The translations under genes were made by a program, and so were the position numbers. Below, one piece after another: positions 1-64,000 of a stretch of 64,000 nt of DNA (position 1 is its first letter; each line of letters begins with the position of its first letter). The notes below the pieces were generated by a model, which was given only the letters and a program-made list of their open reading frames with translations, did no database searches and was not told where the DNA came from. Source of the DNA: Corallococcus sp. NCRR (GTDB taxonomy: Bacteria; Myxococcota; Myxococcia; Myxococcales; Myxococcaceae); the NCBI RefSeq assembly GCF_026965535.1, contig NZ_CP114039.1, positions 4,278,001 through 4,342,000 on the forward strand. The letters run 5' to 3'.

Positions 1-699
1 GTTGCCCAGCACCATGGACGCCAGCTCGTACTTGCCCTCGCGGGCGTACACCTGCGCGAGCACCTGCATGGCGGGCACGTGCTGCTCGCTGACCTGGAGC
101 GCGCGGCGGGCCTCCGCGACGGCGGCGGGGTGCTTCTTCTGCAAGAGGAGGTTCAGCGCCAGCGCCGTGCGCCGGGCCACCGAGTCCTGCTTCGTCAGCG
201 CCTCGCGCAGCTCCGCCTCCAGCGACGCCGCGCGGCCCGTGCGCGCGGACAACCGCACTAGGCAGTCCCACGCGGCCTCCTGGTCTGGCTCCAACGCCAG
301 GGCCTGACGGTAGGAGCGCTCCGCGTCCGGGAAGCGGCCCTGCCGCTCCTGCACGATGCCCAGGTTCGTCCACGCCGGGCCCAGCTTCGGGGACTTCTCC
401 AGCAGGGCCTTGAGCGCGGTCTCCGCGATGGTCAGCTCGCCGCGCCGGGCAATCTCCACCGCGCGGGTGAAGTCCTTCTCCGGTCCCGCGAGCGACTTCG
501 CGACCGGTGCCGGTTCCTTCGCCTGGGGCTTCGCGTCGCCAGACTTCGCTTCGCCCGGTTTCGGAGACGTGCTCACGGCGGTGGCGGGGCCGGCTTCCGG
601 CCCGGTGAGCTTCGAGTCCTTGCGCGTCTGTGGCCCGGAGGCGCAGGCGGACAGCCAGAGCACGAGCCCGGTGAGCGCGAACTTGCGGCCCGCGTTCAT
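1..699 (-). CDS. TPR lipoprotein, N-terminal part (cut by window edge)
   Basis: Only the first 233 codons are present, and the reading frame is open to the first base of the window. The start is an ATG that overlaps the stop of the upstream gene by four bases (ATGA), which indicates translational coupling. Residues 1-19 form a lipoprotein signal peptide ending in the lipobox LSAC, with Cys19 as the predicted lipidated residue. A Pro/Ala/Lys-rich linker follows, then TPR-like helical repeats from about residue 75 (for example AWTNLGIVQERQGRFPDAER). It is the last visible gene of the run that starts with mglB. By architecture it resembles the TPR lipoproteins of myxobacterial gliding and Nfs envelope complexes (GltE/NfsE type). 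That likeness is inferred from layout, not from alignment. Confidence 0.8.
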   Translation of the reverse strand, partial: MNAGRKFALTGLVLWLSACASGPQTRKDSKLTGPEAGPATAVSTSPKPGEAKSGDAKPQAKEPAPVAKSLAGPEKDFTRAVEIARRGELTIAETALKALLEKSPKLGPAWTNLGIVQERQGRFPDAERSYRQALALEPDQEAAWDCLVRLSARTGRAASLEAELREALTKQDSVARRTALALNLLLQKKHPAAVAEARRALQVSEQHVPAMQVLAQVYAREGKYELASMVLGN

Positions 700-3600
700 G
701 GCGTGCCCCCTTCGGTGAGACGGGTCGCCTTGTCCGGGTCGGCGCGCGCGGGCGCGGGCGGCGCGGCGAGGGTGCCCAGCAGGCCGTCCGGATACACGGT
801 CTCCGACGCGAGCGCGCCCCGGGCCTCCTTGAGGACGGGGTACTCCTTGGGGCGGAAGCGGTTGAGGGACTCCAGCGTGCGGCGCGTCCACTCGCTGGAG
901 ATGCGGTAGTTGCGCGCCTCCTTGAGCGTGGCGGCGTACTTCTCCACCGCGGCGTCTTCCAGGGCCACGGTGCGCTGCGTGAGGATGTCCTGGTACGTCA
1001 GCACCGCCTCGTCGCCCATGCGCTTCACTTCGGGAGGCACCGGCGCGTCCAGCAGCGTGGCCGCGAAGCGCTCCCGGATGTAGCCGAGCCGATAGAACGA
1101 CGCGAGCGTCCACTCCAGCTGCTTGTACGGGATGACCTTCACGTACGCGGCGTCCACGGCCTTCAACGCTTCGGTCTTCCGGGTGAGGCTCTTCTCCAGC
1201 GCCTTGCCAGAGCCGCTGAGCTTCAGCGCGTCGAATCGCTGGATCTCCAGTTCGGCCAGCTGGAAGCGGCTGTAGGCGGCGGCCTCCGCGGCGCGCGGCT
1301 GCGTGTCGTGCTTCAGCTTGCGGCGGTCGAACTCGTCCGCGGCGGCGGTGTACGCGCGCTGGGCCTCCTTCGTGTTGCCGCGCTTCTTCCACGCGTCGCC
1401 CAGGCGGCGCTTCGCGTCCACCACCAGCTCCACCTGGTCCGGCTTGCTGGCGAACTTGCGGACGAAGGCCTCCAGCGCCTGGATTTCGCCCTTCGTGTCG
1501 CCTGACTTCTCCAGGATGCGGGCCGCGCGGTACTGGTTCTCCGGCGCGCTCTTGCCGTGGGGGTACAGCTCCACGGAGCGCTGGAAGGCCGCCGCGGCCT
1601 CCGCGTAGCGCTGCTGTCCTTCGAGCAGCGACGCCGCGTTGAAGAGCGCGGCCTCGCGCTCCTCGGCCTTCGGGTAGTCCTTCACCAGCTTCTGGTAGCT
1701 GGTGACGGCCTTGTCGAAGTCGTAGGACTTCTGGGCGTTGAGGGCCACGCGGAACAGCGCGGTGTGCGCCCACGGCGACTTCGGGTAGTCGCGGTAGATG
1801 CGCTCGTAGAGCTTCATCGCGGAGTCGAAGCGGCGCAGTTCCTCGTACGCCACCGCCGCGTTGTTGAGCGCCTTGTCCGCGAACTCGTGGCGGGGGGCCT
1901 CCTCCACCAGCTGGAGGTACTTCTTCGCCGCCTCGTCGTAGCGCTTCTGCGCGGCCAACTGGTCCGCCAGGTTGAAGCGGCCGGCGAGCTTGAACTTCAT
2001 CAGCTCGCGGTACTGCTCACTGGACGGGTCCACCACCTGCGCGTTGCTGGCGAGCCGCGCGCTGACCTCCTCCACGCTCTTCCAGTCCTGGTCGATGAGG
2101 AAGGACTCGATGATGAGGTTGGTGGCGTAGCCGGCCACCGGGTTGCGCGGGTAGGCCTGCACCACGCGCTCGAAGCGGGGGCGGGCATGGGCGAAGTCGT
2201 CGTGCGTGTAGAACAGCTCCGCGGCCTGATACGCGATGCCCGGCGCGGCCTCTTCCTTCGGCAGCAGCGCCACGTACGCGTCGGACGCCTTCACGAGCGC
2301 GGCCTCTGTTTGCGCCAGGGCCACGGGCGCGTGCGCGCTGTCCTTGGGGCGCTCGCTGGCGCGCAGCGGCTTGCGCTCCGGCACGCGGCCCGCCTTCACG
2401 TCCTCGTCCAGCTGCGCCTTCCAGGCGAGCACCGCGTTGTGCGCGGACACCTCTCGGTAGGTGTTGTCCTGGTTGGAGTCGCGGACGGCTTCGTATTCCT
2501 TCGCCGCCGGGCCGTACGCGTCCGAGTTGAAGAGGGACTCGGCGTGGAAGAAGCGCATCGCGTACGCGGTCTTGCTGCGCGGGAAGCGCTCCAGGTAGGT
2601 GCCGTAGGCGCGCGCGGCGGAGGCGTAGGTGCTCTTCGCCTCCGCGTCCTTGCCCTCCTTCTGGAAGGCTTGCGCCTGCTGGTGCTGGTACGCGGCGGCG
2701 GAGTAGAGGCTCTGCTCGGCGAGCGTCTGCGCGTGGGACAGCGCGTTCGGGTCGTCCTTGTTCTTCTCGTACCAGGCGCCACCGGGCAGGTAGTCGTTGG
2801 CCAGCTTCTCCGACTCGAGCGCGTACAGGTCCATGCGCCGGTCGCGCTCATAGGCCTGGACGATGCGCTGCTGAAGGCGGGGCGCGTCCGTGGTGAGCGG
2901 GTCGGTGGCCAGCACCTGCTGATACGCAGCGATGGCCTCCGGGTTGCGGAGCTGGTCGAAGTAGACGTTGCCCAGCCGGCGGTACACCTCGGCCTCGTAG
3001 GGCCGGCCGCCGCGCTTCGCGAAGAGGTCGCGGGCCTTCGCGACGCCGCCCCAGCTCTCATCCGCGAGTGACAGCGCGATGTACTGGAGCGCCTCCGAGC
3101 GCAGGTCGCCTTCATCCGCCTTGCTGCCGGACTGCTGGTGGGACTGGTAGTGGTCCAGGAGCAGCAGGAAGCTGTCCACGGACTCCTCGAACCAGTCCAT
3201 GCGGTAGTACGTCCAGGCCAGCTTGTAGCGGGCCTTGTCGTAGAACCGGTGCTCCGTGTCGCGCGTGGCGGCGGTGTACGCCTCCGCGGCCTTGCGCAGC
3301 GCCTCCGGGTCGGACTCGTCCTCGAACCAGTACTCGCCGATGCGCGTCCACGCGTCGGTGGCGAAGCGGCTCTTCGGGTAGCGCGTGGTGAGCTGCTGGT
3401 AGGTGGCGAGGCTCTCCTCGTCCTTGTGCTGCTCGTTGAGGCAGTACGCCAGCAGGTACAGGGAGCCGTCGTTGAGCTTGTAGTCCGGGAAGCGCGCGAG
3501 GAGCGTGCGGTACACGCCGATGGACGGCGAGAAGTCCACGTCCGGCTCCGGCGGCAGGTCCGCCATCGCCTCGTCGGACAGCGTGCGCACGCGCTCCGCG

Positions 3601-4112
3601 TAGTCCTTGCGCGCCAGCTGGTGCTCGTCCGCGGAGCGCTCGTAGTACAGCTCCGCCAGGCGGAACATGACGTCCGGCGTGGCGCGAGGCTCGTCCGGGT
3701 AGCGGCGCAGGAAGTCCTCGGCCCGGGCGATGGCGTCCAGCCGCTGCGTGCGCTCCTGGGACTCCAGCGCGGTGAGTGTCTTCTCGTAGGCGTTGTTGAG
3801 CGCTGAGCGCTTCTGCTGGTAGCGCCGCTCGATGAGCTGCTTCACCTCGCGGTGGAAGTCGCGCGACTCCGCCTCGTACGCCTCCAGCGCGCGGCTCACG
3901 TCGCGCAGCAGCTTTTCCTGTTCGGGCGTGTGGCCCAGGCCGTCCAGGTAGCGCGAGGTGTTGGGCGCGGGCGCGGCGGCGGGCGCGGGCTGGGCCTTCG
4001 CGGGGGCCGCGGGCGCGGAGGTCGTGGGGGGCTTCTTCGAGGCCCTGGGCTTCGCGGCGTGAGCGGCCAGCGGCGCCAGGGCGATGAGGAGGGCGAGGGC
4101 AGGGCGGCGCAT
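696..4112 (-). CDS. Large exported TPR protein downstream of mglBA
   Basis: The protein is 1,138 residues with a Sec signal peptide (MRRPALALLIALAPLAAHAA) and an Ala/Pro/Lys-rich stretch to about residue 50. The rest is mostly tandem TPR or TPR-like repeats, with motifs such as DAWTRIGEYWFE, ALYLL-type helices and AYEELRRFDSAMKLYERIY. It should be periplasmic, or attached to the outer membrane through partners. The start is two bases after the stop of the preceding TPR gene and the stop overlaps the start of the next one, so the genes are tightly coupled. Size and fold resemble GltD/AgmU-like TPR proteins of the Myxococcus gliding machinery. Orthology was not tested. A general periplasmic scaffold role is the safe reading. 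Confidence 0.85.
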   Translation of the reverse strand: MRRPALALLIALAPLAAHAAKPRASKKPPTTSAPAAPAKAQPAPAAAPAPNTSRYLDGLGHTPEQEKLLRDVSRALEAYEAESRDFHREVKQLIERRYQQKRSALNNAYEKTLTALESQERTQRLDAIARAEDFLRRYPDEPRATPDVMFRLAELYYERSADEHQLARKDYAERVRTLSDEAMADLPPEPDVDFSPSIGVYRTLLARFPDYKLNDGSLYLLAYCLNEQHKDEESLATYQQLTTRYPKSRFATDAWTRIGEYWFEDESDPEALRKAAEAYTAATRDTEHRFYDKARYKLAWTYYRMDWFEESVDSFLLLLDHYQSHQQSGSKADEGDLRSEALQYIALSLADESWGGVAKARDLFAKRGGRPYEAEVYRRLGNVYFDQLRNPEAIAAYQQVLATDPLTTDAPRLQQRIVQAYERDRRMDLYALESEKLANDYLPGGAWYEKNKDDPNALSHAQTLAEQSLYSAAAYQHQQAQAFQKEGKDAEAKSTYASAARAYGTYLERFPRSKTAYAMRFFHAESLFNSDAYGPAAKEYEAVRDSNQDNTYREVSAHNAVLAWKAQLDEDVKAGRVPERKPLRASERPKDSAHAPVALAQTEAALVKASDAYVALLPKEEAAPGIAYQAAELFYTHDDFAHARPRFERVVQAYPRNPVAGYATNLIIESFLIDQDWKSVEEVSARLASNAQVVDPSSEQYRELMKFKLAGRFNLADQLAAQKRYDEAAKKYLQLVEEAPRHEFADKALNNAAVAYEELRRFDSAMKLYERIYRDYPKSPWAHTALFRVALNAQKSYDFDKAVTSYQKLVKDYPKAEEREAALFNAASLLEGQQRYAEAAAAFQRSVELYPHGKSAPENQYRAARILEKSGDTKGEIQALEAFVRKFASKPDQVELVVDAKRRLGDAWKKRGNTKEAQRAYTAAADEFDRRKLKHDTQPRAAEAAAYSRFQLAELEIQRFDALKLSGSGKALEKSLTRKTEALKAVDAAYVKVIPYKQLEWTLASFYRLGYIRERFAATLLDAPVPPEVKRMGDEAVLTYQDILTQRTVALEDAAVEKYAATLKEARNYRISSEWTRRTLESLNRFRPKEYPVLKEARGALASETVYPDGLLGTLAAPPAPARADPDKATRLTEGGTP

Positions 4113-4114
4113 CT

Positions 4115-6520
4115 TCAGTCCCCCCCTTCCGACGACAGGACGTCCTTGAACTCCAGGTCGAGCGCACGCAGCGCGTCCGACTTCTCCTTGGCGACCTTCT
4201 GGATGTTCGCGGCGTTGTCCTGCGTGCGGCTGAAGGCCACGTCCACCGTGCCGGTGTCGGCCTTGAGCACCAGGTCGTAGAACTGCTGCCGCACGCGGCG
4301 GAAGCTCTCGTAGGCGATGCGGCCCACCAGGTTGCGCGCGTCACCGGAGGCGGCGGCCACCTCCTGCTCGTAGCCCTGGAGCAGCGCCTGCTCCACGCGC
4401 ACCTTGTCGCGGATGGACTTCACGCGGTTCTCCAGCCGCGAGCGCAGCGCCACCCGCGCGATGGCGACCCGGCCCCGCAGCGAGTCGATGCGCGAGCGCA
4501 CCGCGTGCATGCGCAACAGCACGCGGGTGTCCTCGCCGGACAGCCGGCCTTCACCGGCGCGCAGGACGCCGTGCTCCTGCTGGAGCGCGGCGGAGTAGCG
4601 GGCGCGGATGGCGGCCTCGCCCTCCAGCGACGTGTCCGTGGACTGGCGCTCGCTGGCGAGCCGGGCGCGCGTGCGGTCCAGCTCCGCCTGCAGGTCCTTC
4701 AGCGCGGCGATCTCCGCCTGGAGCTGCACCAGGAACTCGCGCTCCTCGGCGGGGTCCGCCTGCCGCTCGTCGCGCGTGTCCTCCACCCACTTGCGGATGG
4801 CGGCGGCGTTGGCGTGCAGGCTCTGGAGCTCGTAGCCCACGCGGAAGGCCTCGCGGTCCACCGCGTCCACCTTGGCCTGCATGCGGTGGCGGCGCTCCTC
4901 CAGCTCCTTGTTGGTGGTGGGCAGCGCCGCGAAGCGCAGCCGCTGGGCCTCGCGAGCGCCCTGGGCCACGAGCAGCTTCTCGCGCTCGGCGGGCGTCAGC
5001 TTCTCCTCCACCAGCTCCGCCTCCGCCTGCACCAGGGACTGCTCCACGGCGGTGAGCGCGGTGTCCACGGCCTCTGTGCGGACGTAGCCCTCCTGCAGCT
5101 CCGGGAAGGCCTCCAGCCCGCGCGCGTCCAGCGCCTCCAGGATGCGCTCCGCGATGGCCTTCGCCTCGCCCGCGCCCTGACGGCCGCTGTCCAGGTCGCC
5201 CACCATGCGCACCGCGTCCGCGACCTCCTTCTGCGTGGACGCGTACTTCAGCGCCAGCGGGGGCAGGAGCGTGCTCACGTCCAGCGAGCGCTCGTTGCGC
5301 GCGAGCAGGTTGTCGAAGTACGCGACCGGGTCCTGGTTCACGCGCAGGAGCGCGTCCACCTTGTCGCGCGCGGGGCGGAACGTGTTCGCCACGCCGTCAT
5401 ACGTCTCCAGCGCCTCGTCGTACTGGCGCAGCTTCTGGAGCAGGTGCCCCTGGAGGATGCGCGCCTCGGGGGCGAGCTGCGAGTCCGGCGCGACGAGCAG
5501 CAGGATGTCCGTGGCGTTCTTCGCCTGCGTGAAGTCCTGCTTGCGCACGTACGTCCACGCGACCTCCAGCAGCGACTCCGGGAAGCGCTCGCTCTCACGC
5601 GGAATCTGGCCGTAGTGGTCCAGCGCCTCGTCGTAGCGGCCCGTCTCGTACATCAGCCGGCCCAACGACAGGAACGCGAGCTCGCGGAAGCGCTGCGCCT
5701 CCGCCTCTGGAAGGCCGGTGGACACCACGGCCTCCGGCCCGGTGCCCACGATGCGCTGGAACTCGGCGATGGCGGCCGGGTAGTCCCCGCTCTGCACGCT
5801 CAGGACGCCCAGGTGGTAGACGGCCTGCACGCGGAAGGCGCCGGGGCCCTGCGCCAGCGGGGCGAACAGCGCGCGCGAGCGCTGCTGGTGCTCCTCCGGC
5901 GTCAAGTCCATGCGCTTGAAGGTGCCGCGCGCGTGCACGTAGGCGATGTCCGGCGCCAGCACGCCGCCCGACAGCTGCCGCGCCTTCTCCACGTAGGTGT
6001 CGATGCCGTCGAACTGCTGGAGCCGGCCCGCCACCGCGAGGTAGCGGCTCACGGCCTCCTTGTAGCGCTGCGGCGTCAGGGGCAGGTCCAGCACGTCGCG
6101 CAGGTACACCCGCGCGCCGATGTCGTTCTTCTGCTGGTAGAGCGCGTCCGCCAGGTAGAAGACCGCCTCCGGGTAGCGCGGGTTCGCCTTGAACGCCGGG
6201 TCGCTCACCAGGTCGTAGAAGAGGACGGACGCGGCGGCCCAGTCCCCCAAGAGCGAGTACACCTCGCCCTCGGAGAAGCGCTTGAGCTGCGAGTCGGTGC
6301 TGCTGGGCTCCGGGCGCTCCGTGAACTGCGTCTCCACGAAGCGCAGTGACTGCTCCGCGGTGCGCAGCTGCGCCTCCACCGCCTCCACCGAGGCCGCGCG
6401 CGAACTCAACGACGCGGGCATGGGCGGCAGCGGGGCCCCCGGTTTTGGGGCCTGGGGCGCCGGAGCGGGCGCGGCCCCGAGGGACAGCGCGAGGGCCAGG
6501 GCGTGCAGCGTCGCGGTCAC
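4115..6520 (-). CDS. Exported TPR / coiled-coil protein downstream of mglBA
   Basis: The protein is 801 residues, starting at a GTG preceded by AGGAG nine bases upstream. The N-terminus is a short signal peptide (ALALALSLGAAPA) followed by a Pro-rich spacer. Residues of about 60-420 carry TPR-like repeats (EVYSLLGDWAAASVLFYDLV, YHLGVLSVQSGDYPAAIAEF, LGRLMYETGRYDEALDHY). From about residue 470 to 780 the sequence is highly charged and heptad-like, a long coiled coil. It lies between the periplasmic protein gene at 6533 and the 1,138-residue TPR gene with gaps of 12 and 2 bases. A structural role in a multi-protein envelope assembly is likely. No enzyme motif is visible. Confidence 0.83.
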   Translation of the reverse strand: MTATLHALALALSLGAAPAPAPQAPKPGAPLPPMPASLSSRAASVEAVEAQLRTAEQSLRFVETQFTERPEPSSTDSQLKRFSEGEVYSLLGDWAAASVLFYDLVSDPAFKANPRYPEAVFYLADALYQQKNDIGARVYLRDVLDLPLTPQRYKEAVSRYLAVAGRLQQFDGIDTYVEKARQLSGGVLAPDIAYVHARGTFKRMDLTPEEHQQRSRALFAPLAQGPGAFRVQAVYHLGVLSVQSGDYPAAIAEFQRIVGTGPEAVVSTGLPEAEAQRFRELAFLSLGRLMYETGRYDEALDHYGQIPRESERFPESLLEVAWTYVRKQDFTQAKNATDILLLVAPDSQLAPEARILQGHLLQKLRQYDEALETYDGVANTFRPARDKVDALLRVNQDPVAYFDNLLARNERSLDVSTLLPPLALKYASTQKEVADAVRMVGDLDSGRQGAGEAKAIAERILEALDARGLEAFPELQEGYVRTEAVDTALTAVEQSLVQAEAELVEEKLTPAEREKLLVAQGAREAQRLRFAALPTTNKELEERRHRMQAKVDAVDREAFRVGYELQSLHANAAAIRKWVEDTRDERQADPAEEREFLVQLQAEIAALKDLQAELDRTRARLASERQSTDTSLEGEAAIRARYSAALQQEHGVLRAGEGRLSGEDTRVLLRMHAVRSRIDSLRGRVAIARVALRSRLENRVKSIRDKVRVEQALLQGYEQEVAAASGDARNLVGRIAYESFRRVRQQFYDLVLKADTGTVDVAFSRTQDNAANIQKVAKEKSDALRALDLEFKDVLSSEGGD

Positions 6521-6532
6521 GGCCGTCCGCTC

Positions 6533-7327
6533 CTACTTCGGCTCGCTGGAGGTGGTGGCCGGCGCGGCGGGCGTCCCCGGTGCGCCTTCCGTCCCCACGC
6601 TGGGGCCGGCGGGCCGGTTCGCGCGCGCGTCCTTGGCCACCTCGATGTCGTAGCGCACCGCGGGCCGGTCCTTCAGGTCCGTGGTGAGGCCGCCCTTCTC
6701 CACGCCCACCACGTTCACCGTGGTGACCTTTCCGGACTCCGCGTTGAAGGTGTAACTGGATTGCACCTTGAACTTGTAGCCTTCCAGGTAGCTGAACACG
6801 CCGTAGCCGCTGCCCCGGTACACGAGGCGCACCGCGAGCTGGTGCTGGCCCGGCACGATGCGGCCGTTGAAGACCTCCAGCGCCTGGTGCCGGTTCAGGT
6901 CTCCCTGCGTGTCCACCTGGGTGAAGATGGGCGCGCCGTCCAGCGCGTACACCACCGACTCCAGCTGGAACGCGTTGCCCATCTCGTTCTTGTGCACCAG
7001 CACCGCGCGCGCGCCGGTGGACAGCTCGCCGCCCATCACCGACTCCTGGAGCAGCAAGAGGCGCGCCTTGGAGCGGTAGATCTTCTCCTTCAGGTCGACG
7101 ACCTGCTCCTCCAGCGTCTTCACGCGCGACGTGAAGGCCTCGTCCGCCGTCTGGTCACCCGCGGGTGCTTGCGCGGCGGGGGCCTGGGGCGTGCTCGCGG
7201 CCGGTGACGCGGCGGCGGCTGGAGGCGGGGAAGCAGGGGAGGGAGACGCACCTTGCGCGAGCACCGGCCCGGACAGGCCAGCGCTCAGGAGCGCGAGGAG
7301 ACGAAAGGTGGCGGTTGTGACGCGCAC
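6533..7327 (-). CDS. Exported coiled-coil/beta protein, first gene after mglA
   Basis: The protein is 264 residues. GTG at 7327 is chosen as start because GAGGT lies six bases upstream and a good signal peptide follows directly (FRLLALLSAGLSGPVLAQG). After a Pro/Ala-rich spacer, residues of about 65-95 form a short coiled coil (VKTLEEQVVDLKEKIYRSKA). Residues of about 100-230 look beta-rich, with several Tyr/Val strands and no Cys. The C-terminal tail is Pro/Ala-rich. I do not recognise a family with certainty. It follows mglA by 108 bases on the same strand and precedes two TPR genes, so it is probably the first envelope component of this unit. Confidence 0.8.
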   Translation of the reverse strand: MRVTTATFRLLALLSAGLSGPVLAQGASPSPASPPPAAAASPAASTPQAPAAQAPAGDQTADEAFTSRVKTLEEQVVDLKEKIYRSKARLLLLQESVMGGELSTGARAVLVHKNEMGNAFQLESVVYALDGAPIFTQVDTQGDLNRHQALEVFNGRIVPGQHQLAVRLVYRGSGYGVFSYLEGYKFKVQSSYTFNAESGKVTTVNVVGVEKGGLTTDLKDRPAVRYDIEVAKDARANRPAGPSVGTEGAPGTPAAPATTSSEPK

Positions 7328-7435
7328 GGTACGACCTCGGAAGGCGGCTCTGCCCGACGGCACGAGGTCATACCATCCTTTGCCGGGGGCTGCCCGGTGG
7401 GGGCCAGCCCGCCGGGCGGGGAAGCAGGCGGACTG

Positions 7436-8023
7436 TCAACCGCCCTTGCGCAGCTCGGTGAGGACCAGCTTGGCCACGGCCTTGAGCGTGTCGAACACGC
7501 CCACGCCCGTGGGCGCCACGGCCTGGTACTCCGGGATGTTCCGCGGGTTGAGCGCCTTGCGCATCTCCTCCACGGTCACCGCGTTGGGCAGGTCGCGCTT
7601 GTTGTACTGCACGACGTACGGAATCTTGTTCAGGTCGTAGCCCTGCTCCGCCAGGTTGATGCGCAGGTTCTCCAACGACTCCATGTTGGCTTCCATGCGC
7701 TCAATCTGGCTGTCGGCGACGAACACCACGCCGTCCACGCCCTTGAGGATGAGCTTGCGGCTGGCGTCGTAGAACACCTGGCCGGGCACCGTGTAGAGGT
7801 GGAAGCGCGTCTTGAAGCCGCGGATCTCACCGAGCGACAGCGGGAGGAAGTCGAAGAAGAGCGTGCGGTCCGTCTCCGTGGAGAGGGAGATGAGCTTGCC
7901 CTTCGTGTCCGCCGCGGTCTTGTTGTAGATGTACTGAAGGTTGGTCGTCTTCCCGCAGAGTCCCGGCCCGTAATAGACAATCTTGCAGTTGATTTCGCGG
8001 GATGAGTAATTGATGAAGGACAT
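7436..8023 (-). CDS. mglA: MglA, Ras-like polarity GTPase
   Basis: MglA is the small cytoplasmic GTPase that sets the leading pole and switches both gliding and type IV pilus motility in Myxococcus. The 195-residue sequence matches the known protein in length and motifs. The P-loop is GPGLCGKT near residue 19, the switch region has LYTVPGQ (Thr where Ras has Asp, a known MglA trait), and the NKRD base-specificity motif lies near residue 141. The start is 11 bases after the mglB stop, so mglB and mglA form one operon, as in M. xanthus. GTP hydrolysis is stimulated by MglB. The genes downstream encode envelope proteins. Confidence 0.98.
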
Positions 8024-8034
8024 GGCTTCCCGGG

Positions 8035-8514
8035 TTACTCGCTGAAGAGGTTGTCGATATCGTCGTCGGAGATCTCGGCGAACGGCGAACCGGCTCCGGG
8101 GCTGTCGGTCTTCTTCACGAGGCTTTCGAAGATCTTCGTCAGCTCGTCGCTGGCCTTCTTGATGCGCAGGCGCACCAGACCCAGGCTCGTGCGGTTGTCG
8201 AAGATGACGACCAGCACCACCCGGCTGCCGACGATGGTCATGTAGAGGCTGTCCTTCGCCCCTTCATGGAACTGATTGGGGAACTCGTTCTCCCCGATGA
8301 GCTTCGCGAGTCCGCCCATGGCGGCCACGTTGCCGGCCGTCAGCGACGCGAGCGACGTGGTGTCGATGTTCTGCGTCTGGCCCGCCGAGGAGATGAGCTG
8401 GCCGTTCTTGTCGACGAGGAAGACCACCTTCGCGTTCGCGTCCTTGGTGAGCCGGTCGCAAACGGCGTTGATCTTGGTGAACTCCTCTTCGTACATCACC
8501 AGTTGCGTGCCCAT
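8035..8514 (-). CDS. mglB: MglB, roadblock-domain GAP of MglA
   Basis: MglB is the homodimeric roadblock/LC7 protein that activates MglA GTP hydrolysis and marks the lagging pole. The 159-residue protein shows the roadblock fold ([16 protein letters not shown] near residue 30, then the [17 protein letters not shown] helix and the [15 protein letters not shown] strands). It ends in the acidic tail [10 protein letters not shown] known from MglB. GAGGAG lies 11 bases before the ATG. It is the first gene of the operon, divergent from the outer-membrane-like gene at 8738. The 223-bp divergent region must hold its promoter; I could not assign boxes confidently. Confidence 0.98.
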
Positions 8515-8737
8515 GGGCGTATGCGCTCCTCAGCGTTCGCTCGCCCCGCGCACGGCGGCGCTCCGATGTTTCTGGAGTGAATCCCGGAGGTTAGACGAGG
8601 CGCTACCGACCGCCGTCATGCTTAGCAAAGCAGTTCCACTCCAGCAAGAAGCCAGCCGTGATCCGCGCCGCTTCTTGAAGGAATGACGGCTTCGCGGGTT
8701 GGGACACCTGCCCACCTTCTCTATACTCTCCCGGGCC

Positions 8738-10303
8738 TTGCGCCGCCCGAGCCCCCTCACCGACATCCTCCCGCGCCTCGTCGTCCTCGTCCTGGCGCTC
8801 GCCTGTACCGGGGCCGCTCATGCGCAGGCCCCCGAGTCCGAGCGCGCCTCGCTGCGCCTTCGCTACGGGCTGTCCTCGCGCCAGGGTGAGCAGGTGGATG
8901 TAGGGCCGGGGCTCACCTACAGCGGGCTGACGCCGAACGACGTGGCGCTGACGTTGATGGGCTGGGCGGGGGAGCACCTGGGCGGCCAGGTGGATCTCCA
9001 GCGCGAGGCGTTCGAGCTGAGGGATGCCTCGTCGCGCGTGACGGGGGGCAGCCTGGTGCGCGGCTCGGTGGGGCCGCGCGGGCGCCTGTCGCTGGGGCCG
9101 GTGCGGCTGGAGCTGGGCGCGGGCTACGGCTTCGCGCAGCTGCCGCTGTTCGGCGGGTTCACCTACGCGCCGGTGCTGCAGCGGGGCGTGCGGCACGCGG
9201 CGTTGATTTCAGGCCGGGTGCTGGTGGCGCTGCCGGCGCGGCTTCAGTTGGAGGCGCGCGGCGAGGTGCCGCTGACGCTCTCCGCGCACGCGGCGGACGG
9301 GCTGAAGGCGTCGTCGTCCGGCTACGTGGTGGGCGCGGCGCTGTCGTATCCGGTGGTGCGCCGGGACGGCTGGACGGGGCGGCTGCTGCTGGACGTGCAG
9401 CAGGCGCACGACACGATGGAGCTGGAGGACAGCGGCCTGCGCTCCGAGCAGCGGATGCGCCGCATCGGCCTGGGCTTCGAGGTGGCGCTGGATGGCGTGG
9501 GCCGGGCGTCGCGACCCGTGGGCCCGCGCCAGGCCTTCGTCTCGATGAGCGTGGTGGACGCGGAGACGGGCGCGCCGCTTCCGGGCGCTCGCGTGCGCGT
9601 GCCCTCCTTGAAGACGCCGGGCACGGAGGAGGAGCAGGTCGCGGACGCGCAGGGGCAGCTGCGGGTGCTGCTCCCCGAGGGCGCGCAGTCCACGCAGGCG
9701 AGCGTGGATGGCTATGAGGACGCGACGGCGGTCGCCACCGTCAACGGCGATGCCCCGGAGAGCGCGCCGGTCCAGCTGCGGCTGCACAAGAAGGCGCCGA
9801 AGACGGGCTCGCTCAAGCTGAAGGTGGTGCAGGGCAAGAACAGCGCGCCGGTTCCGGACGTGCAGGTGGTTTCGGGCACCGCGCGGCTGCGCACGGACAA
9901 GGCCGGCGAGGTGCTGCTGGAGGGGCTGGAGCCGGGGCCCGTGGCCATCGCGATGTCCGCGCCGGGCTTCCGCCCCACGGAAGAGGCCGCGGTGGTGGTG
10001 GCGGGGCAGACGTCGGAGCTGGTGGTGGTGCTGTCGCAGGACCGCAAGGGTGAGCTGGCCACGCTGGTGGGCCAGGTGCGCAGCGCTCGCAGTGGCCAGC
10101 CGCTGGTGGCGACGGTGTCCATTCCCCAGGCGAAGGTGCGCACGCGCACGGACAAGAGCGGCACCTTCACCGCGCGCGTCCGCGGCGGCACGTACCGCAT
10201 CACCCTGTCCGCGCCCGGGCACCGGACCCAGACGAAGATGGTCACCGTGCGCGAAGGCGAGCAGGCCATTCTCAACGTTGATTTGTTCCCGAGGGGCCGG
10301 TGA
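8738..10303 (+). CDS. Outer-membrane-like protein with carboxypeptidase-regulatory-like repeats
   Basis: Start choice is uncertain. TTG at 8738 gives a compact signal peptide with RR near its start and cleavage after GAAHA; TTG at 8699 would add 13 residues. From 8738 the protein is 521 residues. About residues 20-265 alternate polar and hydrophobic residues in strand-length blocks with many Gly and aromatic residues, as in an outer-membrane barrel. Residues of about 270-521 hold three carboxypeptidase-regulatory-like beta-sandwich modules (AFVSMSVVDAETGAPLPGAR; GSLKLKVVQGKNSAPVPDVQ; TLVGQVRSARSGQPLVATVS). A FecR lipoprotein and a Ser/Thr kinase follow on the same strand, suggesting an envelope sensing set. 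Function is unknown. Confidence 0.8.
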   Translation: MRRPSPLTDILPRLVVLVLALACTGAAHAQAPESERASLRLRYGLSSRQGEQVDVGPGLTYSGLTPNDVALTLMGWAGEHLGGQVDLQREAFELRDASSRVTGGSLVRGSVGPRGRLSLGPVRLELGAGYGFAQLPLFGGFTYAPVLQRGVRHAALISGRVLVALPARLQLEARGEVPLTLSAHAADGLKASSSGYVVGAALSYPVVRRDGWTGRLLLDVQQAHDTMELEDSGLRSEQRMRRIGLGFEVALDGVGRASRPVGPRQAFVSMSVVDAETGAPLPGARVRVPSLKTPGTEEEQVADAQGQLRVLLPEGAQSTQASVDGYEDATAVATVNGDAPESAPVQLRLHKKAPKTGSLKLKVVQGKNSAPVPDVQVVSGTARLRTDKAGEVLLEGLEPGPVAIAMSAPGFRPTEEAAVVVAGQTSELVVVLSQDRKGELATLVGQVRSARSGQPLVATVSIPQAKVRTRTDKSGTFTARVRGGTYRITLSAPGHRTQTKMVTVREGEQAILNVDLFPRGR

Positions 10304-10352
10304 GTCGCGCGGCAGTGCCGCGACGCGCCCGTCCGTCGTCGTCGAGGTTTCA

Positions 10353-12320
10353 GTGAGTCCTGTCCGCATCCTGGCGCTGTCGCTGCTCGTCCTCCTCTCC
10401 GGCTGCTCGGGGTGTGAACGCGAGGAGGCGCCGAAACCTCCGCCAGTGGTGGAGGTGGACGCGGGCACCGTCGTCTCCATTGGCCGCCTGGAAGGGCTGT
10501 CCGGCGACGTGCGCCTGGAGCGCGGCGGCAAGGTGGGCCCCGCCGTGGAAGGCCCCCTGCTCGCGGGCGACGCGGTGGAGACCGGCGAGAGCGGATCCGC
10601 GACGGTGCGCTTCCCGGGCGACCGGACGGTGGAGGTGGGCAGCGAGGGCCGGTTCGCGGTGGGCTCGGACGCGACGGGCATCGTGATGAAGGTGGAGCGC
10701 GGCATCGTGCTGTCGCGCGTGCCCGCGGGCGCGAAGACGGCCGACAGCGCGGGCTCCAAGGTGACGTTGAACATCCTCACCCCCTTCGGCCTCACGCGCG
10801 TGGGGCCGGAGCAGTCGGAGGTGAAGGTCGCGGTGGCGGCGGACTCGGCGCGGGTGGAGGTGAAGCTGGGCGCCATCGAGCTGGTCTCCAAGGACGGCAA
10901 GACGCTGCGCGCCGCGCAGGGCGACGCGGTGGACCTGACCCGCGAGCGCGCGCAGGTGACGCAAGCCCCGCGTGTCGTGGAGCTGGCGCCCATCCCGGTG
11001 ACGGTGCGCGCGTCGTCTGGCGTTGCGGAGGTGAAGTCGAAGGACACGGGCCGCTGGCGCAAGGTGCGCCGCGAGGGCGAGGTGCTGGCTTTCGGCGACG
11101 GCGTGCGGACGAAGGGCGGCGAGGCCGTACTGTCCCTCAAGGACAGCGGCACGGTGCTGACGCTCGCGCCGGGCGCGGAGGCGGTGCTGGAGAGCGCGGG
11201 ACAGCAGGGCACCATCGACGAGGCGCGCGTCCACCTGCTCCAGGGGCTGTTGGCCGTGCAGCTCGCCATGGGTCGTGAGAGCCGCGTGGTGCTGCCGGAG
11301 ATGACGGTGGAGTCCGGTGGAGGCGCGAGGCTGGAGATCCGCCGCACCAACGCCGGCATGCAGGTGGCGGCGCACACGGGCGACGTGACGCTGCGGCGGG
11401 GCGAGGCGCGGCAGGCGCTGCGCGCGGGTGAGCGCGCCACCGTGGGCACGGACGGCAACGCGAAGGTGGAGCCGCTGGAGGAGGCGGTGGTCGCGGTGGG
11501 CCCGGGCGACGGCACGGAGGTCTTCCACCGGGGACTTTCGGAGGTGGCGCTCACCTGGGAGGGCGAGGGCGACGCGGTGGTGGAGGCGGCGCAGGACGCG
11601 GCCTTCAAGCGCCCGGTGCTCTGGGGCCGCGTGCACCGCGCTTCCGTCAACGTCACCGCGCTGGCGAAGGGCACGCTGTACTGGCGGGCGCGCAAGGAGG
11701 ACGGCACGCAGGTGGCGGCGGGCAGCGTCCACTTCGCTCCGGAGTCGCCCACCAGTTCGCTGGCGCGCGCGCGCAACGTGGTGCCGGAGGGGCCGGAGAA
11801 GACGACCATCTTCTACCAGGACAAGCCCCCGGCGGTGACCTTCACCTACGGCGAGGAACCGCAGGCCCGCACCTATCGCGTGGCGGTGTACAAGGCGGGC
11901 TCGCTGGCGACGCCGGTGGTGCAGCGCACGGTGTCGGAGACGCGTGCGGCGCTGGAGGCGGGACAATTGGGCGAGGGCAGCTACCTGTGGTCCGTCACGC
12001 CGCTGTCGCAGGCGGGCGCGGCGCTCAAGGGCGGGCGGATGAACAAGCTGGAGCTCGTCTATGACAACTCGGTGGTGGGGCTGGTGGTGGACAGCCCGCG
12101 CCAGGGTGGGGCGGCGGCGGAGAAGGTGCGGGCTTCGGGTGTGGCGCCCGTGGACGCTCGCCTGTCCATCAACGGACGGGCCGTGCCCCTGGACGCCAAG
12201 CACCGCTTCGATACATGGGTGGCCCCCATGGGAATGCCCCCCCTCCTGGTGTTTAAGATGACGCGCCCCGGTGCCCCGGACGTACTCACGGTGCGCACCC
12301 TGAAAGCGCGAGGACCTTGA
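10353..12320 (+). CDS. FecR-domain lipoprotein
   Basis: GTG at 10353 is the chosen start because it opens directly into a lipoprotein signal peptide with lipobox LSGC near residue 15. The protein is 655 residues. FecR-like beta domains are visible at about residues 35-135 (GLSGDVRLERGG ... LLAGDAVETGESGSATVRF) and 225-310 (GEVLAFGDGVRTKGGEAVLSL), with a further FecR-like segment near 320-380. The C-terminal third is beta-rich with Ig-like segments. Classical FecR is an inner-membrane anti-sigma regulator, but in myxobacteria FecR domains also occur in lipoproteins without a sigma factor, and none is seen here. It ends three bases before the kinase start, so the two are co-translated. Confidence 0.85.
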   Translation: MSPVRILALSLLVLLSGCSGCEREEAPKPPPVVEVDAGTVVSIGRLEGLSGDVRLERGGKVGPAVEGPLLAGDAVETGESGSATVRFPGDRTVEVGSEGRFAVGSDATGIVMKVERGIVLSRVPAGAKTADSAGSKVTLNILTPFGLTRVGPEQSEVKVAVAADSARVEVKLGAIELVSKDGKTLRAAQGDAVDLTRERAQVTQAPRVVELAPIPVTVRASSGVAEVKSKDTGRWRKVRREGEVLAFGDGVRTKGGEAVLSLKDSGTVLTLAPGAEAVLESAGQQGTIDEARVHLLQGLLAVQLAMGRESRVVLPEMTVESGGGARLEIRRTNAGMQVAAHTGDVTLRRGEARQALRAGERATVGTDGNAKVEPLEEAVVAVGPGDGTEVFHRGLSEVALTWEGEGDAVVEAAQDAAFKRPVLWGRVHRASVNVTALAKGTLYWRARKEDGTQVAAGSVHFAPESPTSSLARARNVVPEGPEKTTIFYQDKPPAVTFTYGEEPQARTYRVAVYKAGSLATPVVQRTVSETRAALEAGQLGEGSYLWSVTPLSQAGAALKGGRMNKLELVYDNSVVGLVVDSPRQGGAAAEKVRASGVAPVDARLSINGRAVPLDAKHRFDTWVAPMGMPPLLVFKMTRPGAPDVLTVRTLKARGP

Positions 12321-12323
12321 GGG

Positions 12324-14186
12324 ATGGCACAGCCCAACGTTCCCATTCCGGATCCCGCCGGCGCATCCACCGCCACGCTCCTCCAGCCCTATGGGCAGTA
12401 CGTGCTCGTGCGCAAGCTGGCCGAGGGCGGCATGGCGGAGATCTTCCTCGCCAAGCTGCTGGGCGCGGACGGCTTCGAGCGCAACGTGGTGCTCAAGCGG
12501 ATGCTGCCGACGCTGTCGGCCATCCCGGACTTCGTGGAGATGTTCCGCGACGAGGCGCGGCTCGCGGCGAAGCTGTCGCATCCGCACATCGTGCAGATCC
12601 ACGAGCTGGGCTTCACGGACGGCTGCTACTACATCTGCATGGAGTACCTCGCGGGCGAGGACTTCTCCACGACGCTGCGGCTCGCGGGCCGGCGCCGGCA
12701 GTACGTGCCGCTGCCGATGGTGCTGCGGGTGCTCATCGACGCGGCGCGGGGTCTGCACTTCGCGCATGCCTTCACGAATGAGCAGGGCCAGCCGCTGAAC
12801 GTGGTGCACCGGGACGTGTCGCCGTCCAACCTGTACGTGACGTACCAGGGCCAGGTGAAGGTGCTGGACTTCGGCATCGCCAAGGCCGAGTCGCGGCTGG
12901 TCCAGACGCGCACAGGCGTGGTGAAGGGCAAGTACATCTACATGGCGCCGGAGCAGGCGCAGGGGAAGGAGGTCGACCCGCGCGCGGACGTCTTCTCCCT
13001 GGGCGTCAGCCTCTACGAGGCCGTCACGCACGTGCGGCCCTTCTCCCGCGAGAACGACCTGGCGGTGCTCAACGCGCTGCTCCAGTGCGAGTTCGAGAAG
13101 CCGCGCGCGCTGAGAGCGGACCTGCCGCAGGGCCTGGAGGACATCATCCTCAAGGCCATGGCCTTCAAGCCGGAGGACCGGTACGCGACGGCGGAGGACT
13201 TCGCGGTCGCGCTGGAGGCCTTCGCCTCGGACTTCCAGGGCGGGGCTGCGAGCGCCCCGGCGCTGGGCACGTTCCTGCGCAACCACTTCGGCGAGGAGCG
13301 CGTCACGGAGAAGACGCGCATCCCCACGATGGCCACGCTCACCGCGGCACGTCCGACGGACCCCGAGTTCGCGGCCATCGCCAATAGTGGGACGAACACG
13401 TACGGGCAGCAGGTGGCCCGCCCGAGCAGCACGGGCGTGAGGACGCTGACCTCGCAGAACAAGGCGGCCCCCGTGCAGGCGCAGGCTCCCGCGCCGGAGG
13501 TCGTGCCGAGCGCGCCTCCGGTGAAGCCCGCGTCCCGCCGCTGGCTCCTGGGCGTGGTGGGCGGCCTGGGGCTGGTGGCCGCGGGCGTGGCCTTCGTCGT
13601 CGCGCGGCCCGGTGGCGGCGCGGCGAACGTCACGCCTCCGCCTCCGGTACAGCAGGCCATCGCGCCCGCGACTCCGGCGGGCACGCAGGCTCCCGCGGTC
13701 GCGGCTCAGGGCACGCAGGGGACTCCGGCCCAGGGGCCTGAAGGGACCTCACCCGGAGACGTTCAGGGCACCGTGCGGGACGACACGCCGGGCGGTGACG
13801 CGGTGGCGACGTCCGTGACGGATTCGCCCCCCGTGGACGACGGGGCGGAGGACACACCCCACCGCAAGGTGACGAAGAGGCCGGCGGCGAAGGAGCCCGT
13901 GACGCTGGGCATCGATGACATCCAGCGCGTGGTGTCCGGTGGCCGCTCGAAAATCACGGGCTGCTTCGAGCGCTACAAGTCCGACCTGCCGGCGGCCTCG
14001 GGCGAGGTGCAGGTGGAGCTCACCATCGTGTCGTCGGGCAAGGTGCGCGCGGGCACGCGCGGGCCGCTGGCGTCCACGCCGGTGGGCCGCTGCCTGGAGG
14101 CGCAGGCCCAGAGCCTGCGCTTCCCGGTGCACCGCGACCAGGAGGTCACGGTGTTGATGCCGTTCTCGTGGAAGGTGACGCAGTAG
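12324..14186 (+). CDS. Transmembrane Ser/Thr protein kinase with AgmX/PglI-like C-terminal domain
   Basis: The protein is 620 residues. The Hanks-type kinase domain spans about 30-300: Gly-rich loop AEGGMAEIFLA, ATP-anchoring Lys in VVLKRM near 56, catalytic HRDVSPSN near 163, DFG near 183 and APE near 211. All key catalytic residues are present, so it should be active. A Pro/Ala linker leads to one membrane helix near 406-427 (WLLGVVGGLGLVAAG). A second low-complexity linker precedes a C-terminal domain at about 528-618 with the pattern I-x-GCFERY and GRCLEAQAQSLRFP. That pattern is typical of the AgmX/PglI C-terminal domain found in gliding motility proteins. The kinase would be cytoplasmic and the C-domain periplasmic. 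AGGA lies nine bases before the ATG. Confidence 0.93.
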   Translation: MAQPNVPIPDPAGASTATLLQPYGQYVLVRKLAEGGMAEIFLAKLLGADGFERNVVLKRMLPTLSAIPDFVEMFRDEARLAAKLSHPHIVQIHELGFTDGCYYICMEYLAGEDFSTTLRLAGRRRQYVPLPMVLRVLIDAARGLHFAHAFTNEQGQPLNVVHRDVSPSNLYVTYQGQVKVLDFGIAKAESRLVQTRTGVVKGKYIYMAPEQAQGKEVDPRADVFSLGVSLYEAVTHVRPFSRENDLAVLNALLQCEFEKPRALRADLPQGLEDIILKAMAFKPEDRYATAEDFAVALEAFASDFQGGAASAPALGTFLRNHFGEERVTEKTRIPTMATLTAARPTDPEFAAIANSGTNTYGQQVARPSSTGVRTLTSQNKAAPVQAQAPAPEVVPSAPPVKPASRRWLLGVVGGLGLVAAGVAFVVARPGGGAANVTPPPPVQQAIAPATPAGTQAPAVAAQGTQGTPAQGPEGTSPGDVQGTVRDDTPGGDAVATSVTDSPPVDDGAEDTPHRKVTKRPAAKEPVTLGIDDIQRVVSGGRSKITGCFERYKSDLPAASGEVQVELTIVSSGKVRAGTRGPLASTPVGRCLEAQAQSLRFPVHRDQEVTVLMPFSWKVTQ

Positions 14187-14195
14187 CCCGCGCCG

Positions 14196-14789
14196 TCACA
14201 GGTCGCGGCGGGCGGACAGCGCCTTGGCGAGCGTGGCCTGGTCCGCGAACTCCAGGTCTCCGCCCATGGGCAGGCCCTGGGCGATGCGCGTCACCCGCAG
14301 GCCCATCGGCTTGAGCAGCCGCGTGAGGTAGAGCGCGGTGGCCTCGCCCTCGATGTCCGGGTTGGTGGCGAGGATGATCTCCTCCACCCGGCTGTCGTTG
14401 AGGCGGTGCAGCAGTTCCTTGATGCGCAACTGCTCCGGGCCCACGCCTTCCAGCGGGGACAGCACGCCGTGCAGCACGTGGTAGCGGCCCTTGAACTCGC
14501 GGGTGCGCTCCAGCGCCATCAGGTCTGAGTACGTCTCCACCACGCACAGGGCGCGCTCGTCGCGGCGGTTGTCGCGACAGAAGCCGCACAGCTCCGAGTC
14601 GGTGAGGGAGAAACAGCGCACGCACAGGTGCACCTTCTCCTTCACCTCGCGGATGGCCTGCGAGAGGTCGACGGCGAACTCGCCCGGCGCCCGGAGGATG
14701 TGGAACGCGAGGCGCTGGGCGGTCTTCTCACCAATGCCCGGCAGCTTCGCGAGCTGGGCGACCAGGCGATTCAGCGGATCGGGGGTCAT
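14196..14789 (-). CDS. recR: Recombination mediator RecR
   Basis: RecR works with RecO/RecF to load RecA on SSB-coated gaps. The 197-residue protein has the expected layout: helix-hairpin-helix LAKLPGIGEKTAQRLAFHIL at the N-terminus, the zinc-binding C-x2-C ... C-x2-C motif (CVRC, CGFC) near 57-72, and a Toprim domain with the NPDIEGEATALYL acidic motif. It lies seven bases after ybaB and downstream of dnaX on the same strand. The dnaX-ybaB-recR order is one of the most conserved bacterial gene groups, which supports all three assignments. It converges with the kinase gene with only nine bases between the stops. Confidence 0.97.
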   Translation of the reverse strand: MTPDPLNRLVAQLAKLPGIGEKTAQRLAFHILRAPGEFAVDLSQAIREVKEKVHLCVRCFSLTDSELCGFCRDNRRDERALCVVETYSDLMALERTREFKGRYHVLHGVLSPLEGVGPEQLRIKELLHRLNDSRVEEIILATNPDIEGEATALYLTRLLKPMGLRVTRIAQGLPMGGDLEFADQATLAKALSARRDL

Positions 14790-14795
14790 CCGTCT

Positions 14796-15113
14796 TTAAT
14801 TAATGCCGGGGATCTTCACGCCGCCGGAGATCTTCGCCAGCTCGGCGTTCATGTGCTGACGGCTGTTCGCCAGGGCAGCGTTCACGGCGGCGGTGATGAG
14901 GTCCTCGAGCATCCCCGGGTCGTTGGGGTCGATGGCGCTCTTGTCGATCTTGATGCTGCGGATCTCCTGCACGCAGTTGGCGACGACCGTCACGCGGCCC
15001 TCGCCGGACTTCGCCTCGACGGTCTCTTCCGCCAGCTGCTTCTTCCGCTCCTCGATCTTCTCGGTGAGCTTGTTCGCCTGCCGGATGAAGTAGTTCAGGT
15101 CGATGCCGGGCAT
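14796..15113 (-). CDS. ybaB: YbaB/EbfC nucleoid-associated protein
   Basis: This small DNA-binding protein forms dimers of the YbaB/EbfC fold. ATG at 15113 is chosen because GAGGAAG sits just upstream and the family normally begins near this Met-Pro-Gly-Ile-Asp; longer starts to 15188 lack such a site. The 105 residues show the N-terminal charged helix (NKLTEKIEERKKQLAEETVEA), the strand pair (GRVTVVANCVQEIRSIKI) and the DPNDPGMLEDLITAAVNAAL helix diagnostic of the family. It lies between dnaX and recR as in most bacteria. Confidence 0.95.
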   Translation of the reverse strand: MPGIDLNYFIRQANKLTEKIEERKKQLAEETVEAKSGEGRVTVVANCVQEIRSIKIDKSAIDPNDPGMLEDLITAAVNAALANSRQHMNAELAKISGGVKIPGIN

Positions 15114-15211
15114 GTGCTTCCTCGGTCCCCGGTCGTGGGAGCGCGGGGCCGCCATGGCGCCGCTCGGAGCAGGGACGTTGCCGCGCACCCTAGCGGGGTG
15201 CGGCGGCGTTG

Positions 15212-16888
15212 TCAGTCCTCAGGAGCAGCGGGGATGTCCGGGAGGTTGGCCGGTGGCCGCTCGGGCTCGTAGACCTGGATGTGCTCGATTTCGCCGCCCA
15301 GCATCTTGAGGATGGCCCGCACGGACGCGTGGGAGCGCACCTTGCCCTCGGTGGACTTCTCGTGGGTGTTGCGGGTCTGGGTGTCCACCTCGGAGAGGCT
15401 CAAGCCCATGCCGCCCGGGAGGACGTCCTGGGTCTGGGGCACGTCCACGATGGTGAGCTTCACGGCCCGGCCGAAGTGTGACGCGAGCGCCGCGTCCACG
15501 GTGGCCTTGCCCCCAGCCGACACCACGGCGGCCTTGTGGAACGCGGCGGAGGGCGGGAAGCCCAGGACGATTTCGCCCGCCTTCATGGACTGGAGGCGGC
15601 CGTTGGCGAGCGCCGTGCCGTGGCGCACGGACGTGGACTTCACGGTCTCCACGGCGGCGCGCCAGCGCTCGGGCAGGGAGCGGTTGGGGTTGTCGCGGCT
15701 GGTGGCGACGGGCGCCATCGCGGGCGGCGGTTCGGGCTCCGGCGGCTCCGGTTCGGGAGCGGCGGGCTCCGCGACGGGGATGCACTCGCCCGAGGCACAG
15801 CCTTCGGCGGAGCCCTCTTCCGGGAACATCCGCTCGTCCGCGTCCTCATCGCCGAGGGGCGGAGGTTCGGGAGGAGCCACGGGCTCCGGCTTGCGCATGT
15901 TGGTGATGCGCACGGTGGGCGCGGCCGGTTCGGGCGCGCGAGCTGCGGGCGTGGGGACTGGAGCCGGAGGCTGGGCGCCGCCGTTGCGGAGGAAGGAGAG
16001 GGGACGGGCCGCGGATGGGGGCAGGTCGTCCATGACGACGCCCGGGGCCGGAGGGGGCTCCATCGCGGGGGCCGCGCCGCCGCCATTGCGCAGGAAGGAC
16101 AGCGGGCGCGCAGCGGACGGAGACAGGTCGTCCATCACCACCGGCGCGGGAGGCAAGGCGGCGGGAGTGGGAACGGGCCCGGCCGCGCCGCCATTGCGAA
16201 GGAAGGAGAGGGGACGGGCCGCCGCGGGGGACAGGCCCTCCATCAGCGCGGCAGGAGGCGTCCGGGTGGCCACGGCGGACGCACCGGCCGGCTCACCGCG
16301 AGAAGGAGCTTCGTGTGAGGCGGTGGCCCCCACTTGCGGAGATGCTCCGCGAGCTTCGAAAGGCTGCGGCGTCGGGCCTGGGGGCGTGGACGCGTCCTGC
16401 GCCCCGAAGGGACGGGGGCTCGCGCCTGCGTAGGCCGCGGGGCCCTGAGCCTCACGTGAGTGCCCGTTGGGCGCGGGGTGTGCCGACGCGCCAGCTGCGT
16501 CGAGCGGCCGGACCGTCGCACCCGCGTGCACGGACGGCCCCTGCGCATCGAACGGACGCTGGGGTGCCCCCGCGTGCGCGGACGAAGCCTGAGCTTCGAA
16601 TGGACGCTGGGGTGTTCCCGCGTGCGCGGACGAAGCCTGCGCATCGAACGGACGCGGTGTTGCTCCCGCGTACGCGGACGGGCCTTGCGTGTCCGCCATG
16701 CGGGGCGGAGCCACCGTCGATGCGGATGCGGGCGGAGGCACTGGACGTGACGGTGCCTCCGCGTGCGCGGACGGCCCCTGCGCTTCGAACGGACGCGGCG
16801 TGGCGCCCGTCTGCGCGGGAGTCCCCGGACCTTCGACAGGACGCGCTGCTGCTACGGGCGAGGGCGCGCGGACTTCGGTCTGGACTTC
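15212..16888 (-). CDS. dnaX: dnaX, tau-specific linker and C-terminal domain (+1 frame)
   Basis: This frame continues DnaX but is offset by +1 from the ATPase part upstream. It has no ATG, GTG or TTG near its beginning, so it cannot easily start on its own. It encodes about 560 residues. First comes a long Ala/Pro-rich linker with two families of repeats, then a folded C-terminal domain of about 150 residues (WRAAVETVKSTSVRHGTAL, IVLGFPPSAAFHKAA, ending LGGEIEHIQVYEPERP), which matches the tau C-terminal region that contacts the polymerase alpha subunit. The lack of an internal start implies ribosomal frameshifting, RNA slippage or a base error in the sequence. The intact domain with no stop codons argues against an old pseudogene. 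Confidence 0.8.
   Translation of the reverse strand, partial: EVQTEVRAPSPVAAARPVEGPGTPAQTGATPRPFEAQGPSAHAEAPSRPVPPPASASTVAPPRMADTQGPSAYAGATPRPFDAQASSAHAGTPQRPFEAQASSAHAGAPQRPFDAQGPSVHAGATVRPLDAAGASAHPAPNGHSREAQGPAAYAGASPRPFGAQDASTPPGPTPQPFEARGASPQVGATASHEAPSRGEPAGASAVATRTPPAALMEGLSPAAARPLSFLRNGGAAGPVPTPAALPPAPVVMDDLSPSAARPLSFLRNGGGAAPAMEPPPAPGVVMDDLPPSAARPLSFLRNGGAQPPAPVPTPAARAPEPAAPTVRITNMRKPEPVAPPEPPPLGDEDADERMFPEEGSAEGCASGECIPVAEPAAPEPEPPEPEPPPAMAPVATSRDNPNRSLPERWRAAVETVKSTSVRHGTALANGRLQSMKAGEIVLGFPPSAAFHKAAVVSAGGKATVDAALASHFGRAVKLTIVDVPQTQDVLPGGMGLSLSEVDTQTRNTHEKSTEGKVRSHASVRAILKMLGGEIEHIQVYEPERPPANLPDIPAAPED
15976..16225 (-). repeat. Three copies of an AARPLSFLRNGG motif in the DnaX linker
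   Basis: In the tau linker the segment S-P-x-A-A-R-P-L-S-F-L-R-N-G-G occurs three times about 35 residues apart, near 15980-16015, 16080-16120 and 16190-16225. Two copies are preceded by V-M-D-D-L and the third by M-E-G-L. The surrounding sequence is unconserved Pro/Ala, so the motif is likely to be a short binding peptide and not random low complexity. Confidence 0.75.
16365..16870 (-). repeat. Tandem ~16-residue repeats in the DnaX linker
   Basis: About eight degenerate copies of a unit of 15-17 residues, roughly PSAHAGAPQRPFDAQG, lie head to tail and correspond to ~48-bp DNA repeats. The copies vary most at the second half of the unit. They form the disordered spacer between the ATPase part and the LSFLRNGG motifs. 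Such repeats can change length between strains and can also mislead assembly. Confidence 0.75.
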
Positions 16889-18095
16889 AGACGCGAAAGT
16901 TCGCGGGACCGGAGCGACCTCCTGGCGCTCCGGTCGTGTTCTTCGCGCCTTCCGCGCCAAGGCCCGCCGACAGCCGCTCCACGCGGGCCAGCAGGTCGGG
17001 AATCGAACCCGCGGGGGACAGCTGGATGGCCTTGAGCAGCGCCATCTCCAGCGCCAGCCGGGGCTGCGCCGCTCGCGACACGTCCCAGATGCAGCCGTGC
17101 ACGATGTCGAACAGCCGCGACAGCTGCGCCGTGTCCGCTTCCTTCGCCAGCGCCACCAGCGCCTTCTGCTCGGACTCCGCCAACTCCGCGGGTGCCTCAC
17201 CCAGCGACTTCGTCACGAAGAGGTGCCGCAGCTGCAGCGCCAGCTCCTCCGCCAGACGCTTCAGGTCCAGGCCCCGGTTGAACACCTCATCCACGCGGCC
17301 CAGCACGCGCTTCGCGTCCTTGCGGACCAGCGCCTCCGCGAAGTCCTGCACCACCGTGCGGTCGATGGCGCCCATCGCCTCCGCGACGGCCTCGTCCGTG
17401 GGGTTGGGACCGCACGACGCGAGAATCTGGTCCAACAGGCTCAGCGCGTCGCGCATGCCGCCTTCGGACTGGCGCACCACCAGCGACAGCGACTGCTCGG
17501 AGATGCCCGCGCCTTCCGCCTGGCAGATCTCCTTCAGGCGCTGGAGCATCCGCGCCGCGGAGATGCGCCGGAAGTTGTGGCGCTGGCAGCGCGACAGGAT
17601 GGTGTCCGGGAGCTTGTGCGCCTCCGTCGTCGCGAAGATGAACTTCACATGACCGGGCGGCTCCTCCAGCGTCTTCAGGAGCGCGTTGAACGCCGCCCCG
17701 GAGAGCATGTGGACTTCGTCGATGATGTAGATCTTGTGGCGGTCGCGCTGCGGCAGGTACTTCGCGTTCTCGCGAATCTCGCGCACGTTCTCGACGCCGT
17801 TGTTGGACGCACCGTCGATCTCCGCGACGTCCACGCTGGTGCCGGCGGTGATTTCGGTGCAGGCCCGGCAGGTGCCGCACGGGGTCGCCGTGGGGCCCTG
17901 CTCACAGTTGAGCGCCTTGGCGAGCAGGCGGGCGGCCGTCGTCTTGCCCACCCCTCGAGGACCGCAGAACAGGTACGCGTGCGCGACCCGGTCCATCTTG
18001 ATGGCGTTCCCGATGGTCCGGACCACGTGCTCCTGGCCGGTCATGTCATCGAACTTCTGCGGGCGCCATTTGCGGGCGAGGACGAGGTAGCTCAT
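16887..18095 (-). CDS. dnaX: DNA polymerase III gamma/tau subunit DnaX, ATPase part
   Basis: DnaX is the ATPase of the clamp loader. ATG at 18095 is chosen because family members start with M-S-Y-L-V-L-A-R-K-W; an upstream ATG at 18107 is possible. Domains I-III are complete: Walker A GPRGVGKTT near residue 45, the zinc module C-x8-C-x2-C-x2-C (CEQGPTATPCGTCRAC), Walker B IIDEVHML, sensor 1 FATTEAHKLP, the SRC motif near 168, and the conserved collar helix ending LLARVERL. The frame stops at TGA 16889-16887, giving a 402-residue gamma-like product. The tau portion continues in the +1 frame. If the frames are joined the protein is about 960 residues. Confidence 0.93.
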   Translation of the reverse strand: MSYLVLARKWRPQKFDDMTGQEHVVRTIGNAIKMDRVAHAYLFCGPRGVGKTTAARLLAKALNCEQGPTATPCGTCRACTEITAGTSVDVAEIDGASNNGVENVREIRENAKYLPQRDRHKIYIIDEVHMLSGAAFNALLKTLEEPPGHVKFIFATTEAHKLPDTILSRCQRHNFRRISAARMLQRLKEICQAEGAGISEQSLSLVVRQSEGGMRDALSLLDQILASCGPNPTDEAVAEAMGAIDRTVVQDFAEALVRKDAKRVLGRVDEVFNRGLDLKRLAEELALQLRHLFVTKSLGEAPAELAESEQKALVALAKEADTAQLSRLFDIVHGCIWDVSRAAQPRLALEMALLKAIQLSPAGSIPDLLARVERLSAGLGAEGAKNTTGAPGGRSGPANFRV

Positions 18096-18172
18096 GGGGA
18101 CAACCATCTAAACACGGCGGGCAAAAGGATCCATGGAACGTCCATTCCGCCCGCCGTGAGACGCACTCCGTG

Positions 18173-19711
18173 TCAGCGTCCGAGCGCCTGTAGCACCACG
18201 TTGGCCGCGTTGTGCCCCGCCGCGCCGATGACACTTCCCGCCGGGTGGCAGCCCGCGCTGCAGAAGTAGAGCCCCTGCACCGGCGTTTCATAGGGCAGCC
18301 GGTCGGTGAACCCGCGCTTGTTGTCCACATGATGGATGTGGCCGCGGGTGATGCCGAAGTGGGATTCAATCTTCGGCGGCGTGAGCGCGAAGTACTCCTG
18401 CACCAGGTCGCTGGTGCCGGGCGCGAAGCGGTCGCAGATGGACAAGAGGTGCTTCACGTAGCGCGCCTCCTCCTTCTCCCAGGTGGTGCCCTCCAGCTTC
18501 TCCGGCACCCATTCCACGAAGAGGGCGGAGTTGTGGTGGCCCTCCGCGTCCTTCAGCGACGGGTCCACCGTGGTGTGCACGTACCACTCGATGGAGGGGA
18601 ACTCCGCCAGCCGTCCCGCCTGCGCCTCCTTGTAGCCGTGCGCGAGCGCCCCGAGCACGTCGTCCTCCTGGGGCAGCAGGTGGATGGTGGGCCCGAACTG
18701 GCCCCGGTCCTCCGGCAGGCAGGTGAAGGTGGGCAGGGACTTGAGGCACAGGTTCACCTTCAGCGTGGTGCCCGGCGCGGACAGCCCGTCCACCTTGCGG
18801 CGGTAGTCCTCCGGCAGCGCCTTCGTGTCCACCAGCTTCAGCGTGCGGAAGGGGTCCGCGTTGGAGACCACGACCTTCGCGGACAGCTCCTCGCCATTCT
18901 CCAGCACCACGCCCTTCACCACGCCGCCGTCCACGCGCACCGACGCCACCTTCGCGTTCGTGCGCAGCTGGGCGCCGTGCTTGCGCGCGAGCGCCGCGAT
19001 GCGCTGGGTGACGGTGCCCATGCCGCCTTCGACGATCATCCACGTGCCGCCGCTGCCCGGCAGCCGGCAGAGGTTGTGCACCAGCAGGTTCATGCCCGTG
19101 CCCGGCGTGTCGTAGCCGCCGTCCAGTCCGGAGAACGCGTCGGTGACGGCGTACATCGCCTTCACGAAGTCGGACTTGTAGCCGAAGCGCTCCAGGTACT
19201 CGCGCGCCGTGCCGCGACACAGACGGATGAAGTGCTGGCGCAGGGCCGGGCGCACGTAGCGCTCCGCCGTCTCCTCCAGCGACAGCGGCGGCAGGAGCCA
19301 CGCGGGCGCCAGGTCCTCGCGCAGCGCCGCCAGCTCCGTGTTCATGGCGACGTGGGCGTTCCAGTCCGCCTCGGAGAAGAACTCGCGGAACTGCCGCTCC
19401 AGCTCCCGCTCATCCGAGCCGAAGAGCAGGTAGCGCTTGTCCAGGGTGGGCAGGAAGTAGTGCGGGTCGCGGCGCTTGAGGGGCAGCTCCAACTGGAGTT
19501 CCTGGAGCAGCTCCGGCGGCATCAGTCCCAGGAGGTACGCGCCCGTGGAGACGCCCAGCTTCGGGGCGGTGCGGAACGGGTACTCCGTCTTGCACGCGCC
19601 GCCCACCTGGTCCTTCTCCTCCAGCACGGTGACCGACAGGCCCCGGCGCGCGAGCATCGCCGCCGCGACAAGTCCGTTGTGGCCCGCGCCCACCACGATG
19701 ACGTCTGGCAT
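18173..19711 (-). CDS. FAD-dependent oxidoreductase of the phytoene desaturase/PYROXD2 type
   Basis: The protein is 512 residues. ATG at 19711 is chosen because AAGGAGGAAG lies just upstream and the Rossmann motif follows at once (VIVVGAGHNGLVAAAMLARRG, then VLEEKDQVGGAC). The second nucleotide-binding signature and the C-terminal GCHPAGSVIGAAGHNAA motif are typical of the CrtI-like flavoprotein group close to PYROXD2. Partner genes of carotenoid synthesis are absent here, so desaturation of phytoene is not implied. The substrate is unknown. The gene is divergent from the mannosyltransferase-like gene at 19821, with a 109-bp shared promoter region. Confidence 0.88.
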   Translation of the reverse strand: MPDVIVVGAGHNGLVAAAMLARRGLSVTVLEEKDQVGGACKTEYPFRTAPKLGVSTGAYLLGLMPPELLQELQLELPLKRRDPHYFLPTLDKRYLLFGSDERELERQFREFFSEADWNAHVAMNTELAALREDLAPAWLLPPLSLEETAERYVRPALRQHFIRLCRGTAREYLERFGYKSDFVKAMYAVTDAFSGLDGGYDTPGTGMNLLVHNLCRLPGSGGTWMIVEGGMGTVTQRIAALARKHGAQLRTNAKVASVRVDGGVVKGVVLENGEELSAKVVVSNADPFRTLKLVDTKALPEDYRRKVDGLSAPGTTLKVNLCLKSLPTFTCLPEDRGQFGPTIHLLPQEDDVLGALAHGYKEAQAGRLAEFPSIEWYVHTTVDPSLKDAEGHHNSALFVEWVPEKLEGTTWEKEEARYVKHLLSICDRFAPGTSDLVQEYFALTPPKIESHFGITRGHIHHVDNKRGFTDRLPYETPVQGLYFCSAGCHPAGSVIGAAGHNAANVVLQALGR

Positions 19712-19820
19712 GGTCTTCCTCCTTGGGGAAAAGGCCGTTCCTAGCCGAGCCCTGGCTTCCCCGACAAACACCGTGCGTCTTGCGCTGGACGTCAGGGCCG
19801 GAAAGAGTCGCGCCCGCCCC

Positions 19821-21287
19821 GTGAACGCCCCTCACTCCGACGCGCCCCCGGCCCCCGTCCCTCCCCAGGCTCCGTTGGAAGTCCCGGGCCCCGTCCGGAC
19901 GGGGCTGCCCGGAGCCTTGCGCGTGCTGGGGCTGCTCGCGGTGGCGCTGGTGCCCTGCGCCCTCGCGGTGAGCGAACTGGGGCGCATCCACCCGGACGAG
20001 GTGTTCCAGGCGCTGGAGCCCGCGTACTGGCGCGTGCACGGCTACGGCATCCTGGCCTGGGAGTGGCGCGAGGGCCTGCGCAACTGGGCCGTCCCCGGCG
20101 TGTTGGCCGCCTTCCTCAAGGTGGCGAACGGGTTCGGCGTCACCGACCCGCGCGTCTACCGGGGCGTGGTGGCGCTGCCCCAGTTCGCCCTGCACGCCTG
20201 GAGCCTGTGGGCCGTGTACCGCTTCGCGGAGCGCCGGGCGGGCCCGTGGGGTGGGGCGCTCGCGGTGCTGCTCGTGGGGCTGAGTTCGCCGGTGCTCCTC
20301 TTCGCCGGACGCACGCTGTCGGAGTCCTTCTCCGCGTCCTTCCTCCTGGTGGCCATGGAGGCCCTGGACCGGCCGGACACCGGCGCGGACGCGCGCGTGC
20401 GCCGGGCGGGGCTCGTGGGAGGCATGGCCCTGGGGCTCGCCGTGGTGACGCGCTACCCGTCCGCCCTGTTCGTGCTGGCCGCGCTCCTGTGGCTGGCCGC
20501 CGCCCGGAGGTGGCGCCTGCTCGGCTTCACCTGCGTGGGGGGCGCCGCGGTGGCGGTGGGGCTGGGGCTGCTCGACCAGTCCACCTGGGGCACGCCCTTC
20601 CACTCGTTCCGGGCCTACGTGGACTACAACCTCCTGTCCGGGAAGGCCGCCGCCGCGTTCGGCGCCTCACCGCCGGATTTCTACTGGGAGCCGCTGCTCC
20701 AGGCCGTGCCCCTCTGGGCCTGGGCCGCCGTGCCCTTGTCGCTGGCCCCCCTGGTGCGCTTTCGCGCGCTGTCCCTGCCCCTCACCTGCGCGGCCGTCTA
20801 CACCGCCGTCCTACTGGCCACGCCCCACAAGGAGGAGCGCTTCCTCTACCCGGGGCTGGTGGTGGCGCTGCTCGCGGCGGCTTCCCAGCTGGCCGCGTCC
20901 TTCGCCACGCTCTCCCGGCAGGGGCCGAGGAACGGGGCGGCGGTGCTCGCGCTGGCCCTGGGCTTCGTGCATGGCCGGGGCTTTCCCTCCAGCGACCTGC
21001 GCGCGGACCAGTTCCGCGCCATCGTCCGGGCCACGCGGGGGGACGCGACGGGGCTGCTCATCGTCAATGAGGGGCTGTGGGGCTCCGGGGGCTTCTTCTA
21101 CATCGGCAAGAACATCCCCTGGCGCACCTGCGACTGGCCCCGGGACGCGGCCTTCCAGGCCTCCATCCGCGACCGCGCCTTCAACCGCGCCGTCACCTTC
21201 GAGGGCCGGGCCCTGCCGGAGCTCCAGGCCGCCGGCTTCCGCGTCGTCCGCGAAGTGGGGCGCGAAACCGTGCTCGTCCGCGACTGA
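19821..21287 (+). CDS. Polytopic GT22-like (Alg9/PIG-B type) glycosyltransferase
   Basis: GTG at 19821 is the likely start; longer starts would run into the promoter of the divergent gene. The 488-residue protein has 8-10 hydrophobic helices. Early in the chain lies the motif H-P-D-E-V-F-Q-A-L-E followed by G-x-L-A-W-E-W-R-E-G. This is the signature loop of Dol-P-Man-type mannosyltransferases (GT22), with the Asp-Glu pair as catalytic or metal residues. H-K-E-E-R-F-L-Y-P near residue 335 is the second typical motif. It should transfer a sugar from a polyprenyl-phosphate donor on the outer face of the inner membrane. The acceptor is unknown and the gene stands alone. Confidence 0.85.
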   Translation: MNAPHSDAPPAPVPPQAPLEVPGPVRTGLPGALRVLGLLAVALVPCALAVSELGRIHPDEVFQALEPAYWRVHGYGILAWEWREGLRNWAVPGVLAAFLKVANGFGVTDPRVYRGVVALPQFALHAWSLWAVYRFAERRAGPWGGALAVLLVGLSSPVLLFAGRTLSESFSASFLLVAMEALDRPDTGADARVRRAGLVGGMALGLAVVTRYPSALFVLAALLWLAAARRWRLLGFTCVGGAAVAVGLGLLDQSTWGTPFHSFRAYVDYNLLSGKAAAAFGASPPDFYWEPLLQAVPLWAWAAVPLSLAPLVRFRALSLPLTCAAVYTAVLLATPHKEERFLYPGLVVALLAAASQLAASFATLSRQGPRNGAAVLALALGFVHGRGFPSSDLRADQFRAIVRATRGDATGLLIVNEGLWGSGGFFYIGKNIPWRTCDWPRDAAFQASIRDRAFNRAVTFEGRALPELQAAGFRVVREVGRETVLVRD

Positions 21288-21331
21288 AGCGAAGGCGGCG
21301 GCCGGGCAGGGGAGGGCAGGCCCGCAAAGCC

Positions 21332-21367
21332 GAAGCGCCGGCATCCCCGGAGGGATGTCGGCGCTTC
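21332..21367 (-). terminator. Hairpin after the SRP RNA
   Basis: A near-perfect inverted repeat (GAAGCGCCG-GCATCCC against GGGATG-TCGGCGCTTC, loop CGGA) lies about 10 bases beyond the SRP RNA 3' end and 45 bases beyond the convergent gene end at 21287. On the minus strand it is followed by a weak T-containing stretch only. It probably ends the tRNA/SRP transcript and may serve both directions. Confidence 0.6.
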
Positions 21368-21377
21368 AGGTGAGACA

Positions 21378-21464
21378 GAACGGCCGGGACACACGCGGAA
21401 GTACGCTACCGTTGCTTCCTTCCGGACCTGGCGGGGTTCGCGCCCCCACGTTGTCCCGACCACA
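21378..21464 (-). ncRNA. ffs: Signal recognition particle RNA (small bacterial type)
   Basis: Read on the minus strand, the region contains the invariant SRP domain IV core CCAGGUCCGGAAGGAAGCA followed by ACGGUAG. The outer ends GUCGGGACA and UGUCCCGGC pair to close the hairpin, giving a 4.5S-like RNA of about 85-90 nt. It binds Ffh and targets nascent membrane proteins. Exact ends are estimated from the helix. It is the last RNA of the serS/tRNA cluster, about 30 bases after tRNA-Ser(GGA). Confidence 0.92.
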
Positions 21465-21494
21465 AAATCCGTGCTGCGACTTCGAAAATAACAA

Positions 21495-21581
21495 CGGAGA
21501 GGGTGGGATTCGAACCCACGATACCCTTTCAGATATACACGCGTTCCAGGCGTGCGCCTTCAACCGCTCGGCCACCTCTCC
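21495..21581 (-). tRNA. tRNA-Ser (anticodon GGA)
   Basis: The 87-nt sequence folds as a class II tRNA. The acceptor GGAGAGG pairs with CCTCTCC, with discriminator G. The D-arm is GCCGAGCGGTTGAAGGC, the anticodon stem CACGC/GCGTG carries loop CTGGAAC, there is a long variable arm, and the T-arm is GTGGGTTCGAATCCCAC. Anticodon GGA reads UCU and UCC. CCA is not encoded. It lies 13 bases after tRNA-Ser(CGA). Confidence 0.97.
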
Positions 21582-21594
21582 AGAGACTTTGGAG

Positions 21595-21681
21595 CGGAGA
21601 GCGTAGGATTCGAACCTACGGTACCGTTGCCGGTACGCCTGATTTCGAGTCAGGTGCCTTCGACCACTCGGCCAGCTCTCC
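21595..21681 (-). tRNA. tRNA-Ser (anticodon CGA)
   Basis: This is an 87-nt class II tRNA. The acceptor GGAGAGC pairs with GCTCTCC, discriminator G. The anticodon stem CCTGA/TCAGG holds loop CTCGAAA, so the anticodon is CGA, reading UCG. A long variable arm and the T-arm GTAGGTTCGAATCCTAC are clear. It begins only seven bases after the tadA stop codon, so it is very probably cut out of the tadA transcript. Confidence 0.97.
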
Positions 21682-21688
21682 AGAATAT

Positions 21689-22156
21689 TCAGTTTTCGCG
21701 TCGCTTCGCGCGCAAGCGCTCGAAGAACGTCTTGAGAAGCTGGCGACTGTCGTCCGCCAGGATGCCACTTGTTACTTGGAGCCGGTGGTTGTGCCGGGGC
21801 TCTTCCACCAGGTTGTACAGCGAGCCGACCGCACCCGCTTTCGGGTCCATTGTACCAAAGACGAGTCGGGTGACACGAGACTGAACCAGCGCACCGGCGC
21901 ACATGGCACACGGTTCCAGCGTCACGTAGAGGGTCACCCCGGAGAGTCGCCACGCATCGCGAGCTTTCGCTGCGGCTGCCAGCGCGAGCATCTCAGCATG
22001 AGCAAAGGGGTTTCGGTCGCATTCACGGCGGTTGTAGCCCGTGCCCACGACGTTTCCGTCCAGCACCGCTACCGCACCCACCGGAACTTCACCGAGTGAA
22101 GCCGCTTCCCGCGCGAGCTCTAAAGCCTGCTGCATGAAAGCGATGTCGTCACTCAT
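21689..22156 (-). CDS. tadA: tRNA-specific adenosine deaminase TadA
   Basis: TadA converts A34 of tRNA-Arg(ACG) to inosine so that it can read CGU, CGC and CGA. The 155-residue protein has the zinc deaminase signature: HAE near residue 54, with Glu56 as proton shuttle, and PCAMC near 83-87 supplying two Cys zinc ligands. The start ATG lies 27 bases after the end of a tRNA-Arg(ACG) gene, the enzyme's usual sole bacterial substrate. The stop lies seven bases before tRNA-Ser(CGA). The gene is thus embedded within a tRNA array on the same strand. Confidence 0.96.
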   Translation of the reverse strand: MSDDIAFMQQALELAREAASLGEVPVGAVAVLDGNVVGTGYNRRECDRNPFAHAEMLALAAAAKARDAWRLSGVTLYVTLEPCAMCAGALVQSRVTRLVFGTMDPKAGAVGSLYNLVEEPRHNHRLQVTSGILADDSRQLLKTFFERLRAKRREN

Positions 22157-22183
22157 GAGACGTGCGCGCCAAAGAAGAAGTGG

Positions 22184-22257
22184 CGCTCCCTGGAGGATTC
22201 GAACCTCCGGCCTTCGGATTCGTAGTCCGACGCTCTATCCAGCTGAGCTAAGGGAGC
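22184..22257 (-). tRNA. tRNA-Arg (anticodon ACG)
   Basis: This is a 74-nt class I tRNA. The acceptor GCTCCCT pairs with AGGGAGC, discriminator G. The D-arm is AGCTCAGCTGGATAGAGC, anticodon stem TCGGA/TCCGA holds loop CTACGAA, and the T-arm is GGAGGTTCGAATCCTCC. Anticodon ACG is the substrate of TadA, whose gene starts 27 bases downstream. CCA is not encoded. Confidence 0.97.
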
Positions 22258-22289
22258 ATTTCTTCCGGCTGCTGCTTTACATCAAGTGG

Positions 22290-22376
22290 CGGAGAGAGAG
22301 GGATTCGAACCCTCGATACCCTTTCGAGTATGCAGGTTTAGCAAACCTGTGCCTTCAGCCTCTCGGCCATCTCTCC
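22290..22376 (-). tRNA. tRNA-Ser (anticodon GCU)
   Basis: This is an 87-nt class II tRNA. The acceptor GGAGAGA pairs with TCTCTCC, discriminator G. The anticodon stem CAGGT/ACCTG has loop TTGCTAA, giving anticodon GCT, which reads AGC and AGU. The long variable arm and the T-arm GAGGGTTCGAATCCCTC are present. It lies between tRNA-Ser(UGA) and tRNA-Arg(ACG). Confidence 0.97.
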
Positions 22377-22418
22377 AACTCTTCTCTGTCAAAGAACCAC
22401 GAAACTCAAGCTCAAAAT

Positions 22419-22505
22419 CGGAGGCGGTAGGATTCGAACCTACGGAAGGCTTTCACCTTCTGCGGTTTTCAAGACCGCTGCCTTCAACCGCTCGGCCACG
22501 CCTCC
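22419..22505 (-). tRNA. tRNA-Ser (anticodon UGA)
   Basis: This is an 87-nt class II tRNA. The acceptor GGAGGCG pairs with CGCCTCC, discriminator G. The anticodon stem GCGGT/ACCGC holds loop CTTGAAA, so the anticodon is TGA, reading UCA and UCG. The variable arm and the T-arm GTAGGTTCGAATCCTAC are clear. It is the first tRNA after serS, 126 bases past the serS stop. Confidence 0.97.
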
Positions 22506-22557
22506 ACAGCAGGTGCCGCTCGGTTCCCGGCGGGCCAACCGCGCCCGTGGGGCCGCC

Positions 22558-22585
22558 CTTCTACATCATTTCTTCCGCGTGGCAA
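22558..22585 (-). promoter_or_regulatory. Possible sigma-70-type promoter for the tRNA array
   Basis: On the minus strand TTGCCA and TAGAAG are separated by 16 bases, about 50 bases before tRNA-Ser(UGA). The -10 box is weak. If real, the tRNA genes are transcribed independently of serS as well as with it. Confidence 0.3.
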
Positions 22586-22631
22586 GCGAGATGTTGGCCC
22601 CTTTTTTACGACCGGGGCCCCATCGGCCTGA

Positions 22632-23954
<1,323 letters not shown>

Positions 23955-24000
23955 TCACCACGCGCCGGGTGCTCAAGGCCGGACGCCCGGAGGGGTGGGG

Positions 24001-27000
24001 TCAGTGTTCGAGGTCGTAGATTTCGTCCTCGATGTCTTTCTTGTCCGCCGCGTCCGGCTTCTTCACCAGGTACTCCTTGAAGGCCGTGATGGCGTCCTTG
24101 CGCTTGTTGCGCTCCTTGTAGGCGAAGCCCAGGTAGTAGAAGGACTGCGCGTTGTCCGGCTCGGCGGTGGTGGCCTTCTTGTACCAGTCGATGGCCTTGG
24201 CGTACTGGGCCTGCTCGGTGAAGGCGCGCGCGACCTTGTAGTAGACGTACGTGAGCTTCGGATCCGCCTTGAGCGCCGCCTGGTAGCGGCGGACGGCGTC
24301 GTCCCAGCGGGCGGCGTTGAAGAGCACGTCGCCCATGGCGCCCATCACCCGCGTGCGCTGCGGATCCGCCTTGAGCGCCGCCTCGAAGGAGGCGATGGCC
24401 GCGTCGAACTCGCCGCGCTCCAGGTAGGCGTGGCCCAGGGCCTCGTGCGCGTCCGCGTAGTTGGGCTCCAGCTCCACGGCGGCCTTCCACTGCTCGACGG
24501 CGTCCGGCAGCCGCTTCGCGTCGCGCAGGATGACGCCGTACGCGTACTTGTAGTCCGGGCGCTTGGGCGCGCGGTCCACGGCGGTCTTCATGCTGTCGAG
24601 CGCCTGGGTGTACTCGGAGCGCTTCGCGCGCACGAGGCCCAGGTAGTAGAGCGCCTCGTGGTTGGACGGCTCGTTGCGCAGCGCGAGGCCCAGGTTGCTC
24701 TCCGCGCCGGCCAGGTCGCCCTTCTCCAGGAGCACCGCGCCCAGGGTGATGGGCGTGGTGATGGAGCGGGGGTCCTCCCCCTTGGCCTTCTCCAGCTCCG
24801 CGGCGGCCTCGTCCAGCCGGTGCAGCCGCCAGAGGACCAGGCCGCGCTGCAGCCGGCCGTCCTTCAAGAGGTGCGGATCCAGCTCCAGGGCGCGGTTGGC
24901 CTCCGTCTCCGCGAGGGTGGTGTCGCCGTTGAGCAGGGCCACGCGCGACAGGCCCAGGTGGGCGTCCGCCAGGTTGGGGTCCAGCTGCACGGCGCGGTCG
25001 AACTCCTGCTGCGCGAGCAGGCTGTTGTTCTCCGCGAGCGCCAGCTCACCCAGGCCCGCGTGCACGCCCGCGTGCTCCGGCGCCTGCTGCGCGGCGGCCT
25101 CCAGCAGGGCGCGCGCGTCCGCGTTGCGGTGCTGCCGCAGGTACAGGCGGCCCAGGTACAGGCCCGCGTCCACCAGCTTCGCGTCGGCGGCGTTGGCGCG
25201 CTTGAAGTGGCCCTCCGCCTCCGTGGGCTTGTCGAGCGCGTCCTCGATGCGGCCGTAGAGGTACGCGATGCGCGCCTCGTTGGGGAAGCTCTTGCTGGCG
25301 GCCTCCACGGCGGTGAGCGCGTCCTGCATCTTGCCCGTCATCACCAGCGCGGTGATGTGGCCGTCCACGTACCCCAGGTTGTCGCTGTCCTCCTTCGCGA
25401 GCGAGGCGTAGAGCGGCAACGCGCCGTCGTAGTCGCGCTGCGAGCGCAGCACCTGGGCCAGCTGGGCCTTGATGAAGTCGGAGTCCGGGTTGTCCTTGAG
25501 GGCCGTCCTCAGCTCCGCTTCCGCTTCCTTGGGCTTGAACTGCTGGAAGAGGGCCACGCCCTTGAGGCCGCGGGCGCGGGCGCGCTCGGCGGGCCCCAGC
25601 GCGTCCTGGAGCTTCAGGGCGCTCTCCACGGCCTGGGCGCCCTGCTCGATGTTCGACTTGCGCACCAGGAGCTCCACCGCGGCCAGCTCCACCGCGGAGG
25701 CGGCGTGCTGCGGATCCGCGGCGAGCGCTTCCGCGTAGGCCTTGGCGGCCTCGTCGGCCTTGCCCTGCGCCTGGTACAGGTTGCCCAGCGCGTGGTGGGC
25801 CTTGGCGGACTTCGCGTCCTTCTCCAGCACCTTGGTCAGGGTGGCGACGGCGTTGCCGATGTCCTTCTGCTGCGCGTAGGACTCCGCCAGGAGGAAGGAG
25901 AGCTCCAGGTCGCCCTGGTTGTCCTCGCGCACGGCGGCGTCCCGCAGGCGGGCCTGCACCTCCGCCCCCTTGCGCTGGGTGAGGGCGATGCCGGCGGTGG
26001 TCTTGATGACCTCCACGTTCTTCTCACCCAGCAGCTCGATGGTCTCCATGTGCTTGCCGCACGCGGCGAGGTCGGAGCGCTCGCCGTCCGCGTAGCGGCG
26101 CTGCAGGTAGGCGACGGACTGGCACCAGAGGGCGCGGACCTCCGGGTACTCGTTCTTCGCCAGCACCTGGGCGCTCTTCGTGCGCGCTTCCTTGTAGCTG
26201 GCGTAGGTGTCCGCCAGCAGCCCCTTGCGCGCCTCCTCGACGAGCTTCGCTTCGGCGGAGCCGGAGGACACTCGGGAGGGGAAGAACTTGTTGCGGCCGA
26301 AGGCGCCGTAGCGGCTGGCCTCGAAGCTGGCGCCGGTGCCCAGCACGAGCACCGCCACGCCCGCGGCGATGAGGGCGGGCATGCGCTTCTTCCACTTGGC
26401 GTCGGCGGCGCTGCGGTCCACGACGGACACCGCGGCCATGCGGCCTTCGTAGAGCTGGCGCAGCCGCTCCATGCTGGCCTGCGGGTTGGCGGGATCCGTG
26501 GTGCCCGCTGCCTCCGGGGCCGGCGCGCCCGGGGTGGCCGCCAGCGGCACGGCCTTGGCCGGACCCTCCATCAGCCGCTGGATGGCGGCGGCGAACACGG
26601 GCACGGTGCCGATGGCGGACCACGCCTCCGAGTCCGGCGACACGTCCTCGTTGCCCAGGAGCTGGCCGTCCTCGAGCATCTTGACGATGACGCCCTCTTC
26701 GAACGGGCCGAACATCTTCCCGGAGCGGCGGCGCACGTGGAAGCGCTTCACCTGCACGCGGCCACCGGCGTCCTTGCCGGCGCTGTCGTCGATGAAGCTG
26801 AGCATCTCCAGGCCGTCCGCGGGGCCCGCGGCGGGCGGGGGCGGCAGCGGCGCGGAGAGGTCCGCTTCCAGGTCATCCACGGGCGCGGCGGTGGGGTCGA
26901 ACTCCAGCGCGTCCGGCAGGCCCGTGGCCGAGGAGGACGGGACGGGCGAGGGGTCGCCGAAGTCCACGTCGCCGAAGTCCACGGCGGGGTTGATGCGCGC

Positions 27001-29022
27001 GGGCGCCGGCGGCGCGGCCGGGGCGGGGTCGCCGAAGTCCAGGCTGAAGTCCGGTGACGGCGGCGCGGCCGGGGGCGGCGACGAGAAGTCCACGGCGAAC
27101 GGATCATCCGTGGGCACGGGAGCCTGGCCATACGCGGGGGCCTGACCGTACGCGGGGGCCTGACCGTACGCGGGGGGCGGCGGCTCCGCGAAGTCGAAGG
27201 ACACGGCCTGGGGCGCGGCGGGCGAGGGCAGGTCGGAGAAGTCCATCGCCTGGGGCGCGGCGGGCGAGGGCAGGTCCGAGAAGTCCATGCCGGGCGAGGG
27301 CGGCAGGGCGAAGGGGTCCTCGCTCGCGGAGGGCAGCCCGCCCAGGTCATAGGACGGCGCGCCGGCGGCGGGCGGCGGGGGCAGGGCGAACGGGTCCGCG
27401 TCGGGGGGCGCGGCCGCGTAGTCGGAGGGCGGCGGGAGGCCGAACGGATCCGCTTCCGGCTCCGCGGGGGGCGGGGCCAGGGCGAACGGATCCGCCTGGG
27501 GCTCCGGCTCGCCGTAGCCGTAGGTTTGCGGGTGGGGACGCGACGCCGCGGCGGGGCCGTGGGCGTTGTTCGGGTCGTTGATGTCGAAGGTGAACGCGTC
27601 CTCCGGCGCCGGCTGCGCGGGGACGGGCAGGGTGCCGTCGTCCGCGAAGTCGAAGTCGGGCGTGCCGAAGTCGGCCTCGGCGGGCGGGGCGGCGGCGACG
27701 GGCTCTTCGGAGAAGTCGAAGTCGCGCGCGGTGCCGGCGGGCTCGTCCGTGCCGTAGGCGGCGGGCTCGCGGAAGGCGGCGTTGGGGACGGGGATGGCGA
27801 CGACGCGGGTCACGTCCTCGCGCGGCTCGGAGAAGTCGCTGGTGTCGACCGAGGAGAACTCGCCGCTGCTCACCTCCGCGAAGTCGTCCTCCGCGGGCGA
27901 GGGGGCCGGCGGCGCGGCGTCCATGTCGAAGTTGAACGAGTCGTCCGGCAGGGCCACCGGCGCGCCAGGTCCCGCGTCGAGCGAGAGGGCCCGGGGCGCG
28001 GCCACGCCCGGCGAGGCATAGGCCGCGGGCGGGACCTCGTCGTCGAAGGAGAACGGATCCTCGGGGACGGGCGGAGCGGCGTTGCCCGGCAGCGGGATGG
28101 CGGCGGCGCGCGGGGCGGCAGCGCCGGGGAGCGGGATGGCCGGACCCGCGCCCATGGGGATGGCGGCGGACTGGGGCGCGGCACTGCCCGGCAGCGGGAT
28201 GGCGGCCGAACGGGGCGCGGCGCTTCCGGGCAGCGGGATGGCCTGGCCCGTACCCATGGGGATGGCGGCGGGCTGCGGCGCGGCGGTGCCGGGCAGGGGG
28301 ATGGCGGCGGACTGCGGCGCCGGGGCGGCGGCGCGCGGAGCGGCGGTACCCGGCAGCGGGATGGCCGGGCCCGTACCCATGGGAATGGCGGCGGACTGCG
28401 GGGCGGCACTGCCCGGCAGCGGGATGGCGGCGGACTGGGGCGCGGCGCTGCCGGGCAGCGGAATGGCGGCGGACTGCGGCGCCGGAGCGGCGGCGCGCGG
28501 GGCGGCCTGGCCCGGGAGCGGAATGGCGGCGGACTGCGGCGCGGCGGCACCCGGCAGGGGGATGGCGGCGGACTGGGGCGCGGCGCTACCCGGGAGCGGG
28601 ATGGCGGCGGCATTGCCCGGCAGGGGAATCGCGGCGGACTGCGGCGCGGCGGTGCCGGGCAGGGGAATCGCGGCGGCCTGGCCCGGAAGCGGGATGGCGG
28701 CGGGCTGCGGCGCGGCGGCACCCGGCAGTGGGATGGCGGCGGACTGGGGCGCCGCTGGGCGGGGCGCGGCGGTGCCGGGCAGGGGAATCGCGGCGGACTG
28801 GGGCGCGGCATTGCCCGGGAGCGGAATGGCGGCGGCCTGGCCCGGCAGGGGGATGGCGGCAGCCTGCGGCGCCGCGGCCTCGGGAGCTTCGGAGCTCGCG
28901 CCATCGGCCTTGATGGGGAACGTGGTCTGGCACCGGGCGCACTTCAGCTTGGCGCCGCCGGGCGGGATCCGCCTGTCATCGATGTTGTAATTCGTCTGGC
29001 ACGACGGGCAGGAGACTTTCAT
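24001..29022 (-). CDS. Zinc-ribbon / GYF-like / transmembrane / TPR giant protein
   Basis: ATG at 29022 (AAGGA eight bases upstream) gives 1,673 residues. An N-terminal MJ0042-type zinc ribbon (CPSC ... CARC, residues 5-31) is followed by a low-complexity zone with 18 copies of IPLPG to about 320, then an acidic Phe/Asp/Pro-rich disordered region. A GYF-like domain lies near 757-820 (GKMFGPFEEGVIVKMLEDGQ), one membrane helix near 883-900 (ALIAAGVAVLVLGTG), and about 20 TPR units fill the rest. Zinc ribbon, GYF domain, single TM and TPRs are the building blocks of AgmX/GltJ and AgmK/GltI in Myxococcus gliding, so a motility or polarity scaffold role is plausible. It is not an assigned ortholog. 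The N-terminal half should be cytoplasmic and the TPR half periplasmic. Confidence 0.88.
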   Translation of the reverse strand: MKVSCPSCQTNYNIDDRRIPPGGAKLKCARCQTTFPIKADGASSEAPEAAAPQAAAIPLPGQAAAIPLPGNAAPQSAAIPLPGTAAPRPAAPQSAAIPLPGAAAPQPAAIPLPGQAAAIPLPGTAAPQSAAIPLPGNAAAIPLPGSAAPQSAAIPLPGAAAPQSAAIPLPGQAAPRAAAPAPQSAAIPLPGSAAPQSAAIPLPGSAAPQSAAIPMGTGPAIPLPGTAAPRAAAPAPQSAAIPLPGTAAPQPAAIPMGTGQAIPLPGSAAPRSAAIPLPGSAAPQSAAIPMGAGPAIPLPGAAAPRAAAIPLPGNAAPPVPEDPFSFDDEVPPAAYASPGVAAPRALSLDAGPGAPVALPDDSFNFDMDAAPPAPSPAEDDFAEVSSGEFSSVDTSDFSEPREDVTRVVAIPVPNAAFREPAAYGTDEPAGTARDFDFSEEPVAAAPPAEADFGTPDFDFADDGTLPVPAQPAPEDAFTFDINDPNNAHGPAAASRPHPQTYGYGEPEPQADPFALAPPPAEPEADPFGLPPPSDYAAAPPDADPFALPPPPAAGAPSYDLGGLPSASEDPFALPPSPGMDFSDLPSPAAPQAMDFSDLPSPAAPQAVSFDFAEPPPPAYGQAPAYGQAPAYGQAPVPTDDPFAVDFSSPPPAAPPSPDFSLDFGDPAPAAPPAPARINPAVDFGDVDFGDPSPVPSSSATGLPDALEFDPTAAPVDDLEADLSAPLPPPPAAGPADGLEMLSFIDDSAGKDAGGRVQVKRFHVRRRSGKMFGPFEEGVIVKMLEDGQLLGNEDVSPDSEAWSAIGTVPVFAAAIQRLMEGPAKAVPLAATPGAPAPEAAGTTDPANPQASMERLRQLYEGRMAAVSVVDRSAADAKWKKRMPALIAAGVAVLVLGTGASFEASRYGAFGRNKFFPSRVSSGSAEAKLVEEARKGLLADTYASYKEARTKSAQVLAKNEYPEVRALWCQSVAYLQRRYADGERSDLAACGKHMETIELLGEKNVEVIKTTAGIALTQRKGAEVQARLRDAAVREDNQGDLELSFLLAESYAQQKDIGNAVATLTKVLEKDAKSAKAHHALGNLYQAQGKADEAAKAYAEALAADPQHAASAVELAAVELLVRKSNIEQGAQAVESALKLQDALGPAERARARGLKGVALFQQFKPKEAEAELRTALKDNPDSDFIKAQLAQVLRSQRDYDGALPLYASLAKEDSDNLGYVDGHITALVMTGKMQDALTAVEAASKSFPNEARIAYLYGRIEDALDKPTEAEGHFKRANAADAKLVDAGLYLGRLYLRQHRNADARALLEAAAQQAPEHAGVHAGLGELALAENNSLLAQQEFDRAVQLDPNLADAHLGLSRVALLNGDTTLAETEANRALELDPHLLKDGRLQRGLVLWRLHRLDEAAAELEKAKGEDPRSITTPITLGAVLLEKGDLAGAESNLGLALRNEPSNHEALYYLGLVRAKRSEYTQALDSMKTAVDRAPKRPDYKYAYGVILRDAKRLPDAVEQWKAAVELEPNYADAHEALGHAYLERGEFDAAIASFEAALKADPQRTRVMGAMGDVLFNAARWDDAVRRYQAALKADPKLTYVYYKVARAFTEQAQYAKAIDWYKKATTAEPDNAQSFYYLGFAYKERNKRKDAITAFKEYLVKKPDAADKKDIEDEIYDLEH
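28075..28870 (-). repeat. IPLPG tandem repeat region
   Basis: The coding DNA here repeats short units that translate to A-A-I-P-L-P-G with spacers such as S-A-A-P-Q-S. Eighteen IPLPG copies and three I-P-M-G variants can be counted. The period is 9-20 residues and irregular, unlike a CRISPR. The Pro-rich motif is a plausible ligand for the GYF-like domain of the same protein. Confidence 0.85.
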
Positions 29023-29252
29023 TGTTTTCCTTCGACGAGACCGGCTGGCGCGCGCACGCGCAGCTAATGACGGGGGCGTGCGATGGTCCGCGCGGCGCGT
29101 GCAGGCTAGCAGAGCCGTTTCAAGCCCGGAAAGAACGCGCCCCAGGTGCGCACCGTTGTCACCCGGCCGGGCAGGAGGGCGGGCGCCCGCCAACACCAAC
29201 AGTGTGCATCCCTTTTCCAGGGCCCCTCCCGGGGTGGTAGACCCGGCGGCGC

Positions 29253-30566
29253 ATGGATCCCATCGTCATCCTCGGGGCGGGCCTGGCGGGCCTGTCCACC
29301 GCGCACTTCCTCAAGCGCCCCTGGCGCCTCATCGAGAAGTCCGACCGGGTCGGCGGCCTCATCAAGACCGAGGTCATCGACGGGTGTTACTTCGACCCCA
29401 CCGGCCACTGGCTCCACCTGCGCGACCCGGAGATCCAGCAGCTGGTCAACACGCTCTGGCTCCCGGACCAACTGGTGCGCATCCAGCGCCGCGCCGCCAT
29501 CTTCTCGCGCGACACCTTCACCCGCTTCCCCTACCAGGTGAACACCCACGGGCTGCCGCCGGAGGTCGTGGCGGAGAACCTGGTCGGCTACGTGGAGGCC
29601 ATCTACGGGGAGAAGGGCCGCGCCCTGCGCGAGCGCGACCCCGTGAACTTCGAGGAGTTCATCCTCCGCTACATGGGTGAAGGCTTCGCGAAGAACTTCA
29701 TGCTGCCCTACAACCAGAAGCTCTGGACCGTGCACCCGCGAGAGATGTCCGCCGCGTGGGTCGGCCGGTTCGTGCCGCGCCCCACCCTCAAGGAGGTCGT
29801 GGACGGGGCGCTCGGCGCGGGCAGTGATCAGCTGGGCTACAACGCGTCGTTCCTCTACCCGCGCGAGGGCGGCATCGAGAGCCTGGCGCGCGCCATGAAG
29901 CAGCACCTGACGGGCGGCGAGCTGAGCGTGCGCACGGAGCCCGTCTCCATTGACTGGAAGGCGAAGCAGGTCACGCTGTCGGACGGACGCACCCTGCCGT
30001 ATTCGGGGCTGGTGTCCTCCATCGCGCTGCCGGCGCTGGTGGACCTGCTCGGGAAGGGCGCCTCCGGCGTGCCGGACGAGGTGCGGGCCGCGGCGAAGCG
30101 CCTGCGCGCCTTCATCGTCACGTACGTGTGCGTGGGCGCCCGGGGCGCGAACCGCCAGCCGTGGCATTGGATCTACCTGCCGGAGCCGGAGTTCCACTCG
30201 TACCGCATCGGGGCGCCGTCGGCGGTGTACGCGCCCCTGGCCCCTCCGGACACGGCCAGCTTCTCCGTGGAGTTCAGCCACCACGGCGAGCTGTCCGTCG
30301 CGGACGCGGAGCGGTTCGCGGTGGAGGACCTGGTGCGCTCGCGGATGATCCACTCGGCGGACGACATCCTCTTCGCGAAGGGGCGGGAGATTCCCAACGC
30401 GTACGTCCTCTACGACGACGCCTACGGCCCCGCGATGGCGGAGGTGAAGCGCTTCCTGGAGCACGCCGGCATCCTCATGGCGGGGCGCTACGGAAAGTGG
30501 GAGTACGCCTCCATGGAGGACGCCATCCTGGACGGGCGGGCTTGCGCCCGGACGCTGAACGGCTGA
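29253..30566 (+). CDS. FAD-dependent protoporphyrinogen-oxidase-like oxidoreductase
   Basis: The protein is 437 residues. Residues 4-40 show the dinucleotide-binding motif I-L-G-A-G-L-A-G-L-S with LIEKSDRVGGLIK. The region HWLHLRDPE, PYQVNTHGLPPEVV and PYNQKLWTVHPREM resembles the amine-oxidase/UDP-galactopyranose-mutase-like flavoproteins often linked to polysaccharide genes. It is the first gene of a three-gene plus-strand set with a GT2 glycosyltransferase and a NodB-type deacetylase, so it probably acts on a sugar or a polyprenyl-linked sugar. Heme synthesis is not supported by context. It diverges from the giant TPR gene across 230 bp without clear promoter boxes. Confidence 0.87.
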   Translation: MDPIVILGAGLAGLSTAHFLKRPWRLIEKSDRVGGLIKTEVIDGCYFDPTGHWLHLRDPEIQQLVNTLWLPDQLVRIQRRAAIFSRDTFTRFPYQVNTHGLPPEVVAENLVGYVEAIYGEKGRALRERDPVNFEEFILRYMGEGFAKNFMLPYNQKLWTVHPREMSAAWVGRFVPRPTLKEVVDGALGAGSDQLGYNASFLYPREGGIESLARAMKQHLTGGELSVRTEPVSIDWKAKQVTLSDGRTLPYSGLVSSIALPALVDLLGKGASGVPDEVRAAAKRLRAFIVTYVCVGARGANRQPWHWIYLPEPEFHSYRIGAPSAVYAPLAPPDTASFSVEFSHHGELSVADAERFAVEDLVRSRMIHSADDILFAKGREIPNAYVLYDDAYGPAMAEVKRFLEHAGILMAGRYGKWEYASMEDAILDGRACARTLNG

Positions 30567-30644
30567 CGCAAGGAGTCGTCTCCTGTCGACGGTGGTCCGG
30601 GGGCGTGCTACGCCCCAAAGCCTTCCCTTCGCATTTCCGGACCC

Positions 30645-31355
30645 ATGGCCCTGCACCTCTCCGTCGTCATCCCCGTCTACAACGAGGAGTCCATCATCGC
30701 CCAGGCAGCCGAAGAGCTGCGCCAGGGGCTGGATGCTCGCGGGCTCGACTACGAAATCATCTTCGCGGAGAACGGCTCGCGCGACGCGACGCCCCGGCTC
30801 CTGGAGGAGCTCTGCGCGAAGAACCCGCGTCTGCGCTGGTTCCACTCGGAGACGCCCAACTACGGCGTGGCGCTGAAGGCCGGTATCCTGAAGGCCCGGG
30901 GCACCTACGTGGTCTGCGATGAAATCGACCTCTGCGACCTGACCTTCTACGACGCGGCGCTGCCCCGGCTGGAGCGCGGCGAGGCGGACATGGTCGTGGG
31001 GTCCAAGGCGGCCAAGGGCGCGAGCGACCAGCGCCCACTCATCCGCCGCGCGGCCACGCGGGTGCACAACAAGCTGTTGCGCGTGGCGCTGGGCTTCCAG
31101 GGCACGGACACGCACGGCCTGAAGGCGTTCCGCCGCGAAGCGCTGCTGCCCGTCATCCAGAAGTGCGTGGTGGACATGGACGTGTTCGCCAGCGAGTTCG
31201 TCATCCGCGCGTGGCGCGAGGGGCTGAACGTCATGGAGATCCCCATCCAGCTCCATGAGAAGCGCCAGCCGTCCATCCACCTGTTCAAGCGCGTGCCCAA
31301 CGTGCTCAAGAACGTGGGAAAGCTGTTCTACGTCATCCGCGTCCGCGGGACCTGA
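30645..31355 (+). CDS. Family 2 glycosyltransferase
   Basis: The 236-residue protein has the GT-A nucleotide-sugar fold: LSVVIPVYNEE at the start, IIFAENGSRDAT with the first conserved Asp, and an acidic stretch CDEIDLCD near 88-95 that replaces the usual DxD. There is no C-terminal membrane helix pair, so it is a soluble or peripheral transferase, closest in layout to dolichyl-phosphate mannose synthase-like enzymes. The next gene starts 18 bases after its stop. The pairing with a NodB-domain protein recalls ArnC/ArnD-type transfer to undecaprenyl phosphate followed by deacylation; this is an inference from context. Confidence 0.88.
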   Translation: MALHLSVVIPVYNEESIIAQAAEELRQGLDARGLDYEIIFAENGSRDATPRLLEELCAKNPRLRWFHSETPNYGVALKAGILKARGTYVVCDEIDLCDLTFYDAALPRLERGEADMVVGSKAAKGASDQRPLIRRAATRVHNKLLRVALGFQGTDTHGLKAFRREALLPVIQKCVVDMDVFASEFVIRAWREGLNVMEIPIQLHEKRQPSIHLFKRVPNVLKNVGKLFYVIRVRGT

Positions 31356-31373
31356 GCGGAGGAGAGTTGCCCC

Positions 31374-32321
31374 ATGACGGCAGCGCGCCTGGCGTCCATC
31401 TCCGTCGACCTGGATTCGCTGCCGCACTACTGCCGGATCCACGGGCTGCCCGAGTCGCTGCTCGATGAGTGCGCGCGGACGCTGATCCACCGCGTGGCGG
31501 TGCCGCGCTTCCTGGAGCTGTTCGCGGCAGTGGGCGTGCCCGGGACGTTCTTCGTCATCGGCGAGGACCTGGAAGCGGACCCCGGCGCGGTGGACGGCAT
31601 GCGGCGCTCCCACGCGGCAGGGGTGGAGATTGCCAGTCACAGCCATGCCCATGACTACGCGCTCACCCGGCGCGGGCCGGACGCCATCGCGGAGGACCTG
31701 TCGCGCGCGGACGAGGCCATCCTGAAGGCCGTGGGCGTGCGTCCTTCGGGCTTTCGCGCCCCGGGCTACACGCTGAACGCGGACCTGTACGCGGCCACGG
31801 TGGCGCAGGGCTACCGGTACGGTTCGTCCGCGTTCCCGGCGGCGCCGTACTACGCGGCGAAGGCGGCGATGATGGGGGCGCTCGCGGCGCTGGGGCGGCC
31901 GTCGCGCTCCGTGCTGGATACGCCTCGCGTGCTGCTGGCGCCGCGCGTGCCGTACCGGCCGGACCCCGCGCAGCCCTACCGTCGTGGTTCGGGGGCCGTG
32001 CTGGAGCTGCCCATGACGGTGACGCCAGTGGTGCGCTTCCCGTTCATCGGCACGTTCGCGACGACGCTGCCGCTCGGAACGATGCGCGCCGCGTACCGCA
32101 CGTGCCGGACGGATGCGTTCTTCAACTTCGAGCTGCACGGCGTCGACGTGCTGGACGCCACGGACGGGATTCCCCCGGAGCTCGCGCGGCAGCAGCGCGA
32201 CCTGCGCGTGAGCGCCTCGAAGAAGATGGAGCGGCTGCGCGGCATCTTCCAATGGCTCAAGGACGACTTCGACGTCGTCACCCTTCGCGACGCGGCGGGG
32301 CAGCTGTCCGCGACGCTCTGA
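31374..32321 (+). CDS. NodB-homology polysaccharide deacetylase
   Basis: The protein is 315 residues. NodB motifs are present: the catalytic base Asp in SVDLDS near residue 12, the zinc-binding H-x3-H in ASHSHAH near 86-90, and motif 3 GFRAPGYTLN near 122. There is no signal peptide, so it acts in the cytoplasm, as ArnD or PIG-L-like enzymes do, not on exported polysaccharide. GGAGGAGAG precedes the start. It probably removes an acyl group from a lipid-linked or nucleotide sugar made by the two genes upstream. It converges with the DUF2252 gene with one base between stops. Confidence 0.87.
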   Translation: MTAARLASISVDLDSLPHYCRIHGLPESLLDECARTLIHRVAVPRFLELFAAVGVPGTFFVIGEDLEADPGAVDGMRRSHAAGVEIASHSHAHDYALTRRGPDAIAEDLSRADEAILKAVGVRPSGFRAPGYTLNADLYAATVAQGYRYGSSAFPAAPYYAAKAAMMGALAALGRPSRSVLDTPRVLLAPRVPYRPDPAQPYRRGSGAVLELPMTVTPVVRFPFIGTFATTLPLGTMRAAYRTCRTDAFFNFELHGVDVLDATDGIPPELARQQRDLRVSASKKMERLRGIFQWLKDDFDVVTLRDAAGQLSATL

Positions 32322-32322
32322 C

Positions 32323-33750
32323 TCAGCGCGCGGCCTTCAGGGCCTTCCAGTCGGCCTCGGTCTGATCCGCGTAGGCCTGCGCGAAGGCGACCAGCCGCTT
32401 CGTGGCCCCCTTCGTGTCTCCGCCCACCCAGTCCTCCAGGCACATCGCCTGGGCCTGCGTGTGGCCGTGGGCGCGGGCCAGCACGACGCCCGCCTGTTCG
32501 AAGGTGGAGCGCAGGGCCTTCTTCTTCCCGAGCACGGCGTCGTCCAGCTTGTTCTTCTCCGGCTCCACCTCGCGCACGAGGAACGCCCGGCCGCCCATGT
32601 TCACCGCGCCGGTGAGCGGGTTCACCGCGCCGCCCAGCTCCTCCTGCGCCTTCACCACGTCCGCGCCGTTCGCGGGCACCGGGGGCGACGCCACTCCAGA
32701 CGCGAGCAGCTCCTTCAACTCCAGCAGCACGGGCGGCGCCTTCGGATCCGCCGCGCCCACGAGCACGTAGTCGCGCTCCAGGCCATAGCTGCTGCCCCCC
32801 GCGTCCAGCCGCTCCGCCAGGTCCAGCACCCTCAGGGGGACGGCCACGCCCTCCGTGCCATCCAGGGTCTTCTCGTAGGACGCCAGCGTGGTCCGCACCG
32901 CCGCCTTCTTCTCCGCGTCCAGCGGCTTGAGCGTGTCCGACGTGAGGAAGCGCGGCCCCTTCGAGCCGTCGAGCTTCACGTACTTGGACAGCAGGTCCTT
33001 CGCGGACGTGTCGCGCGCCTTCCCGATGAGGTCCTTCACCGGGCCGGAGGACTCCTTCTTGTCCAGGAAGGCCCCCGGGTTCGCGTCGCCGTCCGCCAGC
33101 AGCTCCAGCGTCTCGAAGTAGTTCTTCGCGAGCGCCTCCACCGCCTTGCCCTGCTCGCTGGTGGACAGGCCCGCCTCGCGCGCGGTGAGGACCGCGCTGG
33201 TGGCCAGGCGCGTGAGGTCCGCTTCCGGCGACGCGGTGCCCGTCTGGTCGAAGTCGTTGAGCCCCCACACCGGCTTGCCCTCGGGACCCCGGAACGTGCC
33301 CAGGTTGCCCACGTGCGCGTCGCCCACCACCCGGATGTCCGGCGCGGGCCGGTCCGTCAGCCGGGCCTCCCGCGCGTACGGGCCCCGCAGGTCCGCGTGG
33401 AACAGGGCGGGCATGGCGCGGAACATGGCGGAGGGGCTCTCACGCATCTGCGCCAGCTTCTCCTTCAGGCGCGCGGGCGGCAGGTCCAGCCGCGCGTTGA
33501 AGTCGCGCACGAAGGACACGGCCTGTGACGGCGGCCGCTCCAGTCCGGACGCCCGGGCCTGCCGGGGCGCCAGGGTGTTCCCCGCCACGGTGTCGCCCGT
33601 CCGTGACGGGGTGGCCTGGGGCTGGAAGTCGCTGATGTCAGGGGCCAGCCGTCCCGCTCCGGCCCCGGAGGAGGCGAGCGTCAGCACCGTGGCGGCGACA
33701 GTGGAGCCAGACGTCCGGGAGGGGAGGGAGCGTTTGGACGGGATGTGCAT
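32323..33750 (-). CDS. DUF2252 family protein, exported
   Basis: The protein is 475 residues. The N-terminus has basic residues and a hydrophobic Ala/Val stretch that can act as a signal sequence (TVAATVLTLASSGAGAGR). The DUF2252 hallmarks are clear: R-E-S-P-S-A-M-F-R-A-M-P-A-L-F near 120, VVGDAHVGNLGTF near 155 and LNDFDQTGTASPEADL near 178, in which His/Asn and Asp residues sit as in aminoglycoside-phosphotransferase-like kinases. The biochemical role of DUF2252 is unknown. The gene is monocistronic and divergent from the acyltransferase gene. Confidence 0.88.
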   Translation of the reverse strand: MHIPSKRSLPSRTSGSTVAATVLTLASSGAGAGRLAPDISDFQPQATPSRTGDTVAGNTLAPRQARASGLERPPSQAVSFVRDFNARLDLPPARLKEKLAQMRESPSAMFRAMPALFHADLRGPYAREARLTDRPAPDIRVVGDAHVGNLGTFRGPEGKPVWGLNDFDQTGTASPEADLTRLATSAVLTAREAGLSTSEQGKAVEALAKNYFETLELLADGDANPGAFLDKKESSGPVKDLIGKARDTSAKDLLSKYVKLDGSKGPRFLTSDTLKPLDAEKKAAVRTTLASYEKTLDGTEGVAVPLRVLDLAERLDAGGSSYGLERDYVLVGAADPKAPPVLLELKELLASGVASPPVPANGADVVKAQEELGGAVNPLTGAVNMGGRAFLVREVEPEKNKLDDAVLGKKKALRSTFEQAGVVLARAHGHTQAQAMCLEDWVGGDTKGATKRLVAFAQAYADQTEADWKALKAAR

Positions 33751-33841
33751 GGGGGACCTTCCGGCGGATTATCGTCAGAAGGTCATCGCGGGTTGTGGGC
33801 CCACTCCCGGCGTGCGAGCGGGGGTGCTAAGGAGCGGGCCC

Positions 33842-34696
33842 ATGCTGGAGCGTTTCAGCGACAAGGTGAAGAAGGGCCTGCGCGAGTGGACCGAGCGCAT
33901 GGCCGGCGAGCAGCAGTCCGACCAACTCCAGGCCCTGGCCCGGACGGAGAACGAGTACGGGGTGGATCCGTTCGGGTTCAACCTGGACTACAGCCTGGCC
34001 GCCATCGCCCCGTTCATGTGGCTCTACCGCCACTACTTCCGGGTGGAGGCCTACGGCGCGGACCGCATCCCCCAGGGGCGGGTGCTGCTGGTGTCCAACC
34101 ACTCCGGCCAGCTGCCGCTGGACGGCGCGATGATTGGCATCGCCCTGATGGTGGAGGGCAACCCGCCGCGCGCCATCCGCAGCATGGTGGAGAAGTGGGT
34201 GCCGTCCCTGCCGTACGTCTCCACGTTCATGGCGCGCGTGGGCCAGATTGTCGGCACGCCGGAGAACTGCCGGCGGCTGCTGGAGGCGGAGGAGGCCATC
34301 CTCGTGTTCCCGGAGGGCACGCGCGGGCTCAACAAGCTGTGGCCCCAGCGCTACCAGCTCCAGGAGTTTGGCCTGGGCTTCATGCGCCTGGCGCTGGAGA
34401 CGAACACGCCCATCGTGCCCATCGCCGTGGTGGGCGCGGAGGAGCAGGCCCCCGCGCTGATGAACCTGAAGCCGGTGGCGAAGCTGTTGGGCTTCCCGTC
34501 CTTCCCCATCACCCCCACGGGCACGCCCTTCCCGCTGCCCACGAAGTACCGCATCTACTTCGGCGACGCGCTCCACTTCACCGGCCGCGCGGACGACGAG
34601 GACAGCGAGCTGGACAAGAAGGTGCGCACCGTGAAGGCCTCCATCCAGGCCATGCTTCATCAGGGCCTCAAGGAACGCCGGGGGGTGTTCTGGTGA
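33842..34696 (+). CDS. PlsC-like lysophospholipid acyltransferase
   Basis: The protein is 284 residues with ATG at 33842. The acyltransferase block shows NHSGQLPLDGAMI near 86 (His and Asp separated by six residues instead of the canonical four) and the FPEGTRGLNK motif near 158. These are typical of the LPLAT/MGAT-like branch and not of plain PlsC. One hydrophobic stretch near 55 may associate with the membrane. The stop overlaps the next start (GTGA), so it is coupled to the SDR gene. Together they may modify a lipid, but the acceptor is not known. Confidence 0.86.
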   Translation: MLERFSDKVKKGLREWTERMAGEQQSDQLQALARTENEYGVDPFGFNLDYSLAAIAPFMWLYRHYFRVEAYGADRIPQGRVLLVSNHSGQLPLDGAMIGIALMVEGNPPRAIRSMVEKWVPSLPYVSTFMARVGQIVGTPENCRRLLEAEEAILVFPEGTRGLNKLWPQRYQLQEFGLGFMRLALETNTPIVPIAVVGAEEQAPALMNLKPVAKLLGFPSFPITPTGTPFPLPTKYRIYFGDALHFTGRADDEDSELDKKVRTVKASIQAMLHQGLKERRGVFW

Positions 34697-35655
34697 GCGC
34701 TTCCACGGAAGAGAAGGACGCCGTCACGGACAAGCGCCCGGCCGTCGTCGTCACCGGCATCAGCGGCAACCTGGGCCGCACGCTGGCGAAGATGCTGCAC
34801 AAGCGCGAGCGCATCATCGGCATCGACCGGCGTCCCTTCATCGGGAAGCCGAAGGACGTCGAGATGCACCAGTTGGACCTGCGCAAGAAGAAGGCGGAGG
34901 ACGTCTTCCGCAAGAACGAGGTCCGCGCTGTCATCCACATGGGCATCATGCATGACCCGCGGATGAGCGAGGAGGAGCACCACTCGTTCAACGTCGTGGG
35001 GACCACGCGCCTGTTGGAGTACTGCGCGAAGTACGGCGTGAAGAAGGTGGTGGTGCTGTCCTCGGCGAACGTCTACGGCCCCAGCCCGGACAACTCCAAC
35101 TTCCTCACGGAGGACGCGCCGCTGATGGCCGCGAGCCGCTTCTCCGGCGTGCGCGACCTCATCGAAGTGGACATGCTGGCGCACAGCTTCTTCTGGAAGC
35201 ACCCCGACATCGAGACGGTCATCCTGCGGCCCGTCCACATCGTCGGGCCCACCATCAAGAACGCGCCGTCCAACTACCTGCGGCTGCGCCACCCGTGGAC
35301 CATGGCGGGCTTCGACCCCATGGTGCAGCTCATCCACGTGGAGGACGTCGCCCGCGCCATGGTGGAGGCCCTGCGCCCGGAGCCCAAGGGCGTCTACAAC
35401 GTCGTGGGCCCCGGCCAGGTGCCCCTGTCCGCCGTGCTGCGCGAGCTGGGCCACACCGCGATCCCCGTGCCGCACCCCGTGGCCCGGCCCCTGTTGGGCC
35501 TGATGTTCCGCTACCGGCTGGCCAACTTCCCGCCGCCGGAGCTGGACCACATCCAGTTCCTCTGCGCCGTGGACGGCAACCGCTGGGTCCAGGACGTGGG
35601 CTGGAAGGCCCGGCACTCCATGCGCGACACCATCCGCTCCGTCATCGGGGAGTAG
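34693..35655 (+). CDS. Extended SDR / NAD-dependent epimerase-like protein
   Basis: The 320-residue protein starts at a GTG overlapping the acyltransferase stop. The Rossmann motif TGISGNLG lies near residue 21 and the LSSANVYGPS strand near 118. Where active extended SDRs have Tyr-x3-Lys, this sequence reads F-S-G-V-R, so the catalytic Tyr and Lys appear to be replaced by Phe and Arg. It may bind nucleotide without classic dehydrogenase or epimerase chemistry. The downstream region holds a predicted sRNA unit on the same strand but with its own promoter. Confidence 0.87.
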   Translation: MSASTEEKDAVTDKRPAVVVTGISGNLGRTLAKMLHKRERIIGIDRRPFIGKPKDVEMHQLDLRKKKAEDVFRKNEVRAVIHMGIMHDPRMSEEEHHSFNVVGTTRLLEYCAKYGVKKVVVLSSANVYGPSPDNSNFLTEDAPLMAASRFSGVRDLIEVDMLAHSFFWKHPDIETVILRPVHIVGPTIKNAPSNYLRLRHPWTMAGFDPMVQLIHVEDVARAMVEALRPEPKGVYNVVGPGQVPLSAVLRELGHTAIPVPHPVARPLLGLMFRYRLANFPPPELDHIQFLCAVDGNRWVQDVGWKARHSMRDTIRSVIGE

Positions 35656-35694
35656 CGGGGGCGCGGCGGCTTTCCGTGGGCCCCCGCGACAGTT

Positions 35695-35714
35695 CCCTGA
35701 CAGTCATGTCAGGG
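35695..35714. promoter_or_regulatory. Dyad 1: CCTGACA-N4-TGTCAGG
   Basis: A perfect inverted repeat (8-bp arms CCCTGACA / TGTCAGGG, spacer GTCA) is centred about 166 bases before the predicted RNA start. It has the same arms and spacer length as dyad 2. Two matching dyads upstream of a sigma-54 promoter are the usual layout of enhancer-binding-protein sites. No T-run follows, so it is not a convincing terminator for the SDR gene. Confidence 0.6.
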
Positions 35715-35740
35715 GGAACATGGCGGGATGGCAGGGAGGG

Positions 35741-35758
35741 CCTGACATCACTGTCAGG
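35741..35758. promoter_or_regulatory. Dyad 2: CCTGACA-N4-TGTCAGG
   Basis: This second perfect 7-bp-arm dyad (spacer TCAC) is centred 45 bp from dyad 1 and about 121 bases before the predicted RNA start. The arms are identical to dyad 1 while spacer and flanks differ, which points to a protein-binding site. Confidence 0.6.
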
Positions 35759-35843
35759 CATGGGACGGTGGCGACGGGGAGTGAGTGTTGCCAAGTGCCT
35801 GATTTTACATGGGAAGCAGGGGTGGGGCAGGGGGGCGCGGCGG

Positions 35844-35860
35844 TTGGCACTCGCATTGCT
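35844..35860 (+). promoter_or_regulatory. Sigma-54 promoter (-24/-12)
   Basis: TTGGCAC and TTGCT are separated by five bases, so the invariant GG and GC are exactly ten bases apart, matching the consensus TTGGCACG-N4-TTGCW except for one position. Counting from the -12 C at 35859 gives a start at G35871. No protein-coding gene begins downstream on this strand within range. Confidence 0.7.
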
Positions 35861-35870
35861 CTAGAGACCA

Positions 35871-35997
35871 GGCAACACGGCGGGGTCGCAGCGGGCCGGA
35901 AGTACCGCGCGACATCGTCACCCTGGTAGGGGGTTCCATGGGGGAACCCTCGACGCCCATCGTCTCGGCCGGCCCCGAGACGGTGGGCGACTTTTTT
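35871..35997 (+). ncRNA. Predicted ~126-nt small RNA driven by sigma-54
   Basis: The RNA would begin at G35871 and end in the T-run at 35992-35997. Three stem-loops are visible: SL1 at 35885-35913 (GTCGC-A-GCGG against CCGC-GCGAC), SL2 at 35931-35949 (GGGTTCC against GGAACCC), and SL3, the terminator. It lies in the 347-bp gap between two convergent gene ends, has its own promoter and upstream dyads, and contains no credible reading frame. Myxococcus has a precedent, the sigma-54-dependent developmental RNA Pxr. Whether this is that RNA or another cannot be told here. Confidence 0.55.
35955..35997 (+). terminator. Rho-independent terminator of the predicted sRNA
   Basis: A 14-bp stem (GCCCATCGTCTCGG / CCGAGACGGTGGGC, with one G-U pair) closes a CCGGCC loop. 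Three bases later comes a run of six T. This is one of the clearest intrinsic terminators in the window and is oriented with the sigma-54 promoter. Confidence 0.8.
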
Positions 35998-36002
35998 GCG
36001 GG

Positions 36003-36461
36003 CTACGGTGACGGCAGCGCCTCTTTGGGCGGTGTCTCCCGTGGCTCCAGCTCGCCCGCGAAGGGACCCGACAGCTGCTTCTCCAGCAGCCAGACGCCGT
36101 CGCGGAAGACGAACTCCGAGGTGACGCTGTCGTTCTGCTCGGTGGCGGAGGGCAGGCGCATCCACTGGATGCGGCTCTGGACGGTGGCGTGGCGGCCATC
36201 GTCGGCGAGCTTCACGCCCTCGATTTCATAGTCGGTGACGGTGAGGTCGCGGTCGTCGTGGAGCTCGCGGCGCTTGCGTTCGAAGTCCTTGCGCTCCTCG
36301 GGGACGATGAAGTTGGACAGGACGCGATAGTTCCTCCAGCGCAGGTTCTTGTGGAAGCCCTCGACGACGGGTTGGAGCGCTTCCAGGTCCGACTTGGGCG
36401 GGGTGTGGGCACAGGCCCCACCGAGGACCAGGGCGACCATCAGGGCAGGCAGGCGGTTCAT
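36003..36461 (-). CDS. Small exported conserved protein, probable lipoprotein
   Basis: The protein is 152 residues. The N-terminus is a signal peptide ending GGACAH; the Cys is preceded by Gly-Gly-Ala, an imperfect lipobox, so lipidation is likely but not certain. The mature part is small and charged, with an alpha/beta pattern like NTF2-type folds (LQPVVEGFHKNLRWRNYR, then strands DYEIEGVKLADDGRHATV and SEFVFRDGVWLLEKQ). No function can be assigned. It diverges from the TPR membrane protein at 36554 and its stop is six bases after the sRNA terminator on the opposite strand. Confidence 0.8.
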   Translation of the reverse strand: MNRLPALMVALVLGGACAHTPPKSDLEALQPVVEGFHKNLRWRNYRVLSNFIVPEERKDFERKRRELHDDRDLTVTDYEIEGVKLADDGRHATVQSRIQWMRLPSATEQNDSVTSEFVFRDGVWLLEKQLSGPFAGELEPRETPPKEALPSP

Positions 36462-36553
36462 GCGCGAGACGCTACCAGCTGCTGGGCGGAACGGACGAGG
36501 GCAGTGGTATGGTCCGCGCTCCCCCGCTTAGCGCACCGGAGTCGCGACTCAAC

Positions 36554-39500
36554 ATGGCCAAGTCGATGGTGGAGCGTTACGAGCAGCTCCTCCGGCAGGA
36601 CCCGACCTCTTCCGTCTTCGTGGAGCTGGCGAAGGCGCTGCTGGAGAAGGGAGACGCGCAGCGCACCATCGAGGTGTGCACGCAGGGCATCTCCCACCAC
36701 CCCACCTCCGTCGTGGGACGGGTGCTGTGGGGCAAGGCGCTCATCCAGCTGGGGCGGCCCGCGGAGGCGATGGAGCAGTTCGACCAGGCCATCGCCATCG
36801 AGCGGGACAACCCGTACGCCTACAACCTCATTGGCGACGTGCTGTTGCAGCGCGGGCTGTACCGCTCCGCGCTGCCGATCTTGCGCAAGGCCGTGGCGCT
36901 GCAGCCCAACAACGGGCGCGTGAAGCAGTGGTTGGACCAGGCCCAGCAGGCGCTGTCCGGTGGACCGGCGCCCATCTTCGAGGACCTGGGCGTCCTGGCG
37001 ACCCCCTCGGCCGCGCCGGAAGAGGACGCGCCGGAACCGCCGGCTCCGGAAGCGGCCCCGTCCGCGTTCGAGGCGCGTGCCGCCGCGGCGGCGGGACTGG
37101 AGCCGCGCCGCGCTGCCCGGACGGAGACGCCGGCGGGCGGGACGGATGCGCAGGCGGCCTCCAGGGTCGCCTCCGTCGAGGCGCACGGTGGGCCCACGGC
37201 CCCCACCGGAACGCCGGTGCCGGAGGACGCGCGGGGCCCCGTGGATGCGGGTGATCAGGATCTCGGTGCGCCACGGGATGGCGCGAATCCGATGGAGGCT
37301 GCGTCCGGTAGCCCGTCGGATCCGGGGCAGGAGCCGGGTTCGGGCCGGGGACGTGCGGCGTCGGGCGAGGGAGCGGATCCGGCGAGCGAAGGGGCTTTGG
37401 CCTCGGGCCAGGAGCCCGGTACGGACGCCCCCGCGGATCCGGTGGCCGCCGCGCCGTCGGATCCGGAGCAGGGTTTAGAGGTTCCTCCCGCTCCCGCGCA
37501 GGCGGCGGATCCGGGGGCCACCGGCCGTGGGCGCAAGTCCGGGATGCTGGCGGATCTCCCGGACGCTCCTCCGGCGGATGAACCCTCCGCGTCGCAGGGC
37601 GGCGGATTGCTCGGAGACCTTCCTCCTCCGGAGGCGGTGCGGGCTCGCCCGGCCGCGCCGGTGACGCCGGCTCCCGTCGCTTCGGCTTCGGGTGGCAAGC
37701 GCTCGCTGCTGGACGACATCCCGGACGCGACGGAGCTCGCGGCGGCCGCGGCGCGCAACAAGGCGGCGGCGAACGCGAAGGACACGGAGGCACTCGCGGC
37801 GAAGTACGAGCGCGAGATGCACGAGAAGATCGCCAAGGAGCGGGCGAAGCAGTCCCTCCTGGAGCGCTATGGCGCGAAGACCGTGGCGCTCTTCGTGGCC
37901 CTCATCTTCCTGGGCGCGAGCGCGGGCTTCTTCATCCTCTACCGCTCCCGTCAGGGCGGCCAGACGCTGTCGGAGACGCTGGAGCTCGCGAAGCGCGCCG
38001 TGGCGCAGGACACCGGCGCGTCGCTGGATGAAGCGCTCCGCCAGCTCGAACGCGCGCGAGACATGGACGAGGCGAGCCCCGCCGCGTGGGCGCTCACGGG
38101 CTACGCGCACGCGCTGCGCTACCTGGACCACGGCGCCAACGCGGAGGACCGCCGGCTCGCGCTGGAGGCGCTGGAGAAGCCGGGCGTGAAGGACGGCTTC
38201 AACGGCCTGGTGCTGGCCACCAACGCGCTCGTCGCCGACGACCGGGCCCGCGAGTCCGCGCACCGCGCGCTGCTCGCCTCGCAGGACGACGTGACGGAGG
38301 TGCACGCGCTCGCGGGCAGCCTGCTCATCGCCGCCAAGGACGAGAAGAAGGCCCTGGACCGCTTCGACCGCGCGCTCAAGGCGTCGCCGGGCAACGTCCG
38401 CGCGCTGGTGGCGCTGGGCAACTACTACCTCGCCTCCGAGGACTTCGCGCAGGCGCTGGAGATGTTCAAGCGCGCGCGAGACGTCTCCAAGGAGCACGCC
38501 GCCGCCCGCATCGGGATGGCGGAGAGCCGGCTCGCGCTGGAGCAGGACCTGGACGCGGCGCTGGCGGACGTGGCGCCGCTCGCGCAGGACGCGAAGGTGC
38601 CCCCCGCGCTCCAGCCCCGTCAGCAGCTGGTGCACGGCGAAATCCTGTCCGCGCTGGGCAAGTACGACGAGGCGCGCACCCTGCTCTCCAAGGGCACGCA
38701 GGGGCCGCTGGCCATGGACTTCCAGCTGGCGCTCGGGGCCGCGGGCCGCGCGGCGGGCAAGCTGGAGGCCGCGCAGCAGGCCTATGAGGCCGCGCTGAAG
38801 CTGCAGCCCAAGAGCGAGACCGCGAAGGAGGGCCTGGGGCGCACGCTGCTGGACCGCGACCGCGAAAAGGAGGCCCTGCAGCGGCTGGAGGCCGACGGAG
38901 GCCGCAAGGTGTCGCTGGTGCGGGGCGCGGCGTACGCGCGGCTCGGGGACTGGAAGCGCGCGCGCGCGGAGCTGGGCAAGACGCGCGTGAACGACCGCTA
39001 TCCGCCGGAGGCCGTCGTGTGGCTCGCGCTGGCGGACGCGCACGAGGGCAACGGCGCCCAGGCGCGCGAGGTGCTGGAGAAGGCGCTGGCCAAGAAGCCC
39101 CGCGCGGACCTGCGCGTGGCGCTGGGACAGGTGTACTGGCGCGAGCGCGCGCTCGACAAGGCGCAGAACCAGTTCGACGAGGCGATGAAGGACCCGCGCG
39201 ACTACGAGGGCGCGTGCTCGCTGGGGCGGCTGCTCCTGTCGCGCGGCCTGCCGGACATGGCGCTCAAGCCGCTGACGCAGGCGGTGGAGCGCAACGGCGC
39301 GCACGGCGAGGCCCGCGACGCCCTGGGCCGCACGCTCCTGGCGCTGGGCCGCACCCCGGAGGCGCTGAAGCAGTTCGAGGCGTGGCAGCTGGACAACCCG
39401 GGCAGCGCGGCCGCGCAGAAGGGCTTCGCGCTGGCGCTGTACCAGTCCGGCCGCCGCAAGGAGGCGGAAGGGGCGTCTGGCCGCGCGGTGAAGCTGGCGC

Positions 39501-40189
39501 CGGACGACGCGGAGGGGCAGCGGCTGCGCGCGGCGCTCCTGTTCGCCAACGGCGACGCGAAGGGCGGCTTCTCCGCGCTGGAGCGCGCCAACAAGCTGGA
39601 CTCCAAGGACCCGGACACCTTCTGCGAAATCGCCCAGGCGTTCCTGCGCCAGGGGCAGGTGGAGAGCGCGGACGCGGCCTTCGCGGCGGCGCGGCGGGAA
39701 GGACCGGACGCCACGTGCGGCCGCGTGGGCGAGCTGTACACGCAGCTGCCGGGCGGTGGCCGTGGCGCGGCGCGCACGCTGCAGGACCTGGCCGACAAGG
39801 CGCCCACCGTCTGGGACAAGGCCTTCGCCCAGGTGACGCTGGCGCGCGTGCTGCTGGGCGCCGGGGCCGTGAAGGAGGCCCGCGCGGCGGCGGACGAGGC
39901 CGTGCGGCTTGCCCCGTACAACGGGCGTGCGTACCTGGCCCTGGGCCTGGTGGCCTTCAAGCAGCGCCAGGAGGCCCCCGCGCGCGAGGCGCTGGCCAAG
40001 GCCGTGGAGCTGGAGCCCACGGACGGCCTGGCGCACCTGGCGCTGGCGGACGTGCTGGTGCGCGAGTCGGCGGAGCTGCCCCGGGCGGTGGAGGCCTACG
40101 AGGCCTTCCTGAAGCTCGCCGGGGGCGCGCCGGAGGCGAACCGGGTGAAGAAGGCCCTTCCGCTCCTCAAGCGCCGGGCGTCGCGCTAG
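36554..40189 (+). CDS. Large membrane-spanning TPR protein
   Basis: ATG at 36554 (MAKSMVERYEQLL) gives 1,211 residues; an upstream ATG at 36509 is less likely. Residues 1-140 are three to four TPRs. From about 145 to 430 the chain is Pro/Ala/Asp/Gly-rich and disordered, with two LLDDIPDA/MLADLPDA-like motifs. One membrane helix lies near 443-463 (VALFVALIFLGASAGFFILY). About 700 residues of TPRs follow (for example SRLALEQDLDAALADVAPLA). The N-terminal TPRs should be cytoplasmic and the C-terminal array periplasmic, a layout suited to linking inner and outer compartments. A small membrane protein follows after one base. Confidence 0.85.
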   Translation: MAKSMVERYEQLLRQDPTSSVFVELAKALLEKGDAQRTIEVCTQGISHHPTSVVGRVLWGKALIQLGRPAEAMEQFDQAIAIERDNPYAYNLIGDVLLQRGLYRSALPILRKAVALQPNNGRVKQWLDQAQQALSGGPAPIFEDLGVLATPSAAPEEDAPEPPAPEAAPSAFEARAAAAAGLEPRRAARTETPAGGTDAQAASRVASVEAHGGPTAPTGTPVPEDARGPVDAGDQDLGAPRDGANPMEAASGSPSDPGQEPGSGRGRAASGEGADPASEGALASGQEPGTDAPADPVAAAPSDPEQGLEVPPAPAQAADPGATGRGRKSGMLADLPDAPPADEPSASQGGGLLGDLPPPEAVRARPAAPVTPAPVASASGGKRSLLDDIPDATELAAAAARNKAAANAKDTEALAAKYEREMHEKIAKERAKQSLLERYGAKTVALFVALIFLGASAGFFILYRSRQGGQTLSETLELAKRAVAQDTGASLDEALRQLERARDMDEASPAAWALTGYAHALRYLDHGANAEDRRLALEALEKPGVKDGFNGLVLATNALVADDRARESAHRALLASQDDVTEVHALAGSLLIAAKDEKKALDRFDRALKASPGNVRALVALGNYYLASEDFAQALEMFKRARDVSKEHAAARIGMAESRLALEQDLDAALADVAPLAQDAKVPPALQPRQQLVHGEILSALGKYDEARTLLSKGTQGPLAMDFQLALGAAGRAAGKLEAAQQAYEAALKLQPKSETAKEGLGRTLLDRDREKEALQRLEADGGRKVSLVRGAAYARLGDWKRARAELGKTRVNDRYPPEAVVWLALADAHEGNGAQAREVLEKALAKKPRADLRVALGQVYWRERALDKAQNQFDEAMKDPRDYEGACSLGRLLLSRGLPDMALKPLTQAVERNGAHGEARDALGRTLLALGRTPEALKQFEAWQLDNPGSAAAQKGFALALYQSGRRKEAEGASGRAVKLAPDDAEGQRLRAALLFANGDAKGGFSALERANKLDSKDPDTFCEIAQAFLRQGQVESADAAFAAARREGPDATCGRVGELYTQLPGGGRGAARTLQDLADKAPTVWDKAFAQVTLARVLLGAGAVKEARAAADEAVRLAPYNGRAYLALGLVAFKQRQEAPAREALAKAVELEPTDGLAHLALADVLVRESAELPRAVEAYEAFLKLAGGAPEANRVKKALPLLKRRASR

Positions 40190-40190
40190 C

Positions 40191-40589
40191 GTGGTCGACG
40201 TGAGCGACCCGCGGCCCCCGTCCTCCCCCCTGCTGAAGGTCATGTGGGGCAACGCCTTCCTGCTGTCGGTGCTCTACCTGCTGACGGGCATCGTCGTGGA
40301 GTCCATCCGGCGGCGCTACCACGCCCCCTTCTTCGAGCGCCTCTCCATGGCGCTCGACTCGCTGCCGGCGCGGGCGCTGGAGCTGGTGCGCGCCATGGAG
40401 CCGCTGCGCGAGGCGTACTTCACCGGCCGCATCAGCGACCTGGGCGTGCGCGTCGTCTTCGGCCTCGTCACCGTGGCCGTCATCTTCCTGCTCGCCCTGG
40501 TGGTGGGCGCCCTCATGGCCGTGGTGCGCTGGGCGCTGCTGCGCGCCACGCGCGGCGGCGGTGAAGGCCCCCCGCCCGGCAACGGCTAG
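40191..40589 (+). CDS. Small two-helix membrane protein
   Basis: The protein is 132 residues with a GTG start one base after the TPR gene stop; GTG at 40200 is an alternative. Two hydrophobic helices are seen near 18-38 (NAFLLSVLYLLTGIVVE) and 86-112 (VVFGLVTVAVIFLLALVVGAL), with a charged helical loop between. No family is recognised. Coupling suggests a partner of the TPR membrane protein. Its stop overlaps the recQ stop by three bases on the opposite strand. Confidence 0.75.
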   Translation: MVDVSDPRPPSSPLLKVMWGNAFLLSVLYLLTGIVVESIRRRYHAPFFERLSMALDSLPARALELVRAMEPLREAYFTGRISDLGVRVVFGLVTVAVIFLLALVVGALMAVVRWALLRATRGGGEGPPPGNG

Positions 40590-42631
40590 CGGCGCGACTT
40601 CGCCTTGCGGATGCGCGGGGCCACGGGCGCGGCCTGCGGCTCATGGCCCGCCGCGCGCGCCATGAGGCAGATCTCCACCACCTTGGGGCCGAAGCGCTCC
40701 CAGCGGCTCTCCCCGGTGCCCTTCACCGCGAGGAAGGACTCCCGGTCCACCGGCAGCGCGGCGGACAGCCCCAGCAGCGTCGCGTCGTTGAAGATGATGA
40801 AGGGCGCGACGCCCAGGTCCTTCGCCAGGTCCTTGCGCCAGCGGCGCAGCTCCATGGAGGCCAGCTCGCTGTACTCCATCACCGGCGCCCCGGACGCGGC
40901 CGGCGCGGAGCGCGAAGCCGAACCGGACGGCTTGGGCATCATGCTGCCCGCGCACCGGTCGCACTTGCCGCACACCGCCGCCGCGTCCGCCTGCCCGAAG
41001 TAGCGCAGGATGAACGCGCGCCGGCACTTCGGCGTGTACGCGTAGTCCGCCATCCGCTTGAGCATCAGCCGGTTGAGCCGCTCCTGCTCGCGCACCCGGG
41101 ACAGGTCCACCGAGAGCTCGCGGAACGGGACGCGCTCCAGCGCGCGGATGGAGCGCCCCGCGAACGGCCGGCGCACCCGCACCGCGCCCGACTTCTCCAG
41201 GAGGCCCAGCGCGTGCCGGACGTCGTCCTCCGTCAGCCCCGTGCGCCGCGCGAGGATGGGCAACTCCGTGGTGGCCTGCCGCCCTACGGGGAAGGTCTCC
41301 AGCAGTGACCGCAGGAGCCGCTGGGACTCCGCCGCGTGCGGCTGCGCGCTGGCGGCCTTGTCCGTCAGCGTGATTCCGTACTCGCCCTCACCCCGGCCGC
41401 CGCGCTCCAGCTTGCCCTCGCGCTCGAAAATCTTGAGGGCGGCGGAGACCTCGAACTCACTGGCGCCCACCATGCCCGCGAGCGCGTGCACGCCCCGGTC
41501 GAACTCCTCCACGGCCTGCAGCTGCGCCCAGATGTCCGACAGCACGGACTCGGACGGGTGGCTGCCTTCGATGAGGCGCTCCTGCGTGTACACGTCCGCG
41601 TGGTTGAACAGGAGCACCGCCGTGGCGGGGTTGCCGTCGCGGCCCGCGCGGCCAATCTCCTGGTAGTACGCCTCCACCGCCCGGGGGATGTTGGCGTGCG
41701 CGACGAAGCGGATGTCCGGCTTGTCGATGCCCATGCCGAAGGCGTTGGTGGCCACCGCCACCGCCTCCTTCGCGGACATGAAGTCGTCCTGCGCTCGGCG
41801 GCGGGCGTCGTCCTCCATGCCCGCGTGGTACAGCACCGCGTTCACCTTGCGCGTAACGAGCGCGGAGTGCATCCCTTCCGCCGCCTTGCGCGTGGAGCAG
41901 TAGATGATGCCGCTGCCGCCCTTCGCCGCCAGGCCCGCGCACGCGTCCCGGCGCTCCTCGTCCCCGCTGACGTTCACCACGTCCAGGAAGAGGTTGGGCC
42001 GGTCGAACCCCTGGGCGAACACCGCCGGGTCCTTCATCAGGAGCACCCGGACGATGTCCTCGCGCACCTCCGGCGTCGCCGTGGCGGTGAGCGCCACCGT
42101 GCGCGGGGGCCGCAGCCGCTTGCGCACCTGTCCCAGCAGCGCGTAGTCCGGCCGGAAGTCGTGGCCCCACTGGGAGATGCAGTGCGCCTCGTCCACGGCG
42201 AGCAGCTCCACGCCCAGATTGGCCACCAGCTCCAGGAAGCTCGTGCTGCGGAAGCGCTCCGGCGCCACGTAGAGCAGCTTGTATTCGCGGGCGCGCAGCT
42301 TGCGCAGGCGCTCCGCCCGCTCCACGTCCGACAGGGACGAGTTGATGTACGTGGCCGCGATGCCCTTCGCGGCGAGCTGCTCCACCTGGTCCTTCATCAG
42401 CGCGATGAGCGGTGACACCACCAGCGTGATGCCCGGCAACAGCAGCGCCGGGAGCTGGTAGCACAGGCTCTTGCCCGCGCCCGTGGGCATCACCACCACG
42501 GTGTTGCGGCCGCTGAGGACGGAGCTGATGACGGGCGCCTGGCCAGGGCGGAACTCCGACAGGCCGAAGTGCCGCACCAGTCCCTGCTGGGCATCTTCGA
42601 GGAAGGGCAGGGACTCCGTCATCGCGCGCAT
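40586..42631 (-). CDS. recQ: ATP-dependent DNA helicase RecQ
   Basis: ATG at 42631 is preferred because AGGA lies eight bases upstream; other in-frame starts exist between 42622 and 42679. The protein has about 681 residues. Helicase motifs: Walker A MPTGAGKS near 47, DEAH-type AVDEAHCISQWGHDFRPDY near 145, motif III ALTATATPEVR, motif VI QEIGRAGRDG. The RecQ C-terminal zinc site is C ... CGKCDRC near 537-560. A HRDC domain closes the protein near 590-665 (SRWERFGPKVVEI). It unwinds 3'-5' in recombinational repair. It follows radC and a DUF3006 gene on the same strand. Confidence 0.96.
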   Translation of the reverse strand: MRAMTESLPFLEDAQQGLVRHFGLSEFRPGQAPVISSVLSGRNTVVVMPTGAGKSLCYQLPALLLPGITLVVSPLIALMKDQVEQLAAKGIAATYINSSLSDVERAERLRKLRAREYKLLYVAPERFRSTSFLELVANLGVELLAVDEAHCISQWGHDFRPDYALLGQVRKRLRPPRTVALTATATPEVREDIVRVLLMKDPAVFAQGFDRPNLFLDVVNVSGDEERRDACAGLAAKGGSGIIYCSTRKAAEGMHSALVTRKVNAVLYHAGMEDDARRRAQDDFMSAKEAVAVATNAFGMGIDKPDIRFVAHANIPRAVEAYYQEIGRAGRDGNPATAVLLFNHADVYTQERLIEGSHPSESVLSDIWAQLQAVEEFDRGVHALAGMVGASEFEVSAALKIFEREGKLERGGRGEGEYGITLTDKAASAQPHAAESQRLLRSLLETFPVGRQATTELPILARRTGLTEDDVRHALGLLEKSGAVRVRRPFAGRSIRALERVPFRELSVDLSRVREQERLNRLMLKRMADYAYTPKCRRAFILRYFGQADAAAVCGKCDRCAGSMMPKPSGSASRSAPAASGAPVMEYSELASMELRRWRKDLAKDLGVAPFIIFNDATLLGLSAALPVDRESFLAVKGTGESRWERFGPKVVEICLMARAAGHEPQAAPVAPRIRKAKSRR

Positions 42632-42692
42632 GTTCATCATCCTGGATGGGCCGTCAACGCCAATCCCCTCCGTGTGCACCGGCGCCTCCTCC

Positions 42693-42953
42693 TCACAGCT
42701 CGAGCCCCGGAGGAAGGGGAACCGCCAACGCGGCCCGTTTCAACGCCACCTCGCGCCGCAGCGCCTGCGTCCGCTCCGGGTCCAGGCGGCCGTCCACGAG
42801 CACGTCCCCCTCGCGCGCGCCCGGTGGCAGCCGCCAGCGCTCCACCGTGCACGCCTGCCCGCCGTCGGTCCGCACCACCTGGGCCCGCGTCTCCTCCAGC
42901 ACCTCCACCCGCACGGGGCTCGTCCCCAGCCCCAGCAGCACGCACGCCGCCAT
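42693..42953 (-). CDS. DUF3006-like small protein
   Basis: ATG at 42953 overlaps the radC stop (TGATG), so it is translationally coupled and gives 86 residues; GTG at 42977 would overlap further. After a short hydrophobic start, the core V-E-V-L-E-E-T-R-A-Q-V-V-R with LPPGAREGDVLV matches the DUF3006 pattern, a small beta-barrel of unknown function. In other bacteria DUF3006 often sits beside nuclease or ComEC-like genes; here it lies between radC and recQ. Confidence 0.7.
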   Translation of the reverse strand: MAACVLLGLGTSPVRVEVLEETRAQVVRTDGGQACTVERWRLPPGAREGDVLVDGRLDPERTQALRREVALKRAALAVPLPPGLEL

Positions 42954-43714
42954 CACCAGTCCCCTCCCGAGACGCACTTGCGCCGCCCCTCCCGCTCACT
43001 GTCCGGCAGGATGCCCCGCTCCAGCATGGACACGAACGCGCCGTCCCCCACGACGACGTGGTCCAACACCTTCACGCCCAGGATGCCCGCGCCCCGCGCC
43101 AGGTGCTCCGTGAGCCCCACGTCCTGGACGCTGGGCTCCGGGTCTCCGGACGGGTGGTTGTGCGCGAACACGATGGCCGTGGCCCGCGAGGCGAGCACCG
43201 CGGCGAACACCTCCCGCGGATCCACCGGGCACGCGCTCAGCGTCCCCTCCGCCACCCGCGCGTCGTGCACCAGCACGTTGCGCGGGTTGAAGCACAGCAC
43301 GTGGAACACCTCGCGCCTCAGCGCGCCCAGCGTGGGCGCCAGGTACGCGTGCACCTCCTTCGGATTTCGCAGCCGGGGCCGCTTCTCCGCGGAGCGCTGC
43401 GCGCGCCGTCCCAATTCCAGCGCCGCCAGCAGCCGGGACGTGCGGGCCGGCCCCACGCCCCGCCGCGCGCACAGGACGCGCGGATCCTCCTGCACCAGCG
43501 CCTTGAGCCCGCCTTTCGCCACGCCGTCCGCCGCGTCCCCCAGCCCCTCCGTCCACAGGAGCCCCAACAGCTCCAGGTCGGTGAGGGCCTCCGCGCCCAG
43601 CCGGAAGAGGCGCTCGCGCGCATCCCCCAGTCCCGCGCCGCGCGCCCTCACCGACCTGCCACCCGTGGCTTCCCCTTCGCCCGGCTCCACCCACGCCTCT
43701 CCACCTTGTTCCAT
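42953..43714 (-). CDS. radC: RadC family JAB-domain protein
   Basis: ATG at 43714 (GGAGG just upstream) gives 253 residues; GTG at 43729 is possible. The N-terminal half has a helix-hairpin-helix-like segment (GVGPARTSRLLAALELGRR). The C-terminal JAB/MPN metalloprotease-like domain has the metal motif H-N-H-P-S-G-D-P-E-P-S near 174, with the distal D. Despite the name, a direct role in DNA repair is doubtful in several species. It heads a radC/DUF3006/recQ group. Confidence 0.93.
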   Translation of the reverse strand: MEQGGEAWVEPGEGEATGGRSVRARGAGLGDARERLFRLGAEALTDLELLGLLWTEGLGDAADGVAKGGLKALVQEDPRVLCARRGVGPARTSRLLAALELGRRAQRSAEKRPRLRNPKEVHAYLAPTLGALRREVFHVLCFNPRNVLVHDARVAEGTLSACPVDPREVFAAVLASRATAIVFAHNHPSGDPEPSVQDVGLTEHLARGAGILGVKVLDHVVVGDGAFVSMLERGILPDSEREGRRKCVSGGDW

Positions 43715-43892
43715 CCCGCCTCCGTCCACGCGACGGCGGGCTTGAGCAAGGCATGTGCCCTTCAGGGCCCACTCCGGGACGCCAGGGCAGGGCCCGTCCA
43801 GCGGCGCGTGAAGAGGCCCGGCGGCGGGACGGACAGCGATGCTCCACTCGCACTCCCGGCGTGCGAGGAGCCAAGAAGCGCGCGGCTGGCGG

Positions 43893-44114
43893 CTAGAAGC
43901 GGGAGATGGCGAAGAAGGCCTTGATCTTGTCGTTCGTCTCGCGGAGCCGCTCGCTCAGCGTGCGGACGAACGTCCCTGGAGGCATGTCCGGGCCGCGGAA
44001 CAGGAAGTCCCCGGCCGTGTAGGTCCGGGCTTGGGCGGTCCGAGCGACCTTGGCGAGCTGGCCCTGGGTCAATCCCTCGAAGAGCGCAACCTTCTTGAGG
44101 ACAGCGGCATCCAT
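43893..44114 (-). pseudogene. Remnant of a cyclic-nucleotide-binding-domain protein
   Basis: The 73-residue frame starts LKKVALFEGLTQGQLAKVAR then YTAGDFLFRGPD, which is the start of a cNMP-binding domain. The core with the phosphate-binding cassette is missing, and the sequence jumps to FVRTLSERLRETNDKIKAFF, which looks like the C-terminal helix of the same family. An in-frame deletion of about 70-80 residues would explain it. The remnant may be unexpressed or may be a small functional relic. It diverges from trxB across 81 bp. Confidence 0.6.
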
Positions 44115-44195
44115 GGGGTCCAGGTTCGTATCATGGCCAGGAAGGCGGCGTCTGTTACCGTCCGGGCCCGTCAACGTATGAGCGCAGGAGGCGCC

Positions 44196-45161
44196 GTGTC
44201 GCAGGACAAGATCCAGAAGGTCACCATCATCGGCTCGGGACCGGCGGGCTACACCGCCGCCATCTACGCGGCGCGCGCCAACCTGGAGCCCGTGGTGTTC
44301 GCCGGCGGCCCCACCCTGGAGCACCCGCAGCGCGTCCCGGGCGGCCAGCTCATGGTCACCACCGACGTGGAGAACTACCCCGGCTTCCCGGAGGCCATCA
44401 CCGGCCCGGAGCTGATGGAGCGCTTCCAGAAGCAGGCGGAGCGCTTTGGCACCGTCATCCACATGGAGAACGTCACCAAGGTGGACTTCTCCAAGCGGCC
44501 CTTCCTCCTGGAGAGCGAGAGCGGCATCCAGGTGCGCTCGGAGACGGTCATCATCTCCACGGGCGCCACGGCCAAGTGGCTGAACGTCAAGGGCGAGGAC
44601 ACCTACAAGAACCGCGGCGTGTCCGCGTGCGCCACCTGTGACGGCGCCTTCTTCAAGAAGCAGGACGTGCTGGTGGTGGGCGGCGGCGACACGGCCATGG
44701 AAGAGGCCACGTACCTGGCGAAGATCGTCAACCACGTCACGCTCATCCACCGCCGCGACTCGCTGCGCGCGTCCAAGGTGATGCAGGAGCGCGCGCTCAA
44801 CAACCCGAAGATCTCCTTCATGTGGGACTCCGCGGTGGAGGAGGTGGTGGGCGACGGCAAGGGGATGACGGGCGCCGTCGTGCGCAACCTCAAGACGGGC
44901 GACAGCAAGCTCGTCAACGCGCACGGCCTGTTCGTGGCCATTGGCCACACGCCGAACACGGAGCTGTTCCAGGGCATCCTGGAGACGCACCAGGGCGGCT
45001 ACCTGAAGACGATTCCGGGCAGCACGCGCACCAACATCGAGGGCGTCTTCGCCTGCGGCGACGTGCAGGACAGCTACTACCGCCAGGCCATCACCGCGGC
45101 GGGTACGGGCTGCATGGCCGCCATCGACGCGGAGCGCTGGCTCATCGAGCACGGCGAGTAG
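44196..45161 (+). CDS. trxB: Thioredoxin reductase
   Basis: TrxB reduces thioredoxin with NADPH through FAD. GTG at 44196 is chosen because AGGAGG lies four bases upstream; ATG at 44178 and 44133 lack such sites. From 44196 the protein has 321 residues. The FAD-binding GSGPAGYTAAIYAARA lies near residue 12, the redox-active C-A-T-C near 143-146, the NADPH-binding GGGDTAMEEA near 160 and the second FAD motif GVFACGDVQD near 285. All active-site residues are intact. Confidence 0.96.
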   Translation: MSQDKIQKVTIIGSGPAGYTAAIYAARANLEPVVFAGGPTLEHPQRVPGGQLMVTTDVENYPGFPEAITGPELMERFQKQAERFGTVIHMENVTKVDFSKRPFLLESESGIQVRSETVIISTGATAKWLNVKGEDTYKNRGVSACATCDGAFFKKQDVLVVGGGDTAMEEATYLAKIVNHVTLIHRRDSLRASKVMQERALNNPKISFMWDSAVEEVVGDGKGMTGAVVRNLKTGDSKLVNAHGLFVAIGHTPNTELFQGILETHQGGYLKTIPGSTRTNIEGVFACGDVQDSYYRQAITAAGTGCMAAIDAERWLIEHGE

Positions 45162-45200
45162 TCACTTCCTCCCTTCCGTCCCGAGCGAGACGACACGCGC

Positions 45201-46388
45201 ATGAAGACGAAGCAGAAGACGGTGGCGGTGCACGCGGGCTCCCGGCTCACCGGGAGCAAGGCCGTGCCCGTCATGCCGCCCATCTTCCCGGCGGCGGTGA
45301 ACTGGTTCGACAGCAGCGACGATTTGTCCGACGCGCTGGACGGAAAGGACTACGCCTACGCCCGCATCAGCGCGCCCAACGCGGCGCTGCTGGAGGAGGC
45401 GGTGGCGGCGCTGGAGGGCGCGGAGGCCTGCGTCGCCTACGCCAGCGGCATGGCCGCGCTGCGCTCGCTGTTCGACGCGCAGCCGTGGAAGGCCGGGGAC
45501 GTGCTGGTGATGCCCACGGACGGCTACGGCGTCACGCGGGCGCTCTACAAGAACCTGTGCGCCCGCTGGGGCGTGGAGCTCAAGCCCCTGGACGTGACGT
45601 CCCCGGACGCGCCCGCGCGCATCCGCGAGTGGCGCCCGCGCCTGGTGCTGGCGGAGAGCATCTCCAACCCGCTGTTGCGCGTGCCCGACATCCGCGCGCT
45701 CGCGCAGGCCTGCAAGGACGCGGGCGCGGTGTTCGCGGTGGACGCGACGTTCCCGTCGCCCTTCGGCCAGCGCGCGCTGGAACTGGGCGCGGACTACGCG
45801 GTGCAGTCCACCAGCAAGTGGCTCAACGGCCACAGCGACGCGCTGGGCGGCACGGTGAGCGGCTCCAGGGCGCGCATCGACCCGCTGCGCTCGGCGCGCA
45901 TCCTGTCCGGTGACGTGCTGGGCCCCTTCGAGGCGTGGCTCACGCTGCGCGGCCTGCGCACGCTGCCCGTCCGCATGAAGGCCCACAACGAGCACGCCGC
46001 CCACGTGGCGAAGCGGCTCTCGGACTCGCCGCTCCTGGAGCGGGTCATCTACCCGGGCCTGTCTTCCCACCCGGACCACGCGGTGGCGGCGCGGGTGCTG
46101 GAGGGCGGCTTCGGCCCCATGGTGGCGTTCGAAATCAAGGGCGCGGGGCAGAAGGAGGGGGACCGGTTCCTGGAGGCGCTTCGCGTGGCGAAGCCCGGCC
46201 CGTCCCTGGGAGACGTGGGCACGCTGGTGATGCACGCGGCCAGTGCCAGCGCGCGCCGGATGACGCCCGAGGAGCGCGCCCAGGCGGGCATCCGCGACAG
46301 CCTCATCCGCGTGTCCGTGGGGCTGGAAGACCCGGACGACGTGGCGGACGACCTGCTCGCCGCGGTGGCGAAGGGGGCGGGCCGGTGA
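45201..46388 (+). CDS. Cys/Met metabolism PLP-dependent enzyme
   Basis: The 395-residue protein belongs to the cystathionine gamma-synthase/gamma-lyase family. The N-terminus ([20 protein letters not shown]) and [13 protein letters not shown] are family traits, and the PLP Lys lies in [11 protein letters not shown] near residue 213. Which reaction it performs (synthase, gamma-lyase or sulfhydrylase) cannot be settled from motifs. It overlaps the moaC start by four bases (GTGA), an unusual partner. Confidence 0.9.
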
Positions 46389-46825
46389 AGATGGTGGACG
46401 TCGGCGACAAGCCGAAGACGGACCGCGTGGCGGTGGCCACCGCGCGGCTGCGCATGCTGCCCGCGACGCGCGAGCGCATCCTCGCGGGTCGGATTGAGAA
46501 GGGGGATGTGCTCGCGGCGGCGCGGCTCGCCGGCATCATGGCCGCCAAGCGCACCCCGGACTTCGTGCCCCTGTGCCACCCCATCGCGCTCGCGGGCGTG
46601 GACGTGACGCTCACGCCCGTGGACGAAGGTCTGGAGGTCCGCGTGCGGGTGAAGACGGTGGACCGCACGGGCGTGGAGATGGAGGCGCTCACGGCCGCGT
46701 GCGCGGCGGCGCTCACCGTCTATGACATGTGCAAGAGCGTGGACCGCGGCATGGTCATCGAAGCGGTGCAGCTGGACCACAAGTCCGGCGGGCGCTCCGG
46801 CACCTGGGAGCGCGAGCCCGCCTAA
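46385..46825 (+). CDS. moaC: Cyclic pyranopterin monophosphate synthase MoaC
   Basis: MoaC makes cyclic pyranopterin monophosphate in molybdenum cofactor synthesis. The 146-residue protein begins with the family signature [16 protein letters not shown] and has the active-site L-C-H-P-I near 62 and [21 protein letters not shown] near 98-118, including the catalytic Asp and Lys. GTG at 46385 overlaps the preceding stop; ATG at 46391 is an alternative. No other molybdopterin gene is in the window. Confidence 0.95.
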
Positions 46826-47400
46826 CGCTTCGCTTCCGCGCGCAGCCGCTCCATCAGGAAGGCCACCACCGCCAGCGAGTGCGTGATGTGGCCTTCCAAG
46901 ATGAGCCGGGGCAGGTCCGCTCGCGGGTACAGCTCCACGGCGATGTCCTCGCCCTCATCCAGGTCGCCGTCGCTCACGCGCTCGCAGTCCAGCGCCAGGT
47001 ACGAGTGGCAGCGGTTGGTCTGGAAGGCCGGGTTGGGGTGCACGACGCCCAGCGGCTCCAGCCTCCCGGCGCGGTAGCCCGTCTCCTCTTCCAATTCGCG
47101 CGCGGCGGCCGTGGCCGGGTCCTCGCCCGGGTCGATGACGCCGCCGGGCGCCTCCAGCGTCGCCGCCTCGATGCCGCAGCGGAACTGGCGCACCATCACC
47201 AGCTCGTCCTGCTTCGTCACCGCGACGACGGTCACCCAGTCCGCGCACTCCATGTGCACGCGGGGGTGCTCCCGGTTCGTGCGCGGATCCGCCACCACGT
47301 CCTCGCGCACCTTCACCACCGTGAAGTCGTGCACGAGCCCCCGGCGCAGACGCCGCCAGGGCTGGATGGGGGACTTGGGCGACTCGGGCGCGGACGACAT
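46822..47400 (-). CDS. NUDIX hydrolase, ADP-ribose pyrophosphatase-like
   Basis: The protein is 192 residues. The full Nudix box G-x5-E-x7-REUXEEXGU is present near 98-120 ([18 protein letters not shown] then EEETGY). Upstream, [17 protein letters not shown] and the following Pro-Gly are typical of the ADP-ribose diphosphatase branch (NudF-like). It likely hydrolyses ADP-ribose or a similar nucleoside diphosphate derivative. The stop overlaps the moaC stop on the other strand by three bases. Confidence 0.9.
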
Positions 47401-47421
47401 GCGGCGGGGTTCCTTTCTCTT

Positions 47422-48309
47422 TCAGTTGAGCAGCTCGGCGCGCTCGCGCAGCTCCCGGGCGGACAGCTCCAGGCGATCGCGGTCCGGCGCGTCCGGGGAC
47501 AGCTCCAGGCAGCGCTCCACGTCCTTGAGCGCCGCGCGGAAGGCGCCCAGCGTGGTGAGCAGCGACGCGCGCGTGCGCAGCTCGCCCGGGTGGTCCGGGG
47601 CCAGGAGCAGCAGCAGGTCCACCACCGCCAGTCCCTGCTGGCTGTCGTCGCGCCCCAGGTACACGCGGCGCAGGTTGGACAGCATGCGGTACGCGATGAG
47701 CTCCACCGGCGCGGGCGCGAGCATGGCGCGGTCGAACTTGAGCTGCGGCGCCACGCGCTTGAGCAGCTCCTCGCAGCCGTGCTCCGTGAGGATGTCGCCG
47801 TGGTGGAAGGGGTCCATCACCAGCTTGTGGTCGCCCGCGTCGCACGCCACCAGGAAGTGGCCGGGGAAGGGGACGCCGTACAGCGGGATGCCCGCGCGGC
47901 GCGCCACCTCCAGGTAGAGCACCGACAGCGTGATGGGCAGCCCCACCTTCCGCTCCAGCACGCGGTCCAGGAAGCTGTTGTCCGGCGAGTGGTAGTCGTC
48001 CTCGTTGCCTCGGAAGCCCTCGATGTCCGCGAGCACGTGACGCAGGGCGCGCAGGGAGGCCAGGGCCTCGCCCTTCTCGCGCAGGCGCTCCGCCTCCACC
48101 TGCACCCGCGCGGCGAGCGCGTCCAGCGTCTGGAGACACGCCGGAGCATCCAGGTCCTCACGGCCCAACGTCGCGATGGCGAGTGCCGCCAGGTCCAGCC
48201 GCGGTGGATCCGCGGCCAGGGAAGACACCAGCCGCTCGCGCGCCAGCGGAGGGCCGAAACCAGAGGGAAAGCTCACGGTGCGCACCAGTAACCCACGGAT
48301 GCTCCTCAC
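47422..48309 (-). CDS. SirB1-like transglutaminase-fold protein with TPR
   Basis: The start is uncertain; GTG at 48309, 48285 or 48276 are possible and none has a clear ribosome site. The domain is the SirB1/transglutaminase-like type: D-D-Y-H-S-P-D-N-S-F-L-D-R-V-L-E-R-K near 100, GIPLYGVPFPGHFLVAC near 143 and DPFHHGD near 165. In this family the His replaces classical protease use and function is unknown. The last 80 residues form TPR-like helices. It follows the 91-residue gene by 22 bases. Confidence 0.85.
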   Translation of the reverse strand: MRSIRGLLVRTVSFPSGFGPPLARERLVSSLAADPPRLDLAALAIATLGREDLDAPACLQTLDALAARVQVEAERLREKGEALASLRALRHVLADIEGFRGNEDDYHSPDNSFLDRVLERKVGLPITLSVLYLEVARRAGIPLYGVPFPGHFLVACDAGDHKLVMDPFHHGDILTEHGCEELLKRVAPQLKFDRAMLAPAPVELIAYRMLSNLRRVYLGRDDSQQGLAVVDLLLLLAPDHPGELRTRASLLTTLGAFRAALKDVERCLELSPDAPDRDRLELSARELRERAELLN

Positions 48310-48331
48310 GGCAAAAGCAGGCAGGCGAGCG

Positions 48332-48607
48332 TCATGCGCCCGGCGGTGCCGCGGGCAGCCGGCCCTTGATTTCCGCACGCAGGGCCATCTGGGCTGAAAT
48401 CAGTCCCGCGAGGATGCCGTCCTCGAACTCGAAGGTCGGGTGCTCCTTCAGCTCCGGGAAGTCATGCGGGTTGCGCAGCTCCTCCGGCCCGATGTTGGGC
48501 ACCGCCTCGCGCGCCAGCTTGAGCACCTTCGCCTGCTGCTGGGCAATCATCCGCTCGTAGAGGGGGGAGGCCAGGGCCAGGAACTCGTTCGCCGTCTCTT
48601 CCGTCAT
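48332..48607 (-). CDS. Small conserved protein of unknown function
   Basis: The 91-residue, mostly helical protein begins M-T-E-E-T-A-N-E-F-L-A-L-A-S-P and ends with an Ala/Pro-rich tail. No signal peptide or membrane helix is present. GAGG lies 11 bases before the ATG. It lies between the C92-like peptidase gene and the SirB1-like gene on the same strand. I do not recognise a family. Confidence 0.7.
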   Translation of the reverse strand: MTEETANEFLALASPLYERMIAQQQAKVLKLAREAVPNIGPEELRNPHDFPELKEHPTFEFEDGILAGLISAQMALRAEIKGRLPAAPPGA

Positions 48608-48626
48608 GGTGTGTGTGCCTCTAGCC

Positions 48627-50222
48627 TCACTCTTGGGCGATGTCCCACTTCATCCGCCGGTAGGTGTAACGGAAGGACTCGGCGTTCGCTTCGACGGCGT
48701 CCCCGGGGCCCTCCCGCCCGTCCAGGAAGGCGACGAAGTCGAACTGGCGGCCGGGCTGGCCGTACTCGGCGTCGAACACGCGCACGATTTCATTCGCCGG
48801 CAGCGTCCTGCGCCCCGCCACGCTCACCAGGGGGATGTCCAGGCCCTTCATGTCCTTCGACGGGGCGTAGGACTTCCACACCAGCTCCGTGCACACCAGC
48901 GACTGGTCGGAGAAGAAGTCGAAGTTGAAGTCGTACGGCCGGCCCTGGAAGGTGAAGGCGCGCAGGATGGCGCGGGCCTTGTCCAGCTGGGACAGCCGGG
49001 GCCGCAGCACGCCCAGGTAGTCCACGTGCATGCCGTGCTCCACGCCGGTGAAGCTCACGCCCTCGCTGATGGACTCGATGATGCGCAGCGGGTCCCCGTG
49101 CGCGTCCTTGCCGGTGTACTCGGCCCACTTGGCGGGGAAGGCCTTCGCCAGGTGGGCGGTGAACGTCTCCGGGTGGCCGGGCAGGGTGGCCACCCAGGCC
49201 TTCACCTCCGGGTCCGCGTCGAACGTCTGGGACAGCTCCCGCGCGGTGCCCACGTAGAGCTCCGCGTGCGGCCAGAAGCCTGGCAGCCCGATGTTGGACA
49301 GAAACCAGTTCTGCCGCGCGACCATCACGTCGCCCGGGGCCATGCGCGGCAGGAGCGCCAGCACCTGCTCCCGGGAGATGAGTGGCCTGCCGGAGCGGTG
49401 CACGCGCGTGTCGCCCATCCACTCCGCCACCGTCTTCTGCACCGGGAACACCGCGCGGGCGGTGGTGTCCTGGGTGAGGTCCGCGGCGGCCTTGGCGAAG
49501 AGCACCGGGCCGCGCTTCAGGAGGCGCGAGCGGGCCGCCTTGCTGTCCTGCCGCATGGTCTGGAAGAGCGCGGGGACGCCCGGCTCGTCGAGCACGCCGG
49601 ACTTCGCCAGCACCGGGTGCAGCGTGGCGCGGTAGCCGTCGCCCGTGAAGAGCTGCGTGCTGGTGCCCACGTGGACGACCTTCTCCTTGAAGCGGCTGAA
49701 GGCGCGCGAGGGCAGGCCGTACTCGGGGCCGGGCTCATCCAGCAGAACCTTCAGCTGGTCCTGTCCCCCGGTGAGGTCCGCGAAGGCCATGCCCTGCGCC
49801 AGCTCCGACGCGAGCGCGGCGTGGGTGAGCAGGAAGCCCCAGGCGTGCTTCTTCGGCTGGGTGAGGGCGGGCACCTTGAGGAAGTCCCAGTAGCGCTGGC
49901 GCACCACCTCCGTGGAGACGAAGCAGTCGAAGAAGGCGGCCCAGGTGGACACCAGGAGCTGCTTCTCGTCCGGGGTGTACGGCACGTCCTTGCCGCGCTG
50001 GTACAGCGCCTTGGAGCGGAAGGCCTGCTCGCGCAGCCGGCGCAGCCCCTCGGTCCCCTGGCGCAGCGTCTCCAGGTCGCGGCGGGCCTGGGCGGCGAAG
50101 GCGGCGTCGTCCAGCGCGTAGACGTCGCGTGGCGCCTGCTCGGCGGCGGGAGCGGGGGACGGCGGGGCGGCGGGGGGGCTGGCGAACGTGAGCCAGGCGG
50201 CGAGCAGGGAGGCTGCGGACAT
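48627..50222 (-). CDS. Exported permuted papain-like (YiiX/C92) peptidase
   Basis: ATG at 50222 (GGAG 11 bases upstream) gives 531 residues; GTG at 50234 is an alternative. A signal peptide and Ala/Pro spacer cover residues 1-35. Residues of about 40-290 are helical. The C-terminal domain has the permuted NlpC/P60-like order: PGDVMVARQN, the catalytic His in FWPHAELYVG near 318 and the catalytic Cys in SLVCTELVWKS near 442, as in YiiX/YaeF (peptidase C92). It probably cleaves a lipid- or peptide-amide bond in the envelope; the substrate is unknown. Confidence 0.85.
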   Translation of the reverse strand: MSAASLLAAWLTFASPPAAPPSPAPAAEQAPRDVYALDDAAFAAQARRDLETLRQGTEGLRRLREQAFRSKALYQRGKDVPYTPDEKQLLVSTWAAFFDCFVSTEVVRQRYWDFLKVPALTQPKKHAWGFLLTHAALASELAQGMAFADLTGGQDQLKVLLDEPGPEYGLPSRAFSRFKEKVVHVGTSTQLFTGDGYRATLHPVLAKSGVLDEPGVPALFQTMRQDSKAARSRLLKRGPVLFAKAAADLTQDTTARAVFPVQKTVAEWMGDTRVHRSGRPLISREQVLALLPRMAPGDVMVARQNWFLSNIGLPGFWPHAELYVGTARELSQTFDADPEVKAWVATLPGHPETFTAHLAKAFPAKWAEYTGKDAHGDPLRIIESISEGVSFTGVEHGMHVDYLGVLRPRLSQLDKARAILRAFTFQGRPYDFNFDFFSDQSLVCTELVWKSYAPSKDMKGLDIPLVSVAGRRTLPANEIVRVFDAEYGQPGRQFDFVAFLDGREGPGDAVEANAESFRYTYRRMKWDIAQE

Positions 50223-50426
50223 CAGGGAGGACACTCCGGCGGGCGTTGGCGCGCAGGGACTCTACCCCGAAGCGGACGCAGGGAAGTCGGCCGGTCCCCT
50301 GCTTGCCCGGCGTCTTGGGAGGTGGCGCGCGGCAGGGTGGCCCGGGGCGGGCGTCATCCCCACGTTGAGGCGTGGATGGCCGTCCGGGCACTGGACGCTC
50401 CGGGCGCAAGAAAGGTGGAAGACACG

Positions 50427-50744
50427 ATGGCTTACGGAAAGGCGGAGGATCCCTCGCGCTCCATCACCCCGCACCTGGATGGGGTGGAGTACCCGGCGAC
50501 GCGCGAGGAACTCGTCGAGGCCGCCGCGGACAACGAGGCCCCGGTCGACATCATCAACATCCTCAAGTCCCTGCCACAGACGGAGTACATGCTGCGTGAG
50601 CACGTGCTGCGCGACCTGGCGGAGGCTGAGCGCCGCTTCGGGATGAACGGCCTGAAGGACGACGATGGCGTGGACCGCGACCGGCGCAACATCGGACGCG
50701 ACCGCATCGAGGGTGCCTCCGAGGGCGAGACGCGCCACCCCTAG
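50427..50744 (+). CDS. DUF2795 protein
   Basis: The protein is 105 residues with ATG at 50427 and GGTGG upstream. The DUF2795 core is visible: L-D-G-V-E-Y-P-A-T-R-E-E-L-V-E-A-A near 18-35 and IINILKSLPQTEYMLREHVL near 43-62. The C-terminal third is acidic and Arg-rich, probably disordered. The family is widespread in myxobacteria and actinobacteria and has no known role. It diverges from the C92-like gene across about 200 bp. Confidence 0.8.
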   Translation: MAYGKAEDPSRSITPHLDGVEYPATREELVEAAADNEAPVDIINILKSLPQTEYMLREHVLRDLAEAERRFGMNGLKDDDGVDRDRRNIGRDRIEGASEGETRHP

Positions 50745-50828
50745 TGTCGCCCGGGCGCTGACACTTCACGCAACGACGCTGCAAGACGCTCGCGGGCGCC
50801 CTGGCTTTCTGCCAGCGTTCGCGAGCGC

Positions 50829-51731
50829 ATGCGTAAGGGCCTCTCGTGGAGCTGTTTGCTGCTGTCGCTGGCCGCCGGGTGCACGTCCCGGTATCCGCCG
50901 CTCAACCCCGCGCCGGGGCTGCCGCCGCCGGTGCGTCTGGACTTCAAGCCCCCCGTGGATCGTCTCCTCACCGAATCCGTGCGCGCCACCCGCGCCCTCC
51001 AGCGCGAGGGCCAGCCGGAAGTGCGCGACGAGGCGGCCTTCACCACCGAGACGCGCTTCACCCCGTCCGACGGCGGCTGGCGCGTGGCGCAAGTCGTGCG
51101 CACGCCGCGCCAGGTGCATGACGGGCACGACGTGCCGTCCCTGTCCGGCGCCGTGCTGGAGCGCTTCACGCTGCGCATGCAGCTGGCGGCGGACGGCACC
51201 TTCGTGAAGCTGGTGGGGCCGGAGGCCGCGCAGGAGGCGCTGCGGCAGGTGGCGCCCGAGGGCACCGGCGTGCCGGAGCTGGAGCGCTTCTTCAGCCCGG
51301 AGGCGCTGGAGATCCGCACGCGCCGCGAGTGGGAGGCGAAGTACGCGGGGCTGCTCCAGCGCAACCTGGTGGAGGGGCAGCGCACCTGGGCGGTGGACTC
51401 CGTGGACGTGAACGGCGAGGAGCGCGTCTTCCTGCTGGAGCGCACGGTGCAGGGCACGCGGGTCACGACGTTCGGCGACGCGGTGGTGCTGACGCTGAGG
51501 TGCCTGGACGCGCTGCCCGTACACGCCCCGGCGGAGCTCAAGGCCGCGTGGGCGGAGGCCGGCTCGCCCGAGCTGTTGAAGGGCGTGACGTGTGAAGGCG
51601 AGCAGGTGGTGGCGTGGGCCCGGTTCATCCCGGTGCGCCGCGTGCTGAAGGTGAAGGCGGTGGGGGCGGGCGGCACGCTGACGCTCACCACCGAGTCCCA
51701 GGCGGAAGCGCTCCAGGAGGAAGGGCCATGA
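50829..51731 (+). CDS. Lipoprotein of unknown function
   Basis: The protein is 300 residues. It begins with a strong lipoprotein signal (RKGLSWSCLLLSLAAGC) with lipobox LAAGC and predicted lipid Cys near 18. The mature part is beta-rich in alternating strands (FTTETRFTPSDGGWRVAQVV, LRMQLAADGTFVKLVG), compatible with a lipocalin- or LolA-like fold, but no family is recognised. Its stop overlaps the start of the CoA-binding protein (ATGA), so both are co-translated. Confidence 0.8.
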   Translation: MRKGLSWSCLLLSLAAGCTSRYPPLNPAPGLPPPVRLDFKPPVDRLLTESVRATRALQREGQPEVRDEAAFTTETRFTPSDGGWRVAQVVRTPRQVHDGHDVPSLSGAVLERFTLRMQLAADGTFVKLVGPEAAQEALRQVAPEGTGVPELERFFSPEALEIRTRREWEAKYAGLLQRNLVEGQRTWAVDSVDVNGEERVFLLERTVQGTRVTTFGDAVVLTLRCLDALPVHAPAELKAAWAEAGSPELLKGVTCEGEQVVAWARFIPVRRVLKVKAVGAGGTLTLTTESQAEALQEEGP

Positions 51732-52171
51732 GCCACGACGAGTACCTCATCGAGACCGAAGCGGGTGTGAAGCACGTGGTGCAGGAAGCCCGGCGGGTGG
51801 CCGTGCTGGGCATCAAGACGGAGGACCACTCCGCCCAGCCCGCGTACTACGTGCCGGAGTACCTGGCGAAGGCGGGCGTGGACGTGGTGCCGGTGCCCGT
51901 CTACTACCCGGACGCGAAGGTGATTCTTGGCAAGCCGGTGTACCGCAAGCTGGTGGACATCCCGGGCGACATCGACCTGGTGGACGTGTTCCGCAGGCCC
52001 GGTGACATCGACCAGCACGTGGACGACATCATCGCGAAGAAGCCCAAGGCGGTGTGGTTCCAGTCCGGCATCCGCAACGACGCCGCGGCGAAGAAGCTGG
52101 CCGCCGCCGGCATCCGCGTGGTGCAGGACCGCTGCCTGATGGTGGACCACCGCCGCTACAGCGGGCGCTGA
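51728..52171 (+). CDS. CoA-binding domain protein (YccU type)
   Basis: The 147-residue protein is a single CoA-binding-2 domain, a Rossmann fold. AVLGIKTEDHSAQPAYYV gives the first strand and loop near 25-42, and VDVVPVPVYYP, LVDVFRRPGDI and KAVWFQSGIRN follow as family motifs. Proteins of this kind are stand-alone relatives of the succinyl-CoA synthetase alpha subunit domain; physiology is poorly defined. It is coupled to the upstream lipoprotein. Confidence 0.9.
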   Translation: MSHDEYLIETEAGVKHVVQEARRVAVLGIKTEDHSAQPAYYVPEYLAKAGVDVVPVPVYYPDAKVILGKPVYRKLVDIPGDIDLVDVFRRPGDIDQHVDDIIAKKPKAVWFQSGIRNDAAAKKLAAAGIRVVQDRCLMVDHRRYSGR

Positions 52172-52186
52172 CCCGGGCCAGGAAAA

Positions 52187-52258
52187 GACAACGGCCCCCC
52201 GCGCCCGAAGGCACGGAGGGCCGCGTGGCCGCGCGTGGAGGTCGCGGCGGCCGTTGTC
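52187..52258. terminator. Long hairpin between convergent genes
   Basis: A perfect 10-bp inverted repeat (GACAACGGCC / GGCCGTTGTC) encloses 52 GC-rich bases between the CoA-binding gene and the protease gene, both ending here. No T-run is seen on either side, so it is a likely but not proven bidirectional transcript end. Confidence 0.45.
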
Positions 52259-52264
52259 AGGCTT

Positions 52265-53866
52265 TCAGTAGTTGCCGGAGATGACCTTGGGCAGGGCCTT
52301 CGCCAGGTCCGGCAGCGGGCCAATCTGCCGGCTGTCGGAGGCCTGCGCCGTGCCGTTGTTGCGCAAGAGGCCGCGCATCTGCACGGACGTCAGCAGCCGG
52401 CCGTTGGCCTTCGCCACGCCCTGCGCGCTGACCGCGGCGCCCACGACGATGGGGGACGCGCTGGAGGTGCCGCTGAAGGTGGACGTGTAGTACTGGTCCT
52501 CGCCGTAGCCGCTGCCGAAGCGGTCGCCGTAGCCGGTGGTGACGACCTTCTCACCCCAGGCGTGCACGTTCACGCGCTGGCCATAGTTGGTCCAGCACAT
52601 GGGCACGCGCGTGGTGGAGGTGCTGGCGCCCACCAGGATGGCGCCCGAGTCGCGCGTGGCCGGGTTGAACCGCCCGCCGTAGGCCGCCGCGTCCAGGTTC
52701 GCGCTGCCGTTGCCCGCCGCCTCCACCACGACGACGCCGTTGGCGGTGGCGTTGCGGATGGCGTCGTAGTTGTCCTGCCAGTACTCCATCGCGATGTAGT
52801 TGCACTGGGACGTGTTGCACGTGCAGGCCGTGCCGTCCGAGGGCCCGCCCGCGTGCAGCTCGATGAGGATGACGCCGCCCGCGCCCGCCGCCGCCGCCGC
52901 GTTGGTGATGGCGCTCGCGGCGCTCTGCGCGCCAATGGCCTCCACGCCCGGCGACGCCGCGCTGGCGATGCCCGTCACGCCGTAGCTGTTGTTCGCGCCC
53001 ACGATTTCACCCAGCACCGCGGTGCCGTGATTGCGCCAGCCCAGGTCGTTGTACTGCGTGCCGCCAATGCGGAAGAACGTGGGGAAGTCCTCGTGGGACG
53101 TGCGCCAGCCACCCTCGATGTCCACGATCTTCACGTTGGTGCCCCGGCCGCCCGTCTGCGTCCACGCGTAGGTCGCGTTGATGCCGGAGGGCGCCGCGCC
53201 CAGGTAGCCCTGGGCGGACTGGTACGCGGGCGTGGTGGGCGGCAGGTCCGCCGCGGACAAGAGCGCGCGCAGCCCCGCCTCCATGGCGAAGTTCACCATC
53301 GCCGGCTCCGGGGGCGGCGCCGCATAGGCCGTCTCCACGCTGCCCACGCGGTTGAGCGCCGCCACCAGGTCCGCCACGGTGTCCGCGGTGGTGCCGGGCA
53401 GCAGCGGAACTTCGAAGTACAGGTTCAGGTCCGCCAGTTGCTCGCCGCTCGCGCGCTCACCGGACGCCTTGCTCGCGTCCAGCGTGGCCTCCTCCGCCTG
53501 GAACACCCGGTCCAGCGCCCCGATGCGCGGCGCGCGATCCAACAGCGCCACCACCTCCGCCAGGTCCGCCTCCACGCGCGCGGCGTCCAGGCGCAGGCCG
53601 GACAGCAGCGCTCGCTCGTCCGCGCTGCGCTCCGAGGACAGGGCGCGCAGCGCGTTGTCGCGCAGGCGCACGTGGCTGCCCTCGTGGAACTTCACCACCA
53701 GCCGCTCCACGAACGTCCCCGCGGGCAGCTCACGCCCCGTGGGCTTCGCGAGGAGCGCGCGCGGCGCCAGCGAGGGGGCGGCGCCAGCAGCGGGGGCCAA
53801 CGCCAGCAGGGACACAGCCATGACCGCGCCACGCAGGCGGAGCGGGGACAGCGTCGACTTCAGCAT
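52265..53866 (-). CDS. Secreted subtilisin-like (S8) serine protease
   Basis: ATG at 53866 follows GGAGGAAG and gives 533 residues with a signal peptide (AVMAVSLLALAPAAGAAP). A propeptide-like region covers about 30-200. The S8 domain has the triad: Asp in KIVDIEGGW near 247, His in NHGTAVLGEIVG near 279, and Ser in SGTSSASPIVVG near 468, with the oxyanion Asn in EAAGNGSAN. Three Cys in the C-T-C-N-T-S-Q-C loop may form a disulfide. It should be an active exoprotease, fitting a predatory myxobacterium. A direct-repeat element lies about 65 bp upstream. Confidence 0.93.
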   Translation of the reverse strand: MLKSTLSPLRLRGAVMAVSLLALAPAAGAAPSLAPRALLAKPTGRELPAGTFVERLVVKFHEGSHVRLRDNALRALSSERSADERALLSGLRLDAARVEADLAEVVALLDRAPRIGALDRVFQAEEATLDASKASGERASGEQLADLNLYFEVPLLPGTTADTVADLVAALNRVGSVETAYAAPPPEPAMVNFAMEAGLRALLSAADLPPTTPAYQSAQGYLGAAPSGINATYAWTQTGGRGTNVKIVDIEGGWRTSHEDFPTFFRIGGTQYNDLGWRNHGTAVLGEIVGANNSYGVTGIASAASPGVEAIGAQSAASAITNAAAAAGAGGVILIELHAGGPSDGTACTCNTSQCNYIAMEYWQDNYDAIRNATANGVVVVEAAGNGSANLDAAAYGGRFNPATRDSGAILVGASTSTTRVPMCWTNYGQRVNVHAWGEKVVTTGYGDRFGSGYGEDQYYTSTFSGTSSASPIVVGAAVSAQGVAKANGRLLTSVQMRGLLRNNGTAQASDSRQIGPLPDLAKALPKVISGNY

Positions 53867-53928
53867 GGACTTCCTCCGGGATGGACAACATCCCCACCAT
53901 GCCACGCCGGTCTGTCATTCAAATCAGG

Positions 53929-53952
53929 CTATTCTGTTATTTCTATCCTGTT
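53929..53952. promoter_or_regulatory. Direct repeat CTATYCTGTT x2 upstream of the protease
   Basis: CTATTCTGTT and CTATCCTGTT occur head to tail with a 14-bp period in an AT-rich island that contrasts with the GC-rich surroundings. The island lies just upstream of the protease start and downstream of the patatin stop. It probably marks the protease promoter and a regulator site. Confidence 0.4.
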
Positions 53953-54010
53953 GGTTTATTCGGCCCTCGTTGAAACAGGCGGGCGTGCAAGCGGGCCCAG
54001 GAGGCTCTGG

Positions 54011-54889
54011 TCAGGTGCTCTGCTCGAACGGCACCGGGGGCCGGGCCAGGGCGCGCTCGGCGGACAGCCGGGCCTGATCCAACGCATCGAAGCCGCGCTC
54101 CAGCGTGGCCGGCGTCACCGGCGGCAGGTTGGAGACGACGACGTAGACGGGCACGTTGCGCGTCTGGAGCACGGTGAGCTGGAGGCGGAAGTGGTCGCGC
54201 CTCAGGGCGGCGGACCCGGCGGCCAGCCCCTGCGGATAGGCCATGGGGCCGCCCACCACCTTGCGCGTCCGGCTGGGCAGGTAGTGCACGAGGATGGCGT
54301 CCAGGTCCTTGCCAATGGCGCTCTCCTGGAGCGACAGCGCGGGCGCCTTGTCCACCAGGCCGCCGTCCCAGAACAGCTGGCCGTCCAGCGGCACCGCGCG
54401 GAAGAGGCCGGGGTACGCGCAGGTGGCGTGGACGCGCGGGGCCAGCTCCCCGGTGGTGAACGCCTGGTGCGTGCCGTGGGTGAGGTTGGCCACGGTGAGC
54501 AGCAGCGGGTGCGGCAGGTCCTCGAAGGTGGACACCGGCAGCGTGTCCTCCAAGAGGCGCCGGAAGCGCTCGCCCTTGAGCAGGCCCGTGAAGCCGTGCC
54601 CCTGGGACGCCACGTTCAGCACCGCGCCAATGGGGTCCGGGTCCCAGAAGTTGGCCCGCGTCTGGCGCAGCACCAGCTCCTCCAACTGCGGCATGGGCAT
54701 GCCCGCCGCCGCGTACGCCGCCACCATCCCGCCCGCGGACGTGCCCGCGTAGGCGTGGGGCTTCAGGCCGGAGGCGTGCAGCCCCTTCAGGAAACCCGCA
54801 TGGCCGTAGAACCCGAAGTAGCCCGCGGAGAGGACCAGTCCGAACCGCTTGCCTTCGAGCAGGGAGTGGAGCGTGGAGGAGGGAGCCAT
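54011..54889 (-). CDS. Patatin-like phospholipase
   Basis: The protein is 292 residues. The nucleophile elbow G-T-S-A-G-G lies near 49-54 and the dyad Asp in W-D-G-G-L-V-D near 170, so the Ser-Asp pair is intact. The oxyanion loop, usually G-G-G-x-R-G, reads SAGYFGFYGHAGFLKGL and is strongly altered. No signal peptide is seen. It would hydrolyse acyl lipids in the cytoplasm or after export by other means. It diverges from the ArsR-methyltransferase gene across 99 bp. Confidence 0.85.
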   Translation of the reverse strand: MAPSSTLHSLLEGKRFGLVLSAGYFGFYGHAGFLKGLHASGLKPHAYAGTSAGGMVAAYAAAGMPMPQLEELVLRQTRANFWDPDPIGAVLNVASQGHGFTGLLKGERFRRLLEDTLPVSTFEDLPHPLLLTVANLTHGTHQAFTTGELAPRVHATCAYPGLFRAVPLDGQLFWDGGLVDKAPALSLQESAIGKDLDAILVHYLPSRTRKVVGGPMAYPQGLAAGSAALRRDHFRLQLTVLQTRNVPVYVVVSNLPPVTPATLERGFDALDQARLSAERALARPPVPFEQST

Positions 54890-54963
54890 TTCGGATTTTT
54901 ACGGGATGGGTGTGCCTCAAGGCAACGCAATGCGTTGGCGGGGCCATTGTGCCCGTGTCAGAG

Positions 54964-54981
54964 CATCGATATATGTTGATG
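54964..54981. promoter_or_regulatory. 18-bp operator-like palindrome before the ArsR-type regulator
   Basis: CATCGATATATGTTGATG is an imperfect palindrome (14 of 18 positions symmetric) centred on ATAT and ending seven bases before the regulator start codon. It is AT-rich within GC-rich DNA. Site size and place fit an ArsR-family dimer that represses its own gene and the coupled metH. Confidence 0.5.
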
Positions 54982-54988
54982 GCTCGAT

Positions 54989-55885
54989 ATGGACGTCCTC
55001 TCCCAATCCTTCCGTGTCCTGGGGGACACGACCCGGCTGCGCATCCTGCGGTTGGTGGCCCAGGCGCCGCTGAACGTGACGGAGCTCGTGTCGCTGGTGG
55101 GGGTGGCCCAGTCGTCGGTGTCGCATCACCTGTCGAAGCTGAAGGGGCTGGGGCTCATCCGCGAGGAGCGGCAGGCGGGCTTCACCTACTACTCGCTGGC
55201 GCTGGAGTCGGATGACTCGCGCTGGCCGCTCGTCCGGCTGGCGCGCGAGGCGGAGGACGCGGCGGGGGACTCCGCGCGGCTCAACGATTTGCTGCGCGCG
55301 CGGGAGGACCGGCAGGCGCTCAACGAGCGGCTGCTGGAGCCCGGCCAGTCGTGGTTCCTCTGGGCGGGGGCGCTGGCGTCGCTGTTGCCGCCGCTGGACG
55401 TGGCGGACTTTGGCTGCGGCACGGGCGTGTTCAGCCGGGCCATGGCGCGGTGGGCTCGGCACGTGTGGGCCATTGACCAGAGCGAGGACGCGCTGTCCCA
55501 GGCGCGCACCCTGGCCCAGCGTGACGCGCTCACCAACATCACGTTCCTGCGCGAGGACCTGCACCGGCTGTCGCTCAAGGGCGCGTGCATGGACCTGGTG
55601 GTGATTTCGCAGAGCCTGCACCACGTGGAGGCGCCCGCCGCGGTGGTGTCGGAAGCCGCACGCCTGCTCAAGCCCGGCGGACGGCTGGTGGTGCTGGAGC
55701 TGATGCCGCACGAAGAGAAGTGGGTGCTGGAGCGGCTGGGGCACCGTCACATGGGCTTTTCGCCCGAAGTCCTGGAAGCGGCCCTTCGCGAGGCCGGTTT
55801 CACGTCGTTCACCCGCGAGACGCACGCGCGCGACGGGGCCAGTCCCTTCCGCGTCTTCCTGCTGACCGGAGTCAAACCGTCATGA
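54989..55885 (+). CDS. ArsR-type regulator fused to a SAM-dependent methyltransferase domain
   Basis: The protein is 298 residues. Residues 5-85 are an ArsR winged helix (DVLSQSFRVLGDTTRLRILR, then SSVSHHLSKLKGLGLIREER). Residues of about 125-290 are a class I methyltransferase fold with the SAM motif ADFGCGTG near 137-144 and WAIDQSEDALSQA. No Cys metal-site pattern is seen, so metal sensing is unlikely. This fusion type is known from regulators of the methionine cycle that sense S-adenosylhomocysteine (SahR-like). The stop overlaps the metH start (ATGA), which strongly supports that role. Confidence 0.9.
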   Translation: MDVLSQSFRVLGDTTRLRILRLVAQAPLNVTELVSLVGVAQSSVSHHLSKLKGLGLIREERQAGFTYYSLALESDDSRWPLVRLAREAEDAAGDSARLNDLLRAREDRQALNERLLEPGQSWFLWAGALASLLPPLDVADFGCGTGVFSRAMARWARHVWAIDQSEDALSQARTLAQRDALTNITFLREDLHRLSLKGACMDLVVISQSLHHVEAPAAVVSEAARLLKPGGRLVVLELMPHEEKWVLERLGHRHMGFSPEVLEAALREAGFTSFTRETHARDGASPFRVFLLTGVKPS

Positions 55886-58800
55886 CGAGCCACATCGCCC
55901 AACCCCTGCCGCTTCCTCCCGGGGAGCACGGCCAGCGCGTGGAGGCGCTCCAGGCCGCGATGCGCGAGCGCATCCTGGTGCTGGATGGCGCCATGGGCAC
56001 GCTCCTGCAGGGGCACCACCTGGTGGCGGCGGACTTCGGCGGCGCGGAGTACGAGGGCTGCAACGAGCACCTGGTCCTCACCCGCCCGGACGTCATCGAG
56101 GGCATCCACGCGAAGTACTTCGCCGCGGGCGCGGACGTGACGGAGACGGACAGCTTCGGCGGCACGCCGGTGGTGCTGGCGGAGTTCGAGCTGGGCCACA
56201 AGGCGATGGAGATCAACATCGCCGCGTCCCGCCTGGCGCTCAACGCCGCCAAGGCCGCGGAGGCGAGGGACGGCCGGATGCGCTGGGTGGCGGGCTCCAT
56301 TGGCCCCACCACCAAGGCCATCAGCGTCACGGGCGGCATCACCTTCGAGGAGCTGGTGGACAACTTCGCCGTGCAGGCCGAAGGGCTCGCGGTGGGCGGC
56401 TCCGACTACCTGCTGGTGGAGACGGCGCAGGACACGCGCAACGTGAAGGCGGCGCTCCTGGGCATCGACCGGGCCTTCAGGAAGCTGGGCTGGAAGTTGC
56501 CGGTGGCGGTGTCCGGCACCATCGAGCCCATGGGCACGATGCTCGCGGGCCAGTCCGTGGAGAGCCTGGCCACGTCGCTGGAGCACACGGACCTGCTGTA
56601 CCTGGGGCTCAACTGCGCCACGGGTCCGGACTTCATGACGGACCACATCCGCTCGCTGTCCTCCATGAGCCCGTTCCCGGTGTCGTGCGTGCCCAACGCG
56701 GGCCTGCCGGACGAGAACGGCCAGTACCTGGAGTCGCCGGAGATGATTGCCCGGTCGCTGCGGCGCTTCTGTGACAGCGGTTGGATCAACGTGGTGGGCG
56801 GCTGTTGCGGCACGCACGCGGGCCACATCGAGGCGCTCGCCGCCGCGGTGAAGGGGCTCAAGCCGCGCACGGAGGTGCCCAAGCCGCGCTCGTCGCTGTC
56901 CGGCGTGGACTACCTGGAGGTGACGGACGAGCAGCGCCCCATCATCGTGGGCGAGCGCACCAACGTCATCGGCAGCAAGAAGTTCAAGGAGCTCATCGTC
57001 GCGGGCGCGTTCGACGACGCGTCGGAGATTGCCCGCGCCCAGGTGCGGCGCGCGGCGCAGGTCATCGACATCTGCCTGGCGAACCCGGACCGGGATGAGC
57101 TGGAGGACATGCGCCACTTCCTGGAGGTCGTGGTCAAGAAGGTGCGCGTGCCGCTGATGATCGACTCGACGGACGAGAAGGTCATCGCCATGGCGCTCAC
57201 GTACTGCCAGGGCAAGGCCATCATCAACTCCGTCAACCTGGAGGACGGCGAGGAGCGCTTCGAGAAGGTCGTCCCGCTGGCGAAGGCGTTCGGCGCGGCG
57301 CTGGTGGTGGGCTGCATCGACGAGGTCGGCATGGCCGTCACGCGCGACCGCAAGCTCGCCGTGGCCGAGCGCAGCTACGAACTGCTCACCCAGAAGTACG
57401 GCATGCGCCCGGAGGACCTCTACTTCGACCCGCTCGTGTTCCCCTGCGCCTCCGGTGACGCGCAGTACACCGGCAGCGGCGTGGAGACGATTGAAGGCGT
57501 GCGGCTGATCAAACAGCGCTTCCCCCAGTGCCGCACGGTGCTGGGCATCAGCAACGTGTCCTTCGGCCTGCCCACCGCGGGCCGCGAGGTGCTCAACTCC
57601 GTGTTCCTGTACCACTGCGTGCAGGCGGGCCTGGACATGGCGCTCGTCAACTCGGAGAAGCTGGAGCGCTACCCGTCGCTGCCGGAAGAGGAGCGCAAGC
57701 TCTCCGAGGACCTCATCTACAACCGGGGCACGGACCCCGTGACGCCCTTCGCGGCGCACTTCCGCGAGCGCAAGCCCGCGAGAGCGCAGGTGAGCAGCCT
57801 GCCGCTGAACGAGCGGCTCCAGCGCTACATCATCGAGGGCACGCGCGACGGCCTCACCGCGGACCTGGACCTGGCGATGAACGAGATGGCGCCGCTGGAC
57901 ATCATCAACGGGCCGCTGATGAAGGGCATGGACGAGGTGGGCCGGCTCTTCGGCGCCAACGAGCTCATCGTCGCGGAGGTGCTCCAGAGCGCGGAGTCCA
58001 TGAAGGCGGCGGTGAGCCACCTGGAGCCGCACATGAGCCAGACCCAGGCGGCGTCGCGCGGGAAGATCGTGCTCGCGACGGTGAAGGGGGACGTGCACGA
58101 CATCGGCAAGAACCTGGTGGAGATCATCCTCGCCAACAATGGCTTCCAGGTGGTGAACCTGGGCATCAAGGTCCCGCCCGAGCAACTGGTGCTCGCGGTG
58201 AAGGAGCACCGGCCGGACATCCTGGGCCTGTCGGGCCTGCTGGTGAAGAGCGCGCACCAGATGGTGGCCACCGCGGAGGACCTGAAGCGCGCGGGCGTGG
58301 AGACGCCCATCCTGGTGGGCGGCGCCGCGCTCAGCCGCAACTTCGTGGACCGCAACATCGCCCCGGCCTACGGCGGCGGCACGGTGGCCTACGCGCAGGA
58401 CGCGATGAACGGCCTGGAGCTGGCGAAGCAGATTGTGGAACCGGGCTCGCACGCGAAGCTGCGGGACGACCTGGCCGCGCGGCGGCTGAAGCTGGCGCAG
58501 GAGGCGAAGGACCGGCCCGCGCCCGCGGCCCCGGTGCGCCGCTCGCGCAGCACGGAGGTGCCGGTGCTGGACGTGGTGCCGCCCGCGCCGGACTTCGCGC
58601 GGCACGTGCTCACCAACACGCCGCTGGATCACATCTGGAAGTTCATCAACCCGGTGATGCTCTACGGCCGCCACCTGGGCCTGCGCACGTCGTCGCGCGC
58701 GCTGGGCACTCCGGCGGAAGCGGAGCTGGCGAAGACGGAGGAGGGCCGCAAGGCGCTGGCGCTGAAGGAGGCGGTGGAGGAGCTGAAGACGCTGCTCCGT

Positions 58801-59397
58801 GGCGGCGTGATGCATGCGCGCTCGGTGTTCCAGTTCTTCAAGGCGGCCAGCGACGGCGACCGCGTGCTGCTCTTCGACGGCACGACGGGAGAGCCGGTGA
58901 CGTCCTTCGACTTCCCCCGGCAGGACAAGGACAACGGCCTGTGCCTGGCGGACTACGTGAGGCCGCTGGAGAACGGCAAGCCGGTGGACGCGCTCTCGCT
59001 GTTCGTCACCACCGCGGGCGCGGGCATCCGCGAGCTGTCGGAAGGGTTCAAGGCGAAGGGCGAGTTCCTCAAGATGCACGCGGTGCAGGCGCTGGCGCTG
59101 GAGACCGCGGAGGGCTACGCGGAGCTCCTGCACACGCAGCTGCGCAGCATGTGGGGCTTCCCGGACCGCGCGGACATGACGATGCTGGAGCGCTTCCGCG
59201 CGGAGTACACTGGCAAGCGCTACTCGTTCGGATACCCGGCGTGTCCGCGCCTGGAAGACCAGACGAAGCTGTTCGCCGCGCTCAAGCCGGAGGAGATCGG
59301 CGTGCAGCTCACCGACGGCTGCATGATGGAGCCCGAGGCGAGCGTGTCCGCCATCGTCTTCCACCACCCGGGTGCCACGTACTTCTCCGTGACGTGA
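55882..59397 (+). CDS. metH: Cobalamin-dependent methionine synthase MetH
   Basis: MetH transfers a methyl group from methyltetrahydrofolate to homocysteine using cobalamin. ATG at 55882 overlaps the regulator stop; the protein has 1,171 residues. The homocysteine domain (30-340) has zinc Cys in LGLNCATG and V-G-G-C-C-G-T-H. The pterin domain (about 370-630) begins IIVGERTNVIGSKKF. The B12 domain carries the ligand motif G-D-V-H-D-I-G-K-N near 736. The reactivation domain (about 930-1170) has R-Y-S-F-G-Y-P-A-C-P-R-L. All four modules are complete. A hairpin follows the stop. Confidence 0.97.
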   Translation: MTSHIAQPLPLPPGEHGQRVEALQAAMRERILVLDGAMGTLLQGHHLVAADFGGAEYEGCNEHLVLTRPDVIEGIHAKYFAAGADVTETDSFGGTPVVLAEFELGHKAMEINIAASRLALNAAKAAEARDGRMRWVAGSIGPTTKAISVTGGITFEELVDNFAVQAEGLAVGGSDYLLVETAQDTRNVKAALLGIDRAFRKLGWKLPVAVSGTIEPMGTMLAGQSVESLATSLEHTDLLYLGLNCATGPDFMTDHIRSLSSMSPFPVSCVPNAGLPDENGQYLESPEMIARSLRRFCDSGWINVVGGCCGTHAGHIEALAAAVKGLKPRTEVPKPRSSLSGVDYLEVTDEQRPIIVGERTNVIGSKKFKELIVAGAFDDASEIARAQVRRAAQVIDICLANPDRDELEDMRHFLEVVVKKVRVPLMIDSTDEKVIAMALTYCQGKAIINSVNLEDGEERFEKVVPLAKAFGAALVVGCIDEVGMAVTRDRKLAVAERSYELLTQKYGMRPEDLYFDPLVFPCASGDAQYTGSGVETIEGVRLIKQRFPQCRTVLGISNVSFGLPTAGREVLNSVFLYHCVQAGLDMALVNSEKLERYPSLPEEERKLSEDLIYNRGTDPVTPFAAHFRERKPARAQVSSLPLNERLQRYIIEGTRDGLTADLDLAMNEMAPLDIINGPLMKGMDEVGRLFGANELIVAEVLQSAESMKAAVSHLEPHMSQTQAASRGKIVLATVKGDVHDIGKNLVEIILANNGFQVVNLGIKVPPEQLVLAVKEHRPDILGLSGLLVKSAHQMVATAEDLKRAGVETPILVGGAALSRNFVDRNIAPAYGGGTVAYAQDAMNGLELAKQIVEPGSHAKLRDDLAARRLKLAQEAKDRPAPAAPVRRSRSTEVPVLDVVPPAPDFARHVLTNTPLDHIWKFINPVMLYGRHLGLRTSSRALGTPAEAELAKTEEGRKALALKEAVEELKTLLRGGVMHARSVFQFFKAASDGDRVLLFDGTTGEPVTSFDFPRQDKDNGLCLADYVRPLENGKPVDALSLFVTTAGAGIRELSEGFKAKGEFLKMHAVQALALETAEGYAELLHTQLRSMWGFPDRADMTMLERFRAEYTGKRYSFGYPACPRLEDQTKLFAALKPEEIGVQLTDGCMMEPEASVSAIVFHHPGATYFSVT

Positions 59398-59408
59398 CCG
59401 GAGGAACA

Positions 59409-59442
59409 CCGGGAAGAGGGCCGGTAAGGCGACTCTTCCCGG
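59409..59442. terminator. Hairpin between metH and the small Lys/Asp-rich gene
   Basis: A perfect 10-bp inverted repeat (CCGGGAAGAG / CTCTTCCCGG) with a 14-base loop lies between the convergent metH stop and the stop at 59457. No T-run follows; it probably ends both transcripts. Confidence 0.5.
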
Positions 59443-59456
59443 GGGATGCGTGAACG

Positions 59457-59864
59457 TCAGGCGCGCAGGTCGCGGAGGGCGTGGGAGAAGGCCCCGGCGG
59501 CGACGCCCAGGCCGGCGGCCTCCTTGCCGTGCTTCTTCCGGTCCTCGGTGTTCTTGGCCTTGTCGTCGTTCATCTTCTTGTGCGCCTCGTCGCGGGCCTT
59601 GCCCTCGTCGTGGATCGCCTTGTCCTCGTCCTTCTTGCCCTTGTCGGTGAGGGCATCCGCGGCCTTCTTGCCGAGGTCGGCCGCCTTCTTGCCCGTGTCG
59701 ATGATGCCCATCAGCGACCACTGCTCCGCCAGCGCCGCCTGCACCGCCTGACGCAGCTCCTGCGCGCTGTGGCCCACTTCTGGCGCCGCCACCTGGCCCG
59801 CCTCCGCCAGCTGCGGCAGGTCCCGCGACGTGATGAGCCCCGCTTCGGTGTTGTGCTTAGACAT
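59457..59864 (-). CDS. Small Lys/Asp/Ala-rich protein, candidate substrate of the ATP-grasp enzymes
   Basis: ATG at 59864 (AGGGGGA upstream) gives 135 residues. The N-terminal 55 residues are ordinary and contain a possible helix (AQELRQAVQAALAEQWSLMG). From about 57 to 115 the chain is packed with Lys, Asp and Glu (GKKAADLGKKAADALTDKGK, then KDEDKAIHDEGKARDEAHKK), without Cys or aromatics. It is the last gene of a three-gene unit, 53 bases after an MvdD-like ATP-grasp gene. That position and composition make it a candidate precursor with many possible Lys-carboxylate crosslinks. The alternative is a hydrophilin-like stress protein. No family was recognised. Confidence 0.75.
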   Translation of the reverse strand: MSKHNTEAGLITSRDLPQLAEAGQVAAPEVGHSAQELRQAVQAALAEQWSLMGIIDTGKKAADLGKKAADALTDKGKKDEDKAIHDEGKARDEAHKKMNDDKAKNTEDRKKHGKEAAGLGVAAGAFSHALRDLRA

Positions 59865-59917
59865 GGTGTATCCCCCTGGTGATTCCGGCATTCCCGTAAG
59901 GCCAGAATTTTACAGCT

Positions 59918-60871
59918 TCATGATGCTAGCGGGGCTTCCAGCGAGCGCGCAAGGGCCTGGGCGATGGGAAGGCCCGTGTGCTGCTCGAACCACATGAAAC
60001 CGGGGCAGGTATTGACCTCCAGGCATACCCAATCGCGCGGGTCGGCGGAGCCGCCGGGGGGCTCGATGAGGTCGATGCCCGAGAGGTGGAGGCCGAGCGC
60101 GGAGGACAGGCGCCGGCACGCGTCGGCCACGGGCTCCGGCAGGAGGGTGGCGCGCAGGTGCACCGGGTGGCCGGTCATGTCCGGGTGCCGGTAGTCCAGG
60201 GCCTGCGACTCCGCGCGGCAGGCGAAGACTTCACGCCCTCCCACGACGTGGACGCGCACGTTGGTGCCGCTGATGCGCTGCTGGAACTGGTGGGGCGGCG
60301 GAGGCCGTCCCGGCAGGAACGCGGCCCGGGTGTCATCCCAGGTGACCTGTTTCACGAGGGAGCGCTCGTCGCTGACGGACTTGATGACGGGGTCCCCCGT
60401 CAGGCCGCGGGCGAAGGGCTCCCACAGCCGCCAGTCACCGCCCGCCAGGGTGTCGGGCACGCTCAGGCCCGCGGCGAGGATGGCGGCGTACTGACAGGGC
60501 TTGCTGTTGTTGGACACCATCGCCGTGGGGCGGTTGGCCACCGGGCCGTGGAAGAGGTCCATGAGGGCGTTCGCATGGGCCCGCTCGGCGCGGACCTCCG
60601 GCGTCACGTGTTCGCGGACGCCCCCCGTGCCCAGGCGCGAAAAGATGCCGGAGATGTCCTCCAGGTCGACGCGCCAGGTGGGGAAGCACACCGCTCCGCG
60701 CAGCCTCCTCGCGGCGCGAGACCCCGGCGCCTGGTCCAGATCCAGATCCAGTCGCACCTGCGAGCCCAGGTGCCGCTGGTCCACGAAGAGGTACTCGCGC
60801 TGCGTGTCGGTGAGGTGCGCGAGGAAGAAGGACGTCACCAGCTCATCGACGGGACCCATCAACAAGATCAC
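59918..60871 (-). CDS. MvdD-like ATP-grasp ligase
   Basis: The 317-residue protein starts at a GTG overlapping the upstream stop (GTGA). ATP-grasp features in order: N-terminal pre-ATP-grasp half with VDQRHLGSQV, NNSKPCQYAAILAAGLSVPDT near 133, the nucleotide Lys in VIKSVSDERS near 175, FQQRISGTNVRVHVVGGREV near 208 and DYR near 238. The metal site is LEVNTCPGFMWFEQHTG near 285, with Glu and Asn. These patterns match the graspetide ligase group (MvdD/MdnC relatives), which join Asp/Glu side chains to Ser/Thr or Lys of a precursor peptide. A general RimK-like ligase is the alternative. Confidence 0.85.
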   Translation of the reverse strand: MILLMGPVDELVTSFFLAHLTDTQREYLFVDQRHLGSQVRLDLDLDQAPGSRAARRLRGAVCFPTWRVDLEDISGIFSRLGTGGVREHVTPEVRAERAHANALMDLFHGPVANRPTAMVSNNSKPCQYAAILAAGLSVPDTLAGGDWRLWEPFARGLTGDPVIKSVSDERSLVKQVTWDDTRAAFLPGRPPPPHQFQQRISGTNVRVHVVGGREVFACRAESQALDYRHPDMTGHPVHLRATLLPEPVADACRRLSSALGLHLSGIDLIEPPGGSADPRDWVCLEVNTCPGFMWFEQHTGLPIAQALARSLEAPLAS

Positions 60872-61707
60872 GGCCCGACCTCCTGGCCCGCGAACTGCGC
60901 GCGGACGAAGTGTTCCACCTGCTCCACGAGCCCGGGGTGCTCACCGGAGAGCAGCGACTCCAGGCCCTCCGGAACGAACGACAGTTGGAGCGCCGACCAG
61001 GCCGTGGGGGACGCGGAGGGCACCAGCAGGACCTCCAGGAACTCCGCGCCACAGCCGGCCGCGAGCCGCGCGAGGTCCGCGGCGAGGTCGGGCGGCGGCG
61101 CCACCCGGGTCCCGCCTCCGTCTTCGACGCTCCACAGGCTGACCTGCTGGCCCATCACCCACGCCATGTGCAGTTCCCCCGGCGCTGGCACCGTCCACCA
61201 GACCCGCGCATCGGTGGCCCCCGCCTCCTGGGGCCAGGGTTTCCACCGGCGGCCGTCCTCGGGGGGCGTCCCGACATGGAAGTGGGGCGGCGAGAGGACG
61301 CAGGCCCCCTCTCGTGCTGGCAGCTGTTGGGCGAGCAGCCGCCAGGAGGGCACCGTCCAGGGGAGGGAGAGCAGGCCCCTGCGGTTGAGGGTGCGCGCGG
61401 GGCAGGTGGTGTGGAAGCCCTCGCGCAGGGCTTCGCGTTCCGCGCGCAGGTAGTCCTCCTCCGGGGGCAGCGGCCCTTCGGAGAGACACCAGAACACGTC
61501 CTCGCGCTCCAGTTCCTCGGGGCCCTCGGGACCGAGCAGCCCCGCGCGGAACCGGCCGCCCTTCACCTCCACCCAGGGCGTCGTGGTGGCGCCCCAGGCG
61601 CTCACGGACACCTCCATGGTGCGGAGCCCCGCGCGCCGGGCCTCGGTGCGCAGGAGGTCGCGCAGGTGGGGAAACAGCTCCGCGCCGACGAGGACGAGCT
61701 TGGGCAT
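60868..61707 (-). CDS. Probable degenerate ATP-grasp partner protein
   Basis: The protein is 279 residues. The N-terminus (PKLVLVGAELFPHLRDLLRT) looks like a pre-ATP-grasp domain. The C-terminal segment LARLAAGCGAEFLEVLLVP followed by LSFVPEGLESLLSGEHPGLV has the layout of the ATP-grasp metal site, but the conserved Glu and Asn pair is not clear. It overlaps the active ligase gene, so it may be a regulatory or substrate-binding partner. The likeness is by eye; no domain search was possible. It is the first gene of the unit and diverges from the MetE-like gene. Confidence 0.7.
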   Translation of the reverse strand: MPKLVLVGAELFPHLRDLLRTEARRAGLRTMEVSVSAWGATTTPWVEVKGGRFRAGLLGPEGPEELEREDVFWCLSEGPLPPEEDYLRAEREALREGFHTTCPARTLNRRGLLSLPWTVPSWRLLAQQLPAREGACVLSPPHFHVGTPPEDGRRWKPWPQEAGATDARVWWTVPAPGELHMAWVMGQQVSLWSVEDGGGTRVAPPPDLAADLARLAAGCGAEFLEVLLVPSASPTAWSALQLSFVPEGLESLLSGEHPGLVEQVEHFVRAQFAGQEVGP

Positions 61708-61798
61708 GAGCCCGAAAGCCTCTCAGGAGAGCCGTCCGAGGAACAATCCCCCCATGCAAGTCCGGCCGCGTTTTCCCGGAAGGGATAGATTGCCCCGC

Positions 61799-62893
61799 AT
61801 GCCTTCGCCCACCATCCGTCGCGCCGTCCAGCTCCTGCCCGCGTGTGCCACGACGGGCATTGGCAGCCTGCCGCACACCCAGGTGGAACTGGGTCTGCAG
61901 GCCGCGCTCGCCATGGACATCCCGTTCCTGCCGCAGCTGCCGGTGGGTCATCCCTCCGAGCTGATGATCCCCGCCGCGCTGGAGGGACTGCCGGGCCTGC
62001 GCTTCGACGAGGACGGCGTCTGCACGGTGGACGTGGACGTGTGGAGCGCGGGGCGCGAGGCCTTCGAGAAGCGGCTGGAGGCGGCGCTCGCCTCCGGGGA
62101 CCTGGAGGCCTTCGAGCCCACCGCGGACGCGTGCCGCGCGTGGAAGCCGTTCCTCTGGGAGGTGGAGCACCGCAAGCTGGCCTTCGCGAAGGCGCAGCTG
62201 TCCGGCCCCTTCACGGTGCGCTCCGTGGTGCGCACCGCCACGGGCGAGCCGGTGCTCGCGGTGCCGGGCCTGGACGCGGCGCTGTACCGGCTGGTGATGG
62301 TGCGCGCGCTGGCCATGGTGCGGGCCCTCAAGCGCACGGGCACCACGCCCCTGTTCTACCTGGATGAGCCGGGCCTCTACGCCTACGTGCGGATGAACCC
62401 GCAGCACCTGTTGGCGCAGCAGGAGCTGCGGCTGCTGGTGGTGGCGTTGCAGCGCGAGGGCGCGCTCGTGGGCATCCACTGCTGCGGCAACACGGACTGG
62501 GGCGTGCTGCTGGACGCGCAGGCGGACCTGGTGTCGCTGGACGTGCGGCTGTCGCTGGACGCGATGCTGGAGGAGACGGACGCGCTCAAGCGCTTCCTGG
62601 ACTCCGGCGCCACGCTGAGCCTGGGCGTCATCCCCACGGATCTGGCGTCCACGTATTCGGTGGAGGAGTTGTCGGACTCGGTGGAGGCGTCGTTGAAGGC
62701 CGCGCTGCCCAACGACATCGGCTTCTCACGCGCGCTGTCCACGGTGCTGCTGACGCCCGCGTGCGGGCTGGCGATGCGCTCGGTGATGGACGCCGAGCGC
62801 ATCCTGGAGGAGCTGAAGCAGGCCCAGCGCCGGCTGAAGCGGGCGCTGGAGTCCGAGCGCCCGGCCCTCCAGGGACTTCCGCCCGCGCACTGA
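61799..62893 (+). CDS. MetE C-terminal-like (cobalamin-independent methionine synthase family) protein
   Basis: ATG at 61799 gives 364 residues, half the length of full MetE and equal to its C-terminal domain. The start TTGIGSLPHT near 18 and the zinc-type motif GIHCCGNTDWG near 223, together with LTPACGLAMRS near 320, supply the His/Cys/Cys ligands expected in this fold. It could transfer a methyl group to a thiol from a corrinoid or other donor, as single-domain MetE homologs do. Such a role is inferred. It lies 2.4 kb from metH. Confidence 0.85.
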   Translation: MPSPTIRRAVQLLPACATTGIGSLPHTQVELGLQAALAMDIPFLPQLPVGHPSELMIPAALEGLPGLRFDEDGVCTVDVDVWSAGREAFEKRLEAALASGDLEAFEPTADACRAWKPFLWEVEHRKLAFAKAQLSGPFTVRSVVRTATGEPVLAVPGLDAALYRLVMVRALAMVRALKRTGTTPLFYLDEPGLYAYVRMNPQHLLAQQELRLLVVALQREGALVGIHCCGNTDWGVLLDAQADLVSLDVRLSLDAMLEETDALKRFLDSGATLSLGVIPTDLASTYSVEELSDSVEASLKAALPNDIGFSRALSTVLLTPACGLAMRSVMDAERILEELKQAQRRLKRALESERPALQGLPPAH

Positions 62894-62919
62894 AGAGCGC
62901 GGGCGGCTGTCACGGCGGA

Positions 62920-63162
62920 CTACTGACGGCCGAGCCGCAGCTCGCGCTCCGCCTGGTGCCAGTCCTGCTCGGGGTTGCCGTGCGTGCCGCCCCGGGCCTG
63001 GAAGATTTCGTAGGCGCGGCGGGCGATCTGCTCCTGCGTGGGCGCGGCGGTCCTGTTCGTGGACGCGCTCGCCGTGGCCACCGGCTTCTTGTCCTCGGTC
63101 CGCTCCGGCGCGGCCTTGAGGGCCGGGTTCGGTTGCGACTTCTGCGCGTTCTGACGGGCCAT
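62920..63162 (-). CDS. DUF2934 small protein
   Basis: ATG at 63162 follows AGGAGGAAG and gives 80 residues. The first 40 are a charged, disordered Ala/Pro/Lys segment. The DUF2934 domain follows: I-A-R-R-A-Y-E-I-F-Q-A-R-G-G near 46-60 and N-P-E-Q-D-W-H-Q-A-E-R-E-L near 64-76. The domain is common in proteobacteria and has no known role. The 199 bases upstream hold no gene; I see no clear promoter. Confidence 0.85.
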   Translation of the reverse strand: MARQNAQKSQPNPALKAAPERTEDKKPVATASASTNRTAAPTQEQIARRAYEIFQARGGTHGNPEQDWHQAERELRLGRQ

Positions 63163-63361
63163 GGGGCTTCCTCCTGGAAAAGGCGACCTGAAGCTTCGGC
63201 CGCGCCCCTCTCTCGCGGAAGAGACCCAAGGCGTACGGGGTTGCCGGAGCGACATCCCAGGTCGCGAAGTGTTGAGGGACCAACGGGCCATTCCGCTCGG
63301 AAAATCCACCAGCGGAATACGCCCGGACGTGCGGTCCGGGAGTTGAAAGCCGCCAGGCGCT

Positions 63362-64000
63362 TCAGCGGCCGGTTGCCTTCCGGGAGACGCGGGCCGCTGT
63401 CTTCTTCACGGGCGCGGAGTCGGCACCCAGCACGCCGTGCCCCAGCGCCGCGTCGAGCGCGCGCTGCATCGCGGTGCTCATGCCCAGCGCCTCCGCCTCC
63501 TGCGGCGTGCACCAGCGCAGCTCCTGGAACGCGGCGGACTGCGTGGGGCGCTTGCCGCCCGTCACGCGCAACAGCCGCAGCGTGAGATCGCGGTGGGTGA
63601 GCTGCCGGCGCACGCTGTCCAGCGTGCCCTCCAGCGTGAGCGGCGCGCCCAGCGTCGTGGCCAGCCGCTCCGTCGCCTCCGCCTCGGACGTGTCCTCCTC
63701 CACCTCCACGGCGGGCAGCTCCCACAGGCCGCCGAAGAGGCCCTTGTCCGCGCGACGCGCGAAGAGGAGCGTGCCCGCGTGCGGCCACACGGCCAGCGCC
63801 AGGAACAGCTTGCGGGGCGCGGCGCGCACCTTGGCTGGAGGCAGCTCGTCCACGCGGCCCTTCTTGAACGCGATGCACGCGTCGCGCACGGGGCACAAGA
63901 GACACAGCGGGGACTCCGGCCGGCACACCGTGGCGCCGTGCTCCATCAGCGCCTGGTTGAAGTCTCCAGGCCGCGGGCCCTTCACCAGCGCGGAGGCCAG
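63362..64000 (-). CDS. mutY: A/G-specific adenine glycosylase MutY, C-terminal part (cut by window edge)
   Basis: MutY removes A opposite 8-oxoG. The last 213 codons are present, with the frame open at the window edge. The [4Fe-4S] loop C-x6-C-x2-C-x5-C is intact (CRPESPLCLLCPVRDAC), preceded by DFNQALMEHGATV. The C-terminal NUDIX-like domain for 8-oxoG recognition follows (LFLALAVWPHAGTLLFARR, LFGGLWELPAVEVEED). The tail is Lys/Arg-rich. The catalytic helix-hairpin-helix part lies outside the window. Confidence 0.95.
   Translation of the reverse strand: MASALVKGPRPGDFNQALMEHGATVCRPESPLCLLCPVRDACIAFKKGRVDELPPAKVRAAPRKLFLALAVWPHAGTLLFARRADKGLFGGLWELPAVEVEEDTSEAEATERLATTLGAPLTLEGTLDSVRRQLTHRDLTLRLLRVTGGKRPTQSAAFQELRWCTPQEAEALGMSTAMQRALDAALGHGVLGADSAPVKKTAARVSRKATGR

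Follow-up and report, generated by a model that had tools for sequence, protein, structure and literature searches.

A predicted RNA unit between convergent genes

The window, by which we mean the whole 64,000-nucleotide stretch analysed (G000:C1:4278001-4342000), belongs to a genome of 9,787,125 bp in a single contig. Two dyads, a sigma-54 promoter and a predicted small RNA lie there between an epimerase gene and a lipoprotein-like gene (Table 1). The initial annotation had described this gap as convergent and as holding one unit of enhancer-like sites, promoter, structured RNA and terminator, and that description stands: the flanking frames do converge, both dyads are exact and share identical 7-bp arms, the GG-N10-GC spacing of the promoter is correct, the RNA (~126 nt in that account) folds into three hairpins, and the unit is conserved in relatives. 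Its terminator was described correctly as to the six T but not as to the stem, given as 14 bp. No activator gene adjoins the predicted RNA within the window. Elsewhere in the window, Rfam places a small SRP RNA and five tRNA genes in a cluster on the minus strand (21374-22505).

Table 1. Features of the predicted unit and its flanks (window positions)
Feature	Position	Strand	Basis or remark
NAD-dependent epimerase/dehydratase gene (PF01370)	34714..35655	+	upstream synteny marker; start codon approximate
Distal dyad CCTGACA-GTCA-TGTCAGG	35696..35713	.	presumed site for an enhancer-binding protein; TGACA at -147, counted from the first base of the promoter
Proximal dyad CCTGACA-TCAC-TGTCAGG	35741..35758	.	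presumed enhancer-binding-protein site; TGACA at -102
Sigma-54 promoter TGGCACTCGCATTGCT (TGGCAC-N5-TTGCT; GG-N10-GC)	35845..35860	+	pattern match and conservation
Predicted small RNA, ~127 nt	35871..35997	+	start inferred from promoter spacing; fold; homologues
5' hairpin, long RNA form only	35879..35919	+	fold
Hairpin 1, 9-bp covarying stem, conserved AUNGG pentaloop	35929..35951	+	fold, alignment
Hairpin 2, terminator stem of 15 bp, CCGGCC hexaloop	35954..35989	+	fold, alignment
Terminator T-run, six T	35991..35996	+	sequence
Lipoprotein-like gene, convergent	36003..36461	-	no Pfam match; stop codon 6 nt past the RNA's T-run

The dyads are the only matches to CCTGACA-N4-TGTCAGG in the window at up to two mismatches, and five of 100 shuffles gave as many. 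Their core, TGACA-N4-TGTCA, occurs at seven places in the 9.79-Mb genome, two of them at this locus, and its reversed control at none. The promoter is the only exact match to TGGCAC-N5-TTGCT in the window. Genome-wide, exact TGGCAC-N5-TTGC has 8 matches and its reversed control 14; the promoter pattern is not rare by itself, so its weight rests on conservation. A promoter was found in all 30 homologous loci first read. Among 60 loci from 58 genomes, 50 have TGGCA/TTGC as an exact best match, and in 58 the best match has at most one mismatch; the other two are L131, where the pattern missed a readable promoter, and L207, with two mismatches.

Dyads were counted in the 53 loci with at least 200 nt of upstream sequence. 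TGACA-N4-TGTC is perfect in 37 of these; at least one dyad with no more than one mismatch is present in 47 and at least two in 22, and none lies within one mismatch in six (the G035, G048 and G054 loci, L205, L207 and L211). All 10 loci of genus g1 with enough upstream sequence have dyads at about -147 and -102. For many relatives the distal dyad lies between -146 and -148; in genus g24 (Myxococcus) it is found at -156/-157, and single-site loci have theirs at -89 to -126. The initial annotation had staked its case on conservation of promoter, stems and dyads in close relatives, and all three are conserved there. In three reduced genomes of 2.1-2.7 Mb (G035, G048 and G054; L122-L124), the RNA and a one-mismatch promoter are kept and TTGCA-type repeats replace the TGACA dyads, as though the site of the activator were now a different one.

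For the 127-nt RNA, the predicted fold has an energy of -70.3 kcal/mol (z = -4.2 against dinucleotide shuffles, none of 200 being as stable). A gapless alignment of 53 cores from 49 loci (84 columns; the cutting anchor was present in 49 of 49 loci) has two-sided changes in 12 of 24 base pairs, and 95.8% of the cells at these pairs are paired, against 37.8-60.5% in slid controls. Further pair types numbered 23, no better than in shuffles (mean 23.7; 415 of 500 reached that count). Two pairs are frequently unpaired, columns 15-31 in 15 of 45 and columns 46-63 in 22 of 45.

The loops are nearly invariant. A covariance model, R1, was built from the 84-nt RNA core and gave 81 matches in 46 loci, a list from which some tandem copies are missing: 48 full sense matches, 32 antisense matches to hairpin 2 and one weak extra (L203). 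When the 48 full sense matches were folded, the hairpin 1 loop was AUNGG in 47 and AUUGU in the remaining one, and the hairpin 2 loop was CCGGCC in all 48. The third position of AUNGG varies among U, G, A and C. In 67 distinct cores, a set cut by patterns for both loops and thus partly circular for loop counts, the pair closing AUNGG is C-G in 60, A-U in four and G-C in three. A small-ORF reading of the core was rejected, the ATG in CCATGGGGG being absent as ATG in 44 of these 67 cores. The 5' leader is the least conserved part of the RNA in both length and sequence. A long form with the extra 5' hairpin occurs at the window locus, in Myxococcus and in others, and a short form of ~76-89 nt occurs at loci (L020, L021, L023, L024, L027, L028, L030 and L031 included) that have too little sequence for that hairpin. 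RNA lengths are more variable in f3.

With a -24/-12 promoter, putative upstream activator-type sites and a structured RNA that ends in an intrinsic terminator, the unit has the make-up of a sigma-54-dependent small RNA gene. The RNA appears to belong to a new, predicted family of this kind. Our literature search, which covered titles and the openings of abstracts, found no paper naming this RNA; the M. xanthus ncRNA survey of Whitworth and Swain (2020), cited in excerpts of PMC8538405 and PMC7694542, lay beyond that search and may list the bare transcript. Because tens of M. xanthus ncRNAs have been reported from RNA-seq (excerpts of PMC8538405) and one study put its sRNAs aside (excerpts of PMC9548883), the transcript may sit undescribed in a table.

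Distribution and tandem modules in the Myxococcaceae

R1 matches 95 of 96 family genomes, the sole miss being G102, which is 79% complete; among genomes of 90% completeness or more and no more than 5% contamination it matches 83 of 83. Across 147 genomes of the class, 102 were matched: the family, G058 (f2), five f3 genomes and G081. We rejected the G081 match as chance, since it is partial, scores 28.4 bits and has no promoter or dyad that we could see. When the 311-bp unit was used as a BLAST query, 57 of 98 relatives gave a match, including 56 of 58 family genomes, and the two that it missed (G021 and G042) are matched by the covariance model. One BLAST match, in G087 (L141), spans only 22 nt and was set aside as chance. 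The RNA is present, with two modules, in the Myxococcus xanthus AM003 record. A search of viral contigs with one hairpin 2 pattern gave no match. The record BNCN01000011.1 (L260), titled Comamonas sp. KCTC 72670, carries this myxobacterial RNA locus with three modules and is probably misnamed.

Within the available stretches, many of which are cut by contig ends, an epimerase or a lipoprotein-like gene lies near 48 of 49 family loci (epimerase 38, lipoprotein-like 47), the exception being L122 of G035. At the f2 locus (L202) the epimerase is still upstream of the RNA and there is no lipoprotein match; all six f3 loci are without either neighbour. Four of the f3 loci (L203, L204, L206 and L208) combine a perfect dyad with a promoter that has at most one mismatch. 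G023 carries a second, diverged copy of the RNA at another locus (L217/L212, G023:C6:375217-375300), with its own dyad and sigma-54 promoter and with no lipoprotein match. In f3 loci L206-L208, the RNA is preceded by a gene for a long protein that by eye has FHA-like and GAF-like parts and a cyclase-looking domain, and that gives a weak tblastn match to the FHA-GAF activator described below.

In Myxococcus the RNA core is repeated. R1 finds two to four whole tandem modules in all 27 g24 genomes, and by its coordinates the step between modules is 71 nt throughout in 24 of them; G109, G122 and G125 each have one step of 70 nt. Sixteen arrays, some from the same genome, were checked base by base and all their steps are 71 nt. 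In the inner copies hairpin 2 is kept and the T-run is broken or weakened, an argument for a function of hairpin 2 beyond termination. The arrays offer a natural dose series, and the two-loop module of ~71 nt is a small, testable object with which to look for RNA-binding proteins in bacteria without Hfq.

A putative envelope-linked regulon and the proposed action of the RNA

The dyad also stands before other sigma-54 promoters. In 92 family genomes, TGACA-N4-TGTC followed after 50-80 nt by TGGCA-N6-TTGC has 42 matches, which come from 32 genomes, and its reversed control has none; the main promoter of the RNA itself has a different spacing. We read 30 of the 42 loci and classed the downstream proteins by eye. 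By this classification, 24 of the 30 precede genes for exported, lipoprotein-like or membrane proteins: 14 for an exported-protein family whose leader ends in ATS or similar (VATS, IATS, LATS, AASS), three for an MMATS group, two for lipoprotein-like, two for polytopic membrane and two for Cys-rich, exported-looking proteins, and one for a beta-barrel-like protein. One further locus is the second RNA copy in G023, and five were not assigned. Pfam gave no match for either of the two such proteins that were tried, one of them partial. In the window's own genome, the one genome examined for this gene, lpxC (PF03331) has a TGGCAT-N5-TTGC promoter and a one-mismatch site at -164.

These N-termini, judged by eye, suggest that the genes sharing the dyad form an envelope regulon, and the dyad and promoter motif that accompanies the RNA would mark co-regulated genes. 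A developmental role, which the initial annotation had raised, is not supported; the dyad-sharing genes point to the envelope. Within the window's own genome, the same dyad (up to one mismatch) stands with a sigma-54 promoter at L121 (8783246), L056 (577553), L057 (1509720) and L043 (4992898); the genes that follow encode two exported proteins related to each other and a beta-barrel-like protein, and one is lpxC. Loci L243-L246 of genus g5 have dyad and sigma-54 promoters with no clear following gene, and the product of these promoters may be a very small protein or a further RNA.

Which protein would bind the dyads? An activator that regulates itself through them was looked for and rejected: in 4.5-kb stretches around the 50 strongest of 56 PF00158 matches, no dyad within one mismatch stands before a sigma-54 promoter within one mismatch. 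In G040 (L242), a dyad and sigma-54 promoter lie directly behind an activator gene and before a lipoprotein-like gene. The closest homologue of this activator in the window's genome, L070 (G000:C1:7305791), is 64% identical and has GAF, sigma-54 activation and Fis domains and an FHA-like N-terminus (a Yop-YscD_cpl match below cut-off). Behind L070, too, comes the equivalent lipoprotein-like gene, with no such promoter. L070 is thus a candidate activator only, with perhaps a modest chance of being the right one.

Homology, covariation, conservation of loops, promoter and dyads, the shared motif and the distinctness from Pxr are shown by computation. On balance, we favour the view that the RNA is a trans-acting sRNA, the noncoding arm of an envelope-linked regulon under an unlinked enhancer-binding protein, whose loops capture a protein. 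Transcription, the activator, the envelope role and protein capture are what we infer in this account. An enhancer-binding protein encoded elsewhere would bind both dyads and contact sigma-54 polymerase at the promoter, and an RNA of ~127 nt would start there and stop at its own terminator; the remainder of the regulon would be mostly exported or envelope proteins. The working parts would be the two hairpins, which show AUNGG and CCGGCC loops on covarying stems, and their likeliest action would be to capture an RNA-binding protein, as a decoy in the way that GlmY captures RapZ. In Myxococcus, the repeated module would raise the dose. The conserved loops on variable stems, the constant spacing, the changing leader and the repetition of the whole module are together consistent with a protein that recognises the loops and is titrated. 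We suggest, as a tentative extension, a family-wide sigma-54 decoy RNA in bacteria that lack Hfq: a two-hairpin module with nearly invariant loops, its strength set in evolution by one to four repeats (70-71 nt), could titrate an RNA-binding protein or an RNA partner and thereby link the envelope regulon of an unlinked activator to post-transcriptional control.

The conservation of the loops fits base pairing too. It is possible, if doubtful, that AUNGG and CCGGCC form kissing contacts with target mRNAs and so cover or uncover their translation starts. sigma-E sRNAs act on outer-membrane protein mRNAs by base pairing at translation starts, and the loops of antisense RNAs have a U-turn that the U-N-R within AUNGG resembles. 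Conserved loops on varying stems would suit such pairing, and M. xanthus, which has no hfq according to excerpts of PMC5684412, may favour structured loop contacts. However, the third loop position varies, and the 5' leader, the usual seed, is the part that is conserved least. Pairing of loop CCAUNGGGG with CCCCNAUGG at start codons is a weak proposal, because the closing pairs differ in f2/f3 and the loop base is variable. Of the two, protein capture seems somewhat likelier than loop pairing.

It is improbable that the RNA is a mere terminator or antisense tail of the convergent lipoprotein-like gene with no role in trans. Here, as in several relatives, only a few nucleotides separate the T-run from the stop codon of the lipoprotein-like gene, and 47 of 49 family loci have that gene in the stretch available. 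But the T-run is on the RNA's own strand, the lipoprotein match is missing at the f2 locus, the six f3 loci and the second G023 locus, promoter and dyads are conserved, and the inner tandem copies keep hairpin 2 despite their weakened T-run.

Pxr and other sigma-54 or decoy RNAs

Pxr is a well-studied developmental RNA that blocks fruiting-body development in rich medium. Its gene lies 3' of the NtrC-like regulator gene pxrR, 262 nt away in M. xanthus (excerpts of PMC5684412 and PMC5568312). In the window's genome, searches with primer letters and C-run patterns did not find pxr, and one lead (L066) proved false; the true gene, at 3.282 Mb, was found by reading the sequence 3' of 50 of the 56 PF00158 matches. 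It occupies G000:C1:3281918-3282064 (L079, L142), 1.03 Mb from the window RNA, has the 7-C loop and matches Rfam RF01812 at 109.9 bits (gathering score 80). Its promoter, about 200 nt 3' of an NtrC-type activator gene, reads TGGCATGGCACCTGC and departs from TTGC. BLAST finds pxr in 49 of 98 relatives, all among the 58 family genomes. Five genomes of genera g8 and g12 (G022, G043, G051, G026 and G044) have four or five pxr copies close together.

The window RNA matches no Rfam family at threshold. At 35680-36020, RF01812 is absent up to E = 5, and the best match, ncS035, has 17.6 bits against a threshold of 79. When R1 was run on 13 of 30 fetched pxr loci, its best match scored 15.7 bits and lay outside the pxr RNA, and one match of 9.6 bits (E = 1.5) overlapped a tandem pxr copy.

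Could the RNA act against Pxr? Hairpin 1 carries GGGGGAACC, which could pair with GGUUCCCCC of the Pxr SL1 loop, a nine-nucleotide complementarity in the window species, and the ranges of the two RNAs overlap by BLAST. We consider such antagonism very unlikely: 267 of 500 shuffles have a duplex energy as low, so the complementarity is no better than chance, the Pxr loop does not vary in the 26 loci compared while the facing arm changes in relatives, leaving GGGGA:UCCCC, and six f2/f3 genomes have the RNA but no BLAST match to pxr. That the RNA is the local Pxr, as the initial annotation allowed, or a Pxr paralogue controlling fruiting-body development is hardly credible, and as Pxr itself it is refuted: the shared traits of sigma-54 control, three hairpins, wide family range and tandem copies in some genera are set against a pxr gene elsewhere with other neighbours and another promoter region, only weak R1 matches in the pxr loci, differing dyads, and a comparison by covariance and synteny, proposed earlier, that yielded no RF01812 match and an epimerase upstream instead of a pxrR-type regulator.

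The RNA resembles Pxr in its design. Pxr (RF01812) also has a sigma-54 promoter with an upstream region, three hairpins and a length of ~110-127 nt, is widespread in Myxococcaceae and has tandem copies in some genera; both sRNAs are amplified in tandem, in different genera. Unlike Pxr, the window RNA lies at another locus, has another sequence and no 7-C loop, has no adjacent cognate response regulator, has TGACA dyads, which we did not notice by eye at pxr, and reaches f2 and f3. In the literature searched, Pxr is the sole functionally studied myxobacterial sigma-54 sRNA, and the predicted RNA would be the second. It is at least as widespread as pxr by BLAST (56 against 49 of the 58 family genomes, with queries of different length).

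CrcZ/CrcY of Pseudomonas and Azotobacter and Qrr of Vibrio are sigma-54-driven sRNAs as well, CrcZ/CrcY being decoys of Hfq-Crc. Theirs are Hfq-dependent designs, unlike the one proposed here, and we know of no structure that they have in common with the window RNA. The CsrB/RsmZ decoys have repeated hairpins that carry a fixed loop motif on variable stems, as in the new family. Their loops are ANGGA, whereas those of the window RNA are AUNGG and CCGGCC, and their promoters are not of the sigma-54 and dyad kind.

By analogy, the nearest working parallel is GlmY of E. coli, whose sequence was compared with the window RNA via the Rfam scan alone. GlmY is a sigma-54 sRNA that acts as a decoy through RapZ, and its activator system QseE/QseF (GlrK/GlrR) also drives rpoE (excerpts of PMC6075780 and PMC7073468). 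The two differ in their sites, TGT-N12-ACA for QseF (excerpts of PMC6075780) and TGACA-N4-TGTCA here, with the arms in opposite order (ACA before TGT), and in that glmY adjoins qseEGF, whereas the window RNA has no adjoining activator gene. What the two would share is control by sigma-54 and by an enhancer-binding protein that has envelope genes among its other targets, rpoE in the case of GlmY.
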